Virus record (IMG/VR): IMGVR_UViG_3300037069_000805
Location: 40,241-104,240 of that record
Length of the DNA stretch: 64,000 bases
DNA from: a virus
Direction: 5' to 3' (one strand)
This document shows positions 1 through 64,000 of this stretch, one piece after another. The notes under the pieces were generated by a model that ran no database searches, was not told the DNA's origin, and worked only from the letters and a program-made list of their open reading frames with translations. Each line of letters opens with the position of its first letter. The first letter of the stretch is position 1. Made by a program: the position numbers and the translations under genes.

Positions 1-3000
1 TCATAAATAATTTACCCCACCAATGTCTTAATGCTTCTGGTTGAGTATTTGGATCATAATTACCAAAACAATCCATTATTTTCTTTTTAATTAACAGATT
101 AATTTTTGCCTTACCACCTTCATTAACTTTAGAAGTTAGTGATTGTGTAGTATAAATAACTTTATCGTTAATTTTAAGAATACCATCTTCTTTATCAATG
201 TATAACATGTCTAATAAAGATGCAGATTTAGATTTATCTACAACATTACCATTCTTATCAATATAATTATTATCAGCATCCATTACTTTAATACTGTCTA
301 ATACAGAAGCAGTAAGTACAGATTGTACCCAGTGTTCACCACCAGAATGCATAAATTGTAATGATTCAGCATTTACATAAGATTTTAAAACACCTTTTTT
401 AATAAAAGCTTCCATACTATTTCTATCAAATCCAAATGTATCAAACATTCTATTCATTTGATTTATAAATGATTTTTCAACAGGTTGACCTAAATCTTTC
501 ATAGTATTTGCAAATTCTTTAAAATATAAAGCTTCTGCTTTAGCAAGATTTGTTTTATTAATTACATTCTTACTTAACCCTTCTAAAAACATCATTGCTT
601 TAGCATTTAATATATTCTGAGTAGCTGCAAACTTATTTAAACTTAATCCAATAGTAGCAAGTGAACCATTCATAAATCCAATAGCTTTATTAACGTCTAC
701 AGGACCTAATTTACCAGCATAATGATGTCCAATATCATAAATGTTTTTTTCCATTAGAGATTGTAATCTTTTATAAGTATTACTATTCTCACCAGTATCT
801 AACATTTGTGGATTGTTTTTATTAAATATAGATTTAAGAACTTCTTTACCACTTTGAGTTTTATAATATTTTTTAGATTTAGCAATATCTGTAATAGTAT
901 TTAATTCTCTTTCTCTTTTAGACTTTTCTTTATAATTAATACCATTTAGATATTGTAGTCTAAATACTGTCATTAAATCTAATGATTGATCTTTAGGATC
1001 TATTTGACCACTATATCTAACAGGAATATTATAAAGAATATTATTATCATTATCAGTCCTATAATTAAAATCTATATCATCAGCTTTAATTGTAGTTAAA
1101 TCTGTCCATTTATCTTTTATAATACCTTTAATATCACCACCTAATACTCTTTCTAAGTCAGATTTAGTAATAGAAGGTAATTCATAATAATAAGCATTAT
1201 TCTTTTTATTACCTACAAATTTCTTTTTAGATTGTTTACCAAATGTTACATCTGTAACTAAATCTTGAATTTCTGTAAAAGTTTTTAATACATCTTTTTC
1301 AATATCAGATAAATTAACTTTATTTTCATATTTATCTATATTTTTTAAAAGTGTATATTTTTCTTTAGCTTTAGTTCCAAATTCTATAGAATTAGTTGTA
1401 TGAGTTTTTAATATTTCATCTATTTCAGAATCAATTTTATTTAATTTATCTTTAAATTCTAAATTATGTGTACCAAGTAAATAATAATTACCAGCTTTAT
1501 CTTGTTGAATAATATTTTTATAAAGTTTAGTTACATCTTCTGTACCTTTCTCTTTAACTAATTTATCAAACAAACCACTTAATTCAAATTCTTTTTGTCT
1601 AACTTGATCATTAATAGCCTCCTTAACCTCATTTAATATCTGATTAAATATTTGTATTAGATGAGAATTAGTATTAATAGAATCATTAAAGAATTTAGTG
1701 CCAGATGATATATCATATGCAGGACTATCTATTAAATTATTTACATAAGATTCAGCATCATTTTGAATATCTTCTTTATATGTAGTATTCATTTGTCTAG
1801 CAATCCATACATCTTCAGATTCAGTTCTAGGAATAACTTTATAATCAATTTTTAACTGATCTTTCCATTTAGTTTCTAATTCTGGTAAATATTGAATATT
1901 AGATATTGTTAATTTTAAAGCTTTTTTAAGATAAGAATTATATTCAGTTTTTAAACTATCATATGTTCCTATAATATGTTTTAATGCATCATCCATTTCA
2001 TTAATATCATCATTAGATAAACCAAATTTATTTTCTACTTTAATATCAGCTAATAAATCTTGAATATCTTTAGCAATAGTAAATGAATCTAAATATTTAC
2101 TATAATGACCAATAGTTTTTAATATTTCTTCTTCAGTAAAAGATTTTCTATCAAAACTTCTTTCTAGTGAATTAATATCTTCAAATAATGATTTAGTATA
2201 AAATGATACAGCTTCTAATTGTTTAGCAGCATCAAAGTTTTCTAAAGCTTTTAATGTTTCTTTAAATTTATCTGAAAATTTTATAAATTTATCTTGTTGT
2301 TCACCTTTAGTAGTTCTATTACCAATTGCATTATAAAAGTTAATATTTTGATCTAATATATCTTTAGCTTTATTAATTACATGAGTAATCTTCTTATCAA
2401 TAGTATTTAAGTCATAATAACCTTCTTTCTTGTCTTTTAAGACAGTTTTAAACATTGCTGGACTATATATATCACCTTCAAAAGAAAAGCCTTTAAAATC
2501 ACTATTATCATTATTCTCAACAAAGTCATTTACTTTATTAATTAATAATGCAGCATCTATAAGTTCATTATTAGATAATGTTCTAGGTAATCCAAATAAT
2601 CTTCTAATAATATCTTTTAATTCATTCCAGAAAGATTTATTTTGTCTTAATTCAGCTTGAAATTCTGGATTACTAAATATCTCAGCTACAAATTCATCAG
2701 TATTAGTAAAACCATACTTAGAATTTATATCACCTCTTTCATTTGCTACAAACTTATGTTGTTCAAATGCTTTTTCAATAAATTTTTTAAATTCTCTTTC
2801 TTCAAAAGTTTGAGGATTTTTTAATGCTTTATGAGTAATAGCGTGAACAACTTCATGTATAAATGATTCAATAGTTTGTTCTTTAGATAAAGATTCTAAC
2901 GACTCTTTAGCTATAATTATTTTATTAAGATTAGCATCGTAAGCCATAGCTACAGAACTATCTACATAATCATATCTTTTAGACATGTTTTCTAAAGTAT

Positions 3001-4396
3001 CTATTTCTACAGTAGCTTTAGTATTATTAATAATCTTTTGACCTTTTTCTAATAAAGTTATAAAATTAGGTTGTAAATTCTCTTTATTTTGATTAATGAT
3101 ATTAGTTAAAACTTCTTCTACAGTATAACTATATTTTTCTTCAGAATTAAATAATAATTGTTTATTAGATTGAGTATTATCTGTTTTAATATTTGTAGTT
3201 GATGTATTTTCACCAGTAGTAAATATTTCTTCTTTTTTATTTTCATCTAATAATTTATTAAATAATATAGTAGAATTATCTCTTTCATTATCTAAAATAA
3301 CTTCATTCCAAGTATTATCATATTCGTCAGTAATTTGATTAGAATTATAATAATTTTGTAAATTTTTTCTAATTTTATCTTGACTTAATTTTTTAAATGA
3401 TTCCAAACTTTCAATTTGTTTTTCTAAATCATCAATTTTATCTGTAATGTTAAATAATTGATTATCATAAATTTCTTTAGTTATTTCATATTCTAAAGGA
3501 CCAACTCCTTCTGGAGTATTATTATCTATTTTAATATCTCCAATTTTAGAAGTAGTTTTAAAATTTAATAATTGTTTTCTTGCTAATATTAATTTTTTAT
3601 TTAATTCTTCAATTTTATTTTCAAAATATTTATTTATATTTTCAAGTTCTCTTTTAGCTATTTTGTCAGTAATTTTATTATTTAATTTTACAACTTTATT
3701 TGAAATTATAAGTTGGTATAAATCTTTAATTGTAGAATCTTCAGGTATTTTTATATTATCGTTAATTCCAAAAAATTCTTTAATAAAATCTAAAATTTTA
3801 CTTAATATAGAACGTTTAACTTTTAAATCTTCATTTTTAAATTCTTTTTCAATTGCTCTTACAATATATTCTTCTTGTTGCCAAGATTTTGGCATATCGG
3901 AATATGTTTTATTATTTAAAAATGAAGATATTTCTGGATATAATCTTTTAGAATCATTATAAATTTTATTAAATAATTCAGGATTTGAAGAATTTAAATA
4001 AGTTACAAAAGGATGTGATATTTCATGTAAAAATGTACTAGCATTTACTTTGTTTTTATTTAAATTTACAGTATTTGTATTTTTATCATATTCACCATAT
4101 GTTATAAAACCATCTTCTTTATCTTTAAATTCAACAAGGTTTAAATTTACTTTTTTATCTTTTGCAAAATAATTTAAACTTTTAATTATTTTTTCATCAT
4201 TATCTTCATTAATTAAATTTAAATTATTTTGATAATTTATTTCATTAGATTGTTGTAATTCATCAATAGTAGGAAAACTATCTACACCATTTTTATCCTG
4301 AAAGATAGAAATTTTAGCTTTCAGGATAATTGGATTTAAATCTGTTTGTTCTAATAGCTCTTTGTATTGAGCATCATTTATATTTATACAATTCAT
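1..4396 (-). CDS. Giant virion-associated protein with two zincin-like HExxH motifs (C-terminus outside window)
   Basis: The frame opens at an ATG at 4396 and stays open to base 1, so at least 1,465 residues are encoded and the C-terminus lies beyond the window. Two zinc-protease-type motifs are in frame: HEISH at about residues 124-128 (preceded by STFL) and HEVVH at about 514-518 (preceded by ESFI). The rest is charged, rich in Lys, Asn and Glu, and probably helical. It lies directly downstream of the virion RNA polymerase gene, separated only by an inserted endonuclease gene with which it shares an ATGA overlap. Metalloprotease domains are known in the giant proteins next to crAss-like RNA polymerases. 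A role as an ejected, self-processing or host-modifying protein is inference. Confidence 0.8.
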   Translation of the reverse strand, partial: MNCININDAQYKELLEQTDLNPIILKAKISIFQDKNGVDSFPTIDELQQSNEINYQNNLNLINEDNDEKIIKSLNYFAKDKKVNLNLVEFKDKEDGFITYGEYDKNTNTVNLNKNKVNASTFLHEISHPFVTYLNSSNPELFNKIYNDSKRLYPEISSFLNNKTYSDMPKSWQQEEYIVRAIEKEFKNEDLKVKRSILSKILDFIKEFFGINDNIKIPEDSTIKDLYQLIISNKVVKLNNKITDKIAKRELENINKYFENKIEELNKKLILARKQLLNFKTTSKIGDIKIDNNTPEGVGPLEYEITKEIYDNQLFNITDKIDDLEKQIESLESFKKLSQDKIRKNLQNYYNSNQITDEYDNTWNEVILDNERDNSTILFNKLLDENKKEEIFTTGENTSTTNIKTDNTQSNKQLLFNSEEKYSYTVEEVLTNIINQNKENLQPNFITLLEKGQKIINNTKATVEIDTLENMSKRYDYVDSSVAMAYDANLNKIIIAKESLESLSKEQTIESFIHEVVHAITHKALKNPQTFEEREFKKFIEKAFEQHKFVANERGDINSKYGFTNTDEFVAEIFSNPEFQAELRQNKSFWNELKDIIRRLFGLPRTLSNNELIDAALLINKVNDFVENNDNSDFKGFSFEGDIYSPAMFKTVLKDKKEGYYDLNTIDKKITHVINKAKDILDQNINFYNAIGNRTTKGEQQDKFIKFSDKFKETLKALENFDAAKQLEAVSFYTKSLFEDINSLERSFDRKSFTEEEILKTIGHYSKYLDSFTIAKDIQDLLADIKVENKFGLSNDDINEMDDALKHIIGTYDSLKTEYNSYLKKALKLTISNIQYLPELETKWKDQLKIDYKVIPRTESEDVWIARQMNTTYKEDIQNDAESYVNNLIDSPAYDISSGTKFFNDSINTNSHLIQIFNQILNEVKEAINDQVRQKEFELSGLFDKLVKEKGTEDVTKLYKNIIQQDKAGNYYLLGTHNLEFKDKLNKIDSEIDEILKTHTTNSIEFGTKAKEKYTLLKNIDKYENKVNLSDIEKDVLKTFTEIQDLVTDVTFGKQSKKKFVGNKKNNAYYYELPSITKSDLERVLGGDIKGIIKDKWTDLTTIKADDIDFNYRTDNDNNILYNIPVRYSGQIDPKDQSLDLMTVFRLQYLNGINYKEKSKRERELNTITDIAKSKKYYKTQSGKEVLKSIFNKNNPQMLDTGENSNTYKRLQSLMEKNIYDIGHHYAGKLGPVDVNKAIGFMNGSLATIGLSLNKFAATQNILNAKAMMFLEGLSKNVINKTNLAKAEALYFKEFANTMKDLGQPVEKSFINQMNRMFDTFGFDRNSMEAFIKKGVLKSYVNAESLQFMHSGGEHWVQSVLTASVLDSIKVMDADNNYIDKNGNVVDKSKSASLLDMLYIDKEDGILKINDKVIYTTQSLTSKVNEGGKAKINLLIKKKIMDCFGNYDPNTQPEALRHWWGKLFM

Positions 4397-5109
4397 ATTT
4401 TTTCTATTTTAAAACACTCTGTTGAACTACCTAAAAATTTGTTATTAGGAATGTAGTGAAAATTTTTTAGATATTTTATTAATAATTTTTCAGAAGTCCA
4501 AATATTTTCTGGAGTATCTTCTATTTGAGATAACATTTCTAACTTATAACCTGTTTTAGAAAAACCACTATATCTTCTATTTATATTTTTATGTTTAGTT
4601 ATACCTATTTTAAAAAAAGACTCATTTTCATTGTATATATTTAATAAATATAAATAAGCTTTATTATTAATACATATAGCTTTCCAGTTTTTAAATTTGA
4701 AATTATTATAATCTCTTGGATAACATTCTGGACATCCTTTACCTCTTAGAACATTTCTAGCTATCGTTTTAAAATGTCCATGATGATTACAAGTTAAAAT
4801 AACTTCATTCAGAATTCCTCTAAATTCAAGTTTATCAAATGAATATAAATCATTGTAAGCTTCTTTAACATCAAATATATATTTTTCTCTTCCTATTTTT
4901 AATTTAGTCTTTGATTTATTAATATCTCCACATTTTTTACAATTTCTAGAATGTGTTAAAAAATTATTAACAATAATTTCAAAATCACCATGTTTTTTAC
5001 ATGTAATTGTTACTTTATCATTATAAGATATAAAGATACTTTTTGAATAATCATATTTATTTCCATGAGTGTCCTTACATCTTTTAATAAATTCTTCTTG
5101 TGTTATCAT
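4393..5109 (-). CDS. Zinc-ribbon/GIY-YIG (T5orf172-type) endonuclease, putative homing gene
   Basis: The 238-residue protein has two copies of a DUF723-like unit, each with a CxxHG...CxxC pattern (CKKHG..CKKC and CNHHG..CPEC). A C-terminal GIY-YIG/T5orf172-like segment follows, with YLYLLNIY and then FKIGITK and RR. The frame extends upstream to 5190 inside the polymerase gene, but the ATG at 5109 lies just 1 nt past the polymerase stop and is the better start. The stop overlaps the next start as ATGA. The gene is therefore wedged between two giant virion genes without breaking translational coupling, as expected of a free-standing homing endonuclease. Exact nuclease activity is not proven. 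Confidence 0.75.
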   Translation of the reverse strand: MITQEEFIKRCKDTHGNKYDYSKSIFISYNDKVTITCKKHGDFEIIVNNFLTHSRNCKKCGDINKSKTKLKIGREKYIFDVKEAYNDLYSFDKLEFRGILNEVILTCNHHGHFKTIARNVLRGKGCPECYPRDYNNFKFKNWKAICINNKAYLYLLNIYNENESFFKIGITKHKNINRRYSGFSKTGYKLEMLSQIEDTPENIWTSEKLLIKYLKNFHYIPNNKFLGSSTECFKIEKI

Positions 5110-5110
5110 A

Positions 5111-8100
5111 TTAACAAGATTTTTTCTGCCATAATATTGTAGCTTTTTCTTCTTCAGATAGATTATTATATTCTTGTTCAGATAATTCATTAAAAGTATT
5201 ATCTTTAGGTTCTATTGAAGTTTTTTCATTACTAGGTAATATACTTCTTTCTGTTTCATTCATATCTATATCATAAGCTACTTCAGGTAGCAATGTTTCA
5301 TTATAATATTTTAACAATCCTTCTTTATTAGCAATATCATTTTGAGCTAATAATGATCTATTGTTTTCATCAAATGAATATTCAAAATATTTATTACCTT
5401 GTTTATCTTTAAAACCTTTAGTATAAGTTCTTACATAAATTGGATCATGATGTTGGTCATATCCTATAAGTTTAAATAAATTATCATTCTGTTTAATATA
5501 TCTTCTAACCTTATTAACAAGTTGAGAATCTAATACAAATCCAAAATCTTTACTACCTCTTAATATTTGATTAGTAAATACGTTAGGAACATATAAAGAA
5601 TTATCATAATTATTCTGATAAAGCTGTTCTATAAAATTAGTATCAATATGTTTAAGTTCTCTTGAATTTAAATAACCATTAATATCTTTTTCAATAAAGA
5701 ATTCATTAGGTATTAATGTAAAAAATTGTCCTTTATTCATATTAAATCCTGATGTAATATAAGAATATTTAACTAAGTTTTCAGCCATTTCTTTATCATT
5801 ATTTAACATATCTAACCAAGACTTAGTAAGTTCTTGTTGAATATCAGCACTTTTTCTTCTATTACTTAATGTAATAAATAATTTATCATCTTTATTTTTA
5901 GATAAATCTAATTCTTTAAGAATAGCATATCTATTAGACTTACTATCTTTAAAAGCACTAAATTCTTTAACAAAATCATTAGATGTTAAATGTGTATATT
6001 CTGGAGAAGATGTTTTAATACCTTCAAATCCAGATAGTACATATGATAAGTATTTCTGTTCTAAGTCTTTACCAAAATCTTCATCCATTAACTTAGTACC
6101 TTTAACATCATTACTAATGATATCAAAGTTATTTATAATACTAGATTGAGTCATAAAGAATAATTTAGGATTTTTAACAACCATATTTATCATATCAAAT
6201 ATAGAATTATTTGTATAATGACCCAATAAAGTAGGTTTACCATTTCTTTCTAACTTGGTTTCAAATCCTAATAATTGACCTTTATCTTTATTATTTAATA
6301 AATCATTAATAATATTATTTCTAGCAACTAATGAAGTTACTGTTGAACCTATACCAGATACATCTTGTGTAGAACCATCAATATTTTTCTTCATTTTTTT
6401 AGCATCTTCTTTTAATTTAAAGAATGTAGATAATACTTTCATCTGAAATTCAGGAGTATCATTTAATAATAATGAATTAAACTCTGGAAAATAGCTCGGT
6501 TCTATCTGTTGTGATTTAACAAATGAAGCCTGTCTAGTACTAACTATATTAATAAATCTATCAAAACTTTCTTTATATTGTATAAGTTGTTCTTTAGTAA
6601 ATAAGGCTTTTTTAGTTCTTTCACCATCTTCAGTTACAAACTTTTTAGCTGATTGTAACTTAGTATTAATTTCATTATATGTTAATTTCTTATAATCAGT
6701 TTCAAAACTATTTTTAAATACTAATTTATGTAAATCTGCAACAGATATATTTCTATCACCAAATGGTAATTGTAATTGGAAATCTTTAGAATTTCTTAAT
6801 ACATCTAGTTTAAATTTATTTTCAATGTTACCAGTATCATTATTAATTTTAGATTCTTTATTGTTTTGAAATTGTATAAAACTTTTAAGAATTGGTTGTT
6901 TTAAGAAAGCATTTACTTGAAATGGATGTGCTCCAGCTCTTAATAACATATTACCAACATTTGTAGTAGCTGTATTCCAGTTACCTCTAGTAATATAAGG
7001 ATCTTTAGCTATATCTACAAAAGCATTAAGAATAGCTGATAATGAATTAGCTATCTTGATTTTTTTTAGACTTTCTAAATCAGAAGCACTTATTTTAGAA
7101 TCAGATAATTCATTATATTTTTTAGAATATAATTTTAAATCTTCATCTGATAATTCTTCTGAAAACTCTTCATCAAATTTAGTTTCACCTAATTCATTTT
7201 TAAAACCAACACCTAAATAATAACCATTAAATCTAAGATTAGCCATAGTACCTCTAACATGATCTACTAATGAATTAGCTTCCATTCCAACTCCAGCTTT
7301 ACCAGCTTTATATTGAGCTTTAATATATATATCTTTAAGTCCATCAAAATGATATGTATCACTAGTTTCATCTTCTTTATTAAAAGCTAAAATATCATTT
7401 TTAATAAAGTCAAAATCAATAGGTGTCATTAAATCATTTAATACATCTGGACTAGTAAATACAGCTTTATAAGCTTCAATAAGATCATTTTCTAATGAAT
7501 CTTTATATACTAACTTACCATCTACCTTATTAAATGAAGGTATCATCATATACATTTTATCAATATCGTAGTCACTACCAGTCTTAGTAGTAATACCTGT
7601 ATAAGCAACAATAGTATCACCCATTCCTTCTGGTAATATACCAGCTATTTGAAATGCATCATTTGAAGAAATTCCTTGATTAGGTATTCTATATCCAATA
7701 ATATTATTTAGTATCTTATAATCAATTAAACCACCTTCATATTCATTAGTTTCAGGATTTAATGTACCAAATAATATTTCTGGTTTATTAGTATAATCTC
7801 TATAATTAGGAATATGTTGTGCTATTAATGAACCTGGTATTAATATACCTGCTGGTCTAATCAATGGTTTACCATTAGGACCTTTTAATATATTACCAAT
7901 ACCATCTTTTTGTACTGTATAAGGTTGTACTTTATTTTCTGACCAAGGTGTCCATAAAACTCCTTTTTCATTTGCTTCAGTTTTATTTAAACCAAAATCA
8001 GACATTTGAATAAAAGAACCACCATTAGTTTTAATCTTAACAACTCTATCTAATACAATAGATGCAAACATATTCATAATCTTACCATATGCTTGTGGTA

Positions 8101-11100
8101 TACCTACTGGATTAATTTGAGCTTTTAAACCGTTAATAATATTTTTATTACCTTCTTGTTCAATTAATTGATTGGCTAAACTATCATAAAATAAAGATAC
8201 ATTATTAATTTTACCATTCTCATCAATACCTAATTCTTTATATAGTTGTTTAACACCTTTATTAGATAATTGTCCAACTATATTATTAATTTTATCAATT
8301 AATTGACTACCAGTTATATCTTCACCTTTATAATGAAACATTTTATCTAAATTAAAAGATAATCCTTGAAATACATTCTTTTGTATCTGAGAACCTGTAT
8401 CAGTATCATGTACACCCTTAGTAGGTAAATCTTGTTGAAGTTTCCAACCTGAATTTAAAAGTTCTTGTTTATTTAAAGTAAAATCTTTTTCTAATTCAGT
8501 TTCATTACCATCTTTATGTAATCTAGTAGTATTTAAAGAACCTACTTTAATACCATCTAATGTAATAACCTCATGTATCTGATCATTATAATGACTAGCT
8601 TCAGTCATTTTATTATACATATTCTCTAAAGATGTTCCTCTAATTAAAGAGGGAATAAGTACAGCTTGTGAATATTTAAGCATTGTAGGAACTCCATCTT
8701 TTACTTCAAAATATACACCTTTTAAAGGTTGCATTACAAATTTTAACTCTTTTTCAGTAAGAGTTTCTTCATTCTTTGTAATTTTATTATATACATGTTC
8801 ATAATTATCATTCCATTTACCCAAACCATTCATAATAAACTTCCATCTTGTAGGAGTTATCCATGCTTGAGCATCTGCAATATTAATATTATTACCCTTA
8901 TATTCTTTACCTTTATATGTAATACTATTAGTAGAACCAATATAATGTGCAGCAATTTCTGGTTTTAATATTTTATTATCAACTAATTCTTGAAAATAAT
9001 CTGTAAATGGTGAGCCACCTTCTACTGAAGCAATTGAAGCAATATTAAAATATTTATCATTAGTATTAAGATATTGACCATCTGTATAAGTAGCAGGTAC
9101 TCTTTTCTTATAATCAACCATATTTTTATAATATGCATAATCACCTGAAAAAGCTTTAGAATATTCTATTTGAGAAATTAAACCATTAATATATACATCT
9201 GCAGCAATTTGCTCTCTTATTTTATAAGATGATAATTGATTTTTATCTGCATATTTTTGATATATAGCACTATCAATAGCATAATTTTCAGTATCTAATT
9301 TATCAGTACCTTTAAATAATTCAATATCTAACATGGTATTTAATGTACCATTAATATTTTCTTTAATATTTTGTTTAATATGTTCTTTAATTGCAATTTT
9401 TATTCTACTTGGAAATGTATTCATTACAGGAAATCCAGTTACAGAATCATATAATATAACATCATTACCTTCTAAATCTTTAATTTTAGGTAATGTGGAT
9501 AACTTTCCTTTATTAAAGTCAACAGATAATGAAGGAAATAAAGCTGATTTAAGACCATTTTTATTACCAAGATGATAATGAATATATAACTTACTATTAT
9601 CTTTGTTTAAATCAGCTTGTTTTATCTCATAAGCTACTTTATTCATCCTATCATACTCATCTATAAAGTAATTATACAATACTTCAATAGCTTCATCATT
9701 AATAATATCGTTTTCAGAATCATAATTTGATTCAATAAATATTTCTTTAGGATATTCTATTAGTTTTTGTTGAGATTTATCTGCTGGAGTAACTGTTCTA
9801 ATAATAGGATTATTATTTTTAACAAAAGATAATAAATTATTAATATAACTAGCAATTTCATCATTAGTAGTTATTTCTTTATTATCTACAGCATTTTTAA
9901 AATCTTCAGTTTCCTGTAAATTATTAAATATACCTACATTAAAATTTTCTAATCTATCTTTTATTACATTATCTTTTTCAGCTGGAGTTAAATATTCTAA
10001 ATCTGAAGCTAATAAATAATTTAATAATTTAGATCTTTTATTAAATGGTGTTGATTCTAAATGTTGTCTAATTAATTCAGGATGTTTTTTCCATTTTTCA
10101 ACCTTAATAGTTAAATAATCTGGTTTACTAAAAACCCATTTGGTAGTTCCTGCAGAAAATATAGTTGATTCAGAACCTTCTGTAAAATATTTTGCTTCAG
10201 CATTAGCTAATTGTTTAAATATATTTTCATATTTTAAAGCATTACCTTCTGAAGGTTTAATATTTTTGTTAAGTATATTTTTGGAAAAGTATTGTAATTT
10301 ATTTATTAAACTATTTGTAGCAAGTTTTATAGAATCTGTATCATATATATCTTCTAGATTATTTCTAAGAAAATAATTCATACCTTCTTCTGTAGTAACT
10401 AAACCTAAATCAGACAATATTTTAACTAAAGGATTTAATTTATGTAATAATTCAGTAGATATTAAATCTTCTTTAACTATTTTAGTATTAAATTCTTGTT
10501 TAAAATCATTAATTTTATCTGAAACTATTTTAAATTTTTCATATTTAAAATTATCGTTATTAAGATATATTTCATTAAATTTAATACCCCATTCTTCCAA
10601 TATTCTAGAAGCTTTGGAATTAGTTTCAGTAACAGGTAATACTCTTTGTGAATAATTAGTTAATAAATTATCTTTAGTATATTGCTTATCTACTTCAAAT
10701 GTATAAAATTCATTTTTTGACAAATCAAATGCTTGTACAAATTTATTCTTAGTATTTAAACTTAAAGGTTTGTTAGTACTTTCTAATATATTAAGTACAT
10801 CTTTAATGAAAGGTTGAAATTCTTTCTCTTTTTCTAGTATACTTATAAATTCATTAAACTTATTTTCATCATCTTTAACTACAACATTATTTAATACTTG
10901 TAATAGATGTCCATATACTTGTTCAAATGTATAAAATGAATTACTATCTAATACATCATCTACCTCATTAACATTTGGTATTAAAGATAACATAAGTTTA
11001 ACATCAGAATTAATATTTTCTTTATATGATCTTTCATATGATGATACATTAAAAGAATGTTCTCTTGTATCATCTTGAACAGTATTCATATCATCAATAT

Positions 11101-11713
11101 TATTTTCATTTTCATTATACTTAATCTTAATAGATTTAAAATAATCTATAACCTCATCTTTAATCTCATCAATATTATCTAATAATTTAGTGATACGTTG
11201 TGATTTGATTTTAGCTATAGGTGTACTAATTGTAGATAATTCTTTAAGTTTATTATGTAAAGTATCTTCTATAAATTTACTAATATTAGTATTACTAGTT
11301 TGATTAAAATCTAAATCTTCAAATTGTTCAACTAATCTAAAATTATTTTTAATATATTGAGCACCTAAAGTTTTCTTAAGTTTATTAATACTATTAGATG
11401 TTAATACTTTAGTTAAACCTTTTTCAGGGAAAAATACTCTTTCATTATTTTTATTTAAATAATAATGTCTATTATAGTTTTCATCTTTAAATAACTTAGG
11501 TTCACCATTATCATCAACTCTGTCTTGATTAATTTCCTTAACTTCATTCTGATAATCTTCTTCATAATTACCAAATTGATTTATAAAACTTTCAGATTTA
11601 AATTGTGTATAATAACGATTAGCTAACAATTCATCATTACTAGTTAATTTAAGTAAACTATTAAATAAAATAGATTCATTATCATTTGTATTTGTTTGTC
11701 TTTTACAACTCAT
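5111..11713 (-). CDS. Virion-packaged multisubunit-type RNA polymerase (phi14:2 gp66-like)
   Basis: The 2,200-residue protein carries DYDID at residues 1381-1385, inside TGSDYDIDKMYMM. This matches the catalytic Mg-binding DxDxD signature of crAss-like virion RNA polymerases, related to the two-barrel polymerases that include cellular beta/beta' and eukaryotic RNAi polymerases. Length and motif position closely match the phi14:2 enzyme, which is about 2,180 residues with the motif near 1361 as I recall. In that family the enzyme is injected with the genome and transcribes early genes. The gene starts 1 nt from the stop of the 1,545-residue protein gene (stop at 11715). The C-terminus abuts an inserted endonuclease gene. 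Confidence 0.9.
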   Translation of the reverse strand: MSCKRQTNTNDNESILFNSLLKLTSNDELLANRYYTQFKSESFINQFGNYEEDYQNEVKEINQDRVDDNGEPKLFKDENYNRHYYLNKNNERVFFPEKGLTKVLTSNSINKLKKTLGAQYIKNNFRLVEQFEDLDFNQTSNTNISKFIEDTLHNKLKELSTISTPIAKIKSQRITKLLDNIDEIKDEVIDYFKSIKIKYNENENNIDDMNTVQDDTREHSFNVSSYERSYKENINSDVKLMLSLIPNVNEVDDVLDSNSFYTFEQVYGHLLQVLNNVVVKDDENKFNEFISILEKEKEFQPFIKDVLNILESTNKPLSLNTKNKFVQAFDLSKNEFYTFEVDKQYTKDNLLTNYSQRVLPVTETNSKASRILEEWGIKFNEIYLNNDNFKYEKFKIVSDKINDFKQEFNTKIVKEDLISTELLHKLNPLVKILSDLGLVTTEEGMNYFLRNNLEDIYDTDSIKLATNSLINKLQYFSKNILNKNIKPSEGNALKYENIFKQLANAEAKYFTEGSESTIFSAGTTKWVFSKPDYLTIKVEKWKKHPELIRQHLESTPFNKRSKLLNYLLASDLEYLTPAEKDNVIKDRLENFNVGIFNNLQETEDFKNAVDNKEITTNDEIASYINNLLSFVKNNNPIIRTVTPADKSQQKLIEYPKEIFIESNYDSENDIINDEAIEVLYNYFIDEYDRMNKVAYEIKQADLNKDNSKLYIHYHLGNKNGLKSALFPSLSVDFNKGKLSTLPKIKDLEGNDVILYDSVTGFPVMNTFPSRIKIAIKEHIKQNIKENINGTLNTMLDIELFKGTDKLDTENYAIDSAIYQKYADKNQLSSYKIREQIAADVYINGLISQIEYSKAFSGDYAYYKNMVDYKKRVPATYTDGQYLNTNDKYFNIASIASVEGGSPFTDYFQELVDNKILKPEIAAHYIGSTNSITYKGKEYKGNNINIADAQAWITPTRWKFIMNGLGKWNDNYEHVYNKITKNEETLTEKELKFVMQPLKGVYFEVKDGVPTMLKYSQAVLIPSLIRGTSLENMYNKMTEASHYNDQIHEVITLDGIKVGSLNTTRLHKDGNETELEKDFTLNKQELLNSGWKLQQDLPTKGVHDTDTGSQIQKNVFQGLSFNLDKMFHYKGEDITGSQLIDKINNIVGQLSNKGVKQLYKELGIDENGKINNVSLFYDSLANQLIEQEGNKNIINGLKAQINPVGIPQAYGKIMNMFASIVLDRVVKIKTNGGSFIQMSDFGLNKTEANEKGVLWTPWSENKVQPYTVQKDGIGNILKGPNGKPLIRPAGILIPGSLIAQHIPNYRDYTNKPEILFGTLNPETNEYEGGLIDYKILNNIIGYRIPNQGISSNDAFQIAGILPEGMGDTIVAYTGITTKTGSDYDIDKMYMMIPSFNKVDGKLVYKDSLENDLIEAYKAVFTSPDVLNDLMTPIDFDFIKNDILAFNKEDETSDTYHFDGLKDIYIKAQYKAGKAGVGMEANSLVDHVRGTMANLRFNGYYLGVGFKNELGETKFDEEFSEELSDEDLKLYSKKYNELSDSKISASDLESLKKIKIANSLSAILNAFVDIAKDPYITRGNWNTATTNVGNMLLRAGAHPFQVNAFLKQPILKSFIQFQNNKESKINNDTGNIENKFKLDVLRNSKDFQLQLPFGDRNISVADLHKLVFKNSFETDYKKLTYNEINTKLQSAKKFVTEDGERTKKALFTKEQLIQYKESFDRFINIVSTRQASFVKSQQIEPSYFPEFNSLLLNDTPEFQMKVLSTFFKLKEDAKKMKKNIDGSTQDVSGIGSTVTSLVARNNIINDLLNNKDKGQLLGFETKLERNGKPTLLGHYTNNSIFDMINMVVKNPKLFFMTQSSIINNFDIISNDVKGTKLMDEDFGKDLEQKYLSYVLSGFEGIKTSSPEYTHLTSNDFVKEFSAFKDSKSNRYAILKELDLSKNKDDKLFITLSNRRKSADIQQELTKSWLDMLNNDKEMAENLVKYSYITSGFNMNKGQFFTLIPNEFFIEKDINGYLNSRELKHIDTNFIEQLYQNNYDNSLYVPNVFTNQILRGSKDFGFVLDSQLVNKVRRYIKQNDNLFKLIGYDQHHDPIYVRTYTKGFKDKQGNKYFEYSFDENNRSLLAQNDIANKEGLLKYYNETLLPEVAYDIDMNETERSILPSNEKTSIEPKDNTFNELSEQEYNNLSEEEKATILWQKKSC

Positions 11714-11714
11714 A

Positions 11715-14700
11715 TTAATTTCCTTTACAAATTTTCTTAATTTCTTCTGGTTTGTAGTTTAACTCTATAATTTTTTCAAAATCTACATAAGTTAAATCAT
11801 TATCAGATTTATTATTTTCATCTTTATATATATCCATTCCTTTTAAGAATGTTTCATCTTCAAGAAATAAATCTATTTGTGGTTCAGATAATTTAGTATT
11901 ATCTTTTTTAACATCTTCAGTTAATTTTTGTGCCTCTTTATTTTCCACTGTACCAGGTATTTCACTTTGTGATTGCAAAGATAGTGATTTTTTTTCAGAA
12001 TTCCTAGTATTTTCTACTTTATTTTCATTACCAGTAGCAACATTAAAGAAATCAGTAGCTAAATTCATTTCTTCTTCTGGACTTAAATTAGCATCTTTAC
12101 CTACATATTTATCTAAGTAATCATTTTGTGCTTTAGTAAATTTAGTTGTACTAGGATTTTTTATAATAGGTTTAGTTTCTAAGTAAATGTTAGTATAACC
12201 TCCAAATGTTGGTTTTAAATTACCATTTTCATCAGTTCCTACGACAGCATTTGTATTTAATACATTATTTTGAATAAGATAGTTTAAATAATCTATATTA
12301 TGTGTATTTAAAGCTTTAGTTCCAATATTTTTAGGATTACCAAAGTTTATACCTCTTCTTTTTTGAGTAGTTAAAAACTCTATTAAATCACCCTCAACAG
12401 CTTCTAATTCATCTAAACTATTAACACTTACATTTCTAAATTTAAATGCCCCTGTTTTATAATCAAATCTAAATTGTGATTTTTCATTTTCAGAACCATC
12501 GTAAATTAATAAATCAATTATATCTTTTAATGAAATTTCATTTTCATTTTTAACAGATTTAATCAAATCATATTCTATTGGTATAGTTAATTTAATTTTA
12601 TTTACTAAATCAGGTGCGTCTTTTTCAATATCTTTTAATAAAGTAGCTTTATTTAAGGTTGTAGGTCTATTATTATTTTTAAATCTATATCTAGTAATAT
12701 CAAATAATAAATCAGCCTGATTAAAATCTAATTTTAAAGTATTTAATTTTAAATGAAACAACTCACCATTAGTCATTGGTATTTTTAAATAAAATTCTCC
12801 AGAAGATAAAGTTTCTCCATTAACATTATATTTAGTTTCAATATCTCCTTTAGGATTAATTAAAGTACCAAAATCTTGCACATTAAATAAATTCTCTCTA
12901 ATATATTGATAACCTTTTTTAGTTAAATTACCATTTTCATCTACTAATTTTAATGTTTGAAATGCTTGTAATTGAGAAATAGTATTCTCTTTTACATTTC
13001 CATTTTCATCTGTATCTGTAATTAGCGTACCAGGCATTTGTCCTGCAATTTTAATAGACATATTATTTAAAGAATTACCATCTAATATAGAATTAACTAT
13101 CAGTAATCTACTATCTCTATCTTTGCTATTAAATATTTCAGCACTAACTTTAGTAGAAGGTAGTGTTTCCATTGGCGCAACTACATTAGAGTCCTTTATA
13201 CCTACATTTAAAGGAAGATAATTAGTTAAGAACTCTCTAAGTTCATCTATAGATTTAATGTTGTTCTTAGGACTGTTAATTATGTATTGTATTGTTTCTT
13301 TAATACTATTACTTTGTAAATATGTAGCAATTTCTGAAGCAAGTTTTAAATTAGCATTATCTCCAGGATTAGTGTTTATACTAAAATTTAATACTCTTCC
13401 TGTTTTATCTTCAGGAGTATTTTCATAATCAATCCAATCTTGATTTATAAATTCAAATTTTACTCCAGTCTTTTGATTTTTACTTATTAGTTTTAATTTA
13501 TTTTGTTGTAAAGTTTTATACTTAGTATCACCTGCTATTTTTTTACTTTCATTAATATTATCTTCTAAATTTACATCATCTACTTGTTCAAATGAATTAT
13601 CTGGATTATCAGTTAAAGTTCCACTAGGAGTTGTTGAAGTATTACCTTCATTTTCAACTTCATCTTTTTGGTTTGATATAGTAGCATCTTCTTCTTGTTT
13701 TAAAGACTCTTTAGAATCTTCTATTGCTTTGCTAATAATTGGATTATCTTTTTGTTCTTTAGATAATTTATCTGTAAAATCTTGTAAATCTTTACTAGTA
13801 GGTTGTTTTCTTATGTTATCTATAACTTCTTGATGTTTTTCTGTATTTTCGTCAGAAGTTTCTTTTTCTAGATTTTCTCTTTGGTTTATTAAACTATCAA
13901 AATAATTCTGATTAGCCTTTTTATCCCAAATAACATCATTAACTAATTCAGATATTTCTTTTAGATTATTTTTAGATTTTTCTATCTGCTTATCTAAATG
14001 TTCTATTACATTACCTTTATTTTCTTTTTTGTATTTATAGATTTCTTCAGTAACACCTTCTTTGTAATCAGGATTTAATTCTAATTCTTTTTTAGGCAAA
14101 TAATCTAAATTCTTTTCAAATTCAATTTTTTGTTTCTCTAATTTATCTAATTTTTTACGCTCATGATATTCATCTGACTTTTCACCTATATAAGTGTTTA
14201 ATAAATTCATATAGTATGATTTATAGTCATTATCATTAGCTTTTACATTTTTAGGTTGTATTTTTAATGCTTTTTGAAAGTCATTAAAAGCTTGAACATG
14301 TTTTTGTAAATATTTAGCTTTATCTATAACTCTTTCAATAGATTCTCTATTTTCTTTATTTTTATTTTTACGTTCTTTTTCTTCTAATGTATTATCAGAC
14401 TCTTGTGTATCTTCTGAGAACAATTGTTTTAAATGTTCATGTAAAGCGTCAATACCCATCTCGTCCTCACCTATAAAATTATTAATTAATTGAGTTTCTG
14501 CAGAATGTTTTAAATCTTCAATAAGTTGTTCATTACCATTTTTAACAGCTAAGTCGAATAATTCAGACTTACCTTCCATTATATTTAAAGCATCATGTAC
14601 TTTTTTAACATTTTCTGGAATTATAATTTTATTACCTTTTTTATCCTTATCAAATACTCTTTCTTCTTTACCAGTTTCTTTATTTAGTTCTACATGGCTT

Positions 14701-16352
14701 TTATAAATATCTGTATTTAATATTGTATTATAATCAGATGAATGAAGATTTATTTTGTCTATTAATTTATTTGTTTTTTCTCTATCTTGTGCATCATGTT
14801 TCATTCCTCCATATACACCAAAAGCACCACCTTGTACAGCTCCTAATAATACTGAAACCTGCCCTTCAGTTGTTCCTAATGTTTTTATATAATCAGATCC
14901 TAATGATATTAAATCTAAATTTAATTCGCCATCATCTGTAATTAAATTATTAGAATCTTTTTTACCATATAATCCTCTTTTTACAATTCTATTTTCTAAA
15001 GTAGTTTGAATACCTTCTTCCCATAAACCTTCAGATGCAGCATTTTTAACAAAATGTCCTAATACATCTTTAACTACATTTTTACCACTTCTTTGCGCTA
15101 CATTCTCTAATTTAGGTATTTCTTTTTCAGTAGTTGATGTTATAGCTTTACCTAATTTCTGTAGTGGTTTATATTCTGAATTTGCAATTTTACCACCAAC
15201 TTGATCAACTAAGTTAGTTAAAGTTTTATTTTCAGCTGTTTTAACTAAAGACTTAGCTCCTTTACCATATAATAGTCTTGTCTGAATATAATCTGGACCA
15301 GCCAATACAGCTACATTATCCCAAAATGATGTAGACATTGCATTAGCAACTCTTTCTTTAAATTCATTTTCAGCTACATCATCTGATACTGTTGCTGATT
15401 TTTGATTATATTCTTCGTCAGTTATTTGATGAGTTCTTCTTTTTATATCTAAATCAGCTAATTCATTTAGAACTTTTTGTTGATAATCTGGTTGTGCTTT
15501 TCTATTTTTAATCCATTTAGGTTTTTCTTTCATCATATCATCAGAAACACCTTTTGATTCTGCTCCAGCTTCAAAAAATACATTTGCAGCAGTTATACCT
15601 ATCTCATTAACTTTTTCAGCAGTAAAACCTAATTTTGTTAATTTTGAAATTGTATCTCCAGTATCTTTAGCGTAACCAACTCTATTTAACGCTTTAGCTG
15701 ATAAACCTAATAATTCTTCACTTATTCCCATAGCTTTAAATGCAGCTCCAGGAGCCATAGCTGATAACATATAACCTAAACCATCTGCACCATCAGTAGC
15801 AAAAAATGAAGTAGATTTCATTTTATCAATAACATTACCATCCTGGACTGCTCTTGATATATATACTGGTAATAAATCACTATTAATTTTTGCATTTAGA
15901 TTATCCAATGCTTTTACACCAACATTATTAAATGTTGTATCTAAAAAATTATGTTCATCCTTACCTGTTGTAAGATCACCAATATTTTCAACAGTTCCAG
16001 CTATAGCACCACCTAAGTAAGCTACTGTTTTAGCCATTTCTATACCTGCTTTATCAGCAGTTCTAATAAGACCTAAACCAGCTTGTGCTAAACCAGATTG
16101 TTCATTAGCTCTATGTTCATTAATAGAACCTTGAACATCATCTTTTCTAATATCAGTTGCCCAGTTTAAACCTTCGTCATATTTAGAATCACCGTATCCA
16201 GTATTTACACCAAGTAATGAAGTGTTTATTTTACTATAAACTTGCTTCATTTTATTTGGAGTATCTTGTTTTAGTCCTAATTGATCAGCTAAACCCTTTT
16301 TTGGAGGATCTGTAAACTCATTATCATAAGGATTGTTTTGTAATAAACTCAT
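11715..16352 (-). CDS. Large internal virion protein (cargo/ejection candidate, 1,545 aa)
   Basis: No enzymatic motif is recognised. The N-terminal third has several Gly/Ala-rich hydrophobic stretches, such as AYLGGAIAGTVENIG near residue 110, YMLSAMAPGAAF near 195, and LLGAVQGGAFGVYGGM near 505. These look like membrane-active or packed amphipathic helices. Residues about 640-860 are strongly charged with coiled-coil character. The position between the RNA polymerase and two other large proteins matches the block of capsid cargo proteins ejected with the genome in crAss-like phages. That role is inferred from position and composition. Confidence 0.65.
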   Translation of the reverse strand: MSLLQNNPYDNEFTDPPKKGLADQLGLKQDTPNKMKQVYSKINTSLLGVNTGYGDSKYDEGLNWATDIRKDDVQGSINEHRANEQSGLAQAGLGLIRTADKAGIEMAKTVAYLGGAIAGTVENIGDLTTGKDEHNFLDTTFNNVGVKALDNLNAKINSDLLPVYISRAVQDGNVIDKMKSTSFFATDGADGLGYMLSAMAPGAAFKAMGISEELLGLSAKALNRVGYAKDTGDTISKLTKLGFTAEKVNEIGITAANVFFEAGAESKGVSDDMMKEKPKWIKNRKAQPDYQQKVLNELADLDIKRRTHQITDEEYNQKSATVSDDVAENEFKERVANAMSTSFWDNVAVLAGPDYIQTRLLYGKGAKSLVKTAENKTLTNLVDQVGGKIANSEYKPLQKLGKAITSTTEKEIPKLENVAQRSGKNVVKDVLGHFVKNAASEGLWEEGIQTTLENRIVKRGLYGKKDSNNLITDDGELNLDLISLGSDYIKTLGTTEGQVSVLLGAVQGGAFGVYGGMKHDAQDREKTNKLIDKINLHSSDYNTILNTDIYKSHVELNKETGKEERVFDKDKKGNKIIIPENVKKVHDALNIMEGKSELFDLAVKNGNEQLIEDLKHSAETQLINNFIGEDEMGIDALHEHLKQLFSEDTQESDNTLEEKERKNKNKENRESIERVIDKAKYLQKHVQAFNDFQKALKIQPKNVKANDNDYKSYYMNLLNTYIGEKSDEYHERKKLDKLEKQKIEFEKNLDYLPKKELELNPDYKEGVTEEIYKYKKENKGNVIEHLDKQIEKSKNNLKEISELVNDVIWDKKANQNYFDSLINQRENLEKETSDENTEKHQEVIDNIRKQPTSKDLQDFTDKLSKEQKDNPIISKAIEDSKESLKQEEDATISNQKDEVENEGNTSTTPSGTLTDNPDNSFEQVDDVNLEDNINESKKIAGDTKYKTLQQNKLKLISKNQKTGVKFEFINQDWIDYENTPEDKTGRVLNFSINTNPGDNANLKLASEIATYLQSNSIKETIQYIINSPKNNIKSIDELREFLTNYLPLNVGIKDSNVVAPMETLPSTKVSAEIFNSKDRDSRLLIVNSILDGNSLNNMSIKIAGQMPGTLITDTDENGNVKENTISQLQAFQTLKLVDENGNLTKKGYQYIRENLFNVQDFGTLINPKGDIETKYNVNGETLSSGEFYLKIPMTNGELFHLKLNTLKLDFNQADLLFDITRYRFKNNNRPTTLNKATLLKDIEKDAPDLVNKIKLTIPIEYDLIKSVKNENEISLKDIIDLLIYDGSENEKSQFRFDYKTGAFKFRNVSVNSLDELEAVEGDLIEFLTTQKRRGINFGNPKNIGTKALNTHNIDYLNYLIQNNVLNTNAVVGTDENGNLKPTFGGYTNIYLETKPIIKNPSTTKFTKAQNDYLDKYVGKDANLSPEEEMNLATDFFNVATGNENKVENTRNSEKKSLSLQSQSEIPGTVENKEAQKLTEDVKKDNTKLSEPQIDLFLEDETFLKGMDIYKDENNKSDNDLTYVDFEKIIELNYKPEEIKKICKGN

Positions 16353-16361
16353 ATTTTATAT

Positions 16362-18173
16362 TTATTTACCTGTCATTAAATCTTCCATTTCAGTAGAAAA
16401 TTCAGCAGGTGATAATTTTTCAGCTTTAGCGTTTCCTTTTCTCATATCTATAGTACCATCTTCATTATATCTAATTTGAGTACCTTTTAAGTTTTCATTT
16501 CCAGAATATCTACCTGTAGCCGTAACCCAATCACCAAATTTCTGAACTGCATTTTTATAAACTTGATTTATTTCATACGCTCTTTTGAATTCTGGTTTTG
16601 CAATTTCATTTAATGTTCTTCCAATTGCAACTTTATGAACTGGATTACCATCTTTGTCAACTACTAATGCTCTATGAGCCATTACACTTTGTTCTTTATT
16701 ATTTTCAAATTTATAATTGTTATAATTAACAGGTGAATCATATCCAATATATTGAACTTTTTCACCATCTCCTAGTGTAATTTTTTCACCAGTTTTTATA
16801 TCAATCATTGGTCTAAGACCAGCTTTAGTATCTAAAGTAAGTTGTTGATCTCTATCTGCTGGAGCTTTACCTGATAATTCTCCCATAAATAATTGATCTT
16901 CTCCTGTTGTATCAGGTCTTAATATATCATTACCTATAGTTAATTTATCCATATATTTTTTCATATATTCACTAGCAGCAGCTGCAGTTTTTGGATCATT
17001 TAAATCAGCATTAGATGGTAATTTATGAGAACTTTTTAATTTATTAACTGCTACTTCATAAGCTCTTTGAGATAATTTATCATCAAATATATCTTTATAA
17101 GTATACTTATTAGGATTTTCACCTGGTTTATATGGAGTATTTCTACCTTGTAATCCAGTATGAGAATTAGCTAATGCATAAGAAAATCCAACTTTACTTT
17201 TACCTATTTGACTAACATCAACATCATTTATTCTTCCTGTTAAAGTATGAGTACTATCTGGATCAAATATACCAGATGGTTCTGCTTTATCTTCTTTTTT
17301 CTTAGCATTTGGATCACCTATAAATTGTGCATTTTCTCCTCTGTTATCAACTACTCCAGTTTTTAACATTGAATTAACTCCATTTACTAATTGAGATTGA
17401 ACATTTGCATCATTAGCACCTTCAAATTTTCTTGAATCACTCCATTCTTTTTCACCAAATTGATTTTGTAACAGTCCTAATGCACTTTGTAAATTAGGTT
17501 TATTAGATGTTTCTATTCTTCTTCCAGAACGATCAACCATTATCATTCCACCAAATGGTCCTTGTGCAAAACTGTATCCATTAGCTCTCATTTCACCAGT
17601 AACTTGTTCTCCTAATAAATCATGAACACTTTTAAGTTTATCTAAAGTTTCAATTTTCTTAGGTGCTCCAAGTAAACCAATGTTTGATATATTATTTTGA
17701 CTATCAAAGCCAGTATATTTATCTTTTGAACTAAAATCATTCCATGCATTTAATGCACGTTCCATTGACCAACCTTTTGTTTTAGTAGCATCTTCTAGAA
17801 AATCTTTACGATTTTCCATATATACTTTCTTAGCATTATTTATTTGTCCAATCCTTCCAGTTGGTGCAACTAAATTTTGATATTCTCTATTTAAAGCTAT
17901 AGTTTTACCAACCATATCATTATTAAAACCATTTGTTGCTAAATCAGATGCTTGTTGATCTATTTTTGATTCAATATTATTTTTTAATTTAGCTGCTTCT
18001 TCCAAATGTACATCTAATGGATCTACTTTTGCAAGTCCACCAATAATTTCTTGTTGTTGTGCTAGTAATGCATCATGCTTTTGTCTTTTTAACATAGGAA
18101 CAAAAGCTAATTCTTGCATGGTCTGAGGAGTATATGCTGAAGGTGAAATCTCTGTGTAACGGTTAGTTGCCAT
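16362..18173 (-). CDS. Internal virion/cargo protein candidate (603 aa)
   Basis: A soluble protein starting MATNRYTEISPSAYTPQ, with a helical N-terminal third (residues about 25-110: QKHDALLAQQQEII and so on) and a Gly/Asn-rich remainder. No catalytic motif is seen. Its ATG lies inside the last codons of the upstream GIY-YIG gene (11-nt overlap, ATGGCAACTAA), so translation is probably coupled. Length and place beside other giant virion proteins suggest a head-internal or ejected protein. The exact role is unknown. Confidence 0.6.
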   Translation of the reverse strand: MATNRYTEISPSAYTPQTMQELAFVPMLKRQKHDALLAQQQEIIGGLAKVDPLDVHLEEAAKLKNNIESKIDQQASDLATNGFNNDMVGKTIALNREYQNLVAPTGRIGQINNAKKVYMENRKDFLEDATKTKGWSMERALNAWNDFSSKDKYTGFDSQNNISNIGLLGAPKKIETLDKLKSVHDLLGEQVTGEMRANGYSFAQGPFGGMIMVDRSGRRIETSNKPNLQSALGLLQNQFGEKEWSDSRKFEGANDANVQSQLVNGVNSMLKTGVVDNRGENAQFIGDPNAKKKEDKAEPSGIFDPDSTHTLTGRINDVDVSQIGKSKVGFSYALANSHTGLQGRNTPYKPGENPNKYTYKDIFDDKLSQRAYEVAVNKLKSSHKLPSNADLNDPKTAAAASEYMKKYMDKLTIGNDILRPDTTGEDQLFMGELSGKAPADRDQQLTLDTKAGLRPMIDIKTGEKITLGDGEKVQYIGYDSPVNYNNYKFENNKEQSVMAHRALVVDKDGNPVHKVAIGRTLNEIAKPEFKRAYEINQVYKNAVQKFGDWVTATGRYSGNENLKGTQIRYNEDGTIDMRKGNAKAEKLSPAEFSTEMEDLMTGK

Positions 18174-18726
18174 ATTCTATTTGTTTAAATATTGTTTTAT
18201 TATTACGAGTACCATTTATGTTTTGTGATAATGTAACATAATTAATATTATTAATTCTTGCACATTCGGCAGCAGATGAGTAAATTTCTCCTGTTTCTGT
18301 GTTTATAATTTCTTTAGCCATTCCACTATTCTTTTTTAAATTTTCTTTATGAGAATTAGAATGTTTTAATCCTTTATTCCAAGCTAATTGACCTTTATGA
18401 CTAATTGATAATTTAAGACGTTGTTCTTTTGTAGCAATCCTACCAAAAGCTCCTTCTCCACCTAATGAAATATTACAAAGAGTTCCTGTTTTATTACATT
18501 TTCTTCCGTAGTAATCTATTAAAATTATTTCTAATTCTTTAGCTTCTTCGATTGTAATATTTTTTTTTAAAATATCAATTTCATAATTAGGATATTTTTT
18601 AATTGTTTTAGACCATATATTATTACGATGTCTTCTTTCAAAAGGTCTTTTTATATTTCCAATACCAATATAGAATACCTCACCGTTTGGTTTAATATGT
18701 CTATATATACAATAATTATTGTTCAT
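18163..18726 (-). CDS. GIY-YIG homing endonuclease with NUMOD3-like repeats
   Basis: The 187-residue protein has an N-terminal GIY-YIG fold (CIYRH, then FYIGIG and KRPFERRH). A NUMOD3-like DNA-binding stretch follows (residues about 100-125, KEQRLKLSISHKGQLAWNKG), and the C-terminal segment (ETGEIYSSAAECARINNIN) is typical of NUMOD1/IENR-type helix-turn-helix domains. It starts 2 nt after the stop of the upstream structural gene and overlaps the next start by 11 nt. It is a free-standing mobile gene placed between two virion genes. Confidence 0.88.
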   Translation of the reverse strand: MNNNYCIYRHIKPNGEVFYIGIGNIKRPFERRHRNNIWSKTIKKYPNYEIDILKKNITIEEAKELEIILIDYYGRKCNKTGTLCNISLGGEGAFGRIATKEQRLKLSISHKGQLAWNKGLKHSNSHKENLKKNSGMAKEIINTETGEIYSSAAECARINNINYVTLSQNINGTRNNKTIFKQIEYGN

Positions 18727-18728
18727 TA

Positions 18729-20426
18729 TTAATATCCTTTATTATTTTTACGTAAATAACCTCCATACATATTACTTGTAATAGAAGTTCCTACAAATTT
18801 ATTTGGATCACCAAAAGATGGTGTACTATTTTTTTCAGCTAGTACTTGTTCATATGTTTTTTTAACACCAGTTTTCTTATTTACCATATACTTTCCATCC
18901 CACGAATATCCTAAGGCTTCAGCAATTTGATTTTTTTCAACTTCTTCTTTACCAATAGCTCCTAAATCAGTACCTATACTACCAAGTAATTTAGATTTTT
19001 GAGTATCATAATTAGCTGTATTTCTATCATTAATATCTAATTCAGCATTAGATTGACTCATATTAGCTTGATTAACTCCTAAATCAAATTGTTGTTTATA
19101 TTGTTTTTGTGCATTATTTAATTCGTTTGCTTTTAGATATGCATCTGACATACCTTTAGTATAATTAAGATTAGCTCCTAATATATTACTTCTTAAAGCT
19201 CCTTCTGAACCATTAGTAGCATTTGTAAGTGCATTAATAGTATTATCATTTTCATTAGATACTGTATTTTGTAAATTTCTTTCATCAACATATGAAGGAT
19301 TATATGTATTAGATAATCTATCTAATCTTTCAGCTTTTGGTTTTTTTAATTGAGATAACTGAAATGCATTCATAGCTACTGGAGCATATTTTAAAAACTT
19401 ACCACCATTTTTATCTAAATAATCACCAATACCTGAATTAGAATTAACTGGTAAAGTAGATTTAACTAGTGAATTAGATGGTTGTAATAGTGATGTTGTA
19501 GGTTGTAAATTATTACTAACTAAACCTTGCTTTAAACCTGTTGTATCTATTGAAGATACTGGATTTCTTGCCGATGTAAAAGCATATTGTCCATTTGGAA
19601 AACCTAAATTACTAGAATCATATATTCCTTTAGGAAAAGTATCTTCTTCTAATGGACCTCCATATGCAAAATCATTACTAAATTGATTACTAGCTTTAAA
19701 AGCTTGTCTATTTGCTTCACGTTTAGCTTCTTTTTTAGCACTAATTCCAGTTATAAATCCACTTGCTAATTTACCTACTTGACTACCAATCATTCCACCA
19801 ATAGGACCACCAATAGCAGTTCCTGCCAATGTTGTACCTGTTTCAATTCCAGCACTTAATGCACCATCATTATCTCCAGCTATAAGTGAATTTATTCCAG
19901 CCATAGCAGGTTGTATTGCAGCAGTATATCCACTACCTTCAGCACCTTCTGCATTATCTAAATCACCACCTAAAAACATTTGTTTTTGTTGTGGTTGTAC
20001 AAATTGTTCCATACCTTCTGGTATATCTCCACTATCTTGATTAGAAACTTGTTGAGAATTAGCTTGCATAGATTGATTAATTTGTTCTGCTTCAGCTTGT
20101 CTTTTAGCTTTTTCAGCTTCTTGAGCTTGTGTTAATCTACCTAATAGAGTCTTTCTAGTTTCCATTGAAGGTTTATCATTCCTATCTTTAAATTTCTTAT
20201 CTATTATTTTTGAAGCATCTGCATAAGTTTTACCTTTAACATAAGATGGTAAGTTCATATCTTTAGCAGTATTTTCATCAATAGATAATCTATTTGAATA
20301 AATATAATTACCAATCTTGGATTCACCTTGTTCTACTGTATTATTTTTACCCTGTGGTATTCCGCCTCTTGGGTTTTCACTATGTGTTTCACCTACATTA
20401 AATTCCGTTAGTTTATTATTCTCCAT
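18729..20426 (-). CDS. Virion structural/internal protein with glycine-zipper segment (565 aa)
   Basis: The frame extends to 20462, but the ATG at 20426 (MENNKLTEFNVGETH) is preferred because it gives an 11-nt overlap with the upstream GIY-YIG gene, the same geometry as at 18163-18173. A Gln/Ala-rich coiled region (residues about 95-125) is followed by a Gly/Ala-rich hydrophobic zone (AGTAIGGPIGGMIGSQVGK, about residues 200-220). That zone resembles glycine-zipper membrane-inserting helices. The remainder is Asn/Ser-rich. A role as an ejected or head-internal protein is inferred from its neighbours. Confidence 0.65.
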   Translation of the reverse strand: MENNKLTEFNVGETHSENPRGGIPQGKNNTVEQGESKIGNYIYSNRLSIDENTAKDMNLPSYVKGKTYADASKIIDKKFKDRNDKPSMETRKTLLGRLTQAQEAEKAKRQAEAEQINQSMQANSQQVSNQDSGDIPEGMEQFVQPQQKQMFLGGDLDNAEGAEGSGYTAAIQPAMAGINSLIAGDNDGALSAGIETGTTLAGTAIGGPIGGMIGSQVGKLASGFITGISAKKEAKREANRQAFKASNQFSNDFAYGGPLEEDTFPKGIYDSSNLGFPNGQYAFTSARNPVSSIDTTGLKQGLVSNNLQPTTSLLQPSNSLVKSTLPVNSNSGIGDYLDKNGGKFLKYAPVAMNAFQLSQLKKPKAERLDRLSNTYNPSYVDERNLQNTVSNENDNTINALTNATNGSEGALRSNILGANLNYTKGMSDAYLKANELNNAQKQYKQQFDLGVNQANMSQSNAELDINDRNTANYDTQKSKLLGSIGTDLGAIGKEEVEKNQIAEALGYSWDGKYMVNKKTGVKKTYEQVLAEKNSTPSFGDPNKFVGTSITSNMYGGYLRKNNKGY

Positions 20427-20946
20427 AATATTTATAAGTTGTTTTATTATTCCTACTACCATTCAACCAACGTGACATGTATTTAGGATTTAAGTTATTT
20501 TCTTCACAACATTCTGTTAGTGAATTATATATTTTATTTGTTAAGGTACAAATTACTTTTTTAGAATTATGATGTTTTTCTCCTTTAATTCCATACATAG
20601 GATTATTTTTACCAGTATTTCTAATTTTAGAATTAAGCAAGTACTCTTTAGTATATATTCTTGGTAAAATATTAGTTTCTACTAAAACACAATTTAATCC
20701 ATTTTCAGATAATACATCATAATAATCTTGCCAATATCTTTCTCTAATATTTAGTTCTTCAAATTTACATTCTTCAATAAATTCTATGATATGATTTTCA
20801 AAACTATATTTATCAAAACTATTAAATAATCTAACTTGTTTATTATGACATTTATATTTATAATAAGATATTCTTTTCTTGTAATTTCTTGTCTGCCCAA
20901 TATATATTCTACCTTTTGGATTTGTTATTTTATATATTCCAATCAT
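20416..20946 (-). CDS. GIY-YIG homing endonuclease
   Basis: The 176-residue protein opens with IGIYKITNPKGRIYIGQT and a following NYKKRISYYK, a clear GIY-YIG domain with the catalytic tyrosines and arginine. An ERYWQDYYD segment near residue 70 continues the domain. The C-terminus carries a NUMOD-like helix-turn-helix (ICTLTNKIYNSLTECCEENNL, shown here in part). It begins directly after an intrinsic terminator and ends with an 11-nt overlap into the next virion gene. No promoter is visible before it, so it may depend on read-through. Confidence 0.87.
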   Translation of the reverse strand: MIGIYKITNPKGRIYIGQTRNYKKRISYYKYKCHNKQVRLFNSFDKYSFENHIIEFIEECKFEELNIRERYWQDYYDVLSENGLNCVLVETNILPRIYTKEYLLNSKIRNTGKNNPMYGIKGEKHHNSKKVICTLTNKIYNSLTECCEENNLNPKYMSRWLNGSRNNKTTYKYYGE

Positions 20947-20956
20947 ATTTAATATT

Positions 20957-20986
20957 ATAAAAAAAAGGAGAGCGTTAACTCTCCTT
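20957..20986 (-). terminator. Intrinsic terminator after the 98-aa gene
   Basis: An 8-bp perfect hairpin (AAGGAGAG, 6-nt loop, CTCTCCTT at 20965-20986) is followed on the minus strand by eight T residues. It lies between a small gene and an inserted GIY-YIG gene. Confidence 0.85.
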
Positions 20987-20994
20987 GATTGGTT

Positions 20995-21291
20995 TTACTT
21001 AAATGTTAAATTCTTAAACGTCTTTCCACTGTCGGTAACAATGTAGTAATAATTAGATTTTGTTAAACAAATCAATTTTTTACCTCCTTCTGTAGCGACA
21101 ATACAATGAATATTTGGATTAATGTTTTCCAAAGTAAACATCTTATCGTCAGGCTTGTTGTAAAAGGCATTGTAAGCCGTTTCAAATTTTGAAGGTGAAT
21201 TTTCTCTTTCAATAATTGAAAAAGATTCTCCTAATCCCTGATTATAGACCACGTTATCTTGGTCTATGCTAATCTCTGTTAATGTGTACAT
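20995..21291 (-). CDS. Hypothetical protein (98 aa)
   Basis: A small soluble protein starting MYTLTEISIDQDNVVY with no recognised domain. It has mixed beta-rich composition and one central stretch, NIHCIVATEGGKKLICLTK. It is a complete transcription unit: a promoter at 21364-21395, a leader of roughly 65 nt with a short hairpin, and a strong intrinsic terminator immediately after the stop. Separate regulation in the middle of the virion block suggests expression levels unlike those of its neighbours. The function is unknown. Confidence 0.7.
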   Translation of the reverse strand: MYTLTEISIDQDNVVYNQGLGESFSIIERENSPSKFETAYNAFYNKPDDKMFTLENINPNIHCIVATEGGKKLICLTKSNYYYIVTDSGKTFKNLTFK

Positions 21292-21363
21292 AATTTGTGT
21301 GTATTTATATATTGCCTACTCTTTAGCTTTTCGGCTTCCGCTATGATTTTAAATATGTCAATA

Positions 21364-21395
21364 CAAATATAAGGAATTTTTATTAGAATTCCAAA
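21364..21395 (-). promoter_or_regulatory. Promoter, TTTG-N20-TATATTTG
   Basis: On the minus strand, TTTGGAATTC begins the -33 region. Exactly 20 nt follow TTTG before TATATTTG, a perfect match to the Bacteroidota -7 consensus TAnnTTTG. It faces the 98-aa gene at 21291. Confidence 0.8.
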
Positions 21396-21426
21396 TTTTT
21401 AAATACATATTTTATAATATTTTTTA

Positions 21427-24400
21427 TTATGTAGTATAATAAATAGATGGTGAATAGAAAATTAATTTATAGTTATTTTCATTTTGAAACTGAAGTTTCA
21501 ATTTAATATATGGAGCACGAATTCTATTTCTATTTTGACGAGGAATCAACACATTCCAGTCACGAAATTTTCTTCTTGCATTTTCATTTCTTCCAACAAC
21601 TATTGGAACCAGTCCACTATCTTGATAATCATTATAAGCTTGTATTTTATTTAAAGTTATTTCAGGTTGATCTACATTATTTAATGTAACATCAGATTTA
21701 AAATTAATATTATCAAATACACAATCTAAATTTGGTTCTGGGTTAACATTAAATGTAATATAAGAAGGAAATATTTCACCATAAAATGAATTATAATCTC
21801 CAGCATATTGTTTCCATATTTGAGATATATCAGGTGAAGTAGTAATAAAATTATCACCTTTACTCATATACATAGACGGAATATAATCATAGAAACTAAT
21901 AAAGTTCTGCTTATTCTCATTATAAGATAATGTAAATGATTGATCATTTTGATGTAATGTTATAAATATATCATTATTAATATAATCAAAAGATACTACC
22001 ACACCTTGTTTAATTAACGGATTATCTATTTTAAGCTCTTGTAAGGAACTATTATTATAAAAGTATGTATGCATACCTTTTGTATCAGATTGTCCTTCTA
22101 TTTGTCCTCTAAATGAGTTAAATGATCTATTTAAAGCATCATAGTAATATATAGCAGATGATGAACTTGCAATAGCCCATTTATTTATACTTCCAGATTC
22201 AGTAGTAATATAATTATAATCTTGTAATACTGAACCTAAACCTAATTCTAATGATAATCCATCACTAGCTTGTGTTTGAACTCTTGGTAATATAGATATA
22301 AATGCAATACCTGTATCTTGAAATGAAAATATATTATCTTTGAAACTATATAATGAATTTATTGGTCCATATTCACCTTTTAAATGTAATATATTATTTA
22401 CTTGAATATCAGTCCAGCTATCTATAATCTCACCAGGAACTTTAATTTTAGTTGATATTATAGTAGTGTCAAAATTATTTGTTTTTTTAAATTTATAATC
22501 AACATCTCTAGTTTTAATTAAATTAGATTGTTGAGAATAAACTGTATTATATTTTTGATATTCATTATATTGTGGTTGAAATCTATTATCCCAAGGAGTA
22601 AGGCTTAAATCATTTCTGTTTTGTAAATCTATAGATGTTTCCAATCTTACAGATACTATTTCAGTATGTTGTTGTGAATTTTTACTATATACTTCAGTTT
22701 CGGTTTTAACTAATTTTGTAAACTGAAACTTTTGAACAAATGTATCTCCTGGATGTTTACAGTAATAAATATTTGTATTTATTTCTTGGTATTCACCTAT
22801 TTCAATATAATTAGTTCTTTTCTTAGATTCATAACTATTACCTTTGTATAAATTACCAACATATATTAATATATTAGGTATTTTAAATTCTCCAATAACA
22901 GCGATATCATCATCCATTCCTAATGATGCATGTATATCTTCAAGTTTAGTTCTATCTTCTGTTGCAAGTGAAGAATCACCTAATGCAAATGTAATATTTT
23001 TAGAACCAAAAGTATTTACTGAATATAAATATCTACCACCATCAGCAGTTAATTGTTCTAATGAATTATAAAATACTAGTTCAGAATTATTTGCATATAT
23101 AGTTCTACCTTGACCTTTTTCAACAAGTAATGGTGTACTATAAGTATCATATGTAGTTATAATAGATGGATTAAATGTTCCCATATAACTTCTATACGTT
23201 TGCACAAATTCCATATTATCATCACCATGTGCTACTTCAAAAAATCCTTTATCAACTAAATCCATCCAATTTCCTATAGTTTCTTGTAGATTTACTCCAA
23301 CAGCTTTAACATCATATGGTGATATTGCACCTATAACTTTAGTTTCACTAATTACTTGTTTAGTTTCAATTTTTCTAAGTTGTCCCCAAAAATAATTATT
23401 ATCATTTTTAGCTCCACCTATCACATTAAGTTGTACATTTGACATATTTTGAATTAAATCAAATGTTGCTTCTGGAGAATACATTTGCATAAGTTGATTA
23501 AACTGAAATGTTTCAGATAATCTATCATCTGCATTTGAAGTATTAAATACTTCTGTACCTGCACCATATGTAAATGGTGAAATTGGATTAGGTTTTAAAT
23601 TTGGATGTATAGTAGGATCTTGACTATCAACTCTATCATATGTTGACATTCTATATTGAGGGCATAAATAATTATCATATCTACGCATTAATGATGGTAA
23701 TTTATCTCCAGCATTTGCAAAATCTATTGCTTCAGGACTAAATGGTGCTGTATTAACATTTCCATTTTTATTATTAGAAATCATTCCATTAATTAATCCT
23801 TGACATATAATAGATCTATCTAACAGAGTTCTTTCACCTATAATTAATTTATATCCAACTGGTTTTAAAAATTCATCATAATTTCCATTATCATCTAAAA
23901 AATTAGATTGATCATTCAACCATATATAAAATTCTGCTTTTAATGTAATTTCTAAAGATGCAAACTTATCATTTAAATTTATTCCATCATCTGTAGCTAC
24001 TATAAAATCAGCAATCCATTTAGGTAATGCATCAGCGCCATATTTATTATAAAATTTAATACCTAATCTATATAATTCATTATCTTTAAAAAACCTACCA
24101 TTTATGTCTTCATTAGTAAATCCATTAATACCTACTTCACTTCTTACAATTTTATATTTTAAATACATACCCTCACCTCCTAAAATGGAAGAATTATATT
24201 GGTATTTATTTATCATATAATTTTTGTTTATAGATGAAAATTTTTCAGGAACTGTATACGTATTATATACAGTAATAGAAGGTTCGTTACTAATTGGATT
24301 ACCAGATCCATCATCTATTAAAGAATTATATATTTCTGTAGTTAAAGCATTCATTGGAAACGAATAAGCTCTTGTATCTAAATTAATTTCAAGATTCTTT

Positions 24401-25470
24401 TCTTTATAATTAGCTAAGAACATAATATTTTTCTTAGTATTTATATGTTTTGGTATAATTATATCCGAACCTAAAAATAAAAATTCTTCTAAAGAAACTG
24501 TTTCTATAATATTACCATCATCATAATAAGTTACTTCTGTTAATCCAACTATATTTTTATCTAATATAAGACTAACAGATGGTATTTGATTAAAAGACGT
24601 ATATTTTATAGCATACAATCTAATATTAGTATAATCATTATCTAATACATCTATATTAATAACAGGTAATGTTTTTACTATTTCATTAATATCTCCTCCA
24701 CCTTCTATATTATTATCTAATGATATTAATTCTGATAATGGACTTATTTTTGTTTGAGAACCATTTAACTTGTAAAGATTATAAGCATATTGAATCATTC
24801 CTGCAGTATGTATACCACCTGACAATATATCTATAATTTTAGGTTGTGTAAATGTATAATCTCCAACTATATTTAATATATTAGAACTTACATCAATTAG
24901 TTCTTCTAAATCACCATTTAATATAGAATGTTCTAAATTTAAAAATCTCATTTGATTCTTACCATCTACCCAATATATTTTATCAATAATATCATTTTCA
25001 AAATTATTAATACACTGAATTGGATTAGTTATATTAAATTGTAAATCTCTCATATATAATAATGTTATATCATATGTAATATCATTTACTTTCCAGACAC
25101 AATCAAATCCATTATTATCAGTTGTAAGTAAAATTAAACTATCTCTTGAAAATGTATGTCCTATAATTAATTGATCACCTGATGTTCTATATGTAGTACC
25201 ACTTATAAGATATATATCATTTATTTCATTAGTTGTATAAATTAATTTTTTATTATTATAAAGTATTTTTTTATTAACACCATCAATTATTGGTGTTGGT
25301 ACTGTTAAAATTAAACTATTACCTTTTTCATTAGTTACAGCTCCAGTACTTTGTGTATCTGTAGCAATTACTCTAATATTTCTAGCATTAAAATAAAATT
25401 TATTACTATAATTTGACTTGTTAATGTCTTGGACAAGACCTTCAAAACCTTGTTGTACATTTTTATTCAT
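21427..25470 (-). CDS. Tail nozzle/stabilization protein (P22 gp10-like; crAss muzzle candidate)
   Basis: The 1,347-residue protein begins MNKNVQQGFEGLVQDINKSN and continues with beta-rich repeats (residues about 80-420: IYLISGTTYRTSGDQLIIGH, DCVWKVNDITYDITLLYM and others), consistent with a propeller-type tail protein. A single very large protein followed by smaller connector-type genes matches the crAss-like gene annotated as tail stabilization protein or muzzle. It overlaps the upstream gene by 1 nt (stop/start TAATG). The assignment rests on family recognition, length and synteny. Confidence 0.65.
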   Translation of the reverse strand: MNKNVQQGFEGLVQDINKSNYSNKFYFNARNIRVIATDTQSTGAVTNEKGNSLILTVPTPIIDGVNKKILYNNKKLIYTTNEINDIYLISGTTYRTSGDQLIIGHTFSRDSLILLTTDNNGFDCVWKVNDITYDITLLYMRDLQFNITNPIQCINNFENDIIDKIYWVDGKNQMRFLNLEHSILNGDLEELIDVSSNILNIVGDYTFTQPKIIDILSGGIHTAGMIQYAYNLYKLNGSQTKISPLSELISLDNNIEGGGDINEIVKTLPVINIDVLDNDYTNIRLYAIKYTSFNQIPSVSLILDKNIVGLTEVTYYDDGNIIETVSLEEFLFLGSDIIIPKHINTKKNIMFLANYKEKNLEINLDTRAYSFPMNALTTEIYNSLIDDGSGNPISNEPSITVYNTYTVPEKFSSINKNYMINKYQYNSSILGGEGMYLKYKIVRSEVGINGFTNEDINGRFFKDNELYRLGIKFYNKYGADALPKWIADFIVATDDGINLNDKFASLEITLKAEFYIWLNDQSNFLDDNGNYDEFLKPVGYKLIIGERTLLDRSIICQGLINGMISNNKNGNVNTAPFSPEAIDFANAGDKLPSLMRRYDNYLCPQYRMSTYDRVDSQDPTIHPNLKPNPISPFTYGAGTEVFNTSNADDRLSETFQFNQLMQMYSPEATFDLIQNMSNVQLNVIGGAKNDNNYFWGQLRKIETKQVISETKVIGAISPYDVKAVGVNLQETIGNWMDLVDKGFFEVAHGDDNMEFVQTYRSYMGTFNPSIITTYDTYSTPLLVEKGQGRTIYANNSELVFYNSLEQLTADGGRYLYSVNTFGSKNITFALGDSSLATEDRTKLEDIHASLGMDDDIAVIGEFKIPNILIYVGNLYKGNSYESKKRTNYIEIGEYQEINTNIYYCKHPGDTFVQKFQFTKLVKTETEVYSKNSQQHTEIVSVRLETSIDLQNRNDLSLTPWDNRFQPQYNEYQKYNTVYSQQSNLIKTRDVDYKFKKTNNFDTTIISTKIKVPGEIIDSWTDIQVNNILHLKGEYGPINSLYSFKDNIFSFQDTGIAFISILPRVQTQASDGLSLELGLGSVLQDYNYITTESGSINKWAIASSSSAIYYYDALNRSFNSFRGQIEGQSDTKGMHTYFYNNSSLQELKIDNPLIKQGVVVSFDYINNDIFITLHQNDQSFTLSYNENKQNFISFYDYIPSMYMSKGDNFITTSPDISQIWKQYAGDYNSFYGEIFPSYITFNVNPEPNLDCVFDNINFKSDVTLNNVDQPEITLNKIQAYNDYQDSGLVPIVVGRNENARRKFRDWNVLIPRQNRNRIRAPYIKLKLQFQNENNYKLIFYSPSIYYTT

Positions 25471-26213
25471 TATCTATGTTGTTTTATAATTTCTTTTTCT
25501 CCGAATTTTTTAAATCCATTTTTATGCGCTGAAGTATTTATAATTAATCTATTAATTCCATTCATAAGTGTTTCCATTTTATCTACACTTGGCATTTGTA
25601 ATGCTGTAAATGCAGAAGGCATATAAAAATATCTTTTTTGTTGTATATATTCAAATGCTTTATCAGTTATTTTACCCATTATCCACAATGGTTCTAAATA
25701 TCTACTAAGTATATAATATTCCATACCAATCATAACTTTTTCATTATCTGGTATTAAAGGATAACCTTCTTCATCTGTAGCAATTCCTTGATATGATAAT
25801 TGTATACATCCATCACATATTGATGTAAAAATAATACCTTTTTGAATTTTATAAGTAAATTCATTATTATTACTATAAATATTTGTATTTGTATTTTCTA
25901 AATCAGTAAATTGTGAAGGATCTAAATGAAATATATCTGATGCTTCTCTCATAGAAATACTTGATATATTACCAGATGGACCAGTTATATATCTAACACC
26001 ATTTAAATAAAGTAAATCACAAGGTAATTCTGCTTTATATGATGTTAAATCTAATACTACTAATTTGTTTTCATAAGCTACAGGAGCACCTAATAATCGT
26101 AAAAATTCAAGAATATATTCAGCAGCTTCTTCATATGTTAATTCAGAGGCTAAAGGGTTCTTCATTATTTTCCACATCACTGAGCCAAGTGATTTATAAT
26201 TTGTATTTGTCAT
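25470..26213 (-). CDS. Tail tubular/ring protein candidate (247 aa)
   Basis: It contains an EEAAEYILEFLRLLG helix near residue 25 and a beta segment, ELPCDLLYLNGVRYI (residues about 58-72), typical of the gp4/gp11-like tail tubular proteins annotated in crAss-like phages. It sits between the giant nozzle protein and two further connector-like genes, with a TAATG overlap at its 3' end. A role in the head-tail connector or ring is inferred from family resemblance and synteny. Confidence 0.55.
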   Translation of the reverse strand: MTNTNYKSLGSVMWKIMKNPLASELTYEEAAEYILEFLRLLGAPVAYENKLVVLDLTSYKAELPCDLLYLNGVRYITGPSGNISSISMREASDIFHLDPSQFTDLENTNTNIYSNNNEFTYKIQKGIIFTSICDGCIQLSYQGIATDEEGYPLIPDNEKVMIGMEYYILSRYLEPLWIMGKITDKAFEYIQQKRYFYMPSAFTALQMPSVDKMETLMNGINRLIINTSAHKNGFKKFGEKEIIKQHR

Positions 26214-26220
26214 AATTTAT

Positions 26221-26748
26221 TTAGTATAAAAGATACGCATCGTATCTATCTTTATCTTCATCCTTTATTCTTTTACCTAATAATCTTTTAAATGTTCTAT
26301 TTGATTCAAAAGAATATATATTTTTATTTAAAAAATAGTTATTATATTTTCGAAATTGTATTTTAAATACAAATTTTGATGTATGATTATTTAAATATCT
26401 AACTAATAATCTTTTTTCATAAGCTTCATCGTCTTCATCCCATAATTTATTAGTTGCTACCCAATCAACAGGTGATGTATTATATAATTTACCATTTACA
26501 ATTCTAGGTATTCTTTTATCTTTTTTAATACTTAAAGAAGAACCTATATAAGGTATGTTGTATTCTAAATTTTCTTCAATAATTAAGTTAATAATTTCTT
26601 TATTAAAATCAGATATTATATTAGAAAAAGTTTTAGCTGTTATTTTTAATTCAGGATTATTTTGTTTAAAAAACTTATAATAATCTTTCTTACCATAATG
26701 TGTTTTTATTTTAGCCTTACCTCTTTTATTCTTTATCATTTGAATCAT
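26221..26748 (-). CDS. Conserved virion-region protein (175 aa), function unknown
   Basis: A basic protein starting MIQMIKNKRGKAKIKTHYGK, with a Lys/Tyr-rich centre and a basic C-terminal half (KRLLVRYLNNH, FKRLLGKRIKDED). No domain is recognised. It overlaps the upstream gene by 23 nt, and a start at Met4 (MIKNKRG) is possible. It lies within the tail connector block, so a structural or assembly role is likely but unproven. Its high charge would also suit nucleic-acid contact. Confidence 0.5.
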   Translation of the reverse strand: MIQMIKNKRGKAKIKTHYGKKDYYKFFKQNNPELKITAKTFSNIISDFNKEIINLIIEENLEYNIPYIGSSLSIKKDKRIPRIVNGKLYNTSPVDWVATNKLWDEDDEAYEKRLLVRYLNNHTSKFVFKIQFRKYNNYFLNKNIYSFESNRTFKRLLGKRIKDEDKDRYDAYLLY

Positions 26749-27409
26749 TTTTTTTATCTTCAGGTATATTAGATTCTTTAATTAATTCATTAATTATCTC
26801 TAATTTAATTAAATCAATTAAATGAGGTTGTAATGGATAATTACTAGTATCAATGTTATAACAAGGAATTATATCTTCACAATTACAACAATTACTATAA
26901 TTTAATAAATCTAAAGGATCTTCAAATACACCAGTAATAGTTATACAATCTAGTAAATTTAAAGTATTAATTTTACTTACTAAGTAGATGTATTTATCAT
27001 TATCTAAATATGCAAATATTCCATTGAATGGAGAATCTTCAAAGTAAGTTGCTTTTTCTTTATTTACAAAACTAAATGGTATAACTAATTTTTTACTAGG
27101 TTTAACAGATGTTATTGCTGATTTAATATGTAATTCTAAAGGTTGTGGTATTGGTTTAGTAGTTCTTAATATAGTTTCACAATCTATATTTAAACCACAT
27201 TGATTAGCAGATATTTGTTCAAGAGGTAAACATAATGTTTGTGTTACTGATATATCTGTAGTTCTTTGATAGTTATTTAAATCTTGTCTTAAATATTTAG
27301 CTCGTTTAAGACCATATAAATATATAATATATCTATCTGATACTTCACTATCATCAGTATATTGTCTTAATACCTCACGAACATCATAAATCATTTTATT
27401 TAATATCAT
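26726..27409 (-). CDS. Tail connector-region protein (227 aa)
   Basis: It starts MILNKMIYDVREVLRQYTDD; Met6 (27394) is an equally good start. A central beta-rich region is followed by a cysteine cluster (NYSNCCNCEDIIPCYN, residues about 175-190) that may bind metal or form disulphides. Its place beside the ring and nozzle genes suggests a tail-ring component. A hairpin terminator lies between it and the phosphoesterase gene upstream. Confidence 0.55.
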   Translation of the reverse strand: MILNKMIYDVREVLRQYTDDSEVSDRYIIYLYGLKRAKYLRQDLNNYQRTTDISVTQTLCLPLEQISANQCGLNIDCETILRTTKPIPQPLELHIKSAITSVKPSKKLVIPFSFVNKEKATYFEDSPFNGIFAYLDNDKYIYLVSKINTLNLLDCITITGVFEDPLDLLNYSNCCNCEDIIPCYNIDTSNYPLQPHLIDLIKLEIINELIKESNIPEDKKNDSNDKE

Positions 27410-27426
27410 TCTTTTTTAAATTAAAA

Positions 27427-27449
27427 AGCCCCTCACATTGGAGAGGCTT
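27427..27449 (-). terminator. Intrinsic terminator after the phosphoesterase gene
   Basis: The stem AAGCCTCTC/GAGGGGCTT on the minus strand (one mismatch) encloses a short loop and is followed by TTT. Downstream genes have no visible new promoter, so it may attenuate rather than stop transcription. Confidence 0.7.
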
Positions 27450-27457
27450 ATATTATT

Positions 27458-28408
27458 TTATAATTCCATTAAGCAATTTATAGGAGTTTTACCTTTTAAA
27501 ACTACACCACAAGCTATTGCTGGTTTTTTATTTTCTTTTGCGTATGCCATAGCATATGACTTATGATTTATTCCACAACCTACCTGCATTCCAAATAGTT
27601 TAAACTTAGCTCCTACATACCATTCAACGTAACATTGTGTGTGTAAATGACCTTGTACAATTGATTGTAAATCTGATTTAACTCTATTTCTAGCTGTACC
27701 ACCTTCTCCATGTATATATAATACATCATCAATTTCAATAGATTCTGTAAAATTCCATCCTGGAACACCTAATACTTCTGAATAATCTTTAATCCATAAT
27801 TTAGAAACACCTGCAGAATATGCTTTTCTCATAATTAATCTATCGTGATTACCTATAATTACAGTTGCTTTTGGAAAATGTTGATACCATTTTCTTATTT
27901 CTGAAATTGCCATTGCTAATTCTTGTCCTGCACTATGTCCATCTGGATCAGTTTCATGATATGATGTAGCATGATTATCAATTATATCTCCTATAAAAAT
28001 TACTTCATCGCATTTATATTCATTGTAAATATTTATACAATGTTCTAAATAACCATCTAATGTAAATGGTAAATGTAAATCACCTATTACTAATACATTT
28101 TTACCAGATTTTAATTTTTTAACTTGTTCTTTAAAAGAATCAATTGGAAGTATTCCCATTTTAAAAGCTGATTTAAATACATCTTTAGATGTTTTATATT
28201 CTTTATTTGATATATCTGAACTTTTTAATCCGTTATAATTATTACTTAAAGAATATTTTTCTTTTTTAATTATATTTATTGCAGTTCTACATAAAGATAT
28301 ATTATCTTCTGAATTTTTAAGTCCTAGTTTATCACATAATCTATAACCACCTTCTTTTAAATAACCAGGTTTACTTCTTAAGAATTCTTTTATTTCTTCT
28401 AAACTCAT
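27458..28408 (-). CDS. Calcineurin-like metallophosphoesterase
   Basis: The 316-residue protein shows the full two-metal phosphoesterase signature: GDLH at 109-112, GDIID at 140-144, GNHD at 186-189, then HGEG and GHLH further on. A helical N-terminal domain of about 100 residues precedes the catalytic core and is basic. Its own promoter (28436-28467) and terminator (27427-27449) make it an independent unit. Phage members of this family can cleave nucleotides, DNA ends or phosphoproteins. The substrate cannot be told from sequence. Confidence 0.88.
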   Translation of the reverse strand: MSLEEIKEFLRSKPGYLKEGGYRLCDKLGLKNSEDNISLCRTAINIIKKEKYSLSNNYNGLKSSDISNKEYKTSKDVFKSAFKMGILPIDSFKEQVKKLKSGKNVLVIGDLHLPFTLDGYLEHCINIYNEYKCDEVIFIGDIIDNHATSYHETDPDGHSAGQELAMAISEIRKWYQHFPKATVIIGNHDRLIMRKAYSAGVSKLWIKDYSEVLGVPGWNFTESIEIDDVLYIHGEGGTARNRVKSDLQSIVQGHLHTQCYVEWYVGAKFKLFGMQVGCGINHKSYAMAYAKENKKPAIACGVVLKGKTPINCLMEL

Positions 28409-28435
28409 ATATTAATTTTTATAAAATTATTTATA

Positions 28436-28467
28436 CAAAGGTAATGAATATATTTGACATATCCTAA
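28436..28467 (-). promoter_or_regulatory. Promoter, TTAG-N20-TACCTTTG
   Basis: Minus-strand TTAGGATATG opens the -33 region, with 20 nt between TTAG and the perfect -7 box TACCTTTG. It lies 28 nt upstream of the phosphoesterase start. Confidence 0.8.
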
Positions 28468-28490
28468 TAAAATCGTATTTATTTTCTAAT

Positions 28491-29120
28491 TTATTTTTTA
28501 ATATTGATAATTCTAACATCATATTCAGCAAATATAATTTTATTTAATAGGTCATATGAAGCTGAAAATAAATCACCTTTCTTATTTTGAAATCTAAGAT
28601 TTACTTTAAAACCTGTTTTAGTAGCATCAGGTGAAGAGTATAATCCTGCACCTCCATATATAGCAAAAGTAGTTTCTTTTACTTTAATAGAATCAACTTG
28701 AGGTTTAATTGTATACTCAGGAGCTATTTCAAGTAGTTCTCCACGTACTTTAGAAAACATTGATATCTTTATATACTTATCTTCAAAATCGTTCTTATAT
28801 GGTCTTATTTGAACTTGTTCTACAAACATATTAGTTTTAGTAGAATCTGTAGCTTTTTCATAACTTTTAACTAACATACTATCAGTTGGATAATTTGTTA
28901 TAAGTTTACCACCTTTTTTAAGTTTAGTTATATATTGTTTATTAGATGGAATAGGTTTAGGTTTAATAAGTGGTTCAAATTTACCTACAATTTCTTTAGT
29001 TTGAAACTTTTGATAATTATTTTTACTAGGTGAACTGTTATAACTTCTATTAATAAATATATATATTAATAATCCTAATATTATTAAAGGTTGTATTAAT
29101 TTTGTTAAATTAAATTTCAT
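28491..29120 (-). CDS. Membrane-anchored protein (209 aa, DUF6808-like)
   Basis: One N-terminal transmembrane helix (LIQPLIILGLLIYIFI, residues about 8-23) is followed by a polar, probably periplasmic domain ending in beta-rich sequence (FAIYGGAGLYSS, residues about 150-165). The layout resembles uncharacterised DUF6808-type proteins of Bacteroidota and their phages; this is a tentative recollection. It overlaps the glycosyltransferase gene by 4 nt. Given holin and endolysin genes nearby, a spanin-like role is possible, but there is no lipobox. Confidence 0.5.
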   Translation of the reverse strand: MKFNLTKLIQPLIILGLLIYIFINRSYNSSPSKNNYQKFQTKEIVGKFEPLIKPKPIPSNKQYITKLKKGGKLITNYPTDSMLVKSYEKATDSTKTNMFVEQVQIRPYKNDFEDKYIKISMFSKVRGELLEIAPEYTIKPQVDSIKVKETTFAIYGGAGLYSSPDATKTGFKVNLRFQNKKGDLFSASYDLLNKIIFAEYDVRIINIKK

Positions 29121-30133
29121 TTTTTAAATATTTTTAACCATTGTTTTTCAGATCTTTTAGAATCTATAATTAAAAGATATTTATTAATATGTGTTAATAA
29201 TTCTTTATTTAATAATGCAATATCTATTTTTTCAGAAATTTCTTCAGCATCACCAGTATCTTTAACAATATTTAAATGATTTACAAATGGAATTTCATTA
29301 GATGTAACTACCGGAACCAATTGATTAACACAATCTGCGGAAACAATATTATATGTTTCACTTAAACTTACTTGTAATGCTAAATTCATTTTAGATACAA
29401 GTTTTACAAATTCAGAATGTTTTAACCATTTATGTTCAACTAGTTTATGAGGAGTTCCTTTAAATAAATCTCTAATATTCTTTAATGCATTTTCACCTTT
29501 CTGCTCTATTCTTTCAACATTAATATGTAAATTAAGTATTTTATTATTTCTATCTGCATATATCATCGCACCAATAGCTTGAGTTAATGAATTTTTCATT
29601 GGTCTAATAGCACCAAATAAACCTACATTTAATATTTTATTAAAATCTGAATCATCTGTATTTTTAACAATATGTTTTAATGTTGGATAATAATTTGGTA
29701 AATAAACTATATCTTGATGAATAATTGGTTCAAAAGATTTTATAAATGTTTTTGAATTTGCTGTTATAAATACATTATCATAAGTTGAATATTTCTTTAA
29801 CCAATCTATTGCATTTCCTTCATTAGCTAAGAATGGAAGTTCAGAGTGTAATCTAACTATCCATTTAACTTTAGGATGAAGTTTTTGTAATAGTTCAAAT
29901 TTTTCAGGTACTACCCAAATAGCTTCAATAATTACATGTTTAGGTTTATAGTGAGTTACATATTTATCAATCTCATTATTATCAACTACTTCAACTAAAT
30001 GAGATTTAACTCCATTTTTAACAAGCATATCATTTACAAATATAGCACTGTTATATAATCCGCTATTTACAGTTGAATACGATTGTTCACTATATAATAG
30101 TCTTTTCTTTAATATAAATAATATATCTATCAT
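29117..30133 (-). CDS. Glycosyltransferase (GT4-like fold)
   Basis: The 338-residue protein has the two-lobe pattern of GT-B enzymes. The N-terminal lobe contains HVIIEAIWVVPEKF and WIVRLHSE. Later come LNVGLFGAIRPMKN (residues about 170-185, the usual start of the second lobe) and VSLSETYNIVSADCV (near 260), equivalent to the donor-binding E-x7-E region. It presumably moves a sugar from a nucleotide donor. The placement between a membrane protein and a holin candidate is unusual. It might modify the virion, the host envelope or the appendages. Confidence 0.7.
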   Translation of the reverse strand: MIDILFILKKRLLYSEQSYSTVNSGLYNSAIFVNDMLVKNGVKSHLVEVVDNNEIDKYVTHYKPKHVIIEAIWVVPEKFELLQKLHPKVKWIVRLHSELPFLANEGNAIDWLKKYSTYDNVFITANSKTFIKSFEPIIHQDIVYLPNYYPTLKHIVKNTDDSDFNKILNVGLFGAIRPMKNSLTQAIGAMIYADRNNKILNLHINVERIEQKGENALKNIRDLFKGTPHKLVEHKWLKHSEFVKLVSKMNLALQVSLSETYNIVSADCVNQLVPVVTSNEIPFVNHLNIVKDTGDAEEISEKIDIALLNKELLTHINKYLLIIDSKRSEKQWLKIFKK

Positions 30134-30144
30134 TTTTTTAATTT

Positions 30145-30405
30145 TTATTGTTGATCGTCTTTAGGAGTAGTTAAAGTATTAGCTAACTTATTTCCTATAG
30201 CTATACCACTTAATCCAAATACAAGCCATGCAAATGTTTTAAATACTTCAAGCACAGTTTCAAGTTTATTATCGGGTTGCAAATAAGTAATAACTGTTAA
30301 AGATATTCCTATACCCACCATCATTAAAACAGCAACAAACCATGTTAAGTTTAATCTACTAAATTTACCATCAATCATTAATGTATCTTGGAATAATTTA
30401 CTCAT
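30145..30405 (-). CDS. Holin-like two-helix membrane protein (86 aa)
   Basis: Two hydrophobic helices (TWFVAVLMMVGIGISLTVIT at about residues 21-40 and FAWLVFGLSGIAIGNKLA at about 58-75) are separated by a polar loop. The charged C-terminus ends PKDDQQ. Size and topology fit a class II-type holin that permeabilises the inner membrane. The endolysin is about 1.8 kb upstream. A second candidate membrane protein lies next to the endolysin, so which one acts as holin is uncertain. Confidence 0.6.
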   Translation of the reverse strand: MSKLFQDTLMIDGKFSRLNLTWFVAVLMMVGIGISLTVITYLQPDNKLETVLEVFKTFAWLVFGLSGIAIGNKLANTLTTPKDDQQ

Positions 30406-30411
30406 TTTTTT

Positions 30412-31641
30412 TTATTTTATTTCTAACACAATACTTGTTGTATTATATCCTTCAGTATTACCTGCAGTAATTGTATAAACTTTTACTGGAGTTTTTTGAA
30501 TTGGTGTCCCAGATATAACTCCTGTTGTTGGATTTAAATTTAATCCATCTGGAAGTTCTGGTGATATATTATAATTAGCTAAATCAGTTTTTCTAAATTT
30601 CATAGAATTTTTGTCAGCTATATAAATATTTCTTTTATTATCAATTGTTAATCCTTCTGGTGCATATAATGCAGCACTATGATAGCCTCTTGAATCAAAT
30701 CCATCTCTAAATTCACCAACACCTGAACCAGCATATATATTAACTGTCATTCCAGATTTAGTAACACTTTTAATTTGATTAGATAAATAATCAGCTACAT
30801 AAATCATACCTTGAAAATATACAATTCCTGTAGGACTAATTCCAGATAAAAAAGTAGTAACATTATTATTATTATCAATTCTACGTATTGAATTATTATC
30901 TGTATCAGATACATAAATATTACCTGTATTATCACCTGTAATACCTCTCATAGATTTAAATAGTGCATTTGTTCCATTACCGTTTAAATTACCTTTAATT
31001 AAACCTCCTGCAATTGTAGATACATTACCATTTGGTGTAATTTTTCTAACTCTGTAATTATCTGTTACAAATATATTATCTTGATTATCTATCCATAAAG
31101 ATGTAAGTAGAGTAAATTGTGCATTAGATGAAATACCATCAGATAGACCTTTAACACCAGATCCAGATAAAGTAGAAACTAATCCTGTAGGTGAAATTTT
31201 TCTAATTCTATAATTATAAGTATCTAGTACAATTATATTTCCTAATGAATCAAAAGCTGCTGCTTTAGGTGTATTAAATCTAGCATTAGTTCCTTGCCCA
31301 TCTATATAACCTGTTTGTACAACTCCGTTAATTACTTCAAATTTACCTGCTAAAGTAGAACTAATTCCATTAGGATTAATTAATCTAATTGTTTGACTCC
31401 AATCATCAACTACAACTAATGTACCATCTGATTTTACTGCTACTGAATTTGGAAATTTATAAGTAGCTACATTTGGAACGCCATCTTTAGGATATTCCAT
31501 ATTATTAGAATTTCCAGAAACTGTAGTAATTCTTAAATTTGGAGAAACTTGTCCTCCGGTGTTAGTAGGAGTTAATGTAGATATTGGGACATTTACATTG
31601 TAAACAGGTTGAACACCTGTATAATTAATAATTGGTTTCAT
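30412..31641 (-). CDS. NHL-repeat beta-propeller protein with C-terminal Ig-like domain
   Basis: The 409-residue protein carries about five NHL-type repeats from roughly residue 35 to 330, each with a pattern like FNTPKAAAFDSLGNIIVLDT followed by IRKI. The C-terminal 60 residues (SPELPDGLNLNPTTGVISGT) match the putative Ig (He_PIG) family. Such propellers bind proteins or sugars. It sits beside the lysis genes and downstream of the tail-fibre block, and a GIY-YIG gene sits just upstream of its start. A receptor-binding or virion-surface role is inference. Confidence 0.75.
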   Translation of the reverse strand: MKPIINYTGVQPVYNVNVPISTLTPTNTGGQVSPNLRITTVSGNSNNMEYPKDGVPNVATYKFPNSVAVKSDGTLVVVDDWSQTIRLINPNGISSTLAGKFEVINGVVQTGYIDGQGTNARFNTPKAAAFDSLGNIIVLDTYNYRIRKISPTGLVSTLSGSGVKGLSDGISSNAQFTLLTSLWIDNQDNIFVTDNYRVRKITPNGNVSTIAGGLIKGNLNGNGTNALFKSMRGITGDNTGNIYVSDTDNNSIRRIDNNNNVTTFLSGISPTGIVYFQGMIYVADYLSNQIKSVTKSGMTVNIYAGSGVGEFRDGFDSRGYHSAALYAPEGLTIDNKRNIYIADKNSMKFRKTDLANYNISPELPDGLNLNPTTGVISGTPIQKTPVKVYTITAGNTEGYNTTSIVLEIK

Positions 31642-31652
31642 ATATATTATTT

Positions 31653-32237
31653 TTAGATTTTAATTAGATAATAATTTCCAAGTTCAGTAGTTTTTTCGTC
31701 TAATTTTTTAAAATTCTTAGATTTATAATTTATAGATTTGCAGAATTCTTGTTGTGAATTAAATATACCAAAATCTTCTTTAGTAATCTTATTAATAACT
31801 TGAATTTTTATTCTTCTACTACTTTTCTGTAATCCTTTTTTACCAGAATTCCAACTTGGTTTGTTTGTTTTTATTCCTTTTCTAGGACTTATTTTTCCTT
31901 TATGAGAATCTGATAATTTCTGTCGTAATTCATCTGATATTATTTTTTCAATTGTTCCACCAAATTCCATATTATAACCATTATATACTGAATTATACTC
32001 TTTAATATAATTAATTTCTTTAATATTTAATTCATTTATATTACAAAATTCTAAAATTTCAAAAGTAAAATAATTTAAAGTATATTTATTATAAGAGTTT
32101 TGTAATTTAATATTATAATGTATGTTATTTTTTAACATTCTTTTATGAGCATTTAGTCTTAAATTAATATTATTAGATTGTCCAATATAAACTTTATTAT
32201 TAGTTATATTTTTTATAATATAAATTCCTGATTTCAT
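31653..32237 (-). CDS. GIY-YIG homing endonuclease
   Basis: The 194-residue protein starts SGIYIIKNITNNKVYIGQS after Met-Lys and continues NINLRLNAHKRML, a textbook GIY-YIG domain. The middle contains a NUMOD3-like DNA-binding motif (LSDSHKGKISPRKG, about residues 110-125). Its start shares an ATGA overlap with the endolysin stop, and it ends 12 nt before the NHL-repeat gene. It is therefore inserted inside the lysis region. Confidence 0.88.
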   Translation of the reverse strand: MKSGIYIIKNITNNKVYIGQSNNINLRLNAHKRMLKNNIHYNIKLQNSYNKYTLNYFTFEILEFCNINELNIKEINYIKEYNSVYNGYNMEFGGTIEKIISDELRQKLSDSHKGKISPRKGIKTNKPSWNSGKKGLQKSSRRIKIQVINKITKEDFGIFNSQQEFCKSINYKSKNFKKLDEKTTELGNYYLIKI

Positions 32238-32692
32238 ATCTTACTTATTTGAAAATGCATACGATCAGGACGTCCTTGCCAGTCACCACCACAATCAAAA
32301 CCTGCATCTCTGAAACATTTAAGAAATCCTTCAGTAAATGGTTTTTTACCAAGTTTAATTAATTCATTATAAGATTTTCCTAATATATTATCTGAACTAT
32401 TCATATCTATAGCATAACCCCAACTATGTAATGACTGTGAATTTAATCCTTTTTTCTTTCTAATATTAAAACAACCATCCCATGTTTTTAATTCTTTTAC
32501 ATACCCTGTAGATATTAAATTTTTAAAAGCTTGAGTTAATGGTAATATCATTTCCTTATTACAATAAAGTTTTTTAGGTATTACACCTATTTCAAGTTCA
32601 GTAGGTATATCCCACATTATCATATAATTTCCTTCATCATTAGTTGTTAATGGATCTCCCCATTTATCAAAACATTGTTTACTTGTTACCAT
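32234..32692 (-). CDS. Endolysin: M15-family D,D-/L,D-peptidase
   Basis: The 152-residue protein contains the zinc site of M15 peptidases: SLHSWGYAID (His89, Asp96) and PDRMHF (His146), with a GGDW motif near 136. This family cleaves peptidoglycan stem peptides. The single-domain size is typical of small phage endolysins. There is no signal peptide, so export should need a holin. It is preceded by a coiled-coil membrane protein gene (1-nt gap) and followed by an inserted endonuclease gene with a 4-nt overlap. Confidence 0.88.
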   Translation of the reverse strand: MVTSKQCFDKWGDPLTTNDEGNYMIMWDIPTELEIGVIPKKLYCNKEMILPLTQAFKNLISTGYVKELKTWDGCFNIRKKKGLNSQSLHSWGYAIDMNSSDNILGKSYNELIKLGKKPFTEGFLKCFRDAGFDCGGDWQGRPDRMHFQISKI

Positions 32693-32693
32693 T

Positions 32694-32987
32694 TTAACTC
32701 TTAATTAATGATGTTACTATTATTGTTACTATAACACCTATTGCTATAGAAACTACATATTTTAGTTGATTTATATATATTTTCTTTTCTATTAATTGAT
32801 CTTCTACATCATTTAATTTAATTTTAAGCTCAGTTACTTCTTGTTTAACATCTTTAAGTTCATGTATAAATCCTCTATTTCCATTTTCTTTATTTCCAAT
32901 TAATGCTGTAGATATATTAGATATATCTTTTTGTATTTCTTTTAAATGTTGTTCCACTAGATAAATTCTTTTATATGCTTCTTCCAT
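32694..32987 (-). CDS. Coiled-coil protein with C-terminal membrane helix (XhlA-like, lysis-associated)
   Basis: The 97-residue protein has an N-terminal heptad-rich coiled coil (residues about 5-70) and a single C-terminal transmembrane segment (VVSIAIGVIVTIIVTSLI, about 77-94). This layout matches XhlA/hemolysin-type accessory lysis proteins, which recruit endolysin or holin to the membrane. It lies immediately upstream of the M15 endolysin. An alternative is an envelope-anchored tail chaperone. Confidence 0.6.
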   Translation of the reverse strand: MEEAYKRIYLVEQHLKEIQKDISNISTALIGNKENGNRGFIHELKDVKQEVTELKIKLNDVEDQLIEKKIYINQLKYVVSIAIGVIVTIIVTSLIKS

Positions 32988-33015
32988 TATTTATTTTATA
33001 TTGTTTTTCTTTTAT

Positions 33016-36000
33016 TTAAGGAATTACTACAAAATCAAATGCGACTGTTCCAGTTAATCCTGTTAAAAATACAACATCAAATGTTGTAGTTGTTTTATTT
33101 GTTATATAACATGGGGCAGCGGATAATACATTTAATGCTCCTGGTTGAGGAACTCTATAATTTGTATTAGCCATTGTAGTTCCAATAGTTACTGTGAATG
33201 TAGTAGTTGCAGTTCCAACTTGTGAAAAAGTTCCTCCTATTACTTGCTGGTCTAATTGTCTTTCAGTACCACCATTAGTTGCTGTATAAAATAAATGTGT
33301 TCCACTATTTCTAATACTTCCTGCTTCTGTGGTTGCTAAGGGTGAAGATGCATCTAATTTTAATTGTCCTGTTCCAGCTGTTGTTGAACCTGACGTTATA
33401 TGAACTATTGCTGTAGGAGTTGTAGTAGAACCAAACATAGCTTTACCACCTGTTTCATTTAAAAATAAATTAGATGCATAAATACTAAGGTCAGAACTGC
33501 TGTAGATTCTTGGGGCTCTTGCTCTTCTTGTATCTAATGTTAATGTATTACCTAAAGCAGTAGTTAATAATATAGAGGCATCAATAGATGCTGCCGATGT
33601 TTGTGAACCTCCTATAGTTAACTGAGAAATTCCTGTCAATGGATTTTTTATTGTTGTAGCACCTATTTTATCAATTTTAAAAGTAGATACTCCCCCAACT
33701 TGTAAATCCATTAATAAAGCAGCTGCTCCAGAGGCAGTATTGGTTACATTAAGTTTAATTCCTGTTGGGACTCCTGTAGTATTCCATGTCTGATTAAGTT
33801 CTAGTACAGAACCTGCAAGTGAACCTGAATTTGCATTTACAGTATCTGTAATAACCATCTTGGAAGAAGCTGTAGTTTGCCCTATAGCAATATTACCACT
33901 CGCTAACATTCTCATTATTTCAGTAGCTGAACTAGCTCCTCCAGCATTAAATGTAATAAAGCCACTGGCTCCAATTGCAGCTAATGCTAATTGTCCTGAT
34001 GTAGCCTCTGCATATAATGCAACACTATTTGCAGATAAATTAGTTGCAGCATTAACATAATTAGATGCTGTTGCTAAAAATTGTCCCATCAATCCAGTTG
34101 TAGGTACTCTGAAATCAATAGAAGCATAAGATGTTGTAGCTGTTCCATTAGAGGTTTGCTCTAATGTTAAACCTTTTCCAGAGCCACCATTACTTAATCC
34201 AAAGTGATGTCTATATAATGGAGTTATATTATATCCTGTATTAGTACCATCATCTTGAATAAGTGAATTAACTAATAAACCACTAGCAAATTTAACATGA
34301 AAATTGTTTGTACCACTATCAGCAATAGCGTTAATATTACCTGCAAGTTTTTGTATTGCACCTAATATACTATCACTCGAAACAATAGTACCTACACCAA
34401 TAGTATAACCAGTTAATGTAGAAGCAATTGTTCTTGCATTAGTATAATACAAATTACCTGATTCAGGAACTACAGAAGTATTAAGGGTTTGAAATGTTTT
34501 ATCTCCTCTCCAATATTGTAAAGTAGTTCCAGATGTAATTAAATTCTCTTTAAGAGCTAAATCAGTATCATCAGCTAATATACCATTTCTATCTTGTAAA
34601 GTATATAATCTATCAGCAGTTAATGTTGAGCTTCTAAATGTTCTTGTGAATCCAAGATTTGTTATCCAGGATAATCTTCCAGTTGTATCAGCAAATACTT
34701 TCATTAAACCTGTTGCTGGAGTACTTGGGGTTACACTTTGTGAAGGTAATCCAATATATCCTGCTCCAGCTAAACCAGTAATACTACCTCCTATTAATGG
34801 AAAATATCTTGTATCTCCAGTGGTTGTAGTTAAAAATCCACTAGGATTTCCAGTTAAAGGATAAGCATCTGTTATACCATATCCTGATAATGTAGTTGGT
34901 GTTCCTGTTATTTTAGTCCATGCAACATCATTAATCATTGAATTAACAACTTGTAAGGAACCTATACTAAACACATTACCAGTAAGAGTTAAACCTGTAC
35001 CATTTGTATAAGTCCCTGCTCCTGAAATTTGTACATAAGATACTGGATCTGTCCCTAAAGTATTTATACTATTAGATTGAGTCCATTGGGTATTTTTAAG
35101 AGTAGTACCATTTTGTATTAATACTGTGCTTGCTTCTACTTCAGCAGCACTATCTGCATCAACTACTCTAGTCCATGCACCTGCATTTACCTGATAAATA
35201 CCATTATTTTGTGATAATATTTGATTTTTTACAAGTACTCTATTACCTACTACTAATACTATTCCATCAATTGTTTGAGTTCCTGATAAAGTTATATTTG
35301 TAGTTGTACCTGCTCTAACAGCATTTTTCCAAGTAATGCCTGTAATAATATTATCAAAGTAAGTTTTATTAATTAAATCAAATGCACCAACTGGAGTAAT
35401 AGGTTGCACTATAGCTCCACTCATAGTTCCTCCTGATAATGGAAGATAAGTTGTTGAAATTCCAGCTAACTGTATATGTTCTGCTGGACTTAATAAACCT
35501 GCATTTGTATTTGTAGAAAGTGGCAGTATTGCATCAGTTCCTGTATCGCTGTTTACTATACCATTAGTTGGACTAGCAGTATAAGTAAGATTTGTAACAC
35601 CTGTAGTTGAAATATTTAAATTACCATTATTATCAAATAAATTACCATTTATAGATAATCCTAGATTATAATCTCCATCTAATAATGGAGTTGGAACTAA
35701 TATTTCAGAATTAGATATTGGGGATTGAAATCTAAAAATTGTTCCTTTTGTTGTTGTAATATTTGCAGTTGATATTATTATTTCTCCAGAATTAATAGTA
35801 AAAGAACTTTGTATATTAACTTCATTATCATTTCTTTCTCCAAATAATTCAACAAAATTTGGAATTAAAAGAATACTTGTTATATTTAAATCTAATCCTG
35901 CATCTCCAAATTCTGTATGTCTTTGATATTGTCCAAATCCATCAATATAACTATCAAATAAAGTACTTTTACCGTCTATACTTGTAACTTCTCCATAAGG

Positions 36001-36546
36001 ATATATTTCACCACCATTATTATATACTGATTGTAAATTTTGTGGTATAGGTAAATCTGAAATCATAGCAAAAGTTCCACCAATACCTAATTTATTTGGT
36101 AAATGAAACAATTCATCGTTTACTCCTAAATTCTCAGCATCAATAATAGCTTTCCCTAAATTATTTCCAACATCTTGTATAAATAAAGTACCATCAGTAA
36201 GTCCTATATTTTTTCCAGTAATTTGACTTAATTGAAATCCACTATTTCCATCTAAACTTATAAAACCAGCTATTGAACCTGTAATAAGAAAACCTCCTGC
36301 ATTTAATGTAAATATATCAGATAGATCTTCAAAAGTATTACCTTGTTCACATACATTTTGTAAATTTTGTAATGCTGGTAAATCAGATGATGTTAAATAT
36401 CCTGCAGGATTGGTTGTTAATGGATAAAAATTATTATCTAAATAATCTATTAGATCTATTTGATTTAATATATTTCCAGTTATTGAACCCCAAATAGAGG
36501 AACCTGATCCGTTATTTCGACCTAAAAAATTATCTATATATGCCAT
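33016..36546 (-). CDS. Tail fibre/appendage protein (1,176 aa)
   Basis: A very Gly/Ser/Thr/Asn-rich protein with fibre repeats. At about residues 535-580 it has the tail-fibre segment WTKITGTPTTLSGYGITDAY followed by GFLTTTTGDTRYFPL. Similar units (YFPLIGGSITG, YLPLSGGTMSGAI) recur. The N-terminal 150 residues probably anchor it, and the C-terminus ends in a beta-rich tip. No S74 chaperone motif is obvious. It is likely a receptor-contacting appendage expressed with the following small genes, which have stop-start gaps of 1-13 nt. Confidence 0.8.
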   Translation of the reverse strand: MAYIDNFLGRNNGSGSSIWGSITGNILNQIDLIDYLDNNFYPLTTNPAGYLTSSDLPALQNLQNVCEQGNTFEDLSDIFTLNAGGFLITGSIAGFISLDGNSGFQLSQITGKNIGLTDGTLFIQDVGNNLGKAIIDAENLGVNDELFHLPNKLGIGGTFAMISDLPIPQNLQSVYNNGGEIYPYGEVTSIDGKSTLFDSYIDGFGQYQRHTEFGDAGLDLNITSILLIPNFVELFGERNDNEVNIQSSFTINSGEIIISTANITTTKGTIFRFQSPISNSEILVPTPLLDGDYNLGLSINGNLFDNNGNLNISTTGVTNLTYTASPTNGIVNSDTGTDAILPLSTNTNAGLLSPAEHIQLAGISTTYLPLSGGTMSGAIVQPITPVGAFDLINKTYFDNIITGITWKNAVRAGTTTNITLSGTQTIDGIVLVVGNRVLVKNQILSQNNGIYQVNAGAWTRVVDADSAAEVEASTVLIQNGTTLKNTQWTQSNSINTLGTDPVSYVQISGAGTYTNGTGLTLTGNVFSIGSLQVVNSMINDVAWTKITGTPTTLSGYGITDAYPLTGNPSGFLTTTTGDTRYFPLIGGSITGLAGAGYIGLPSQSVTPSTPATGLMKVFADTTGRLSWITNLGFTRTFRSSTLTADRLYTLQDRNGILADDTDLALKENLITSGTTLQYWRGDKTFQTLNTSVVPESGNLYYTNARTIASTLTGYTIGVGTIVSSDSILGAIQKLAGNINAIADSGTNNFHVKFASGLLVNSLIQDDGTNTGYNITPLYRHHFGLSNGGSGKGLTLEQTSNGTATTSYASIDFRVPTTGLMGQFLATASNYVNAATNLSANSVALYAEATSGQLALAAIGASGFITFNAGGASSATEIMRMLASGNIAIGQTTASSKMVITDTVNANSGSLAGSVLELNQTWNTTGVPTGIKLNVTNTASGAAALLMDLQVGGVSTFKIDKIGATTIKNPLTGISQLTIGGSQTSAASIDASILLTTALGNTLTLDTRRARAPRIYSSSDLSIYASNLFLNETGGKAMFGSTTTPTAIVHITSGSTTAGTGQLKLDASSPLATTEAGSIRNSGTHLFYTATNGGTERQLDQQVIGGTFSQVGTATTTFTVTIGTTMANTNYRVPQPGALNVLSAAPCYITNKTTTTFDVVFLTGLTGTVAFDFVVIP

Positions 36547-36547
36547 A

Positions 36548-36952
36548 TTATGGGTTTTCTATTAAGTATTCTACTACTACTGTACTACCTGCTTTAGCAG
36601 TAAATACAACAGATGTTTGATTTAATGTAGTATATTCTGTATTTAATACAGTACCTGTTGGATAAGTTACTATAGTTGAAGATATTTGTTGTGTTATATT
36701 TCCATTAATTACCATTATTGATATTGAATGAAATGAATTTACTGGATATGATACAATAGTATCTGATACTGGCTCATATACTTCTTGTATAAGTGTATCA
36801 TAATGAGCACCTCCATTTGCACAACTATTAACTGCAGCAACTAATTCTACAAGTAATCTTAAATCACTATTTTTTATTTTATTACAATCTTGAAAAGCTA
36901 TTAAAAGCTCATTAATTGTTTGAGAAATTTCATTACATTGTATTGTTGCCAT
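36548..36952 (-). CDS. Appendage-region protein (134 aa)
   Basis: A helical N-terminal half (NEISQTINELLIAFQDCNKI) is followed by a beta-rich, Thr-rich C-terminal half (VFTAKAGSTVVVEYLIENP). No known domain was recognised. It lies between two tail appendage genes with 1-nt and 13-nt gaps, so a tail-fibre chaperone or small appendage subunit is plausible. Confidence 0.5.
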   Translation of the reverse strand: MATIQCNEISQTINELLIAFQDCNKIKNSDLRLLVELVAAVNSCANGGAHYDTLIQEVYEPVSDTIVSYPVNSFHSISIMVINGNITQQISSTIVTYPTGTVLNTEYTTLNQTSVVFTAKAGSTVVVEYLIENP

Positions 36953-36965
36953 ATTTATATTTTAA

Positions 36966-37934
36966 TTATAATTTCATTATTCTCACTCTAACCACGGATG
37001 GTTGCATATTATTAATTGCTGTAGGAGAAGAATTTCCAATTGAATTAGCAAATGTAGCATTACCATTAGGACTAGAATCACCTGCTACTACATAAGTAGG
37101 AGTTGGAGTTCCTCCACCTGCTTGAGAAACTGGAACTGTAAGATTTAATTTTGGTATATTAGCTGCAGCTAATGTAATATTTTCTACTCCAACAACTGCG
37201 CCTATAGTAGGAAAACTATCACCATAAGCTATAACAGCTAATCCAGTATCATTTGGAGTTCCATTATTACCATTCATAATTGCCCACCCAAGTCTTAGAT
37301 TTTTACCCAATCCTGTTGTAGGACCAGTAGTTACAAAATTTGCTGCAAGATAAGTATTATCTATTACTATTTCTTTTGTATCATATTGTAATGATTCTAA
37401 ATCTGTACCAGGATTACCTTGAGGTCCTTTAATATTTGTTTGAACTATATATGAACCTGATAATTTTTTATAAACATCTCCATTCGTGTTATTTAAATAA
37501 TAATCATTATCTACACCTAATCCATTACTAGGTGCACCAGCTCCATTTCTCCATGTTGCTCCATTTTCCCCAGCTGGTCCAGGTGGTAATGTACCTATTT
37601 CATCTGCTAAATTATCAGTTGTAATTTGAGTTACTTGAAAGAAATTATATCTTTTAAGAGAATAATCTACTCCAAATACTATTATATTATCTGGATATAT
37701 AAAATCGGTAGGAACTAATCCTGTATTTTCTTCACCAGATGCAACTTCTCTCCATACATAATTAGTTTTTTCTTTAAAACAATATACATTTAAATTATTA
37801 TAGTATGTATATGCAAAATTATTGTCTATCCCTAAATCAGCTAATATAGATTCTTCAAAACAATAAGTTTTTGTATCTAAAGGTATTTGTGCAGGTATTT
37901 TTAATCCTGTTGGTATATTTGTAAAATTAGCCAT
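36966..37934 (-). CDS. Tail appendage protein with collagen-like and tail-collar-like segments (322 aa)
   Basis: Short collagen-type Gly-X-Y stretches are visible (GPAGENGATW, near residue 128, and GPQGNPG, near 170). The C-terminal region (VENITLAAANIPKLNLTVP, then VVRVRIMKL at the end) resembles tail-collar fibre tips, where TLxxxxxP precedes a receptor-contacting loop. It is probably a trimeric fibre or spike subunit. It belongs to the same gene string as the large fibre. Confidence 0.65.
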   Translation of the reverse strand: MANFTNIPTGLKIPAQIPLDTKTYCFEESILADLGIDNNFAYTYYNNLNVYCFKEKTNYVWREVASGEENTGLVPTDFIYPDNIIVFGVDYSLKRYNFFQVTQITTDNLADEIGTLPPGPAGENGATWRNGAGAPSNGLGVDNDYYLNNTNGDVYKKLSGSYIVQTNIKGPQGNPGTDLESLQYDTKEIVIDNTYLAANFVTTGPTTGLGKNLRLGWAIMNGNNGTPNDTGLAVIAYGDSFPTIGAVVGVENITLAAANIPKLNLTVPVSQAGGGTPTPTYVVAGDSSPNGNATFANSIGNSSPTAINNMQPSVVRVRIMKL

Positions 37935-37936
37935 AA

Positions 37937-38404
37937 TTAATTGTATACTCTAAATTCAACGAAAAGATTATATATAATTTCATCTGTTCCAATATCATCT
38001 ACATATGTAAATAATCTAATACGTGTTGCATCAAATCTATCTGTATATGCTTGCCAAAATTGACCTGCGGGTCCATGATTAATAATATGTCTTTCAGGTA
38101 AACATAATGTTTTATTTACTATAAAGGTATTACCACCACTAATTGTTGCAAAATAATCTCCTGCAAAATTACGAGTCCAAGTTATTGTACCTAATGTATT
38201 TTCAAAAACTGTAGCTACTGGTGCTGCAGTTCCTGTTTGTGTTAAGAATGCAGTATATACTTTATATGGACGTTTTTCTTGATCAACATAATCAACTACA
38301 TCTTTCATTCTTGTTCCTACATTAGTAGGTGAGATACTAGATGCTGTTACTTTATCTGTAATATCTGTATCAATATTTGTTTTTATTTCTGTACTAGTTT
38401 CCAT
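37937..38404 (-). CDS. Appendage-region structural protein (155 aa)
   Basis: The N-terminus (METSTEIKTNIDTDITDKVTA) resembles short oligomerisation tails of Bacteroidota phage fibre proteins. The rest is beta-rich with aromatic residues. It overlaps the upstream gene by 1 nt and is followed by the collar-like appendage gene after 2 nt. A tail-appendage component is likely from position only. Confidence 0.5.
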   Translation of the reverse strand: METSTEIKTNIDTDITDKVTASSISPTNVGTRMKDVVDYVDQEKRPYKVYTAFLTQTGTAAPVATVFENTLGTITWTRNFAGDYFATISGGNTFIVNKTLCLPERHIINHGPAGQFWQAYTDRFDATRIRLFTYVDDIGTDEIIYNLFVEFRVYN

Positions 38405-39108
38405 TAGTTAAATATATTATTAAAGATACTATTAAATATTCCATTATCAAATATATCTGTTGTTTTTTTAATTTTAAATTCCATAGTTCCATGACTATAA
38501 AAATTTTGAGATACAAATAATATTGTATTAATTGAATCTATATATACTCTATCAAAAGTATGTGTAACATCATTATTCATTGAATCATATATTTTATATG
38601 TATCTGTATCAATAGCTTCTATTATAGCAAAACATATTCTACCAATATTAATATAATTAATATCTTTTCCAATTTCCAATATTTCTTTAGTATAAAAAGG
38701 TTTATTTGAAAAATATCCCTGATTATCTATAAGAGAAATAATATTTTCTATAGTAGTATTAATACTTTCTTCTTGCCAATAATATATCTTATCAGTTACT
38801 GGATAATCATTACAATCTACTGAATCAGCCTGAAAGAATGGTGTTTTATATACATTCTCATATACTTCAATAGGAGTAGTGTGACAAATATTAACAGAAT
38901 GAAAATACATAGTTCTATATAAACTCATTAATTGTTTTCTTTCAATATCATTTAAGTCAAGACAACAGCCAGCTAAAAGTTTATAGATTGTATTAAAAAG
39001 ATATAAATCTGTAGATTCAAGTCTTCCTGTCATTCTACCAGTATTATATACTTTATTCAATGAACTAATGATTATAGAAGTATGATTTTTTTCATTTATT
39101 TCTATCAT
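38404..39108 (-). CDS. Tail-region protein (234 aa), function unknown
   Basis: It starts MIEINEKNHTSIIISSLNKVYN and has mixed alpha/beta composition with no recognised motif. It shares single-nucleotide stop/start overlaps with both neighbours, so it is tightly coupled to the appendage genes. A baseplate or appendage-attachment role is inference from synteny. Confidence 0.5.
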   Translation of the reverse strand: MIEINEKNHTSIIISSLNKVYNTGRMTGRLESTDLYLFNTIYKLLAGCCLDLNDIERKQLMSLYRTMYFHSVNICHTTPIEVYENVYKTPFFQADSVDCNDYPVTDKIYYWQEESINTTIENIISLIDNQGYFSNKPFYTKEILEIGKDINYINIGRICFAIIEAIDTDTYKIYDSMNNDVTHTFDRVYIDSINTILFVSQNFYSHGTMEFKIKKTTDIFDNGIFNSIFNNIFN

Positions 39109-39686
39109 TATAGTATTTGTTTAAATTGACTACATGTGTTACATATTACTGGTTTACATCCTGTACAATTTTCTAATCCACATAATTTTTTTAATTGTTT
39201 TATATTATCAATTGCTTGTAGATAATATCCCAAATCTAAAGATTTTTCAATTGAATCTATTAGGAGGTTAATTGTAATTAATAAATTTTTAGATTGTAAA
39301 TTATTACATGTTATACAGTCTGTTATTTCAGCTTTTAATAAATAATTTAACATACATTGATAATATGGTAAAATATTATAAGTTATTCCTAATGCAGGAA
39401 TTAAACATGTACTACATTCTTCAGAAGGTTGATCTGTTTCTAATTCAATGAAATAAATATCCTCAAATTTAAGAATCCCTAATTCATTAGCTGAAACAAT
39501 AAATACTTCTTTATTATTAACATTTTCTAATTTATAATTTAAATTAGTTGCTAAAGTATAATCTTTAAAAGTATCTATATTCCAAAGTAGTATAGATGTT
39601 ATACTATAACCAACACCAGTTTCAACATCTATTGCTAATTGTTGTCCACTATTAATTATTTGAAAATTGTTTATATTTATAGCCAT
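39108..39686 (-). CDS. Cysteine-rich tail-region protein (192 aa)
   Basis: The N-terminal half is beta-rich. The C-terminal half is helical, with paired cysteines at four sites (CSTC, CITC, CTGCKPVICNTC), a spacing that could bind zinc or form disulphides. It is the first gene of the appendage string, directly after a terminator, with no promoter of the standard type in the 70-nt gap. The function is unknown. Confidence 0.5.
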   Translation of the reverse strand: MAININNFQIINSGQQLAIDVETGVGYSITSILLWNIDTFKDYTLATNLNYKLENVNNKEVFIVSANELGILKFEDIYFIELETDQPSEECSTCLIPALGITYNILPYYQCMLNYLLKAEITDCITCNNLQSKNLLITINLLIDSIEKSLDLGYYLQAIDNIKQLKKLCGLENCTGCKPVICNTCSQFKQIL

Positions 39687-39708
39687 TATTAATTTTTTGG
39701 ATAAAAAA

Positions 39709-39735
39709 AAGAGGAAAGGAAAATCCCCTCCTCTT
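39709..39735 (-). terminator. Intrinsic terminator after the 334-aa structural gene
   Basis: The stem AAGAGG/CCTCTT (with further G/C pairing inside) is followed on the minus strand by eight T residues. It separates head-side genes from tail-appendage genes. Confidence 0.8.
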
Positions 39736-39756
39736 CTTTGAGTTTAATTTATTTTA

Positions 39757-40761
39757 TTAAGTTGTAGCTAAATTAGCTGGTACTGTAGCATTTGTTCCAA
39801 CTGCAGTTCTAATTCTTGTTAGAATTGTATTTGTAGCTGCATTATTTGCTGGTAAATCAGTTCCTTTATCAATTGCAATTGTAAGTACTTTATATTGTCT
39901 TTCAACTGATGTTTCTACTCTTGGAGTATAATATCTAATATGTATAACATTATTAAGACTTGTTGCAGATGCATAATACGGTGTTGCAAAATCCGCAGGA
40001 TAACCTACTTGTCTTGCTGGATCATATTTATAACCTTTACAGAACCATTCATAATTAAGAAGCCATTTAGCTGTTCCACTACCAGGATTGTTTCCAACAG
40101 TAGTAGTTGCAGTTAATAAACCTGTATTTTGAGTAATAGTAGTTAAATCAAATGCATTAGGGAAAGTTTTCACTATTACATCAAATTGAATTTGTCTACC
40201 ATCAATTTTTCCAGGAACAACATTTTGTGCTTTACCTGTAATAGTAAACCCAACAGGAGAAGAAGTAGTTGCAGTTACAAATTCTGAATCACCTCTTTTA
40301 ATTAATTGCTTTCTTAATGAACTTAAAAGTCCATCTCTGATAGCTGTATCAGTTTCTGCAGAAGCTCCTGTTACATAAAATCCTTGAATAGTATCAAAGT
40401 TTTCAGGAGATAAACCACTACCACTATACAATCTAATAGCTACTTCATAAGTAGTATTAGCTAATGCATTTCCTGTAAATCCTGCAACTGCTACAGATTT
40501 TTGTACTTCAGCTGCATATGTAGATAAAGTAATCTTTTCAACATATTTAGGGTCTACAATATCAGAGAATTCATATCCTCCAATTGCTGCAGCTGCTTTC
40601 TGTAGTACTTTAAAAGGTACATTAGCTGCTACTGCAGCCCCATTTCCAGATACAACTGTAAGTTCTTTATCATCGGCTGTTGCAACGAATGTTTGTGCAG
40701 TTGTTTCTGTTGCTGCAGCATTACCAATCATTACTTCACCTACTTGGTTTGGTCCAAACAT
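39757..40761 (-). CDS. Virion structural protein, head/tail candidate (334 aa)
   Basis: The composition is unlike its neighbours: rich in Ala, Gly, Thr and Val, and poor in Lys/Asn, as expected of an abundant capsid or tail-tube surface protein. It begins MFGPNQVGEVMIGNAA, and the C-terminal half is beta-rich (FTITGKAQNVVPGKI). It is followed by a strong terminator, which also fits high expression. It could be a head auxiliary, decoration or tail-tube protein. Confidence 0.55.
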   Translation of the reverse strand: MFGPNQVGEVMIGNAAATETTAQTFVATADDKELTVVSGNGAAVAANVPFKVLQKAAAAIGGYEFSDIVDPKYVEKITLSTYAAEVQKSVAVAGFTGNALANTTYEVAIRLYSGSGLSPENFDTIQGFYVTGASAETDTAIRDGLLSSLRKQLIKRGDSEFVTATTSSPVGFTITGKAQNVVPGKIDGRQIQFDVIVKTFPNAFDLTTITQNTGLLTATTTVGNNPGSGTAKWLLNYEWFCKGYKYDPARQVGYPADFATPYYASATSLNNVIHIRYYTPRVETSVERQYKVLTIAIDKGTDLPANNAATNTILTRIRTAVGTNATVPANLATT

Positions 40762-40787
40762 AATTTATTTATTTTTTATTTATATTA

Positions 40788-41519
40788 TTATTCATTTCTT
40801 TGATCAAGCTGGATTTTACTTTCCAGTCCAGATGGTTTATAATCTCTTAAAGCGAGCTCTACAGCTCTATCTAATATTTCTTCATGTATTCCTTGATACA
40901 ATTCACAATTTGTTGGTGTAGATAAACCATCAATGGTTAAATTTTCACCTGGAAATAATGAATTTAAATCTGAAAGAATAATTGGTTTTGGATATTTTAT
41001 ATATCTAATCTTATAATCAATTATATTGATTGGAGATATTAATTCAACTACATTTTTATTTTCAATCTTAGATATATTTAATCTCCAAATGGTTGAATAA
41101 TCTGGATTTTTAAAAGGATTATCTGATTGAATATTAAATTCATCGTGTGTTTTTGGAACAACATTTGGTTGTTTAGTAATACAGGTATTATCTAATGTAA
41201 CAGTTTCATATACTATTAAAAAAACATCATCCGGAATAATAAAAAATTTAGAATTATTAGATAAACCATTAAAAGAAACTATTTGTGTGTTAGAAGTATA
41301 AGTTTTTATTAATTCTTTTAAATCTACACGTCTTTTTTCTGAATCTTCAAATCCTTCTTTATATTTATTTCCACCTGGATTATAATAATTTTTTATTATT
41401 TCTTGTTGTGCTTTAGTTAGATATATACTAATTTCGTAATCATCAAACCCTGGAGCACTCTGAGAAGCAATTGCATTATAATAAATATTAAATTTATTTT
41501 TAAATTCAGACAAATTCAT
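40788..41519 (-). CDS. Head-tail connector/ring protein candidate (243 aa)
   Basis: An N-terminal helical region (EISIYLTKAQQEIIKNYYNP, near residue 30) is followed by a beta domain and a C-terminal helix (HEEILDRAVELALRDYKPSG). This is the pattern of adaptor or ring proteins that dock under the portal in podovirus-like virions. It lies two genes downstream of the major capsid protein. The assignment is by pattern and position. Confidence 0.55.
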   Translation of the reverse strand: MNLSEFKNKFNIYYNAIASQSAPGFDDYEISIYLTKAQQEIIKNYYNPGGNKYKEGFEDSEKRRVDLKELIKTYTSNTQIVSFNGLSNNSKFFIIPDDVFLIVYETVTLDNTCITKQPNVVPKTHDEFNIQSDNPFKNPDYSTIWRLNISKIENKNVVELISPINIIDYKIRYIKYPKPIILSDLNSLFPGENLTIDGLSTPTNCELYQGIHEEILDRAVELALRDYKPSGLESKIQLDQRNE

Positions 41520-41521
41520 AA

Positions 41522-42370
41522 TTATTTACTTTTTGAAAGCTTAGCTTCTATTAATGACCTTACATCTTGATGTTTAGGATTATCTAAGTATTTAACAGCA
41601 TTATCAAAAGATGGAGATTGTCCACCTTCACACAAATCTAATCCATCTATTGTTGAATATTTATTACCTTTTCTAGTAATAATTTTATTATCTACTCCAA
41701 ATTGAATTAATAATTTAGTATCTAATGAATCATCTTTAACTAAATCTAAAAAAGCTTTTGGTTTAGAATCAAGAAATTCTCCAACTTGTCTTTGTACCCA
41801 TCCTAATGTAGAATCTTCAGAAATTGGTTTGTTAGTAAGTAAACTTAAAATTGCAGTTAATTTTTCTTTATTATCTTTAATTTTACTATAAAGTTTAAAA
41901 GCTTCTTCTTTATTATCAAATTTATTATTTTGTTCTATTACTTCTTCATCTTCACTAGTTATAACAAATTGATAAGTTTGTTTTTTATCTCTGTCTTTCC
42001 AACTTGGTGCAACATCATCTTTTAAACATAAAAGAATTTTGTAGGATATATAATCTATAGGATTTCTTAAATCTAATAAATTATCATCTTTATATAGTGA
42101 AACAAAATGGTCATACCAGAAGTCACCATAAACAGATAAATTTAAACCTGTTTCATTTTCTAAAAATTTCTTTTCATCATTAGTTAAAATATTTGCTAAA
42201 GAACCATTTTTTAATAATGGTAATTGAAATTTTTTAACTGCTCCAGAAAGCATTCCTCCTGAAATAACATGGTCTTCTCCTACATTTGAAGCCATTCCTT
42301 TTTTTCTTTTAATATATTTTACTACTACAGTTTTATTTGGTAGTGTAAAACCTTTTATTGTATCTTCCAT
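41522..42370 (-). CDS. Head-region protein (282 aa), crAss-like conserved type
   Basis: The N-terminus (MEDTIKGFTLPNKTVVVKYI) is followed by a short Gly/basic patch (RKKGMASNVGEDHVISGGM). A Lys/Asp-rich helical body ends at KLSKSK. It directly follows the major capsid gene and its terminator. The basic N-terminal strand resembles extended arms of head auxiliary proteins, but no function can be shown from sequence. Confidence 0.5.
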   Translation of the reverse strand: MEDTIKGFTLPNKTVVVKYIKRKKGMASNVGEDHVISGGMLSGAVKKFQLPLLKNGSLANILTNDEKKFLENETGLNLSVYGDFWYDHFVSLYKDDNLLDLRNPIDYISYKILLCLKDDVAPSWKDRDKKQTYQFVITSEDEEVIEQNNKFDNKEEAFKLYSKIKDNKEKLTAILSLLTNKPISEDSTLGWVQRQVGEFLDSKPKAFLDLVKDDSLDTKLLIQFGVDNKIITRKGNKYSTIDGLDLCEGGQSPSFDNAVKYLDNPKHQDVRSLIEAKLSKSK

Positions 42371-42409
42371 TTTTTATTTAATTTCTCCCGTATTAATATT
42401 TTTATTAAA

Positions 42410-42425
42410 AGGGGCTTTCGCCCCT
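42410..42425 (-). terminator. Intrinsic terminator after the major capsid gene
   Basis: A compact 6-bp stem AGGGGC/GCCCCT closes a GAAA loop on the minus strand and is followed by TTTTAATAAAAAT. It should reduce read-through from the capsid gene into downstream genes. Confidence 0.8.
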
Positions 42426-42441
42426 AATAAGTATTTTTGTT

Positions 42442-43950
42442 TTAATCTAGTATTGCTGGTTTAAGTGTTAATGTTCTTGATGAGTCTTTAACCATTGCTC
42501 CAGTACCACACATTGCAGTCATTGTAGCAGAGTCTTCCATCAATTGCATAATTCCACCTCTACGTCCAGAGAAAGGATCTCTAATACCTGCCATATAACC
42601 ACGTAATTCATCATCACCACGTACTTTAATTTTTTGGATATTAGGCTCTTCCATTGAACCAATATATAGAATATCATAACGATATGATTCAGCAACTCCT
42701 CCATCTGGATGTAAAATTTTATTACGAACTTTATCATCATACATTGGATCTACTTCAAGCATAATGTGAATATTATTAGGAGCTCTCCATTCTGTGAATT
42801 GGAAACCACCTTCAAAAGCATTATCATTAAATTTAGAAGTTACTTTATTGATAGCATTCATGTTTGTATTATCAAACAATGATTTCCATCCTGAAGCAGC
42901 AGCTGTTGCTGCTCTATTAAATTGTGCAGCACCTCTTTCACCAGTTCTCAACATGAACTTTCTTTCACCCCAATCCAGTTTACCTTCAGATAACTCAGAA
43001 AGAGCATCTTCTAATAGACGCATAGAGAATCTATTATAAGTAATTGTATTTGAAACTTCCATTTGTTCACGAATACCTGAACCAGCTTTAATTTCAATAT
43101 TAGATTGACCTTTATTTAAGAAACGTCCATTTTCATCTCTGTTTGTTTTACCAAACATTAATGTTTTAGATTTAATTTTTGAGAATTGACGTTCAAATTG
43201 CCACATTACTTCCTGCATCCAAGTTACTGACTTATGAACACCACCTGTATTCGGATCTCTAGTTTCAATACCAGCAAAATATACAGGTTCAACTTTCATA
43301 TCAATCATTGCACCAGATACTTTAACCTCCATACGTAATGTAGAAACAGAGTTTCTCATTAACCAAGGTGAAGTAAACTGAATACCGGCACCACGAGTAG
43401 ATAATTCATCTTCAACGTATGCAGATTCAATACTAAATCTATTTCCTGCAACTAATTCATCTCCAGGAATACCTGCTAATGATTCTTGACCACCCCATAC
43501 TTCACAAGTATAAACATAGTTAGAACCTTCTTCCATTGGTTCATCTGAAACAATTCTAATTTGGTATACATCTGGTCTAGGACCTGCAATTACCATTTGT
43601 TTAGTAAACCATTTTTCAGCGAATACTAAATCGAAAGTTGTTCTTGCAACACCAATACCTGTATCACTACCAGCAACAACAGCACCTTGGAATCTTGCTT
43701 CAACAAGAGGTATATTTCTCTCATCACTTCCAACTACTTTCCATACAAAATCATCTGAACTATTTAATACTTTTTCAGGGAATAAAGCTAGAGTTGTATC
43801 TAAATTTTTCATTCCTGAATTTTGTAGTAATACAGTTGTCAAAGGAGAAACTAATTGTGGTTGTGTTCCAAAGATAGCACCGATGTGATTTTTTAATGTT
43901 AATCCTGACCAGGCTTTACCCTTAGTCATTACAAACTTACCTACTGACAT
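42442..43950 (-). CDS. Major capsid protein
   Basis: The 502-residue protein closely resembles crAss-like HK97-fold capsid proteins. It begins MSVGKFVMTKGKAWSGLTLK. The mid-region has the conserved VTWMQEVMWQFERQFSKIKS and the FGKTNRDENGR loop. A long C-terminal part ends MVKDSSRTLTLKPAILD. Codon use is markedly less AT-extreme than that of neighbours, consistent with very high expression. It lies downstream of an acidic scaffold candidate and the portal and is followed by a terminator. Confidence 0.85.
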   Translation of the reverse strand: MSVGKFVMTKGKAWSGLTLKNHIGAIFGTQPQLVSPLTTVLLQNSGMKNLDTTLALFPEKVLNSSDDFVWKVVGSDERNIPLVEARFQGAVVAGSDTGIGVARTTFDLVFAEKWFTKQMVIAGPRPDVYQIRIVSDEPMEEGSNYVYTCEVWGGQESLAGIPGDELVAGNRFSIESAYVEDELSTRGAGIQFTSPWLMRNSVSTLRMEVKVSGAMIDMKVEPVYFAGIETRDPNTGGVHKSVTWMQEVMWQFERQFSKIKSKTLMFGKTNRDENGRFLNKGQSNIEIKAGSGIREQMEVSNTITYNRFSMRLLEDALSELSEGKLDWGERKFMLRTGERGAAQFNRAATAAASGWKSLFDNTNMNAINKVTSKFNDNAFEGGFQFTEWRAPNNIHIMLEVDPMYDDKVRNKILHPDGGVAESYRYDILYIGSMEEPNIQKIKVRGDDELRGYMAGIRDPFSGRRGGIMQLMEDSATMTAMCGTGAMVKDSSRTLTLKPAILD

Positions 43951-43982
43951 ATTTATTTATTTTAATTTATTTATATTTATTT

Positions 43983-45050
43983 TTATAATACTAATTCAGC
44001 ACCTATACCTCCATAACTTTGAGAGTCATTTAAATAATCAGGTGTTCCATTATCTTCAAAGCTAGTTTTTCTTAAAACATTTTCTAAATTTTTAACAGAT
44101 TTAGAAGTTATTGTTTTTTGAATATTACCTAAATTAGCAAAACCATTTGTAAGTTCATATAAATAATACATTTTAGTATCAAATTCAATAGGATTTTTAG
44201 ACCTATCTGTCATAAACTTATTCATCATTTCACCTGTTTCAGTATTTTTAGAAACAACTTCTGTCATACTCTTATATACTTTATCTTGTAAAGCTTTTGT
44301 ATTTGGTATTCCCTGAATTACTTCTTTAGAATTAAATACAAAATTTTTAATAGTATTATTTATTTCTTCTTGTTCTTTAGCTTCATCTAAAAGTCTTTGT
44401 TTAGAATTTTCAACTTCAGCTAATTCAGCTCTTTTATTAAATTCTTTTAAACTTCCTGTAGATTCTAGTGCTTCTTCAATTACAACATCCTCACCTAAAT
44501 CAATAGCTTTCTTAAGTTGTTTTTTAGCTCTATCTTCAGATAAACCTTGATTCATATAATCTTTTAGAATTATATTTTTTGCTACTTCTAAATTTTCTTT
44601 TAAGTAATCTTCAGTAATTGATTCTAATTCTAAATTTTCTTTTCTAGATTGACCTATTTTTTCTAAATCTAAATTATCTAATTTACTAATTGCTTTTCTT
44701 TCAGCTTCAATTTCAATTTGTTTAGAAATAGCATTACCTAAATCATTAATTGTTTTAATTTTTTCTGAAGATTCCAATGAAGGTATAATTCCATGTTCAA
44801 TAAGAACATCTGAGAAGGAAGTATACAAATTGGGAGAAGCATCATCATCTTTAGAATCACCTTCATCTTTATCTTCGTCTTCCTCATCTACGTTCTCCTG
44901 AAGTTCATCATCTGTATCTTCATCGATAAGGTCTTTTTTATCTTTATCAGGATTTTCATCCTGTAATTCTTCTTCATTATAATTTATATCAAAGTTTAAT
45001 TCTAAGTTATCAGAATTAAATAATGACATATCATTTTCATTTTCTTCCAT
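43983..45050 (-). CDS. Acidic scaffolding/prohead protein candidate (355 aa)
   Basis: The first ~90 residues are extremely acidic (Asp/Glu runs such as DEDTDDELQENVDEEDEDKD). Residues about 115-290 are a charged coiled coil, and the C-terminus is short and polar (SYGGIGAELVL). Acidic coiled-coil proteins encoded between portal and major capsid genes are typically scaffolds that drive prohead assembly. It is transcribed from its own promoter at 45078-45109. The scaffold role is inferred. Confidence 0.65.
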   Translation of the reverse strand: MEENENDMSLFNSDNLELNFDINYNEEELQDENPDKDKKDLIDEDTDDELQENVDEEDEDKDEGDSKDDDASPNLYTSFSDVLIEHGIIPSLESSEKIKTINDLGNAISKQIEIEAERKAISKLDNLDLEKIGQSRKENLELESITEDYLKENLEVAKNIILKDYMNQGLSEDRAKKQLKKAIDLGEDVVIEEALESTGSLKEFNKRAELAEVENSKQRLLDEAKEQEEINNTIKNFVFNSKEVIQGIPNTKALQDKVYKSMTEVVSKNTETGEMMNKFMTDRSKNPIEFDTKMYYLYELTNGFANLGNIQKTITSKSVKNLENVLRKTSFEDNGTPDYLNDSQSYGGIGAELVL

Positions 45051-45077
45051 AATATTCTCCCTGTTTTATAAAGTTTG

Positions 45078-45109
45078 CAAATATAACACATTTTAAAAGG
45101 GAATCCAAA
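45078..45109 (-). promoter_or_regulatory. Capsid-operon promoter, TTTG-N20-TATATTTG
   Basis: Minus-strand TTTGGATTCC opens the -33 region, and the perfect -7 box TATATTTG follows TTTG after 20 nt. It drives the scaffold and major capsid genes. A 15-bp box (AAATTAGCTATTATT, 45144-45158) lies 34 nt upstream, as at the portal promoter. Confidence 0.85.
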
Positions 45110-45143
45110 TAAAATTTAAATTATTTCACTTTTTTCTCCTTTT

Positions 45144-45158
45144 AATAATAGCTAATTT
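45144..45158 (-). promoter_or_regulatory. Upstream box shared by two head-gene promoters (copy 1)
   Basis: AAATTAGCTATTATT on the minus strand includes the TAG stop codon of the portal gene and lies 34 nt upstream of the -33 TTTG. The identical sequence at the identical distance precedes the portal promoter, which suggests an activator or UP-element-like site. Confidence 0.5.
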
Positions 45159-47551
45159 ATTCTTTTCTTTTGTATTCTAGCTATTTTTTGATCTTCAACT
45201 TTAGCTGCCATCTGATCATTATGTTTAATCATATCTTGATCCAATGTTCTCATTTTAGTTATATAATCATCTTTTCTTTTTTGCTTATCTAAATTTAATT
45301 TCTCAATATCTAAAGGATCTACTATTCCATCTTCAGAATCATTAGTATTTTTAACATTTTCTTTTCCTAATTCTGCAATATATACTTTAGTTTCATTATC
45401 TCTTTGATTTTTTAAATCTTCTAATTCAAGTTTTCTATTTTCAAGATCAATAGTTGCTTGGTTATGTGCTTCTTGAATTTTATTAGCTTGATCTGATTGT
45501 TCAGATTGTCTTTGATGTAATTGATCTTCTGCCTCTTCAAATTTTCTTCTCATATCACTTAATGATGGACTAAAATAAATATCCATAATTGTAGAGAATG
45601 AACCTCCATTTTGTAAAAATGCTTGAGCATTAGATTTAATCATTTGTTCAAGTTCTTGAGTTTTCTGATTAGATGTTAATACTAAACCATAATCATTTTC
45701 AGTAAAATCTTCACCTTCAATATTAAGAATTTGAATTGATTGATCATCAAGTATATTTTGTACTTTCTTATTTTTACCTTTTAGAGCTATTTTAGCAGTT
45801 TCTAAAAAGCAATCTAATACTCTTAATTTACACTGATCATGAATACTAAACCACCATTCAGTAATATGAGATGATTGATTAACAGATCTTTCTACTCCAC
45901 CAACAGTTTCTCTATTTTCAATTTGACCCTGTCTTTGTGCAGTTACTCCTGCAATTTCACCCATCTCCATTTTAATGAATTCAAGTAATTGTATATGTTG
46001 TTGAATATATGCTCCAGTTTCCATATCCATTACTCTACCACCTTGAGTATTCATTGAACCTGCTAATTTACCAGTTGCAGCACCTTGATTACCTTCTTTA
46101 AATGAATCAATTACAGCAATCTTATTAACAACTGCGAAGTGCATCCATTTTTCTATTTCCCAATTTTCTGGTATTTTAGCAATATCTAATTCAAATATTT
46201 TACCATAATTAGTAGAAATAGCTTTATTAAGTCTATCCCAAATAACATCATACATATATTGATAGTTTTTACATCTATCAATTAATGATACTGCTTTAGA
46301 TTGATTAGTATTATATATTTGACCTATAATACCTGGATGGCAAATAGAAGGATTATATATTTTATTATATTGTACTTTTCTAGGTTTAATATTAAGAAAT
46401 ATATCTTTACCTAGTTTAACACCTTCCCACCATTCATTAACCCACATAGAAGTAATTTCTTCTCCAAGTGAAGCATCTGGTATATATTCTTCAGAAGCAA
46501 TTTTATATTGTTCTTCTCCTAATTCATCATAGTATTTAACCTTTTTAACTTCTTTAATAGATTTCCAAAACACTTTTAATACTCTAATATTACCTGTTTC
46601 ATCAGTATAATTAGCACCAAAGAAATGTCCATTTAATTCAGCTAAATCAAATACACTATTATAAATACCTTCAATACCAGTATTTAAACCATCTCTTAAT
46701 AAAGTATGATTATTTTGATCATCAGAATAAGTTCCACTTGAACTAACTGTACTATAATCTAAAATATAATCAATATCTTCTGGTTTTAATTCATCATGGA
46801 ATACATCAATAATTTTATGTGGACTCCAATGATCTTGTATAATTATAATAGAAGAATCTTCTATTTTATCTGAATTACCAGAACGAACAGAATGTACTTT
46901 TAATGGATTTAATTTAGTTAATATTGGTTCATCATGAACAATATCACATAAATATATTTCTTCTGCAAATATTAGAGCATCTTTAAATCCAGCATTAAAT
47001 ATATTTTCAAATCTTTGTTCTTGTGAATAATGTTTTAATATCTGATTAGCCATTTTTTCACGAAGATCTTTCCAAGTATATTTCATATGCTTAGATAAAT
47101 CATCCATTTTTACTTTTAATTCTTCTTCACTATAGTTAGCTTGGAAAAATTCAGTAAGTCTTTGATTTAGATAAGCTTTTTTATCTTCTTCTTTTTTAGT
47201 AATTGCATCTGGATTAGTTACAATAACTGAATAATCAAATCTTCTTTTAATTTCTTCACCTACTAATAAATCTATCTTAGGTATAAGAATTGGATGATGT
47301 GGTATATTATCTGGAACAAATGAAGCATCTATTTGATGAGGATTAACTACATTAGTTAAATCTCTAATATCAACAATACCATTGTATAAATTTAAATTTA
47401 TAATTTTGTTTCTTAAACTTTTTCTAACAATCTCATTATTGTAAAATGAATGTTTATCTGCATAATTTATACAGTCAATTCTCCATTGTTTATCTTTTTG
47501 AGAATAAGGTAGACGCTGTCTAGGTAAAATTAAATTATTTATTCTTTCCAT
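45152..47551 (-). CDS. Portal protein
   Basis: The 799-residue protein resembles crAss-like portals. It begins MERINNLILPRQRLPYSQKDKQW, with HHPILIPKIDLLVGEEIKRR near residue 85 and a conserved helical core. The C-terminal ~130 residues form a long charged coiled region (QANKIQEAHNQATIDLENRK). The portal forms the dodecameric DNA channel that docks TerL and the tail. The gene ends in TAG within a repeated 15-bp box. It has its own promoter. Confidence 0.82.
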   Translation of the reverse strand: MERINNLILPRQRLPYSQKDKQWRIDCINYADKHSFYNNEIVRKSLRNKIINLNLYNGIVDIRDLTNVVNPHQIDASFVPDNIPHHPILIPKIDLLVGEEIKRRFDYSVIVTNPDAITKKEEDKKAYLNQRLTEFFQANYSEEELKVKMDDLSKHMKYTWKDLREKMANQILKHYSQEQRFENIFNAGFKDALIFAEEIYLCDIVHDEPILTKLNPLKVHSVRSGNSDKIEDSSIIIIQDHWSPHKIIDVFHDELKPEDIDYILDYSTVSSSGTYSDDQNNHTLLRDGLNTGIEGIYNSVFDLAELNGHFFGANYTDETGNIRVLKVFWKSIKEVKKVKYYDELGEEQYKIASEEYIPDASLGEEITSMWVNEWWEGVKLGKDIFLNIKPRKVQYNKIYNPSICHPGIIGQIYNTNQSKAVSLIDRCKNYQYMYDVIWDRLNKAISTNYGKIFELDIAKIPENWEIEKWMHFAVVNKIAVIDSFKEGNQGAATGKLAGSMNTQGGRVMDMETGAYIQQHIQLLEFIKMEMGEIAGVTAQRQGQIENRETVGGVERSVNQSSHITEWWFSIHDQCKLRVLDCFLETAKIALKGKNKKVQNILDDQSIQILNIEGEDFTENDYGLVLTSNQKTQELEQMIKSNAQAFLQNGGSFSTIMDIYFSPSLSDMRRKFEEAEDQLHQRQSEQSDQANKIQEAHNQATIDLENRKLELEDLKNQRDNETKVYIAELGKENVKNTNDSEDGIVDPLDIEKLNLDKQKRKDDYITKMRTLDQDMIKHNDQMAAKVEDQKIARIQKKRIN

Positions 47552-47569
47552 TATTTTTCTTTTAACTTG

Positions 47570-47601
47570 CTAATATAAACAATAAAGTAACTAATTCCAA
47601 A
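47570..47601 (-). promoter_or_regulatory. Portal promoter, TTTG-N20-TATATTAG
   Basis: Minus-strand TTTGGAATTA opens the -33 region and 20 nt separate TTTG from TATATTAG, one base off the TAnnTTTG consensus. It lies about 20 nt upstream of the portal start. Confidence 0.72.
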
Positions 47602-47635
47602 TAAAAATGTATTTATTTTAGAAAAAGTTACTTTA

Positions 47636-47650
47636 AATAATAGCTAATTT
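47636..47650 (-). promoter_or_regulatory. Upstream box shared by two head-gene promoters (copy 2)
   Basis: This is identical in sequence and orientation to 45144-45158. It is 34 nt upstream of the portal -33 TTTG and follows the TerL stop codon at 47652-47654 by 1 nt. Confidence 0.5.
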
Positions 47651-47651
47651 G

Positions 47652-49868
47652 TTATTTATAATTTTTTGTAAAAAAAGGATCGTTAGTTAATTTCTTAATT
47701 TGTTTCTCCTGATTTTCTTTTGCTGAGTTAGTTCTTTTAACTCTATCTTCTCTTAATAAGAATAACATACCTGCAGCAGATACTCTATCAAAGTTACCAT
47801 CACTATTCCAAGCAATACATTCTTCTAAATAAGGTATAGTTCTAATATGATGTAATTTAAGACTTGTATCATCTTCATCACCTTCATTATATCTAGTTAA
47901 CATATATTGTGCTTGAAGCAATCTACCCCATTTATTTATCTCTTTATTAGCGTGTGTACCCTTAGCTTTATTACCATATAGATTAGTTGCTTTAACCATA
48001 TCCATATCTTTAAGTATTTGAGGTACATCAGATAAATAATGTAAACAATTTCTAGCATCAAAATAACTAAATAAACCTTTTAAGTTACTTTCATAATTAG
48101 CTTCACCATTATAAAACTTAAGTACTCTTAATGCTATTTCATATGCATCATTTGCTAATCTAGGTCTACCAGTATATTCACAAATAATTCTATCTGTAAA
48201 TGTATCTAATCCGATTATACTAAATAATGAACTACCTGTATCAGCATCAATAGGGTCAATACCAAATATATATCTTCCTCTTGGTATTTCTCCATTAGCA
48301 TTTTTACGAGGCATTTCAAATATTTCAAGACAACCAGTTCTATCTGTATCAGAACTATCATAAGCTCTTAAAGGAAACTTATCCGTACTAGGTTTCCATT
48401 CAACATCTCCAGTACTATTATATATTAAATCACCAATATAATGCTCAGCTAAAAAAGATTCTTTCTTAGGACCAATAGTTTCAAGATAATCTTTTATATC
48501 AGCAACAGGAAATACTGTACCCTCAGTACGCATAATAGCTTCCTGTGGTGTAATAGGTTCCTCTGCTTTCTTTTGTGTAATAGCTCGAGCATCAGATGAA
48601 TTATATTTTACTTGATGTCTATCTAATAGAATTTCTACTAAAGCTTTAATAACATCGGGTTCTCCTACACTTTCATCATAACATTCATTTCTATTAAGAT
48701 ATGCTCCCCAAAAGAATCCACATTCAGTTTCTCCAGTTGCAGATTTATCAAATACATTTGGAATACCTAAAATATTATAAGCACCAGGTTTATAAAATAA
48801 TTTCTCAGAACCACTAAATGAAGCTCCTTCAACTCCACCTGTACCACCAGATAACATAAATCCAGAAGATACACCCCCATCTTCAACAGCTTTTCTATTA
48901 ACATTCCAAGCTTTTTCAAGATTTGGAAAAAGACCATCTTCTTCATAGTGAATTAAAGGTCCTCTAATACCCCTAGCTTTATCAGGATTATCTTTTAATG
49001 ATATACCATAGACAGAAGATAATAATCCCTTACGTGTACCATATTCATCTTTAAATCCTAACTGAATATTCATCTCTTTAGTAGCATCAATAGTTCTCAT
49101 TCTAGGTAATGGAGTATTCTCTGCTATCCAGTCAAGAGTATCTATAACTTTACCCCATATTCCCTTATCTCCAGATAAAAATCCTTTATCAGATGCTAAA
49201 TGGAAATTAGGATTACCAGAACCAGGTAATACATACATATTTCTAGGTGATTCAGATGCATTTTTGAAACTAAATCCAATACCCCTAGTCTTTAATACTT
49301 TACCATGTTTACCTAATCTCTTTGCTCTACAAGTATAATGAAAATATAAATAATCACCTAACCAAGGTTTAGCAAACTTTCGTACACGTTCACCTTGACT
49401 TCTTTCACCTTTACCACTAGTAGCAATAGTTTCAACTAACCAAATAGGACTATAGTTCCAATAGAAATATAATTCACCAGGAATCCATTCTCCATCAGAT
49501 TCTCTAATCATGCCATATTTCCATCTTTTAAGTTCTTCTTTCCAGAATTCAGCGTATTCAGATTTAGGATTGCTATTAGGTGATATATTAGTATACTTAC
49601 CATTCTTTTGAAAGAATATAGCAGCTTCTCTAAAATAATCCATATCCTCTAATATATGAGGATTAGTTAAATCTACATCAATTCTATCATCATCATATAG
49701 TTCACTCTTAGGTCTATCTTTAGCAAAGCCTCTGATAGATTCTGGTGCTATAAGGTTTTTAATAAATCTAATTGTAGATATATATTCTATTAAATTTTCA
49801 TATACTTCTTTTGGTAGTGATTCTCTTAACTCATCATCTATTTTACTTTGGTATTTATTTAATTCCAT
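47652..49868 (-). CDS. terL: Terminase large subunit (TerL)
   Basis: The 738-residue protein has a two-domain terminase layout. The ATPase shows a divergent Walker A (KTRGIGFS, about 193-200) and a Walker B (LIHYEEDG, about 305-312). The C-terminal RNase H-like nuclease begins GRYIFGIDPIDADTG with Asp538 and Asp541, and has a later acidic site in FSYFDARN. It powers DNA packaging through the portal. It overlaps the upstream chaperonin gene by 10 nt, linking packaging and folding functions in one transcript. Confidence 0.9.
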   Translation of the reverse strand: MELNKYQSKIDDELRESLPKEVYENLIEYISTIRFIKNLIAPESIRGFAKDRPKSELYDDDRIDVDLTNPHILEDMDYFREAAIFFQKNGKYTNISPNSNPKSEYAEFWKEELKRWKYGMIRESDGEWIPGELYFYWNYSPIWLVETIATSGKGERSQGERVRKFAKPWLGDYLYFHYTCRAKRLGKHGKVLKTRGIGFSFKNASESPRNMYVLPGSGNPNFHLASDKGFLSGDKGIWGKVIDTLDWIAENTPLPRMRTIDATKEMNIQLGFKDEYGTRKGLLSSVYGISLKDNPDKARGIRGPLIHYEEDGLFPNLEKAWNVNRKAVEDGGVSSGFMLSGGTGGVEGASFSGSEKLFYKPGAYNILGIPNVFDKSATGETECGFFWGAYLNRNECYDESVGEPDVIKALVEILLDRHQVKYNSSDARAITQKKAEEPITPQEAIMRTEGTVFPVADIKDYLETIGPKKESFLAEHYIGDLIYNSTGDVEWKPSTDKFPLRAYDSSDTDRTGCLEIFEMPRKNANGEIPRGRYIFGIDPIDADTGSSLFSIIGLDTFTDRIICEYTGRPRLANDAYEIALRVLKFYNGEANYESNLKGLFSYFDARNCLHYLSDVPQILKDMDMVKATNLYGNKAKGTHANKEINKWGRLLQAQYMLTRYNEGDEDDTSLKLHHIRTIPYLEECIAWNSDGNFDRVSAAGMLFLLREDRVKRTNSAKENQEKQIKKLTNDPFFTKNYK

Positions 49869-51346
49869 TGTTGAGGACTTAATATAATTGTTTCAGTTGA
49901 TAATATTGTTTTAGCTATAGAAGCCGCATTTTCTAAAGCACATCTAGCAACTTTAAAAGGATCAATAATATTTTTATTAAACATATTTTCAATATTATTC
50001 AAATTAGTTCCATTTTCTTTTATTTTATAAAAAGGTTTAGATAAACAATTATAAACTTCCATTATAAATACCTGTTTTGCGTTTAATGGTTCTAATCTTA
50101 CACTCCCATCTTCATCAAATTGTAAAGAGTCCATAAAATTATGATATATTTTATATAAAGCAACACCTCCACCTTCAATAATACCTTCTTCTAATGCACA
50201 TGCTACAGCTAATACAGCATCATCATATCTATCTTTACGCTCTTTCATTTCTAATTCAGAACCACCACCTACTTTAATTACAGCAGCTTTACCATTTAGA
50301 TTTTCATAACGTATTTTACTTAAAGGATCTTTATCCTTAGTAAGTTCTTTTAATTCACTAATATATTCTTCAATATTAACATCATTTGATTTAATTAATA
50401 AAGAAGAATTCTTACCTATCTTAACTGAATCTAATATACCTAATACATTATTATTAATAAGATTAGTAAAATCATTTACTATTTTAGCACCTGTAAAGAA
50501 AGATAAATCTTTTATTAGATCTTTTCTATGTTGTGCAAATCCAGGTGTTCTAATCGCACATAATTTAATATTACCACTTAATACATTGCTTTCTAATAAT
50601 CTTAATACATTATCTGAAATATGTTCTGTGATAATTAATATATTTCTACCTTCACTAGATGCTTTTTCTAATGGATTTTTAAATACTTTTAAATCTTCTA
50701 TTTTACCATCTAATAGTAATACATAAGGATTATCCATATTACACAAACCTTTTCTTTCATCTGTAATAAAGTGTTTAGAAAAGTAAGATACATCTAATTT
50801 CATACCAGTAATTAATTCAATAATATCTTCATTATTATTAGATTCTTCTACTTTAACTATATCAGAATGGTTATAAGCTTGTTGAATAATATCACCAATC
50901 TGTACATCGTTATTAGCAGATATACTAGCAACATGTTTAATGTCTTCATGTTTTAATTCTCTTGAATTAAGTTTTAATTGTTCTATAACTTTAGGTATAA
51001 TTTCATCAAATGCTTTTATAACCTCTTTAGAATTAAAATCTTTAAGATTGTTAATAAAAGCAGAAGCTAATACAATAGCTGTAGTAGTACCATCACCAGC
51101 TTCATCTGCAGTCTTTTCAGCTACTTCTTTAATCATAATAGCTGCAGCATTTTCAATTGGATCTTTAAAAGATATAGCTTTAGCTACAGATACACCATCT
51201 TTAGTAATATATGGTTTACCATATTCATCTGTTATAATAACAGTTTTACCTTCTGGTCCCATAGTAGAAGCTACAGCATCTCTTAATTTATTTATTCCAC
51301 TAATAAGTTTATCTTTAAATTCTTCTTTAAAATATATTTCTTGCAT
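49859..51346 (-). CDS. groL: GroEL-type chaperonin (Hsp60)
   Basis: The 495-residue protein is an almost complete group I chaperonin; bacterial GroEL is about 545 residues. It keeps the nucleotide-site motifs MGPEGK near residue 29, ITKDGVSVAK with Asp50, GDGTTT at 84-89, and the catalytic Asp at about 376 in RYDDAVLAVACALEEG, followed by EGGGVAL. The apical domain keeps YFSKHFITD and IRTPGFAQHRKDLIKDL. The C-terminal Gly-Gly-Met tail is absent. It should fold phage proteins in the cytoplasm. A GroES-like gene lies 1.6 kb upstream. Phage-encoded GroELs are uncommon. Confidence 0.9.
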   Translation of the reverse strand: MQEIYFKEEFKDKLISGINKLRDAVASTMGPEGKTVIITDEYGKPYITKDGVSVAKAISFKDPIENAAAIMIKEVAEKTADEAGDGTTTAIVLASAFINNLKDFNSKEVIKAFDEIIPKVIEQLKLNSRELKHEDIKHVASISANNDVQIGDIIQQAYNHSDIVKVEESNNNEDIIELITGMKLDVSYFSKHFITDERKGLCNMDNPYVLLLDGKIEDLKVFKNPLEKASSEGRNILIITEHISDNVLRLLESNVLSGNIKLCAIRTPGFAQHRKDLIKDLSFFTGAKIVNDFTNLINNNVLGILDSVKIGKNSSLLIKSNDVNIEEYISELKELTKDKDPLSKIRYENLNGKAAVIKVGGGSELEMKERKDRYDDAVLAVACALEEGIIEGGGVALYKIYHNFMDSLQFDEDGSVRLEPLNAKQVFIMEVYNCLSKPFYKIKENGTNLNNIENMFNKNIIDPFKVARCALENAASIAKTILSTETIILSPQQWN

Positions 51347-51888
51347 TATAAATATTTATAGTTAAAATTAATTTTATGTTTTATAGCCCACTTAAATGTT
51401 CCATAATTCATATTCTCATAAATAGAAGCTTCTTTTAAAGTATTAAATATTAAATTCTTATCTACATTTAAAACCTTTTTAGAATTTGGATTTTTATCTA
51501 ATAAAAACAATCCTTCTTTAGCTATTGACATTTTTAATCTAGATTCTTTAGATACTACTCTATTTCTATGAAAATCTGCAATCTTCCTTCTTGTTTCAAT
51601 AGAAGGAGATTTTCCTTCAGATCCATCACCACCAAATGTCATATTACAAAGAGTTTTAAAATCATATTGACTAATTATAAAACATTCTAATTCACAAGCA
51701 TCGTTCCAAGATAGATTTTCAGCAAGTATTCTTACAATATAATTTGTTTTATTAATTACTCTTTTCCAATGTAAATTTCTATTAGAATTTTTATATGCTC
51801 TTTTAATATAACCCATTCCTATATAAAACACTTTGTTTGTATCTAATCTAATGTGTTGATAGACACATTTGTTATTTTCTTTTCTCAT
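51346..51888 (-). CDS. GIY-YIG homing endonuclease
   Basis: The frame opens further upstream (51972) inside the neighbouring gene, but the ATG at 51888 (MRKENNKCVYQHIRLDTNKV), 1 nt after that gene's stop, is preferred. It has a GIY-YIG domain (VYQHI, FYIGMG, KRAYKNSNR), a middle NUMOD3-like segment (SIETRRKIADFHRNR), and a C-terminal helix-turn-helix (LNVDKNLIFNTLKEASIYEN). Its stop overlaps the chaperonin ATG by 1 nt (TAATG). It has thus entered the chaperonin operon without disrupting a frame. Confidence 0.87.
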   Translation of the reverse strand: MRKENNKCVYQHIRLDTNKVFYIGMGYIKRAYKNSNRNLHWKRVINKTNYIVRILAENLSWNDACELECFIISQYDFKTLCNMTFGGDGSEGKSPSIETRRKIADFHRNRVVSKESRLKMSIAKEGLFLLDKNPNSKKVLNVDKNLIFNTLKEASIYENMNYGTFKWAIKHKINFNYKYL

Positions 51889-51889
51889 C

Positions 51890-52456
51890 TTATTCAAATT
51901 CCAAACCTTGTTCAAAAAATCCCATCGTTTTACTACCTTTAGTTCTTCCTTCCATTTCTTTTTGTTCTGCAAGCACTTCTTTGTATGCTGCTTTTAAGTC
52001 TTTCATAATACCTGGTACAGCTTTTAAAGCAGATGTAACTGTAGATAATTGTGTAACTACACCACCAGATGTAGTTCTTTCAGCTAATATTACATCTGCA
52101 TTTTCTAAATATTTAGATATATCATCAGCAGCTTTTAATGATGATTTATATAATCTAGCAATAGGTGTAATAGACATTGATTCATAATATTTAATTGCAT
52201 TTCTAACAATATCATCTATTTTCCAATCTTCCGGTAATCCAATATCTTTTATTATTTCTATTTCTCTTTCTTTATTATCTACTTTATATAAATAATCTGA
52301 ACGAATATCTGTATAATAATAAATAAATAACATTTCTTTAAATGCTAATTCTTTATTTCTAGATTTATCTTTTTTAAGAATAGCTTTAAAAGGCAACAAC
52401 CCCCATGTTTCGTCGGAAACATAGAGGATGTATTCTTTAATTTCAAATAATTTCAT
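51890..52456 (-). CDS. Hypothetical protein (188 aa)
   Basis: A soluble helical protein starting MKLFEIKEYILYVSDETWGLL, with an Ala/Lys-rich coiled C-terminal half (MKDLKAAYKEVLAEQKEMEG). No domain recognised. It overlaps the upstream gene by 1 nt and was probably the direct neighbour of the chaperonin gene before the endonuclease gene was inserted. Proximity to TerL and chaperonin suggests a head-morphogenesis role, which is only a guess. Confidence 0.55.
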   Translation of the reverse strand: MKLFEIKEYILYVSDETWGLLPFKAILKKDKSRNKELAFKEMLFIYYYTDIRSDYLYKVDNKEREIEIIKDIGLPEDWKIDDIVRNAIKYYESMSITPIARLYKSSLKAADDISKYLENADVILAERTTSGGVVTQLSTVTSALKAVPGIMKDLKAAYKEVLAEQKEMEGRTKGSKTMGFFEQGLEFE

Positions 52457-52749
52457 TATTTACTTTTCTTTGATTTAGATTTTGGTGTTGCCACAACTTC
52501 AGTGTCTGGTTCACATACACATTCTTTATCACAAACTTCTGTTTTAAATGTTTCAATTTGTGCATAAACATCTTTTAGTTCAGATTTTAAGTCTTTAATT
52601 ACTTTCTCTTTACGAGCAACTTCATCTTCTGTTACTAGAACTTTAGTATTTAATTTACTAACTTCTTTCTTTAATGTATAAGCTACATATGCTCTATTAA
52701 TTAATAATAAACTGATTGCTCCCGCTACTAATTCTACTACTCCTACCAT
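52456..52749 (-). CDS. Small membrane-anchored coiled-coil protein (97 aa)
   Basis: An N-terminal hydrophobic helix (VVELVAGAISLLLINRAYVAY, shortened here) is followed by a coiled coil of about 40 residues. A short Cys-containing linker (CDKECVCEP) comes before a basic Lys/Ser tail. This topology suggests an inner-membrane anchored protein facing the cytoplasm. It shares a TAATG overlap with the 56-aa gene upstream. The function is unknown. Confidence 0.55.
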   Translation of the reverse strand: MVGVVELVAGAISLLLINRAYVAYTLKKEVSKLNTKVLVTEDEVARKEKVIKDLKSELKDVYAQIETFKTEVCDKECVCEPDTEVVATPKSKSKKSK

Positions 52750-52919
52750 TATTTACTTTTTTTATATTCAACTTGTTTAACGTCTTCTTTTGGTGTTAAT
52801 TCATTTACAATATTTGTGAATGCTTGTACAATGATTGCAGATTCTTGTAACTCATATACACCTGCTTTATTTGCTCTACCTAGAGCTTGTTCAATTACTT
52901 TTAATGATTGTTCTAACAT
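52749..52919 (-). CDS. Small helical protein (56 aa)
   Basis: A complete short frame from ATG 52919 to TAA 52749: MLEQSLKVIEQALGRANKAG followed by a Glu/Ala/Ile-rich helix and a Lys-rich tail. It fills the gap exactly, with a TAATG overlap downstream and 5 nt to the GroES-like stop upstream, and has good amphipathic character. The function is unknown. Confidence 0.65.
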   Translation of the reverse strand: MLEQSLKVIEQALGRANKAGVYELQESAIIVQAFTNIVNELTPKEDVKQVEYKKSK

Positions 52920-52924
52920 ATTTA

Positions 52925-53308
52925 TTATAATTTAACTTTAATTACTTCTTCTAGTCTTTCATCTTTTGCTTTGACTAATCTATCATCTAAAAATGCAAAT
53001 GTATCTTCTCCAACATCTATAGTATCTACTTTTACTTGCATAATTGTATCTACACTATTTCCATTATCTACTCTTGTTGGAACCATCATTTTTTCAATAT
53101 TGATAATTACTTTATCACCAACATTTAAATCTGTTACCATTGCACCTTTAGCTAATATATATTGTACATCAGATAAAATGTTATTTGATAATACTACATT
53201 ACCATCTTCTTCAAGACTATTTAAAGTAATGATTACACTACTATATCTTGGTTTTAAAGGAAAATCTTTTATTAATTCCTTTACTTCTTCACTGTTAAAG
53301 TTTCTCAT
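52925..53308 (-). CDS. GroES-like co-chaperonin candidate (127 aa)
   Basis: Two segments match the GroES beta-barrel: LKPRYSSVIITLNS (about residues 17-30), equivalent to the N-terminal PLxDRVxV strand, and YILAKGAMVTDLNVGDKVII (about 49-68), equivalent to the GroES stretch that ends VGDxVxF. A C-terminal extension makes it longer than the usual ~97 residues. The mobile loop is not obvious by eye. With a GroEL homologue nearby on the same strand, a phage-specific co-chaperonin (like T4 gp31 in concept) is the best reading. Confidence 0.6.
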   Translation of the reverse strand: MRNFNSEEVKELIKDFPLKPRYSSVIITLNSLEEDGNVVLSNNILSDVQYILAKGAMVTDLNVGDKVIINIEKMMVPTRVDNGNSVDTIMQVKVDTIDVGEDTFAFLDDRLVKAKDERLEEVIKVKL

Positions 53309-53597
53309 TCTTATTTTTATTATATTTAATTAATCCTTCTTTAATTTTCTTATTCTTTTCATACTTATCAAAGTTAGTATATAACTTTCCAAGATATAAA
53401 TAAATAAAATTTGTTTTTAATTTGTTAAATTCTTCTTCTGAATTTATATTATCTAATTCTAAAGCTTTCATTATTTCTCTTGTAAATTGATAAGGTGAAT
53501 TAATAATTTTATTTATAATATTATCTTGTAGATTATATTTTAAACCTATTCTATGAATTAGAATCTTTATCTTATCTTCATCTACTTTATTTTTCAT
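53295..53597 (-). CDS. Hypothetical protein (100 aa)
   Basis: A Lys/Ile/Asn-rich helical protein starting MKNKVDEDKIKILIHRIGLK. It has no recognised motif. It overlaps its neighbours by 14 nt and 11 nt within the compact small-gene string. The function is unknown. Confidence 0.55.
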   Translation of the reverse strand: MKNKVDEDKIKILIHRIGLKYNLQDNIINKIINSPYQFTREIMKALELDNINSEEEFNKLKTNFIYLYLGKLYTNFDKYEKNKKIKEGLIKYNKNKNEKL

Positions 53598-53970
53598 CTA
53601 CAATATTGAAATTAAATATTACTTTAAAATTCTTACTATTTAAATCTAATTCGGGTATAAACATATTTGATATTTCACCATTTACTATAATACCTTTCTT
53701 TCTTAGATTTGTCATTATATTCTGAAATGAATTATCATTCATATTCAATTCATCTTTTATTTTCATTTTAGTATCATAATCAAATACTATAGTCCATAAA
53801 ATCTTATTATTAGTTGTTTCTTTTTTATACACATAATGATAATATAATAATAGAGCTAACACTTGTTGTTGTTGATTATTTAACTTATGAAAACTCTTTG
53901 TTATATCTAACCATCTAAAAAAAAGATTCTTTAATGTAACATTTAGTGTTGCTGTTTTACTATTATTCAT
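53587..53970 (-). CDS. Winged-helix-like protein (127 aa)
   Basis: Helix-turn-helix-type spacing is visible: LNNQQQQVLALLLYYHY, then MKIKDELNMNDNSFQNIMTN, then LRKKGIIVNGE with a beta wing. This resembles winged-helix replication or regulation proteins, with the recognition helix near residues 80-95. DNA binding is an inference. It shares an 8-nt overlap with the next gene. Confidence 0.55.
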   Translation of the reverse strand: MNNSKTATLNVTLKNLFFRWLDITKSFHKLNNQQQQVLALLLYYHYVYKKETTNNKILWTIVFDYDTKMKIKDELNMNDNSFQNIMTNLRKKGIIVNGEISNMFIPELDLNSKNFKVIFNFNIVDEK

Positions 53971-54175
53971 TTACAAATTTATTAATTTCATTAATTGTTT
54001 TTACAAAATCTATAAATTCTTTACTATAAGCATCAAAAAAAATATGTTGATTTGATTTACCAATAATGCTACCAGATTGATCAAATTCATCTTCATTCAT
54101 TTCAATATAAATAGTATTAGATACACCTATAAATTCTCCATAAATATTTCCATTTGTTACTTTATATTTACTCAT
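53963..54175 (-). CDS. Hypothetical protein (70 aa)
   Basis: A small acidic, probably beta-rich protein (MSKYKVTNGNIYGEFIGVSN). No known domain. It is coupled to phoH by a 1-nt overlap. The function is unknown. Confidence 0.5.
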   Translation of the reverse strand: MSKYKVTNGNIYGEFIGVSNTIYIEMNEDEFDQSGSIIGKSNQHIFFDAYSKEFIDFVKTINEINKFVNE

Positions 54176-54825
54176 TATTTCCCATATACATAATCTAAAA
54201 TTCTTCCTACTAATCCACTTCTATGATTTTCTTTTAATTTAATATGAACAATACCTTCTATATTTTTAGATAGTTCAATTGCAAAATCTAAACCTGTATA
54301 TGTTTCAGATATATCTCTTTGAGATTGATCACCATTAATTACAATTTTACCTGTAGTACCTAATCTTGTAAGAACTGCTTCCATTTCTTTTGCAGTAAGA
54401 TTTTGTGCTTCTTCTATAATAAGAATATCGTCTATTGTTTTACCACGTATAAATTGAATTGGTAAAGCTAATATTTTACCATTTTTAATATATTCATCAA
54501 CTTTTAATCTATCAGTGCATTTATAAAGATTTTCAACTAAAGCTTCCATATATGGATTAAACTTTTCTTTTAAATCTCCTGGTAAGAAACCTAATGATTT
54601 ACCTACTTCAATAGCACTTCTAGCAACTAAAATCTTATCACATTGTTTTCTATTTAAAAAATCTAATGCTGTAATAGAACCTACTAATGATTTACCAGAA
54701 CCTGCCCTACCAGTTATAATAACAATTTGATTATCTATAATTAATTGTTTAGCTAGTTTTTGTTCTTCATTAAGAGCTATATTATATTTTATTTCAGACT
54801 TTCTTTCTCTATTAGTTTCTTTCAT
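54175..54825 (-). CDS. phoH: PhoH-like ATPase
   Basis: The 216-residue protein has a Walker A (GRAGSGKS, residues 39-46), a Walker B (DDILIIEEAQN, about 132-142), a motif with SAIEVGKSLGFLPGD, and a C-terminal sensor region (NGDQSQRD, then LKENHRSG). This is a PhoH-family P-loop ATPase, related to the N-terminal half of superfamily 1 helicases and common in phages. Its phage role is unsettled; RNA or nucleotide metabolism is the usual suggestion. Confidence 0.88.
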   Translation of the reverse strand: MKETNRERKSEIKYNIALNEEQKLAKQLIIDNQIVIITGRAGSGKSLVGSITALDFLNRKQCDKILVARSAIEVGKSLGFLPGDLKEKFNPYMEALVENLYKCTDRLKVDEYIKNGKILALPIQFIRGKTIDDILIIEEAQNLTAKEMEAVLTRLGTTGKIVINGDQSQRDISETYTGLDFAIELSKNIEGIVHIKLKENHRSGLVGRILDYVYGK

Positions 54826-55123
54826 TTTTGAATTTTAAATATTCATTAATATTTTCAAATGTTTCTAGTTCATTTATAGAACCACATTTAAAACATATAT
54901 TATTATCTAATTCATCTGACATGATATGTAGACTTTTACAATATTTGCAAGCAACTACTGATTCTTTATCATATTCTATTTTTTTATTATCTTCCATTGT
55001 TTTTATTAAATTATCTACATCTTTTACATAATCAGTATCATAAGGTGGAAATGGTGCTAAGTTATTGTAATAATGTAAGTGACTAGATAGCCGTTTCAGT
55101 TCTTTTAATTTTTTCTGTTTCAT
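54812..55123 (-). CDS. Zinc-ribbon protein (103 aa)
   Basis: The frame opens at 55156, but the ATG at 55123 (MKQKKLKELKRL) reduces overlap with the upstream gene to about 40 nt and is preferred. Two CxxC pairs (CKYC near residue 59, CFKC near 79) form a zinc ribbon. An N-terminal basic coiled segment precedes it. It overlaps phoH by 14 nt. A nucleic-acid-binding role is plausible. Confidence 0.55.
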   Translation of the reverse strand: MKQKKLKELKRLSSHLHYYNNLAPFPPYDTDYVKDVDNLIKTMEDNKKIEYDKESVVACKYCKSLHIMSDELDNNICFKCGSINELETFENINEYLKFKNERN

Positions 55124-55295
55124 TATTAATTGTGATTTCAGCATTCCATAAATCATCTTCCGATTTATTAATATTAATAGAATATGAATAATCTTTATGT
55201 TTAGAACTGAATCTATTTATATCAGTCATAAAATTATCAATATTATCTAATATCTCTTTTATAGATTGCTGTTCTAATGTATAAGTATTATTCAT
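55083..55295 (-). CDS. Hypothetical protein (70 aa)
   Basis: An acidic helical and beta protein (MNNTYTLEQQSIKEILDNID, ending RTETAI) that terminates in TAG, an uncommon stop here. No recognised domain. It overlaps both neighbours and belongs to the small-gene string. Confidence 0.5.
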   Translation of the reverse strand: MNNTYTLEQQSIKEILDNIDNFMTDINRFSSKHKDYSYSININKSEDDLWNAEITINNETEKIKRTETAI

Positions 55296-55578
55296 TTATA
55301 TTATTCTTTTGTTTATATTCTTGCCATTCTATATTACTCATTAAATCTGGAAATCTTTCTAAATTACAACTCTTTTTAATTGAAGTTATACCTTTGAATA
55401 CACAACCACATTTAATACACTTACCAGTCTTTGCACAATCGTCACGACATATTAATCTACGATATGCTATCTGTTCTTTTATATGTTGTGGTTGTACTTC
55501 AAGCTCTTCTAGTATTCTTTGAGAGTTTCCCTCTAGAAAAGATAATATATTTTTATATGTTATCTTCTTCTTTTCCAT
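55288..55578 (-). CDS. Cysteine-cluster protein (96 aa)
   Basis: A helical N-terminal half (KNILSFLEGNSQRILEELE) is followed by a CRDDCAKTGKCIKCGC cluster near residues 44-59 and a further Cys. This cluster is probably a zinc or metal knuckle. Such short Cys-cluster proteins are common in Bacteroidota phages, often of unknown function. Confidence 0.55.
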   Translation of the reverse strand: MEKKKITYKNILSFLEGNSQRILEELEVQPQHIKEQIAYRRLICRDDCAKTGKCIKCGCVFKGITSIKKSCNLERFPDLMSNIEWQEYKQKNNINE

Positions 55579-55828
55579 TTGTCATTTCTTTAGCTTGATG
55601 TACTTTACCTAGTACTAAAAACTTCTCCATATTATCTAACTCTCTTCCATAAATAGGAAGTACATATTCATTTATATTATCTTCTGTATATTCAAGTGTC
55701 GGATCTAATTGTTTAGCTACTATGTCCATTTCACCAATTATCTTATAAAAAGATTTAATATGTTGTTTAGTTTTTTTATCTTTTAATAAATTGTTTTGTC
55801 TTAATCCTTGTTTCATGTAATTACTCAT
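55553..55828 (-). CDS. Hypothetical protein (91 aa)
   Basis: A helical, charged protein (MSNYMKQGLRQNNLLKDKKT). An alternative start at Met5 is possible. No domain is recognised. It overlaps neighbours by 26 and 8 nt. Confidence 0.5.
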   Translation of the reverse strand: MSNYMKQGLRQNNLLKDKKTKQHIKSFYKIIGEMDIVAKQLDPTLEYTEDNINEYVLPIYGRELDNMEKFLVLGKVHQAKEMTNGKEEDNI

Positions 55829-56120
55829 TGTTTTCTAATTTAGGAAATTTTAAATATTGTATATTTGGTTCTTCTATTTGATTTTCAATAAGTTTATCAT
55901 ATCGATTTCTATTGACTATAACAAAATCTACTTCCATATCTACATCTGATATATCATTAACTGGATAATGTTGTTTAATTTTTACTAACTCTGTATTTTC
56001 TTTCATTGCTGAATATAAAAACGTAGTAATTGCAAATTTTAAATTTTCCTTATTTAATATACCATTATTAGTATTTAATGAATGTGTTAATTTTTTATAC
56101 ACGTGAATATCTTTATTCAT
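55821..56120 (-). CDS. Hypothetical protein (99 aa)
   Basis: A soluble protein starting MNKDIHVYKKLTHSLNTNNG with a central hydrophobic strand (VDFVIVNRNRYDKL). No domain recognised. It shares 8-nt overlaps with both neighbours. Confidence 0.5.
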   Translation of the reverse strand: MNKDIHVYKKLTHSLNTNNGILNKENLKFAITTFLYSAMKENTELVKIKQHYPVNDISDVDMEVDFVIVNRNRYDKLIENQIEEPNIQYLKFPKLENNE

Positions 56121-56436
56121 ATCTTTTAATTATTATATCACTATCAACTATATTATAATTTTCATCTAGTAATAATTGTTCTCTTATCTTTGTATTCTTA
56201 TTAGCAACGTATATTTGTGCTGTTAATTGTTGTCTATCATTTCTAAATAAACCTACATTAACATCTATTAATCTACAGTTACTTCTCCATTTATGTGTAT
56301 AGTAATGTTTAAGTTTAAATAAATCATTATGATTACTAATTAAATCTTCTCTTATTATATCATGTATTTGTTCTATCATATTAAAATAATTTATCTTCTG
56401 ATAATTCATGTTCAGCACATTCATGTTGTACTCCAA
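56113..56436 (-). CDS. Hypothetical protein (107 aa)
   Basis: It starts MEYNMNVLNMNYQKINYFNM; internal starts at Met5, Met10 or Met20 are all possible, and Met20 (MIEQIHDIIREDL) would end the long overlap with the upstream gene. A beta-rich C-terminal half contains LIDVNVGLFRND. It resembles the 99-aa neighbour in containing a VDVNV/DMEVDF-type strand, which hints at a tandem family. The function is unknown. Confidence 0.5.
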   Translation of the reverse strand: MEYNMNVLNMNYQKINYFNMIEQIHDIIREDLISNHNDLFKLKHYYTHKWRSNCRLIDVNVGLFRNDRQQLTAQIYVANKNTKIREQLLLDENYNIVDSDIIIKRYE

Positions 56437-56566
56437 ATCCTAAACTTACTAAATAAGTATTAGTATCAAATACATATGAATAATTTACTTCTATTACTAT
56501 TCCTTTTTCTGATTCAGGAGTTATATGATAAACTTCATCTCCTATATTAAATTTTGGTCTTTTCAT
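56381..56566 (-). CDS. Small SH3/KOW-like protein (61 aa)
   Basis: The sequence MKRPKFNIGDEVYHITPESE, followed by KGIVIEVNYSY and YLVSLG, has the beta-barrel pattern of small KOW or SH3-like phage proteins (GDxVY...G.V..V...Y.V..G). It is a possible RNA or protein interaction module. The start overlaps a short 34-aa frame upstream. Confidence 0.55.
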   Translation of the reverse strand: MKRPKFNIGDEVYHITPESEKGIVIEVNYSYVFDTNTYLVSLGFGVQHECAEHELSEDKLF

Positions 56567-56651
56567 TAAATATTTGTTTTAAAAATGTATATAAATCTAT
56601 TTGTCCTGTTTGTAATAGTTGTAACCATTTATTTTTTGTATCTTCTTCCAT
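56547..56651 (-). CDS. Possible very small protein (34 aa)
   Basis: The frame runs from ATG 56651 to TAA 56547: MEEDTKNKWLQLLQTGQIDL and a short C-terminus. It bridges two genes with overlaps of about 23 and 20 nt, and the start lies within the end of the upstream gene as for its neighbours. Short length makes it uncertain. Confidence 0.4.
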   Translation of the reverse strand: MEEDTKNKWLQLLQTGQIDLYTFLKQIFNEKTKI

Positions 56652-56838
56652 CTTGTACTGGATATAACATATTATATGTTTGAAATAGAAACTTATTAAA
56701 TCTATCTATATCAAATCCTGTCTTAGTTACATATTCTTTCTTATTGATACTTTTACCATCGGGTAATATAATCTTATCTTGTAACCATCTTATTCCATTA
56801 AACCACTCTGTATATGTCTTATATTCCATCATCTGCAT
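56629..56838 (-). CDS. Hypothetical protein, ILPDG family (69 aa)
   Basis: It shares KIILPDGKSINKKEYV with the 78-aa protein encoded at 56970-57206 (KVILPDGSKINVRMYI), so the two look like diverged paralogues. The true start may be Met4 (56829), which gives an 11-nt overlap with the upstream gene. The function is unknown. Confidence 0.5.
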   Translation of the reverse strand: MQMMEYKTYTEWFNGIRWLQDKIILPDGKSINKKEYVTKTGFDIDRFNKFLFQTYNMLYPVQDGRRYKK

Positions 56839-56986
56839 ATATCCAATTATAATCTTTATAAAATATTACTTCATCTTTATCTCCATATTTCCATGGACCA
56901 TCATATAGTTCATCCCATTGTTGAGATATTGTTGTACCATCTTTATATTTAAATACTAAAAATTTACATTTATATTCCTTTTTCAT
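56819..56986 (-). CDS. Hypothetical protein (55 aa)
   Basis: A complete frame from ATG 56986 to TAA 56819, MKKEYKCKFLVFKYKDGTTI..., rich in aromatic residues (WDELYDGPWKYGD). It fills what otherwise looks like a gap between two paralogous genes and overlaps both (17 and 20 nt), as is usual in this string. The function is unknown. Confidence 0.6.
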   Translation of the reverse strand: MKKEYKCKFLVFKYKDGTTISQQWDELYDGPWKYGDKDEVIFYKDYNWIYADDGI

Positions 56987-57206
56987 CTTTATACCTATCT
57001 ACTAACATTGTAGTGTAACTACCACTATCAAATGTTCCATTAATATCTATATACATTCTAACATTTATTTTAGAACCATCTGGTAATATAACTTTATATT
57101 TATATTGTGTTATATCTTCAGCCCAATCTAAAAAACCAACTGGTAAATCATCTCTTATAACTATAGATGGTGTAAACCAATCATCATATTTACATATTTC
57201 TTCCAT
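56970..57206 (-). CDS. Hypothetical protein, ILPDG family (78 aa)
   Basis: A soluble small protein (MEEICKYDDWFTPSIVIRDD) with the KVILPDGSKINV motif, also found in the downstream 69-aa protein. Its start overlaps the end of the GIY-YIG gene by 17 nt. The function is unknown. Confidence 0.55.
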   Translation of the reverse strand: MEEICKYDDWFTPSIVIRDDLPVGFLDWAEDITQYKYKVILPDGSKINVRMYIDINGTFDSGSYTTMLVDRYKDEKGI

Positions 57207-57918
57207 TTCTTAATTCTGGATATTTATAATTAATATTAAATTTCTTTTTATTATTTTCTTCAAGAATTTGTCTAACTCTTTCTCTACTAATATTTAAGTA
57301 TTTTGATAATGTAACTGAATTATCAAATTCTAAAGTTTTATTATTCTCTATTAAAATTATTTTCTTTTTTAGTTTATTTAATCTATTTTTTTCTTTTATT
57401 TCACTATTATAATTTTTCCATGATAATATAGTTTCTAGATTTTCATAGTAAAATTTTTTTGAAACTAATCTATATTTACCACATATTATACAATTATTAT
57501 TACATCTTTGAGATAATAATTTTCTTTTTAAAAATCTACTTGTTTCAGAAATAGATGGTAACTCTATAATTATTTTACCATTTAAATCAAGTAAGTATAC
57601 TTCTATTGATAAAACATCTGCGCCACCACCATTTGTAATATATGTTAAATTGTAAAGTTCATTGCGATTAAATGAATTAATATATTCTTGTTCTTTTTCT
57701 AAAAGTTCATATTTATTTAATTGTTCACAAATTTCTAATATTTCAAATTTAAAATTTAATATACCATATTTGTTATAAGATGCTTGTAAATGACTATTTC
57801 TATGAGTATTGTTTTTTAAATCTGAAAAATGTTGTTTACATCTTTTTAACATATCATTACTAGAACCAATATAAATTTTATTTGTTTCTAAATTTACTAT
57901 TTTATATATACCTTTCAT
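57190..57918 (-). CDS. GIY-YIG homing endonuclease (242 aa)
   Basis: A complete GIY-YIG domain lies at the N-terminus (GIYKIVNLETNKIYIGSSND, then KRCKQHFSDLK). The middle is basic, with a possible Cys pair (CNNCIICG, around residue 137). The C-terminal helix-turn-helix (FDNSVTLSKYLNISRERVRQ) resembles sigma-factor or NUMOD DNA-binding ends. It is the first gene after its promoter and overlaps the next start by 17 nt. Confidence 0.88.
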   Translation of the reverse strand: MKGIYKIVNLETNKIYIGSSNDMLKRCKQHFSDLKNNTHRNSHLQASYNKYGILNFKFEILEICEQLNKYELLEKEQEYINSFNRNELYNLTYITNGGGADVLSIEVYLLDLNGKIIIELPSISETSRFLKRKLLSQRCNNNCIICGKYRLVSKKFYYENLETILSWKNYNSEIKEKNRLNKLKKKIILIENNKTLEFDNSVTLSKYLNISRERVRQILEENNKKKFNINYKYPELRNGRNM

Positions 57919-57941
57919 AATAATACTTTCAAATTATAATA

Positions 57942-57973
57942 CAAAGATAAGGAATAAAAATGACAATTCCTAA
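57942..57973 (-). promoter_or_regulatory. Promoter of the small-gene string, TTAG-N20-TATCTTTG
   Basis: Minus-strand TTAGGAATTG opens the -33 region, followed by the perfect -7 box TATCTTTG after 20 nt. It faces the GIY-YIG gene and the small-gene string downstream of it. Confidence 0.85.
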
Positions 57974-58020
57974 TTTTTTTGCAATTATTTTTCATAAATA
58001 GTGAAAATAATTTAAAAAAC

Positions 58021-58057
58021 ATAAAAAAACCCACTAATCAATTAAGAAAAGTGGGTT
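58021..58057 (-). terminator. Intrinsic terminator after the 180-aa endonuclease-like gene
   Basis: A 7-bp perfect stem (AACCCAC/GTGGGTT, 58028-58057) is followed by seven T residues on the minus strand. It ends the unit that starts at the 58919-58950 promoter. Confidence 0.85.
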
Positions 58058-58065
58058 GTAATAGA

Positions 58066-58608
58066 TTATATATTGTTATTATGTTTGGCAACTAATTTAT
58101 TTAATCTTGCAGATTTAACAAAGAAAGATACTTGATCTTTAGTAAATCCATAATCTACAATATATTTATGATATGATATTCTTTTATCTTTTTTATTTTT
58201 TAAACAATATTCAATATCTTCTAAAATTAATTTTACTTTACTTTTATTACAGTTTTCAGTATTTGGTATTGATTTATTTTGTCTAAACTCTTGATTTGAT
58301 TTTGAATTAAGTTGTATAGCTTTAAATTCAGCTAATTTAATATCAATAAATTGAGGAATATTTCTAAGAGAACCAATTATAATAGATTCTATATTAATAT
58401 TTCTTAAATCAAACCATTCATTATTTGAATTTGTTTTTACTTCTTTAAATAACTTATGTAATACTTTTTCATATTTATCTTTTACGTCAAATAAATGAGT
58501 GAAGGATAATTTATTAGGATTACTAGTTTGTAATTCTTTAATCCTATTATAAGGATTTTTACTTTTACCTATTTTAGTATAGGTACCATCTGATATAAAA
58601 TACACCAT
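58066..58608 (-). CDS. T5orf172/MUG113-type GIY-YIG nuclease-like protein (180 aa)
   Basis: The N-terminal ~90 residues match the T5orf172 (MUG113) branch of GIY-YIG proteins: VYFISDGTYTKIGKSKNPYN, then RIKELQTSNP and NEWFDL. The C-terminal half is basic and helical (KHNNNI at the end). Unlike the junction-inserted endonucleases here, it has its own promoter, a ~300-nt structured leader and a terminator. It may therefore have been domesticated for a phage function, or may use the leader for regulation. Confidence 0.75.
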   Translation of the reverse strand: MVYFISDGTYTKIGKSKNPYNRIKELQTSNPNKLSFTHLFDVKDKYEKVLHKLFKEVKTNSNNEWFDLRNINIESIIIGSLRNIPQFIDIKLAEFKAIQLNSKSNQEFRQNKSIPNTENCNKSKVKLILEDIEYCLKNKKDKRISYHKYIVDYGFTKDQVSFFVKSARLNKLVAKHNNNI

Positions 58609-58912
58609 TATATATAATATTTAATTAATACTTAATATCTAATTTTAGTTATTAGATATAAGAATCCCTATATGCAAACTGGTGTGTATTGCATAAACCG
58701 TCATATTTTAACTTCTTCTTGATTATAGACAGTGCATTATCCAAGATTTAACTGTTATTTAATAACATTTTTAGTTCGTGACACTTTTTGTTAAATCAAT
58801 CTATAAACTTGAATTGTTGGGAACGATTGGATTCCAACTTCTTACTTAACCCTTAGATACTGGAGCCAATTTAGGGTGTCCAGCAGAGCATCTTTCAAAG
58901 TAAGATATTTTA
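58609..58912 (-). ncRNA. Structured ~300-nt 5' leader of the 180-aa gene
   Basis: No gene is seen in this gap. Several hairpins are visible: 58635-58659 (ATATCTAAT, 9 bp, 27 nt before the start codon), 58671-58695 (TATGCAA, 7 bp), 58753-58767 (TGTTAT, 6 bp), 58816-58838 (7 bp with a bulge) and 58840-58905 (8-bp closing helix TCTTACTT/AAGTAAGA with an inner ACCCT/AGGGT stem). It could be a regulatory leader or a processed RNA. It does not fold as a tRNA. Confidence 0.5.
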
Positions 58913-58918
58913 ATAGTA

Positions 58919-58950
58919 CAAAGATAAACAATTTAATTGACAATTCCTAA
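58919..58950 (-). promoter_or_regulatory. Promoter, TTAG-N20-TATCTTTG
   Basis: Minus-strand TTAGGAATTG opens the -33 region with the perfect -7 box TATCTTTG after 20 nt. Transcription would begin near 58912 and give a ~300-nt leader. A weak match (11 of 15) to the head-gene upstream box sits at 58985-58999, the same 34-nt distance. Confidence 0.83.
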
Positions 58951-58986
58951 TAAAAAGTGAATTATTTTCAATTTATTTCCTTTTAG

Positions 58987-59328
58987 TTATAGCATATTTG
59001 TGTTTTTAATAAACCTTTCAACTTGTTCAAATACCCATTCTGTAAAATAAGCTTGTGGTTCATCATTATCAAAATCTGGTTTCATACAAATATATTTAAA
59101 TAACATATTGGTTATATGTACTGACTCATGACATATTAAAGAATTCGATATTTCTTCATTTGGAAAGGCTATATAGAATTTACTATTCTCTTGAAAGGTA
59201 AAAGCTCCATAATTACAACCTTTATCTACTTTTAAACTATATTTACCATCTAATTCTTCTAAATTATCTACTTGTATAAGTACTAATGTTCCAACATATA
59301 TAGGTATTTTAATTTCTTCTATTCTCAT
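58987..59328 (-). CDS. Small HExxH metallopeptidase-like protein (113 aa)
   Basis: A zinc-binding motif HESVH (residues 67-71) in a helix, LICHESVHITNMLF, is followed by EPQAYFTEW (Glu90, Glu97), which could supply the third ligand. Size and layout fit small phage metallopeptidase-like proteins. It is the outermost gene of the minus strand, with its own promoter 15 nt upstream, so it is probably expressed early or constitutively. Targets are unknown. Confidence 0.65.
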   Translation of the reverse strand: MRIEEIKIPIYVGTLVLIQVDNLEELDGKYSLKVDKGCNYGAFTFQENSKFYIAFPNEEISNSLICHESVHITNMLFKYICMKPDFDNDEPQAYFTEWVFEQVERFIKNTNML

Positions 59329-59343
59329 AATATTAAATTTTTA

Positions 59344-59375
59344 CAAAGATAATGAATTTATTCCATATATCCTAA
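59344..59375 (-). promoter_or_regulatory. Promoter, TTAG-N20-TATCTTTG
   Basis: Minus-strand TTAGGATATA opens the -33 region with a perfect TATCTTTG -7 box after 20 nt. It is the last minus-strand promoter before transcription switches to the plus strand. Confidence 0.83.
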
Positions 59376-59434
59376 TTTTTAATGGATTATTTTTAAATTT
59401 TTTATAAAATTTTTTCAGAAAGTTTTTTATTGAT

Positions 59435-59499
59435 GTGTATACTGACTAATCTAACTTCAACCCCTACCCTCTTTAAGGTTTGGGGATATACCCGTACAC
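59435..59499 (+). promoter_or_regulatory. Structured leader before the first plus-strand gene
   Basis: The stem GTGTA/TACAC (59435-59439 with 59495-59499) encloses a C-rich/G-rich hairpin with CCCC at 59461-59464 and GGGG at 59482-59485. This is unusually GC-rich for the region. It lies 26 nt before the preferred start and may be an early leader or part of an unrecognised promoter. No TAnnTTTG promoter was found on this strand. Confidence 0.35.
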
Positions 59500-59525
59500 A
59501 AATTGTTAAATTAAAACACAAGATT

Positions 59526-59975
59526 ATGTCATTTAAACCTAGAAAAGTCGAGTACAATGGTACAGAAAAAATTGTTTTAGTAGGTAATGCTAAATTGAAA
59601 TCACAATTACCAACATCTGAAAAGTCAGTACTATCTTATGATAATGCTGAGGGTGTTACTAAGAATTACAAGTTAGCTAATATAGCTGTTGACTTTGGTA
59701 ATGGTCAGACTACTGATATGTTAGCATCAGTACCTGAGAAAATCTATGCTAATAATGAATTTAAAGCTGGAGAGTCTTATCTTACTACTATTGAGAAAGT
59801 AGAAGATAGAAAGAATCCAGGTAAATACATCTTATTGGCACGTATGTCTGCTTTATCAGCTCTTGAGGTTAATGAAGTAGCTATTAACCATGCTATCAAC
59901 AACTTGTTTGAAATGGAAGCTGTAGAAGATCCTATTGCTGAAGTTAAATTAGCTGGTGCTGAAGTAGAAGAGTAA
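59526..59975 (+). CDS. Hypothetical plus-strand protein (149 aa)
   Basis: The frame opens at 59430, but the ATG at 59526 (MSFKPRKVEYNGTEKIVLVG) is preferred because the upstream part translates a C-rich structured leader. It has a beta-rich body (YKLANIAVDFGNGQT) and an acidic Ala/Glu-rich C-terminus (VKLAGAEVEE), reminiscent of single-stranded DNA-binding or abundant early proteins. No motif is certain. Codon use is less AT-extreme than in neighbours. It opens the rightward transcription. Confidence 0.6.
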   Translation: MSFKPRKVEYNGTEKIVLVGNAKLKSQLPTSEKSVLSYDNAEGVTKNYKLANIAVDFGNGQTTDMLASVPEKIYANNEFKAGESYLTTIEKVEDRKNPGKYILLARMSALSALEVNEVAINHAINNLFEMEAVEDPIAEVKLAGAEVEE

Positions 59976-59987
59976 TTAAAGGATTAA

Positions 59988-60056
59988 ACCACACAAAAAA
60001 TCTAAGGAAGGATAGTGATATCAGAGTTTAAGAAACTAGTTTAGATTGAGTGTGGT
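59988..60056 (+). ncRNA. Structured RNA element A1
   Basis: Two stacked helices (ACCACAC/GTGTGGT, and AATCTAA/TTAGATT) close a 69-nt element with an inner hairpin (AGTTT/AAACT, 60025-60037). A CTTTCTTTTT tract follows, so it could also end the upstream transcript. Confidence 0.45.
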
Positions 60057-60109
60057 CTTTCTTTTTATAACATGTGATACTTATGTATTAGGTGTTAGTT
60101 TGTAGTTTT

Positions 60110-60191
60110 ACCAATTAGTAATATATAGATTATGATTTCATTTCATCATTTCATTGCATTAATTAACAACTATAATCTTTTACTAGTTGGT
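60110..60191 (+). ncRNA. Structured RNA element A2
   Basis: The closing helix ACCAATTAGTA/TACTAGTTGGT (11 bp, one G-U) is followed by AGATTAT/ATAATCT. The 82-nt element has a large A/T-rich apical region. No protein frame is present. Confidence 0.45.
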
Positions 60192-60213
60192 CAGCTACTT
60201 ATTTTAAACTTAT

Positions 60214-60276
60214 AAACTCTCATCCAGCGTTACCAGCAATAAGTTGCTATCTGTTGTAAGTCAGATGTGAGAGTTT
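60214..60276 (+). ncRNA. Structured RNA element A3
   Basis: The closing helix AAACTCTCA/TGAGAGTTT (9 bp) encloses AGCAA/TTGCT (60235-60248) and runs into TTTAT, which looks like a small RNA with a terminator-like end. Confidence 0.45.
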
Positions 60277-60282
60277 TTATAT

Positions 60283-60320
60283 ATTATGTGATAGTTAAAG
60301 TATTGATTATGTGATAGTTA
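60283..60320 (+). repeat. 15-bp direct repeat, 23-nt period
   Basis: ATTATGTGATAGTTA occurs at 60283-60297 and again, unchanged, at 60306-60320, separated by 8 nt. Two copies only; this is too little for an iteron array, but it could bind a regulator. Confidence 0.6.
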
Positions 60321-60393
60321 TGTTTGTTTTATAGGTATGATTATTGATGTAATTACTTGATTATCATCATCTCAATCAATAAAAACACTATCA
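60312..60393 (+). ncRNA. Structured RNA element A4
   Basis: TGATAGT/ACTATCA (7 bp) closes an 82-nt segment that also contains ATTGAT/ATCAAT pairing. This is the weakest of the four elements in the 59,976-60,449 gap. Confidence 0.3.
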
Positions 60394-60449
60394 TTAATCA
60401 CCAAATCACACAATTATTATTTTAATATAGCACATTTAAACAAAGTATT

Positions 60450-60662
60450 ATGACATCAACTGATAAAAAAGAATACAATATATTACAAAGAAAATGTCAA
60501 GAAGCTTACATTAAACACTTCGATAGAGGTAATTTTGGAAGAATTCATGGTAAATCTGTCAATTCATTTAATAATAGATTAGCTAAAATGCATCAATTTT
60601 GTATTGAAAAGCAATTAAATAATAGTCGATGGTTACGAATACAACCATTACAACTGTATTAA
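60450..60662 (+). CDS. Hypothetical protein (70 aa)
   Basis: A basic helical protein starting MTSTDKKEYNILQRKCQEAY. No motif. It is the first gene after the structured zone 59,976-60,449 and is followed after 38 nt by another small gene. The function is unknown. Confidence 0.6.
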   Translation: MTSTDKKEYNILQRKCQEAYIKHFDRGNFGRIHGKSVNSFNNRLAKMHQFCIEKQLNNSRWLRIQPLQLY

Positions 60663-60700
60663 TTTACAAAAACAAAACTAACTGACAAAAACAAAATATT

Positions 60701-60880
60701 ATGAAATACGCAATTATAATTGATGTAAGAAATAGAAAATATCTTACTGGATTCACAAATATTAGAATTGAAAAAGAAACTATGCTTACAGGTGGAACTA
60801 AATATACTGTTGAATTAAGAGAAATGACAGGTATATTCTTAACACTTGAAGGTGATGCTAAAGAATATTTTAGCAATTAA
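60701..60880 (+). CDS. Hypothetical protein (59 aa)
   Basis: A complete frame from ATG 60701 to TAA 60878-60880: MKYAIIIDVRNRKYLTGFTN, with a beta-rich C-terminal half (TKYTVELREM). It has clean coding character and a natural spacing from the upstream gene. No known domain. The opposite-strand frame here is a shadow. Confidence 0.65.
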   Translation: MKYAIIIDVRNRKYLTGFTNIRIEKETMLTGGTKYTVELREMTGIFLTLEGDAKEYFSN

Positions 60881-60885
60881 CAACA

Positions 60886-60932
60886 TTTTAGTCAGTCAAT
60901 TACAGATAATGCTGGGTTGACTGATTATAAAA
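60886..60932 (+). ncRNA. Structured RNA element B1
   Basis: A stem-loop with TCAGTCAA/TTGACTGA (8 bp) and outer TTTTA/TAAAA, directly after the preceding stop codon. It is the first of six elements tiled end to end up to about 61,580. Confidence 0.4.
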
Positions 60933-60936
60933 TATC

Positions 60937-60990
60937 ATGGTAATTCATCATCTAACAACTTGTCAATAGCTCTGTTAGATGATTAGCCAT
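60937..60990 (+). ncRNA. Structured RNA element B2
   Basis: An 11-bp perfect helix (ATCATCTAACA/TGTTAGATGAT) lies inside an outer ATGG/CCAT closure, with a 15-nt loop. It begins 4 nt after B1. Confidence 0.45.
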
Positions 60991-60997
60991 ATCTTAT

Positions 60998-61098
60998 AAA
61001 ACTAATACATTAATACTGCATAAATTAGAGAGAGGTGACATATGAGAGTCTAACTCATCCTTTCGATGGACATAATTTATAGCATTAGTATTAGTTTT
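60998..61098 (+). ncRNA. Structured RNA element B3
   Basis: An 11-bp closing helix (AAAACTAATAC/GTATTAGTTTT) is followed by a second helix (ATAAATTA/TAATTTAT, extended by GC pairs across a one-base bulge) and an apical hairpin ATGAG/CTCAT with a 7-nt loop (61042-61058). The 3' arm ends in a T tract. Confidence 0.5.
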
Positions 61099-61107
61099 TA
61101 AAATACA

Positions 61108-61191
61108 TGTTGAGAACAAGTTGATTAATTAGTAGGATGTTACAAGAAAATTGTATACAGCATCATACGTGCACAATCAACTTGTTTAACA
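61108..61191 (+). ncRNA. Structured RNA element B4
   Basis: A 12-bp perfect helix (AACAAGTTGATT/AATCAACTTGTT, 61115-61126 with 61175-61186) sits inside a TGTT/AACA outer closure. Inside is a stacked hairpin with GATG/CATC and ACAA/TTGT. Confidence 0.5.
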
Positions 61192-61195
61192 ATAT

Positions 61196-61391
61196 AAAAG
61201 AATTAAATTTTAATGATGGTAGAATTACCTTCACGCAAGTCTTACTCATAAGTGACAGGTCTTCCTAGGAATAAGAAACTGTATCTTGAGGGAAATCTAT
61301 AACTAATAAGGATTAAAAATCTAATTAGAAAAAAGAAAGTACAGAACATATTATATAACAATAATATGTATAAGAGAAATTTAATTCTTTT
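61196..61391 (+). ncRNA. Structured RNA element B5
   Basis: A 15-bp perfect closing helix (AAAAGAATTAAATTT/AAATTTAATTCTTTT) encloses 166 nt with GGTA/TACC, CTTA/TAAG and ACATATTA/TAATATGT hairpins. The 3' arm runs into T residues. It starts 5 nt after B4. Confidence 0.5.
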
Positions 61392-61419
61392 TTAACAAAA
61401 TGTCACTGACGCATTATAA

Positions 61420-61622
61420 GATCAGGTGAGTTATACTATTCGTAGTTTAACAAAAAGGTAAGACGTTGCCTAAATAGATGAATTTGTTGTATGTATACTC
61501 TTGTAGGAACATTCTAAGTAAAACTCAGCCATACGATAGTATGAGAAAATGTCCACTGTAGGTGCTGATCGACAAGGCAAATATCAATTAGACAAGAATA
61601 GAATTTATTTAGTTAAATTCTA
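61420..61622 (+). ncRNA. Structured RNA element B6 (possible pseudoknot)
   Basis: Helices include GATCAG/CTGATC (61420-61425 with 61565-61570), TGAGTT/AACTCA inside it, CATAC-GATA-GTATG (61530-61543), and a separate TAGAATTT/AAATTCTA hairpin (61599-61622). A TTGCCT/AGGCAA pair (61466-61471 with 61575-61580) crosses the first helix, so a pseudoknot is possible. 61,623-61,704 shows nothing further. Confidence 0.4.
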
Positions 61623-61704
61623 TATCTACTAGCATTGATGAAATAAGGTAAAAAGCATCCCTTATATTTTTAATCGAAATTGTTAAATCTAAAGATAAAT
61701 AGTT

Positions 61705-61899
61705 ATGAAAAGTTTAGAAATTCTTCAACAGCAATTAATTGAGGCTCAAGAAGAATTAAAACCTCTTCTTAAATATAATATGGATAGATATTTGAATAAA
61801 TGTACAGGTGATTTAACATTATTAAGTAGAATAAATCCATTAATAACAAGAATTTATAATCTTAAAATAAATATTAATCAATTAAAACAGAGATTATGA
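61705..61899 (+). CDS. Coiled-coil protein (64 aa)
   Basis: The sequence MKSLEILQQQLIEAQEELKP and what follows is almost entirely helical with heptad spacing and no other motif. It overlaps the next gene by 4 nt (ATGA), which supports translational coupling. The function is unknown. Confidence 0.65.
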   Translation: MKSLEILQQQLIEAQEELKPLLKYNMDRYLNKCTGDLTLLSRINPLITRIYNLKININQLKQRL

Positions 61900-62123
61900 A
61901 AACAATACAAAAACAACATCAGATTGTATTAGTTCCTACTGATAAACCTGTAATAGGTGGATTAAATAAAAGAGGAAATAGTATATCTGGACCCATTAAT
62001 TGCCAAGGCTCAGTTCATTGTATAACCGAGAATATAGTTAAAAGAAAAGGTTATACCGTTGATTTAGATATACCTCAACATTTATATATTGTTGACAGTA
62101 GTGAGATTAAAGAATTAACATAA
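61896..62123 (+). CDS. Hypothetical protein (75 aa)
   Basis: A soluble protein starting MKTIQKQHQIVLVPTDKPVI with a Cys/His-containing centre (NCQGSVHC, residues about 35-42). Known motifs not recognised. It ends in TAATG, overlapping the HNH gene by 1 nt. Confidence 0.6.
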   Translation: MKTIQKQHQIVLVPTDKPVIGGLNKRGNSISGPINCQGSVHCITENIVKRKGYTVDLDIPQHLYIVDSSEIKELT

Positions 62124-62608
62124 TGGAAGAATGGAAACAAATTGAAGATTATCCTAATTATGAAGTCAATAATGCAGGAGTTATTAGAACTACCAAAAAT
62201 GAATTTACAAGAAAGGAAAGAATCTTAAAGATAAAGAAATCCAATAATGGTTATGTAAGAGTTGGTCTTTGGAAAAATAATAGAGTAAGCTTTAAATCTG
62301 TTCACAGATTAGTAGCTATATATTTTATTCCAAATCCTGACAATCTTCCTGAAGTTAATCATTTAGATGGTGACAAAGAAAATTGTAATGATTGGAATTT
62401 AGAATGGTCAAGCCATATTGATAACTCTAAACACGCTTCTGAAACAGGTTTAATTGCTTCAAGAGAAAGACACGGAAAAACAAATCTAACATCACAAGAT
62501 GTGAAAGATATTAGAGCCTCTGAGCTAAAAGTAACAGAACTTTGTGAAAAGTATAATTTACATAATACAACTATTTATTCAATTAAAAGAGGAGAAACAT
62601 GGAAGTAA
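62123..62608 (+). CDS. HNH homing endonuclease with NUMOD4 domain
   Basis: The 161-residue protein has a NUMOD4 segment at the N-terminus (WKQIEDYPNYEVNNAGVIR). An HNH nuclease centre follows (SVHRLVAIYF with His61, then EVNHLDGDKENC with Asn79-His80, and NLEW), and a C-terminal helix-turn-helix ends it (LTSQDVKDIRASELKVTEL). It shares TAATG with the upstream gene and 10 nt (ATGGAAGTAA) with the downstream gene. This is typical of phage HNH homing genes. Confidence 0.9.
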   Translation: MEEWKQIEDYPNYEVNNAGVIRTTKNEFTRKERILKIKKSNNGYVRVGLWKNNRVSFKSVHRLVAIYFIPNPDNLPEVNHLDGDKENCNDWNLEWSSHIDNSKHASETGLIASRERHGKTNLTSQDVKDIRASELKVTELCEKYNLHNTTIYSIKRGETWK

Positions 62609-63069
62609 TACAACACAAAGGTAAATGGTATCTTAAATCTAATACAGGTTATAGAGAGATTGTCGCAACAACTAATCCTAAACTTAATAAAGATATAATT
62701 TTCGATAAGAACTATTTTGACGATGGATTTATAAAAGGTTTACCAAAACCAACAGACCAATTCATTCAACAATGGATAGATAAAGGTTATCCTAAGTTTA
62801 TTAATGTGGAATGCGAAGAAACTAAAGTTTATAGATATTTAACTAAAGAAGAACAAATTAAAAGGTATGGTTATAAAGCATCATCTACTCCCTATATGAA
62901 TAATGTTTATTCTAATGAACTTAAAATCTCAAAAAATAATACAATCACTTGTAGTTTTATTGAAGATGATTGGGATAGTATTTTAAATCCTATAAGTGAG
63001 GCTAATAAAGATGATTTAATTAAATATCTTAAAAGATATTTTAACTCACCAACAAAGAAAACTGTGTGA
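62599..63069 (+). CDS. Hypothetical protein (156 aa)
   Basis: It begins MEVIQHKGKWYLKSNTGYRE and is mixed alpha/beta with conserved-looking aromatic and Pro/Gly positions (YLTKEEQIKRYGYKASSTPY). It is the last gene before the long structured zone. The start lies within the HNH gene. It stops with TGA. The function is unknown. Confidence 0.6.
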   Translation: MEVIQHKGKWYLKSNTGYREIVATTNPKLNKDIIFDKNYFDDGFIKGLPKPTDQFIQQWIDKGYPKFINVECEETKVYRYLTKEEQIKRYGYKASSTPYMNNVYSNELKISKNNTITCSFIEDDWDSILNPISEANKDDLIKYLKRYFNSPTKKTV

Positions 63070-63124
63070 TATTCAGTTACCCTAATATCAATAATTAACT
63101 TTAAATGTTAATATATAAACTTCT

Positions 63125-63194
63125 AACTATTGTGGTGAATTAGTCAAAGCCTGTAAAGGACAAGAGTTTGAATCCTCTTATAATTACAATAGTT
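63125..63194 (+). ncRNA. Structured RNA element C1
   Basis: A 12-bp closing helix (AACTATTGTGGT/ATTACAATAGTT, two G-U) encloses a hairpin with AAGAG/CTCTT and a tRNA T-loop-like TTTGAATC. It is not a tRNA: no anticodon stem is found and extra bases sit before the acceptor-like arm. First of the elements filling 63,070-63,927. Confidence 0.45.
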
Positions 63195-63200
63195 ATGCTT

Positions 63201-63274
63201 TAAACTTCTAATACAGGTGATGCTGCACAGCCCTGAATAAAAGAATTCGCTATGGGAGAGCTATTAGAAGTTTA
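63201..63274 (+). ncRNA. Structured RNA element C2
   Basis: A 12-bp perfect closing helix (TAAACTTCTAAT/ATTAGAAGTTTA) encloses 50 nt, including a CAGG/CCTG pairing. It starts 6 nt after C1. Confidence 0.5.
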
Positions 63275-63279
63275 TCCTT

Positions 63280-63383
63280 TAAAACTCTTATAATAATTGG
63301 TCATTATGTTATATCCTGAAAGTGTCGACTTTATTAGGATATGTAATGTGAATTAACACACTGATTTAAAGATAAGAGTTTTA
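63280..63383 (+). ncRNA. Structured RNA element C3
   Basis: An 11-bp perfect closing helix (TAAAACTCTTA/TAAGAGTTTTA) encloses a hairpin with ATATCCT/AGGATAT and AAAGT-GTCG-ACTTT stacked inside a CATTA/TAATG extension. A GTG/CAC mini-hairpin follows. This is a clear multibranched fold, starting 5 nt after C2. Confidence 0.5.
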
Positions 63384-63387
63384 TTAA

Positions 63388-63492
63388 TATAGGCTAAACA
63401 TTGATCCTATACAGTATATCAAAATATAGTTCGATTAAGTTCTTGAATTATTATTATTTTGATTAGTATGAAGATATATACAGTAATGTATA
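63388..63492 (+). ncRNA. Three short hairpins between C3 and C4
   Basis: TATAGG/CCTATA (63388-63411), ATCAAAAT/ATTTTGAT (63418-63463) and TATAC/GTATA (63477-63492) continue the tiling without overlap. Confidence 0.35.
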
Positions 63493-63493
63493 A

Positions 63494-63626
63494 TGTGTTG
63501 TTCTCTTGAGAAAGGAATATTAATAAAAGCTGACGGTAAGTAGACAGGAAACTGTAAAAGCTATAAAAACAAGGAAGTACTACTTACAGGCAATAGAGTG
63601 TCAGTTATTTGAAGCTCTACAACACA
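63494..63626 (+). ncRNA. Structured RNA element C4 (GAAA tetraloop)
   Basis: Nested helices TGTGTTGT/ACAACACA (8 bp), AGCTGAC/GTCAGTT (7 bp) and GTAAGTAG/CTACTTAC (8 bp) lead to ACAG-GAAA-CTGT (63544-63555) at one branch. A GNRA loop on a stacked stem is typical of folded RNAs. Confidence 0.55.
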
Positions 63627-63643
63627 AATGAGTTCTCAGCATG

Positions 63644-63708
63644 ACCCTATATTATCTTTTAAGGGCTGGCTATACCCCGAAATATAGCGACAAGTAATAA
63701 TATAGGGT
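63644..63708 (+). ncRNA. Structured RNA element C5
   Basis: A 12-bp perfect closing helix (ACCCTATATTAT/ATAATATAGGGT) encloses a GCTATA/TATAGC hairpin (63669-63688) whose loop contains CCCCGAAA. Confidence 0.52.
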
Positions 63709-63728
63709 GCTAAAAAATAATATAATTT

Positions 63729-63907
63729 ATTTACTTGCTTGAAAATAAATACTAATTCCTGATAACAACTTTTGAACAAAAGAGTTAGAAGCTATTCAGA
63801 GCTGTTGTTTATTAGAGAGATATATACTCATTAAGACTGCCTTGAAATAGTTGGATGAAAGCAGTACCAACAATATATTCCAACACTGAATTGTTGGACA
63901 AGTAAAT
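63729..63907 (+). ncRNA. Structured RNA element C6
   Basis: A 9-bp closing helix (ATTTACTTG/CAAGTAAAT) encloses CTTTT-GAAC-AAAAG (63769-63782) inside AACAAC/GTTGTT, and CCAACAAT/ATTGTTGG (63867-63897). The 3' arm runs into six T residues 20 nt before a lipoprotein gene. Confidence 0.5.
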
Positions 63908-63927
63908 TTTTTATTAACTAAATTATT

Positions 63928-64000
63928 ATGAAGAAACTATTATTTATACTATTTATAGTATTAACAACATCATGTGCATCCAAAGGAGGCAACATACATC
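63928..64000 (+). CDS. Lipoprotein, N-terminal part only
   Basis: The frame begins MKKLLFILFIVLTTSCASKG, a lipoprotein signal peptide with lipobox LTTSC (Cys16), and continues off the window end. Only 24 residues are seen. A phage-encoded lipoprotein would be anchored in the host envelope, with superinfection exclusion a common role for such proteins, but the mature protein is outside the window. Confidence 0.7.
   Translation, partial: MKKLLFILFIVLTTSCASKGGNIH

Follow-up and report, generated by a model that had tools for sequence, protein, structure and literature searches.

The window analysed in this study covers 64,000 nucleotides of a virus record of 104,240 bp (positions 40241-104240) and comes from a genome with a GC content of 25%, whose portal and major head proteins match crAss-like PHROG families; the closest isolate by portal search was Cellulophaga phage phi14:2 (57% identity). 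Because the record opens with the same 126 bases with which it closes (window 63874-63999), we conclude that the genome is circular and that zone C, a noncoding region at 63070-63927, spans the cut or abuts the record start. Genes run mostly leftward before 58.6 kb and rightward after 59.4 kb, on into the record start, and zone C sits about 3.6 kb inside the rightward set. Homing-type endonuclease genes are found at 62123-62608 (NUMOD4-HNH) and 58066-58608 (MUG113/T5orf172), and the sole Rfam match at gathering score in the window is a DUF805b RNA at 21313-21344 on the - strand (47.1 bits). The phage encodes its own tmRNA at the record start (L003 5539-5917, + strand, 56.9 bits; ARAGORN tag GGTEVRSNSQPIVALAA), and tRNA-like sequences under the Rfam cut-off occur at L003 3291-3359 (21.9 bits) and L003 6375-6464 (19 bits), and in the former the acceptor stem and T-arm are good, the D-arm is odd and the anticodon loop, judged by eye, has 8 bases.

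The original prediction described zone C as a noncoding region filled with stem-closed structures, and this description is borne out. No ORF in it reaches 60 aa; its fold energy is -182.5 kcal/mol, a value that none of 20 dinucleotide shuffles attained (-165.1 +/- 5.7 kcal/mol, z -3.05); and it holds six helices of at least 11 bp where 0.7 +/- 0.8 are expected (0 of 200 shuffles with as many). The closing helices named for the elements C1 (63125-63133/63186-63194), C2 (63201-63213/63262-63274) and C3 (63280-63291/63372-63383) are present, as are helices within 63388-63713. The further claim that zone C is a row of unrelated elements placed end to end fails for C4-C6, which are domains of one predicted RNA at 63388-63713, and stands for C2 as a separate unit; likewise, of the two proposed readings, that of a small-RNA array is right in part (C2), and so is that of a single large ornate RNA (63388-63713).

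The candidate large RNA (63388-63713; this and all features below within zone C are on the + strand) is about 325 nt long, takes in most of the former C4-C6 and matches 132 loci by blastn. Its full length in the family is 208-503 nt, with a median of 324, the window copy being about 324-325 nt, and its parts follow one another from 5' to 3' as H1, P0, H2, P1 (with P2 and P3 inside), the 3' strand of a pseudoknot, an optional P4 and P5. The H1 hairpin (63388-63411), TATAGG-CTAAACATTGAT-CCTATA, has a conserved loop, with TAAACATTGA upstream in 75 of 93 loci; its family form is AGG-YTAAACATTGA-CCT, and its stem varies among relatives (CTCG/GAG, GTCG/CGAC and others). The P0 helix ATCAAAATA/TATTTTGAT (63418-63463; family form TTTGTAAAT...ATTTACAT) encloses a variable domain, is 91% paired in relatives and is followed by a linker, ATAAAGATA, before H2. 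This hairpin, TATACA-GTAA-TGTATA (63477-63492; family form CTATCA-GTAA-TGGTAG), carries a GNRA tetraloop and shows double changes at all six pairs in two alignments. P1, TGTGTTG/CAACACA (63494-63500 with 63620-63626; family form GTGTTG...CAACAC), encloses P2 and the variable P3 and is followed by AAATGAG. The P2 hairpin (63501-63517), with double changes in 4/4 pairs, has the loop CTTGAGAAA, which would pair with a downstream TTCTCAG to form the pseudoknot TTGAGAA/TTCTCAG (63506-63512 with 63633-63639; 95.5% paired, almost invariant). P3 (63518-63619) contains CTGAC/GTCAG, GTAAGTAG/CTACTTAC and ACAG-GAAA-CTGT, and is enlarged in the window, where the P1 5' strand lies 126 nt from the 3' anchor compared with typically 50-65 nt in relatives. 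P4 (GTAGTTA...TAACTAC) is present in most relatives and missing from the window copy, as it is from L113, L131, L166 and L190, among others. The 12-bp helix P5, ACCCTATATTAT/ATAATATAGGGT (63644-63708; family form GTGACCC...GGGTGCTAA), leads into the 3' conserved block GGGTGCTAA (63705-63713), which is found with at most one mismatch in 86 of 90 loci, and AGGGTGCTAA occurs in 68 of 93. The ends of the RNA are guessed, because neither a promoter nor an intrinsic terminator on the + strand stands out clearly from chance; a Bacteroidota-type promoter was looked for in 59000-64000 and not found, and intrinsic terminators in zone C found no support on the + strand.

Protein queries from the genes adjoining zone C gave no relatives, a portal protein query gave 73 loci, and blastn of zone C against 37 portal-found records revealed a conserved core with the blocks GTGTTGTTCTCTTGAGAAAGGAAT and ACAACACAAATGAGTTCTCAGC; reading out the core matches uncovered more conserved blocks both up- and downstream. 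In IMG/VR an exact 21-mer matched 106 stretches, the contigs reaching 373 kb, an H1-loop anchor 117 and a P4/P5-block anchor 68, and these three independent anchors all lead to one and the same RNA. Because the anchors recover overlapping sets and IMG/VR contains redundancy, the numbers count stretches, not species. At least 93 distinct versions of the large RNA came from the 21-mer stretches and the loci of earlier searches, and in 85 loci newly fetched with the other two anchors a covariance model gave 80 matches. Carriers include Cellulophaga phage phi14:2, environmental crAss-like phages and giant-phage contigs; a crAss-like portal was found in 26 of 50 carriers, and the tested carriers of 153-373 kb were without one. 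A blastn search of INPHARED with zone C returned nothing, and the core consensus matched phi14:2 alone among annotated phages, its copy falling where earlier ORF calls have been withdrawn. The same consensus found no match in the plasmids searched, the exact 21-mer occurred in one stretch among 84,980 species genomes (a MAG contig of 20 kb whose small ORFs look phage-like), and a model search of 198 Bacteroidia genomes gave no second strong match and one weak match at 29 bits. As far as tested, the large RNA is thus a phage RNA and not a borrowed host RNA.

The covariation check across homologues proposed with the original prediction returned strong covariation in 63388-63713. Among 71 sequences, the window left out, double changes occurred in 140 cells, against 37 in shuffled and 15-38 in slid controls. 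P1 was unable to vary in this set because the sequences had been fetched with the 3' strands of P1 and the pseudoknot, and an independent test of P1 was made with 40 loci fetched without P1 or pseudoknot letters, plus the window. Here 99% of P1 cells were paired and double compensatory changes occurred in all seven pairs, with versions such as TGTGTTG/CAACACA, ACGTGAGT/ACTCACGT, TGTATAG/CTATACA, TGTGCTG/CAGCACA and ATATTAT/ATAATAT, and the covariation score of the whole structure was 0.487, against 0.144 for shuffled and at most 0.130 for slid alignments. P0 had 40 double-changed cells in relatives against 16 when shuffled, and covariation in P0 and P4 was above all shuffles. The strands of P5 paired better with their own partners than with swapped ones (p=4e-8, 70 loci, free register), and the test of H1 is indicative only because its register was chosen by the analyst. 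More weight lies with the slid controls and the diversity of P1 sequences than with the 0/500 shuffles, since shuffle counts ignore relatedness. In the 40 loci plus the window the pseudoknot showed no double changes, its pairs altering on one side only, into or out of G-U; it is consistent, and draws its support from conservation and these changes, not from covariation. Taken together, the compensating changes show that the predicted fold of the large RNA is under selection. A held-out covariance model built without the window and covering the core of the RNA matched 63460-63649 (78.8 bits, E 7.6e-19), its sole strong match in 64 kb; this genome has one copy, and carrier stretches mostly one each. 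A weak match at L003 10679-10747 (19 bits) lies inside an ORF and was taken as chance.

The GC content of 25% and the mild enrichment of the shorter helices in zone C (8-9 bp) would suit AT-rich sequence that folds by chance, a reading whose probability is next to nil given covariation far beyond both controls and the held-out model match. For the predicted RNA at 63388-63713 chance folding is already refuted; C1, C3 and the downstream hairpins rest on single-sequence folds. We also considered that the inverted repeats act as DNA, in an origin, packaging or recombination site. The mostly single copy per carrier stretch, and the one in this genome, would agree with this, but G-U pairs are frequent inside the conserved helices (one H2 pair is U-G in 17 cases and G-U in 3), the strand bias with the genes is strong and H2 bears a GNRA loop, which makes a DNA-level element highly improbable.

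Around the large RNA, flanking ORFs of at least 100 aa lie on the same strand in 349 cases and on the opposite strand in 31, and none of this size overlaps the core. Its placement between co-directional genes would be expected of a cis-acting mRNA element, i.e., a UTR structure that stabilises, processes or regulates adjacent phage genes, and three reduced copies (L081, L169 and L170) stand right behind a gene, one of them followed by a hairpin and a T run, which would suit a 3'UTR role too. However, there is no linked gene family or regular protein neighbour, the commonest family occurring in only 21 of 93 loci at varied distance and side, and the fold, at 208-503 nt and with several conserved domains, is larger than one would expect of a generic UTR element; we regard a cis-acting element as quite unlikely. 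Genes for tRNA or tmRNA within 1.5 kb lay on the same strand in 30 cases and on the opposite strand in none, and all 10 tmRNAs within this distance were downstream of the large RNA; at 1 kb or less, 16 of 59 loci had such genes against 9.1 expected, all on the same strand, which is a modest enrichment. In this genome the tmRNA lies 5.5 kb downstream of the large RNA (63388-63713), and tmRNA-like genes were also seen near the large RNA in phi14:2 and another carrier. No obvious target is seen inside the phage, since carriers show no enrichment of sequences complementary to the H1 loop.

Known RNA families offer analogies for the large RNA. The Rfam scan of zone C proposed earlier, with GOLLD and ROOL included (Rfam 15), gave nothing even at E<=10, and the surroundings (58600-64000) gave only chance matches; the GOLLD and ROOL models found nothing at gathering score in the window, at E<=10 in 58600-64000 or at E<=5 in eight relatives. 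GOLLD, which has no known function, is a large structured RNA that phages and prophages carry, in many cases close to tRNA islands, and ROOL is phage-encoded, near tRNA islands and pseudoknotted, with no identified protein partner (PMC12286853). The large RNA resembles GOLLD as a large phage RNA that has a conserved and a variable part, and it shares the GOLLD trait of being phage-encoded near tRNA genes; it differs in its length of about 325 nt, GOLLD often exceeding 800 nt, in the lack of an Rfam match at E<=10 and in being found here in environmental Bacteroidota-type phages. A further GOLLD trait is assembly into a homo-oligomeric nanocage. With ROOL it has in common its phage origin, tRNA gene neighbours, a pseudoknot and no protein partner seen, but its core is smaller and differently arranged, with no Rfam match. 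It was filed with neither family because the Rfam models do not match, and the likeness to GOLLD and ROOL in the original prediction survives by analogy, in that the RNA is encoded by phages, lies near tRNA or tmRNA genes and shows no protein partner, and not as membership, in view of the different, smaller architecture. A phage tmRNA is likewise a stable structured RNA with pseudoknots, which shares the strand of the large RNA and frequently follows it closely, but this genome and phi14:2 each have a separate tmRNA gene and the tmRNA model does not match the large RNA. Zone C as a tmRNA, defined by a tRNA-like end together with a tag reading frame, was rejected, as ARAGORN and RF00023 are silent there and both detect the separate tmRNA on L003.

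A group I or group II intron or a known ribozyme was rejected as well, the Rfam models giving no match. A ribozyme or intron-like mobile RNA tied to homing endonucleases such as the NUMOD4-HNH gene (62123-62608) would fit an HNH gene about 0.8 kb upstream, a GNRA loop, pseudoknot and invariant blocks that are also usual in catalytic RNAs, and scattered carriers and swapped modules that suggest movement. Against this, Rfam intron and ribozyme models are silent at E<=10, no gene is interrupted and homing endonucleases are not regular neighbours, and we consider it very unlikely. In the main texts searchable through PMC no description was found, and a prior description elsewhere is possible.

Large structured phage RNAs without a known function, such as GOLLD and ROOL, are few. 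Judged from sequence alone, the large RNA is a new class among them, absent from Rfam 15, and would add to this small group an example with strong covariation from uncultured aquatic phages. We consider it probable that the product of 63388-63713 is a phage RNA with tertiary structure that stands alone and acts in trans. The best reading, by analogy, is that it would work like GOLLD and ROOL while belonging to neither. It may be transcribed within the rightward multigene unit of the genome and excised from the multigene transcript as phage tRNAs are; a rigid core would bear variable arms, and the RNA could serve as a scaffold or decoy for phage translation or RNA handling in host takeover. The fact that it often precedes genes for tmRNA and tRNAs suggests a part in how the phage controls translation or RNA metabolism, and a role linked to translation or tRNAs is a tentative possibility. 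A bolder proposal, an undescribed, widespread RNA machine common to crAss-like and giant phages, which as an RNA-only or RNA-protein particle or a catalyst would take over host translation with tRNAs and the tmRNA, seems to us rather unlikely. As phi14:2 is a cultured carrier, transcription, processing and necessity of the large RNA are directly testable.

Upstream of the large RNA, C2 (63200-63274; ATAAAAGA) is a putative small RNA with a 13-bp closing helix, one or more inner hairpins and one relative, L182 6730-6800, in which the inner stem CAGG/CCTG is replaced by CCAG/CTGG. We regard C2 as a unit of its own because this relative stands apart, about 4.9 kb from the large RNA copy of L182, with its inner stem changed but kept; a C2 model search found no convincing member beyond its two source sequences. 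C1 (63125-63194), with the closing helix AACTATTGT/ACAATAGTT and two inner hairpins, and C3 (63280-63383), with the 12-bp closing helix TAAAACTCTTAT/ATAAGAGTTTTA and a long inner hairpin, are single-sequence folds without relatives among the collected loci, and are perhaps separate small RNAs as well. One inner hairpin of C1, AAGAG-TTTGAATC-CTCTT, is T-arm-like, and C1 was considered as a tRNA and rejected, neither ARAGORN nor RF00005 recognising a full cloverleaf and only this hairpin and a long closing helix being seen. The hairpins downstream of the large RNA (63729-63907), e.g., at 63764-63809 (AACAAC/GTTGTT) and 63880-63897, are also single-sequence folds and had no convincing relatives among these loci.

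Several further observations were made on related loci. A diverged second module of P1, P2 and pseudoknot stands in tandem in L207, L213, L280, L282, L288 and L296, where the P1 and P2 sequences differ and TTCTCAGCAAGTAGTTA is the same. The reduced copies in L081, L169 and L170 keep only P1, P2 and the pseudoknot, and it is the L081 copy that is followed by the hairpin and T run. L132 and L133 are nearly identical in P2-P3 and have different H2 hairpins, so that RNA modules look to have been exchanged between phages. Elsewhere in the window, 58609-58990 is a further conserved noncoding stretch (86% identity across 375 bases with L047), whose last 60-70 bases recur in many loci (38 subjects, whole query), and a hairpin-like stretch of 52 bases at 60878-60929 is 94-98% identical in five loci despite differing flanks.
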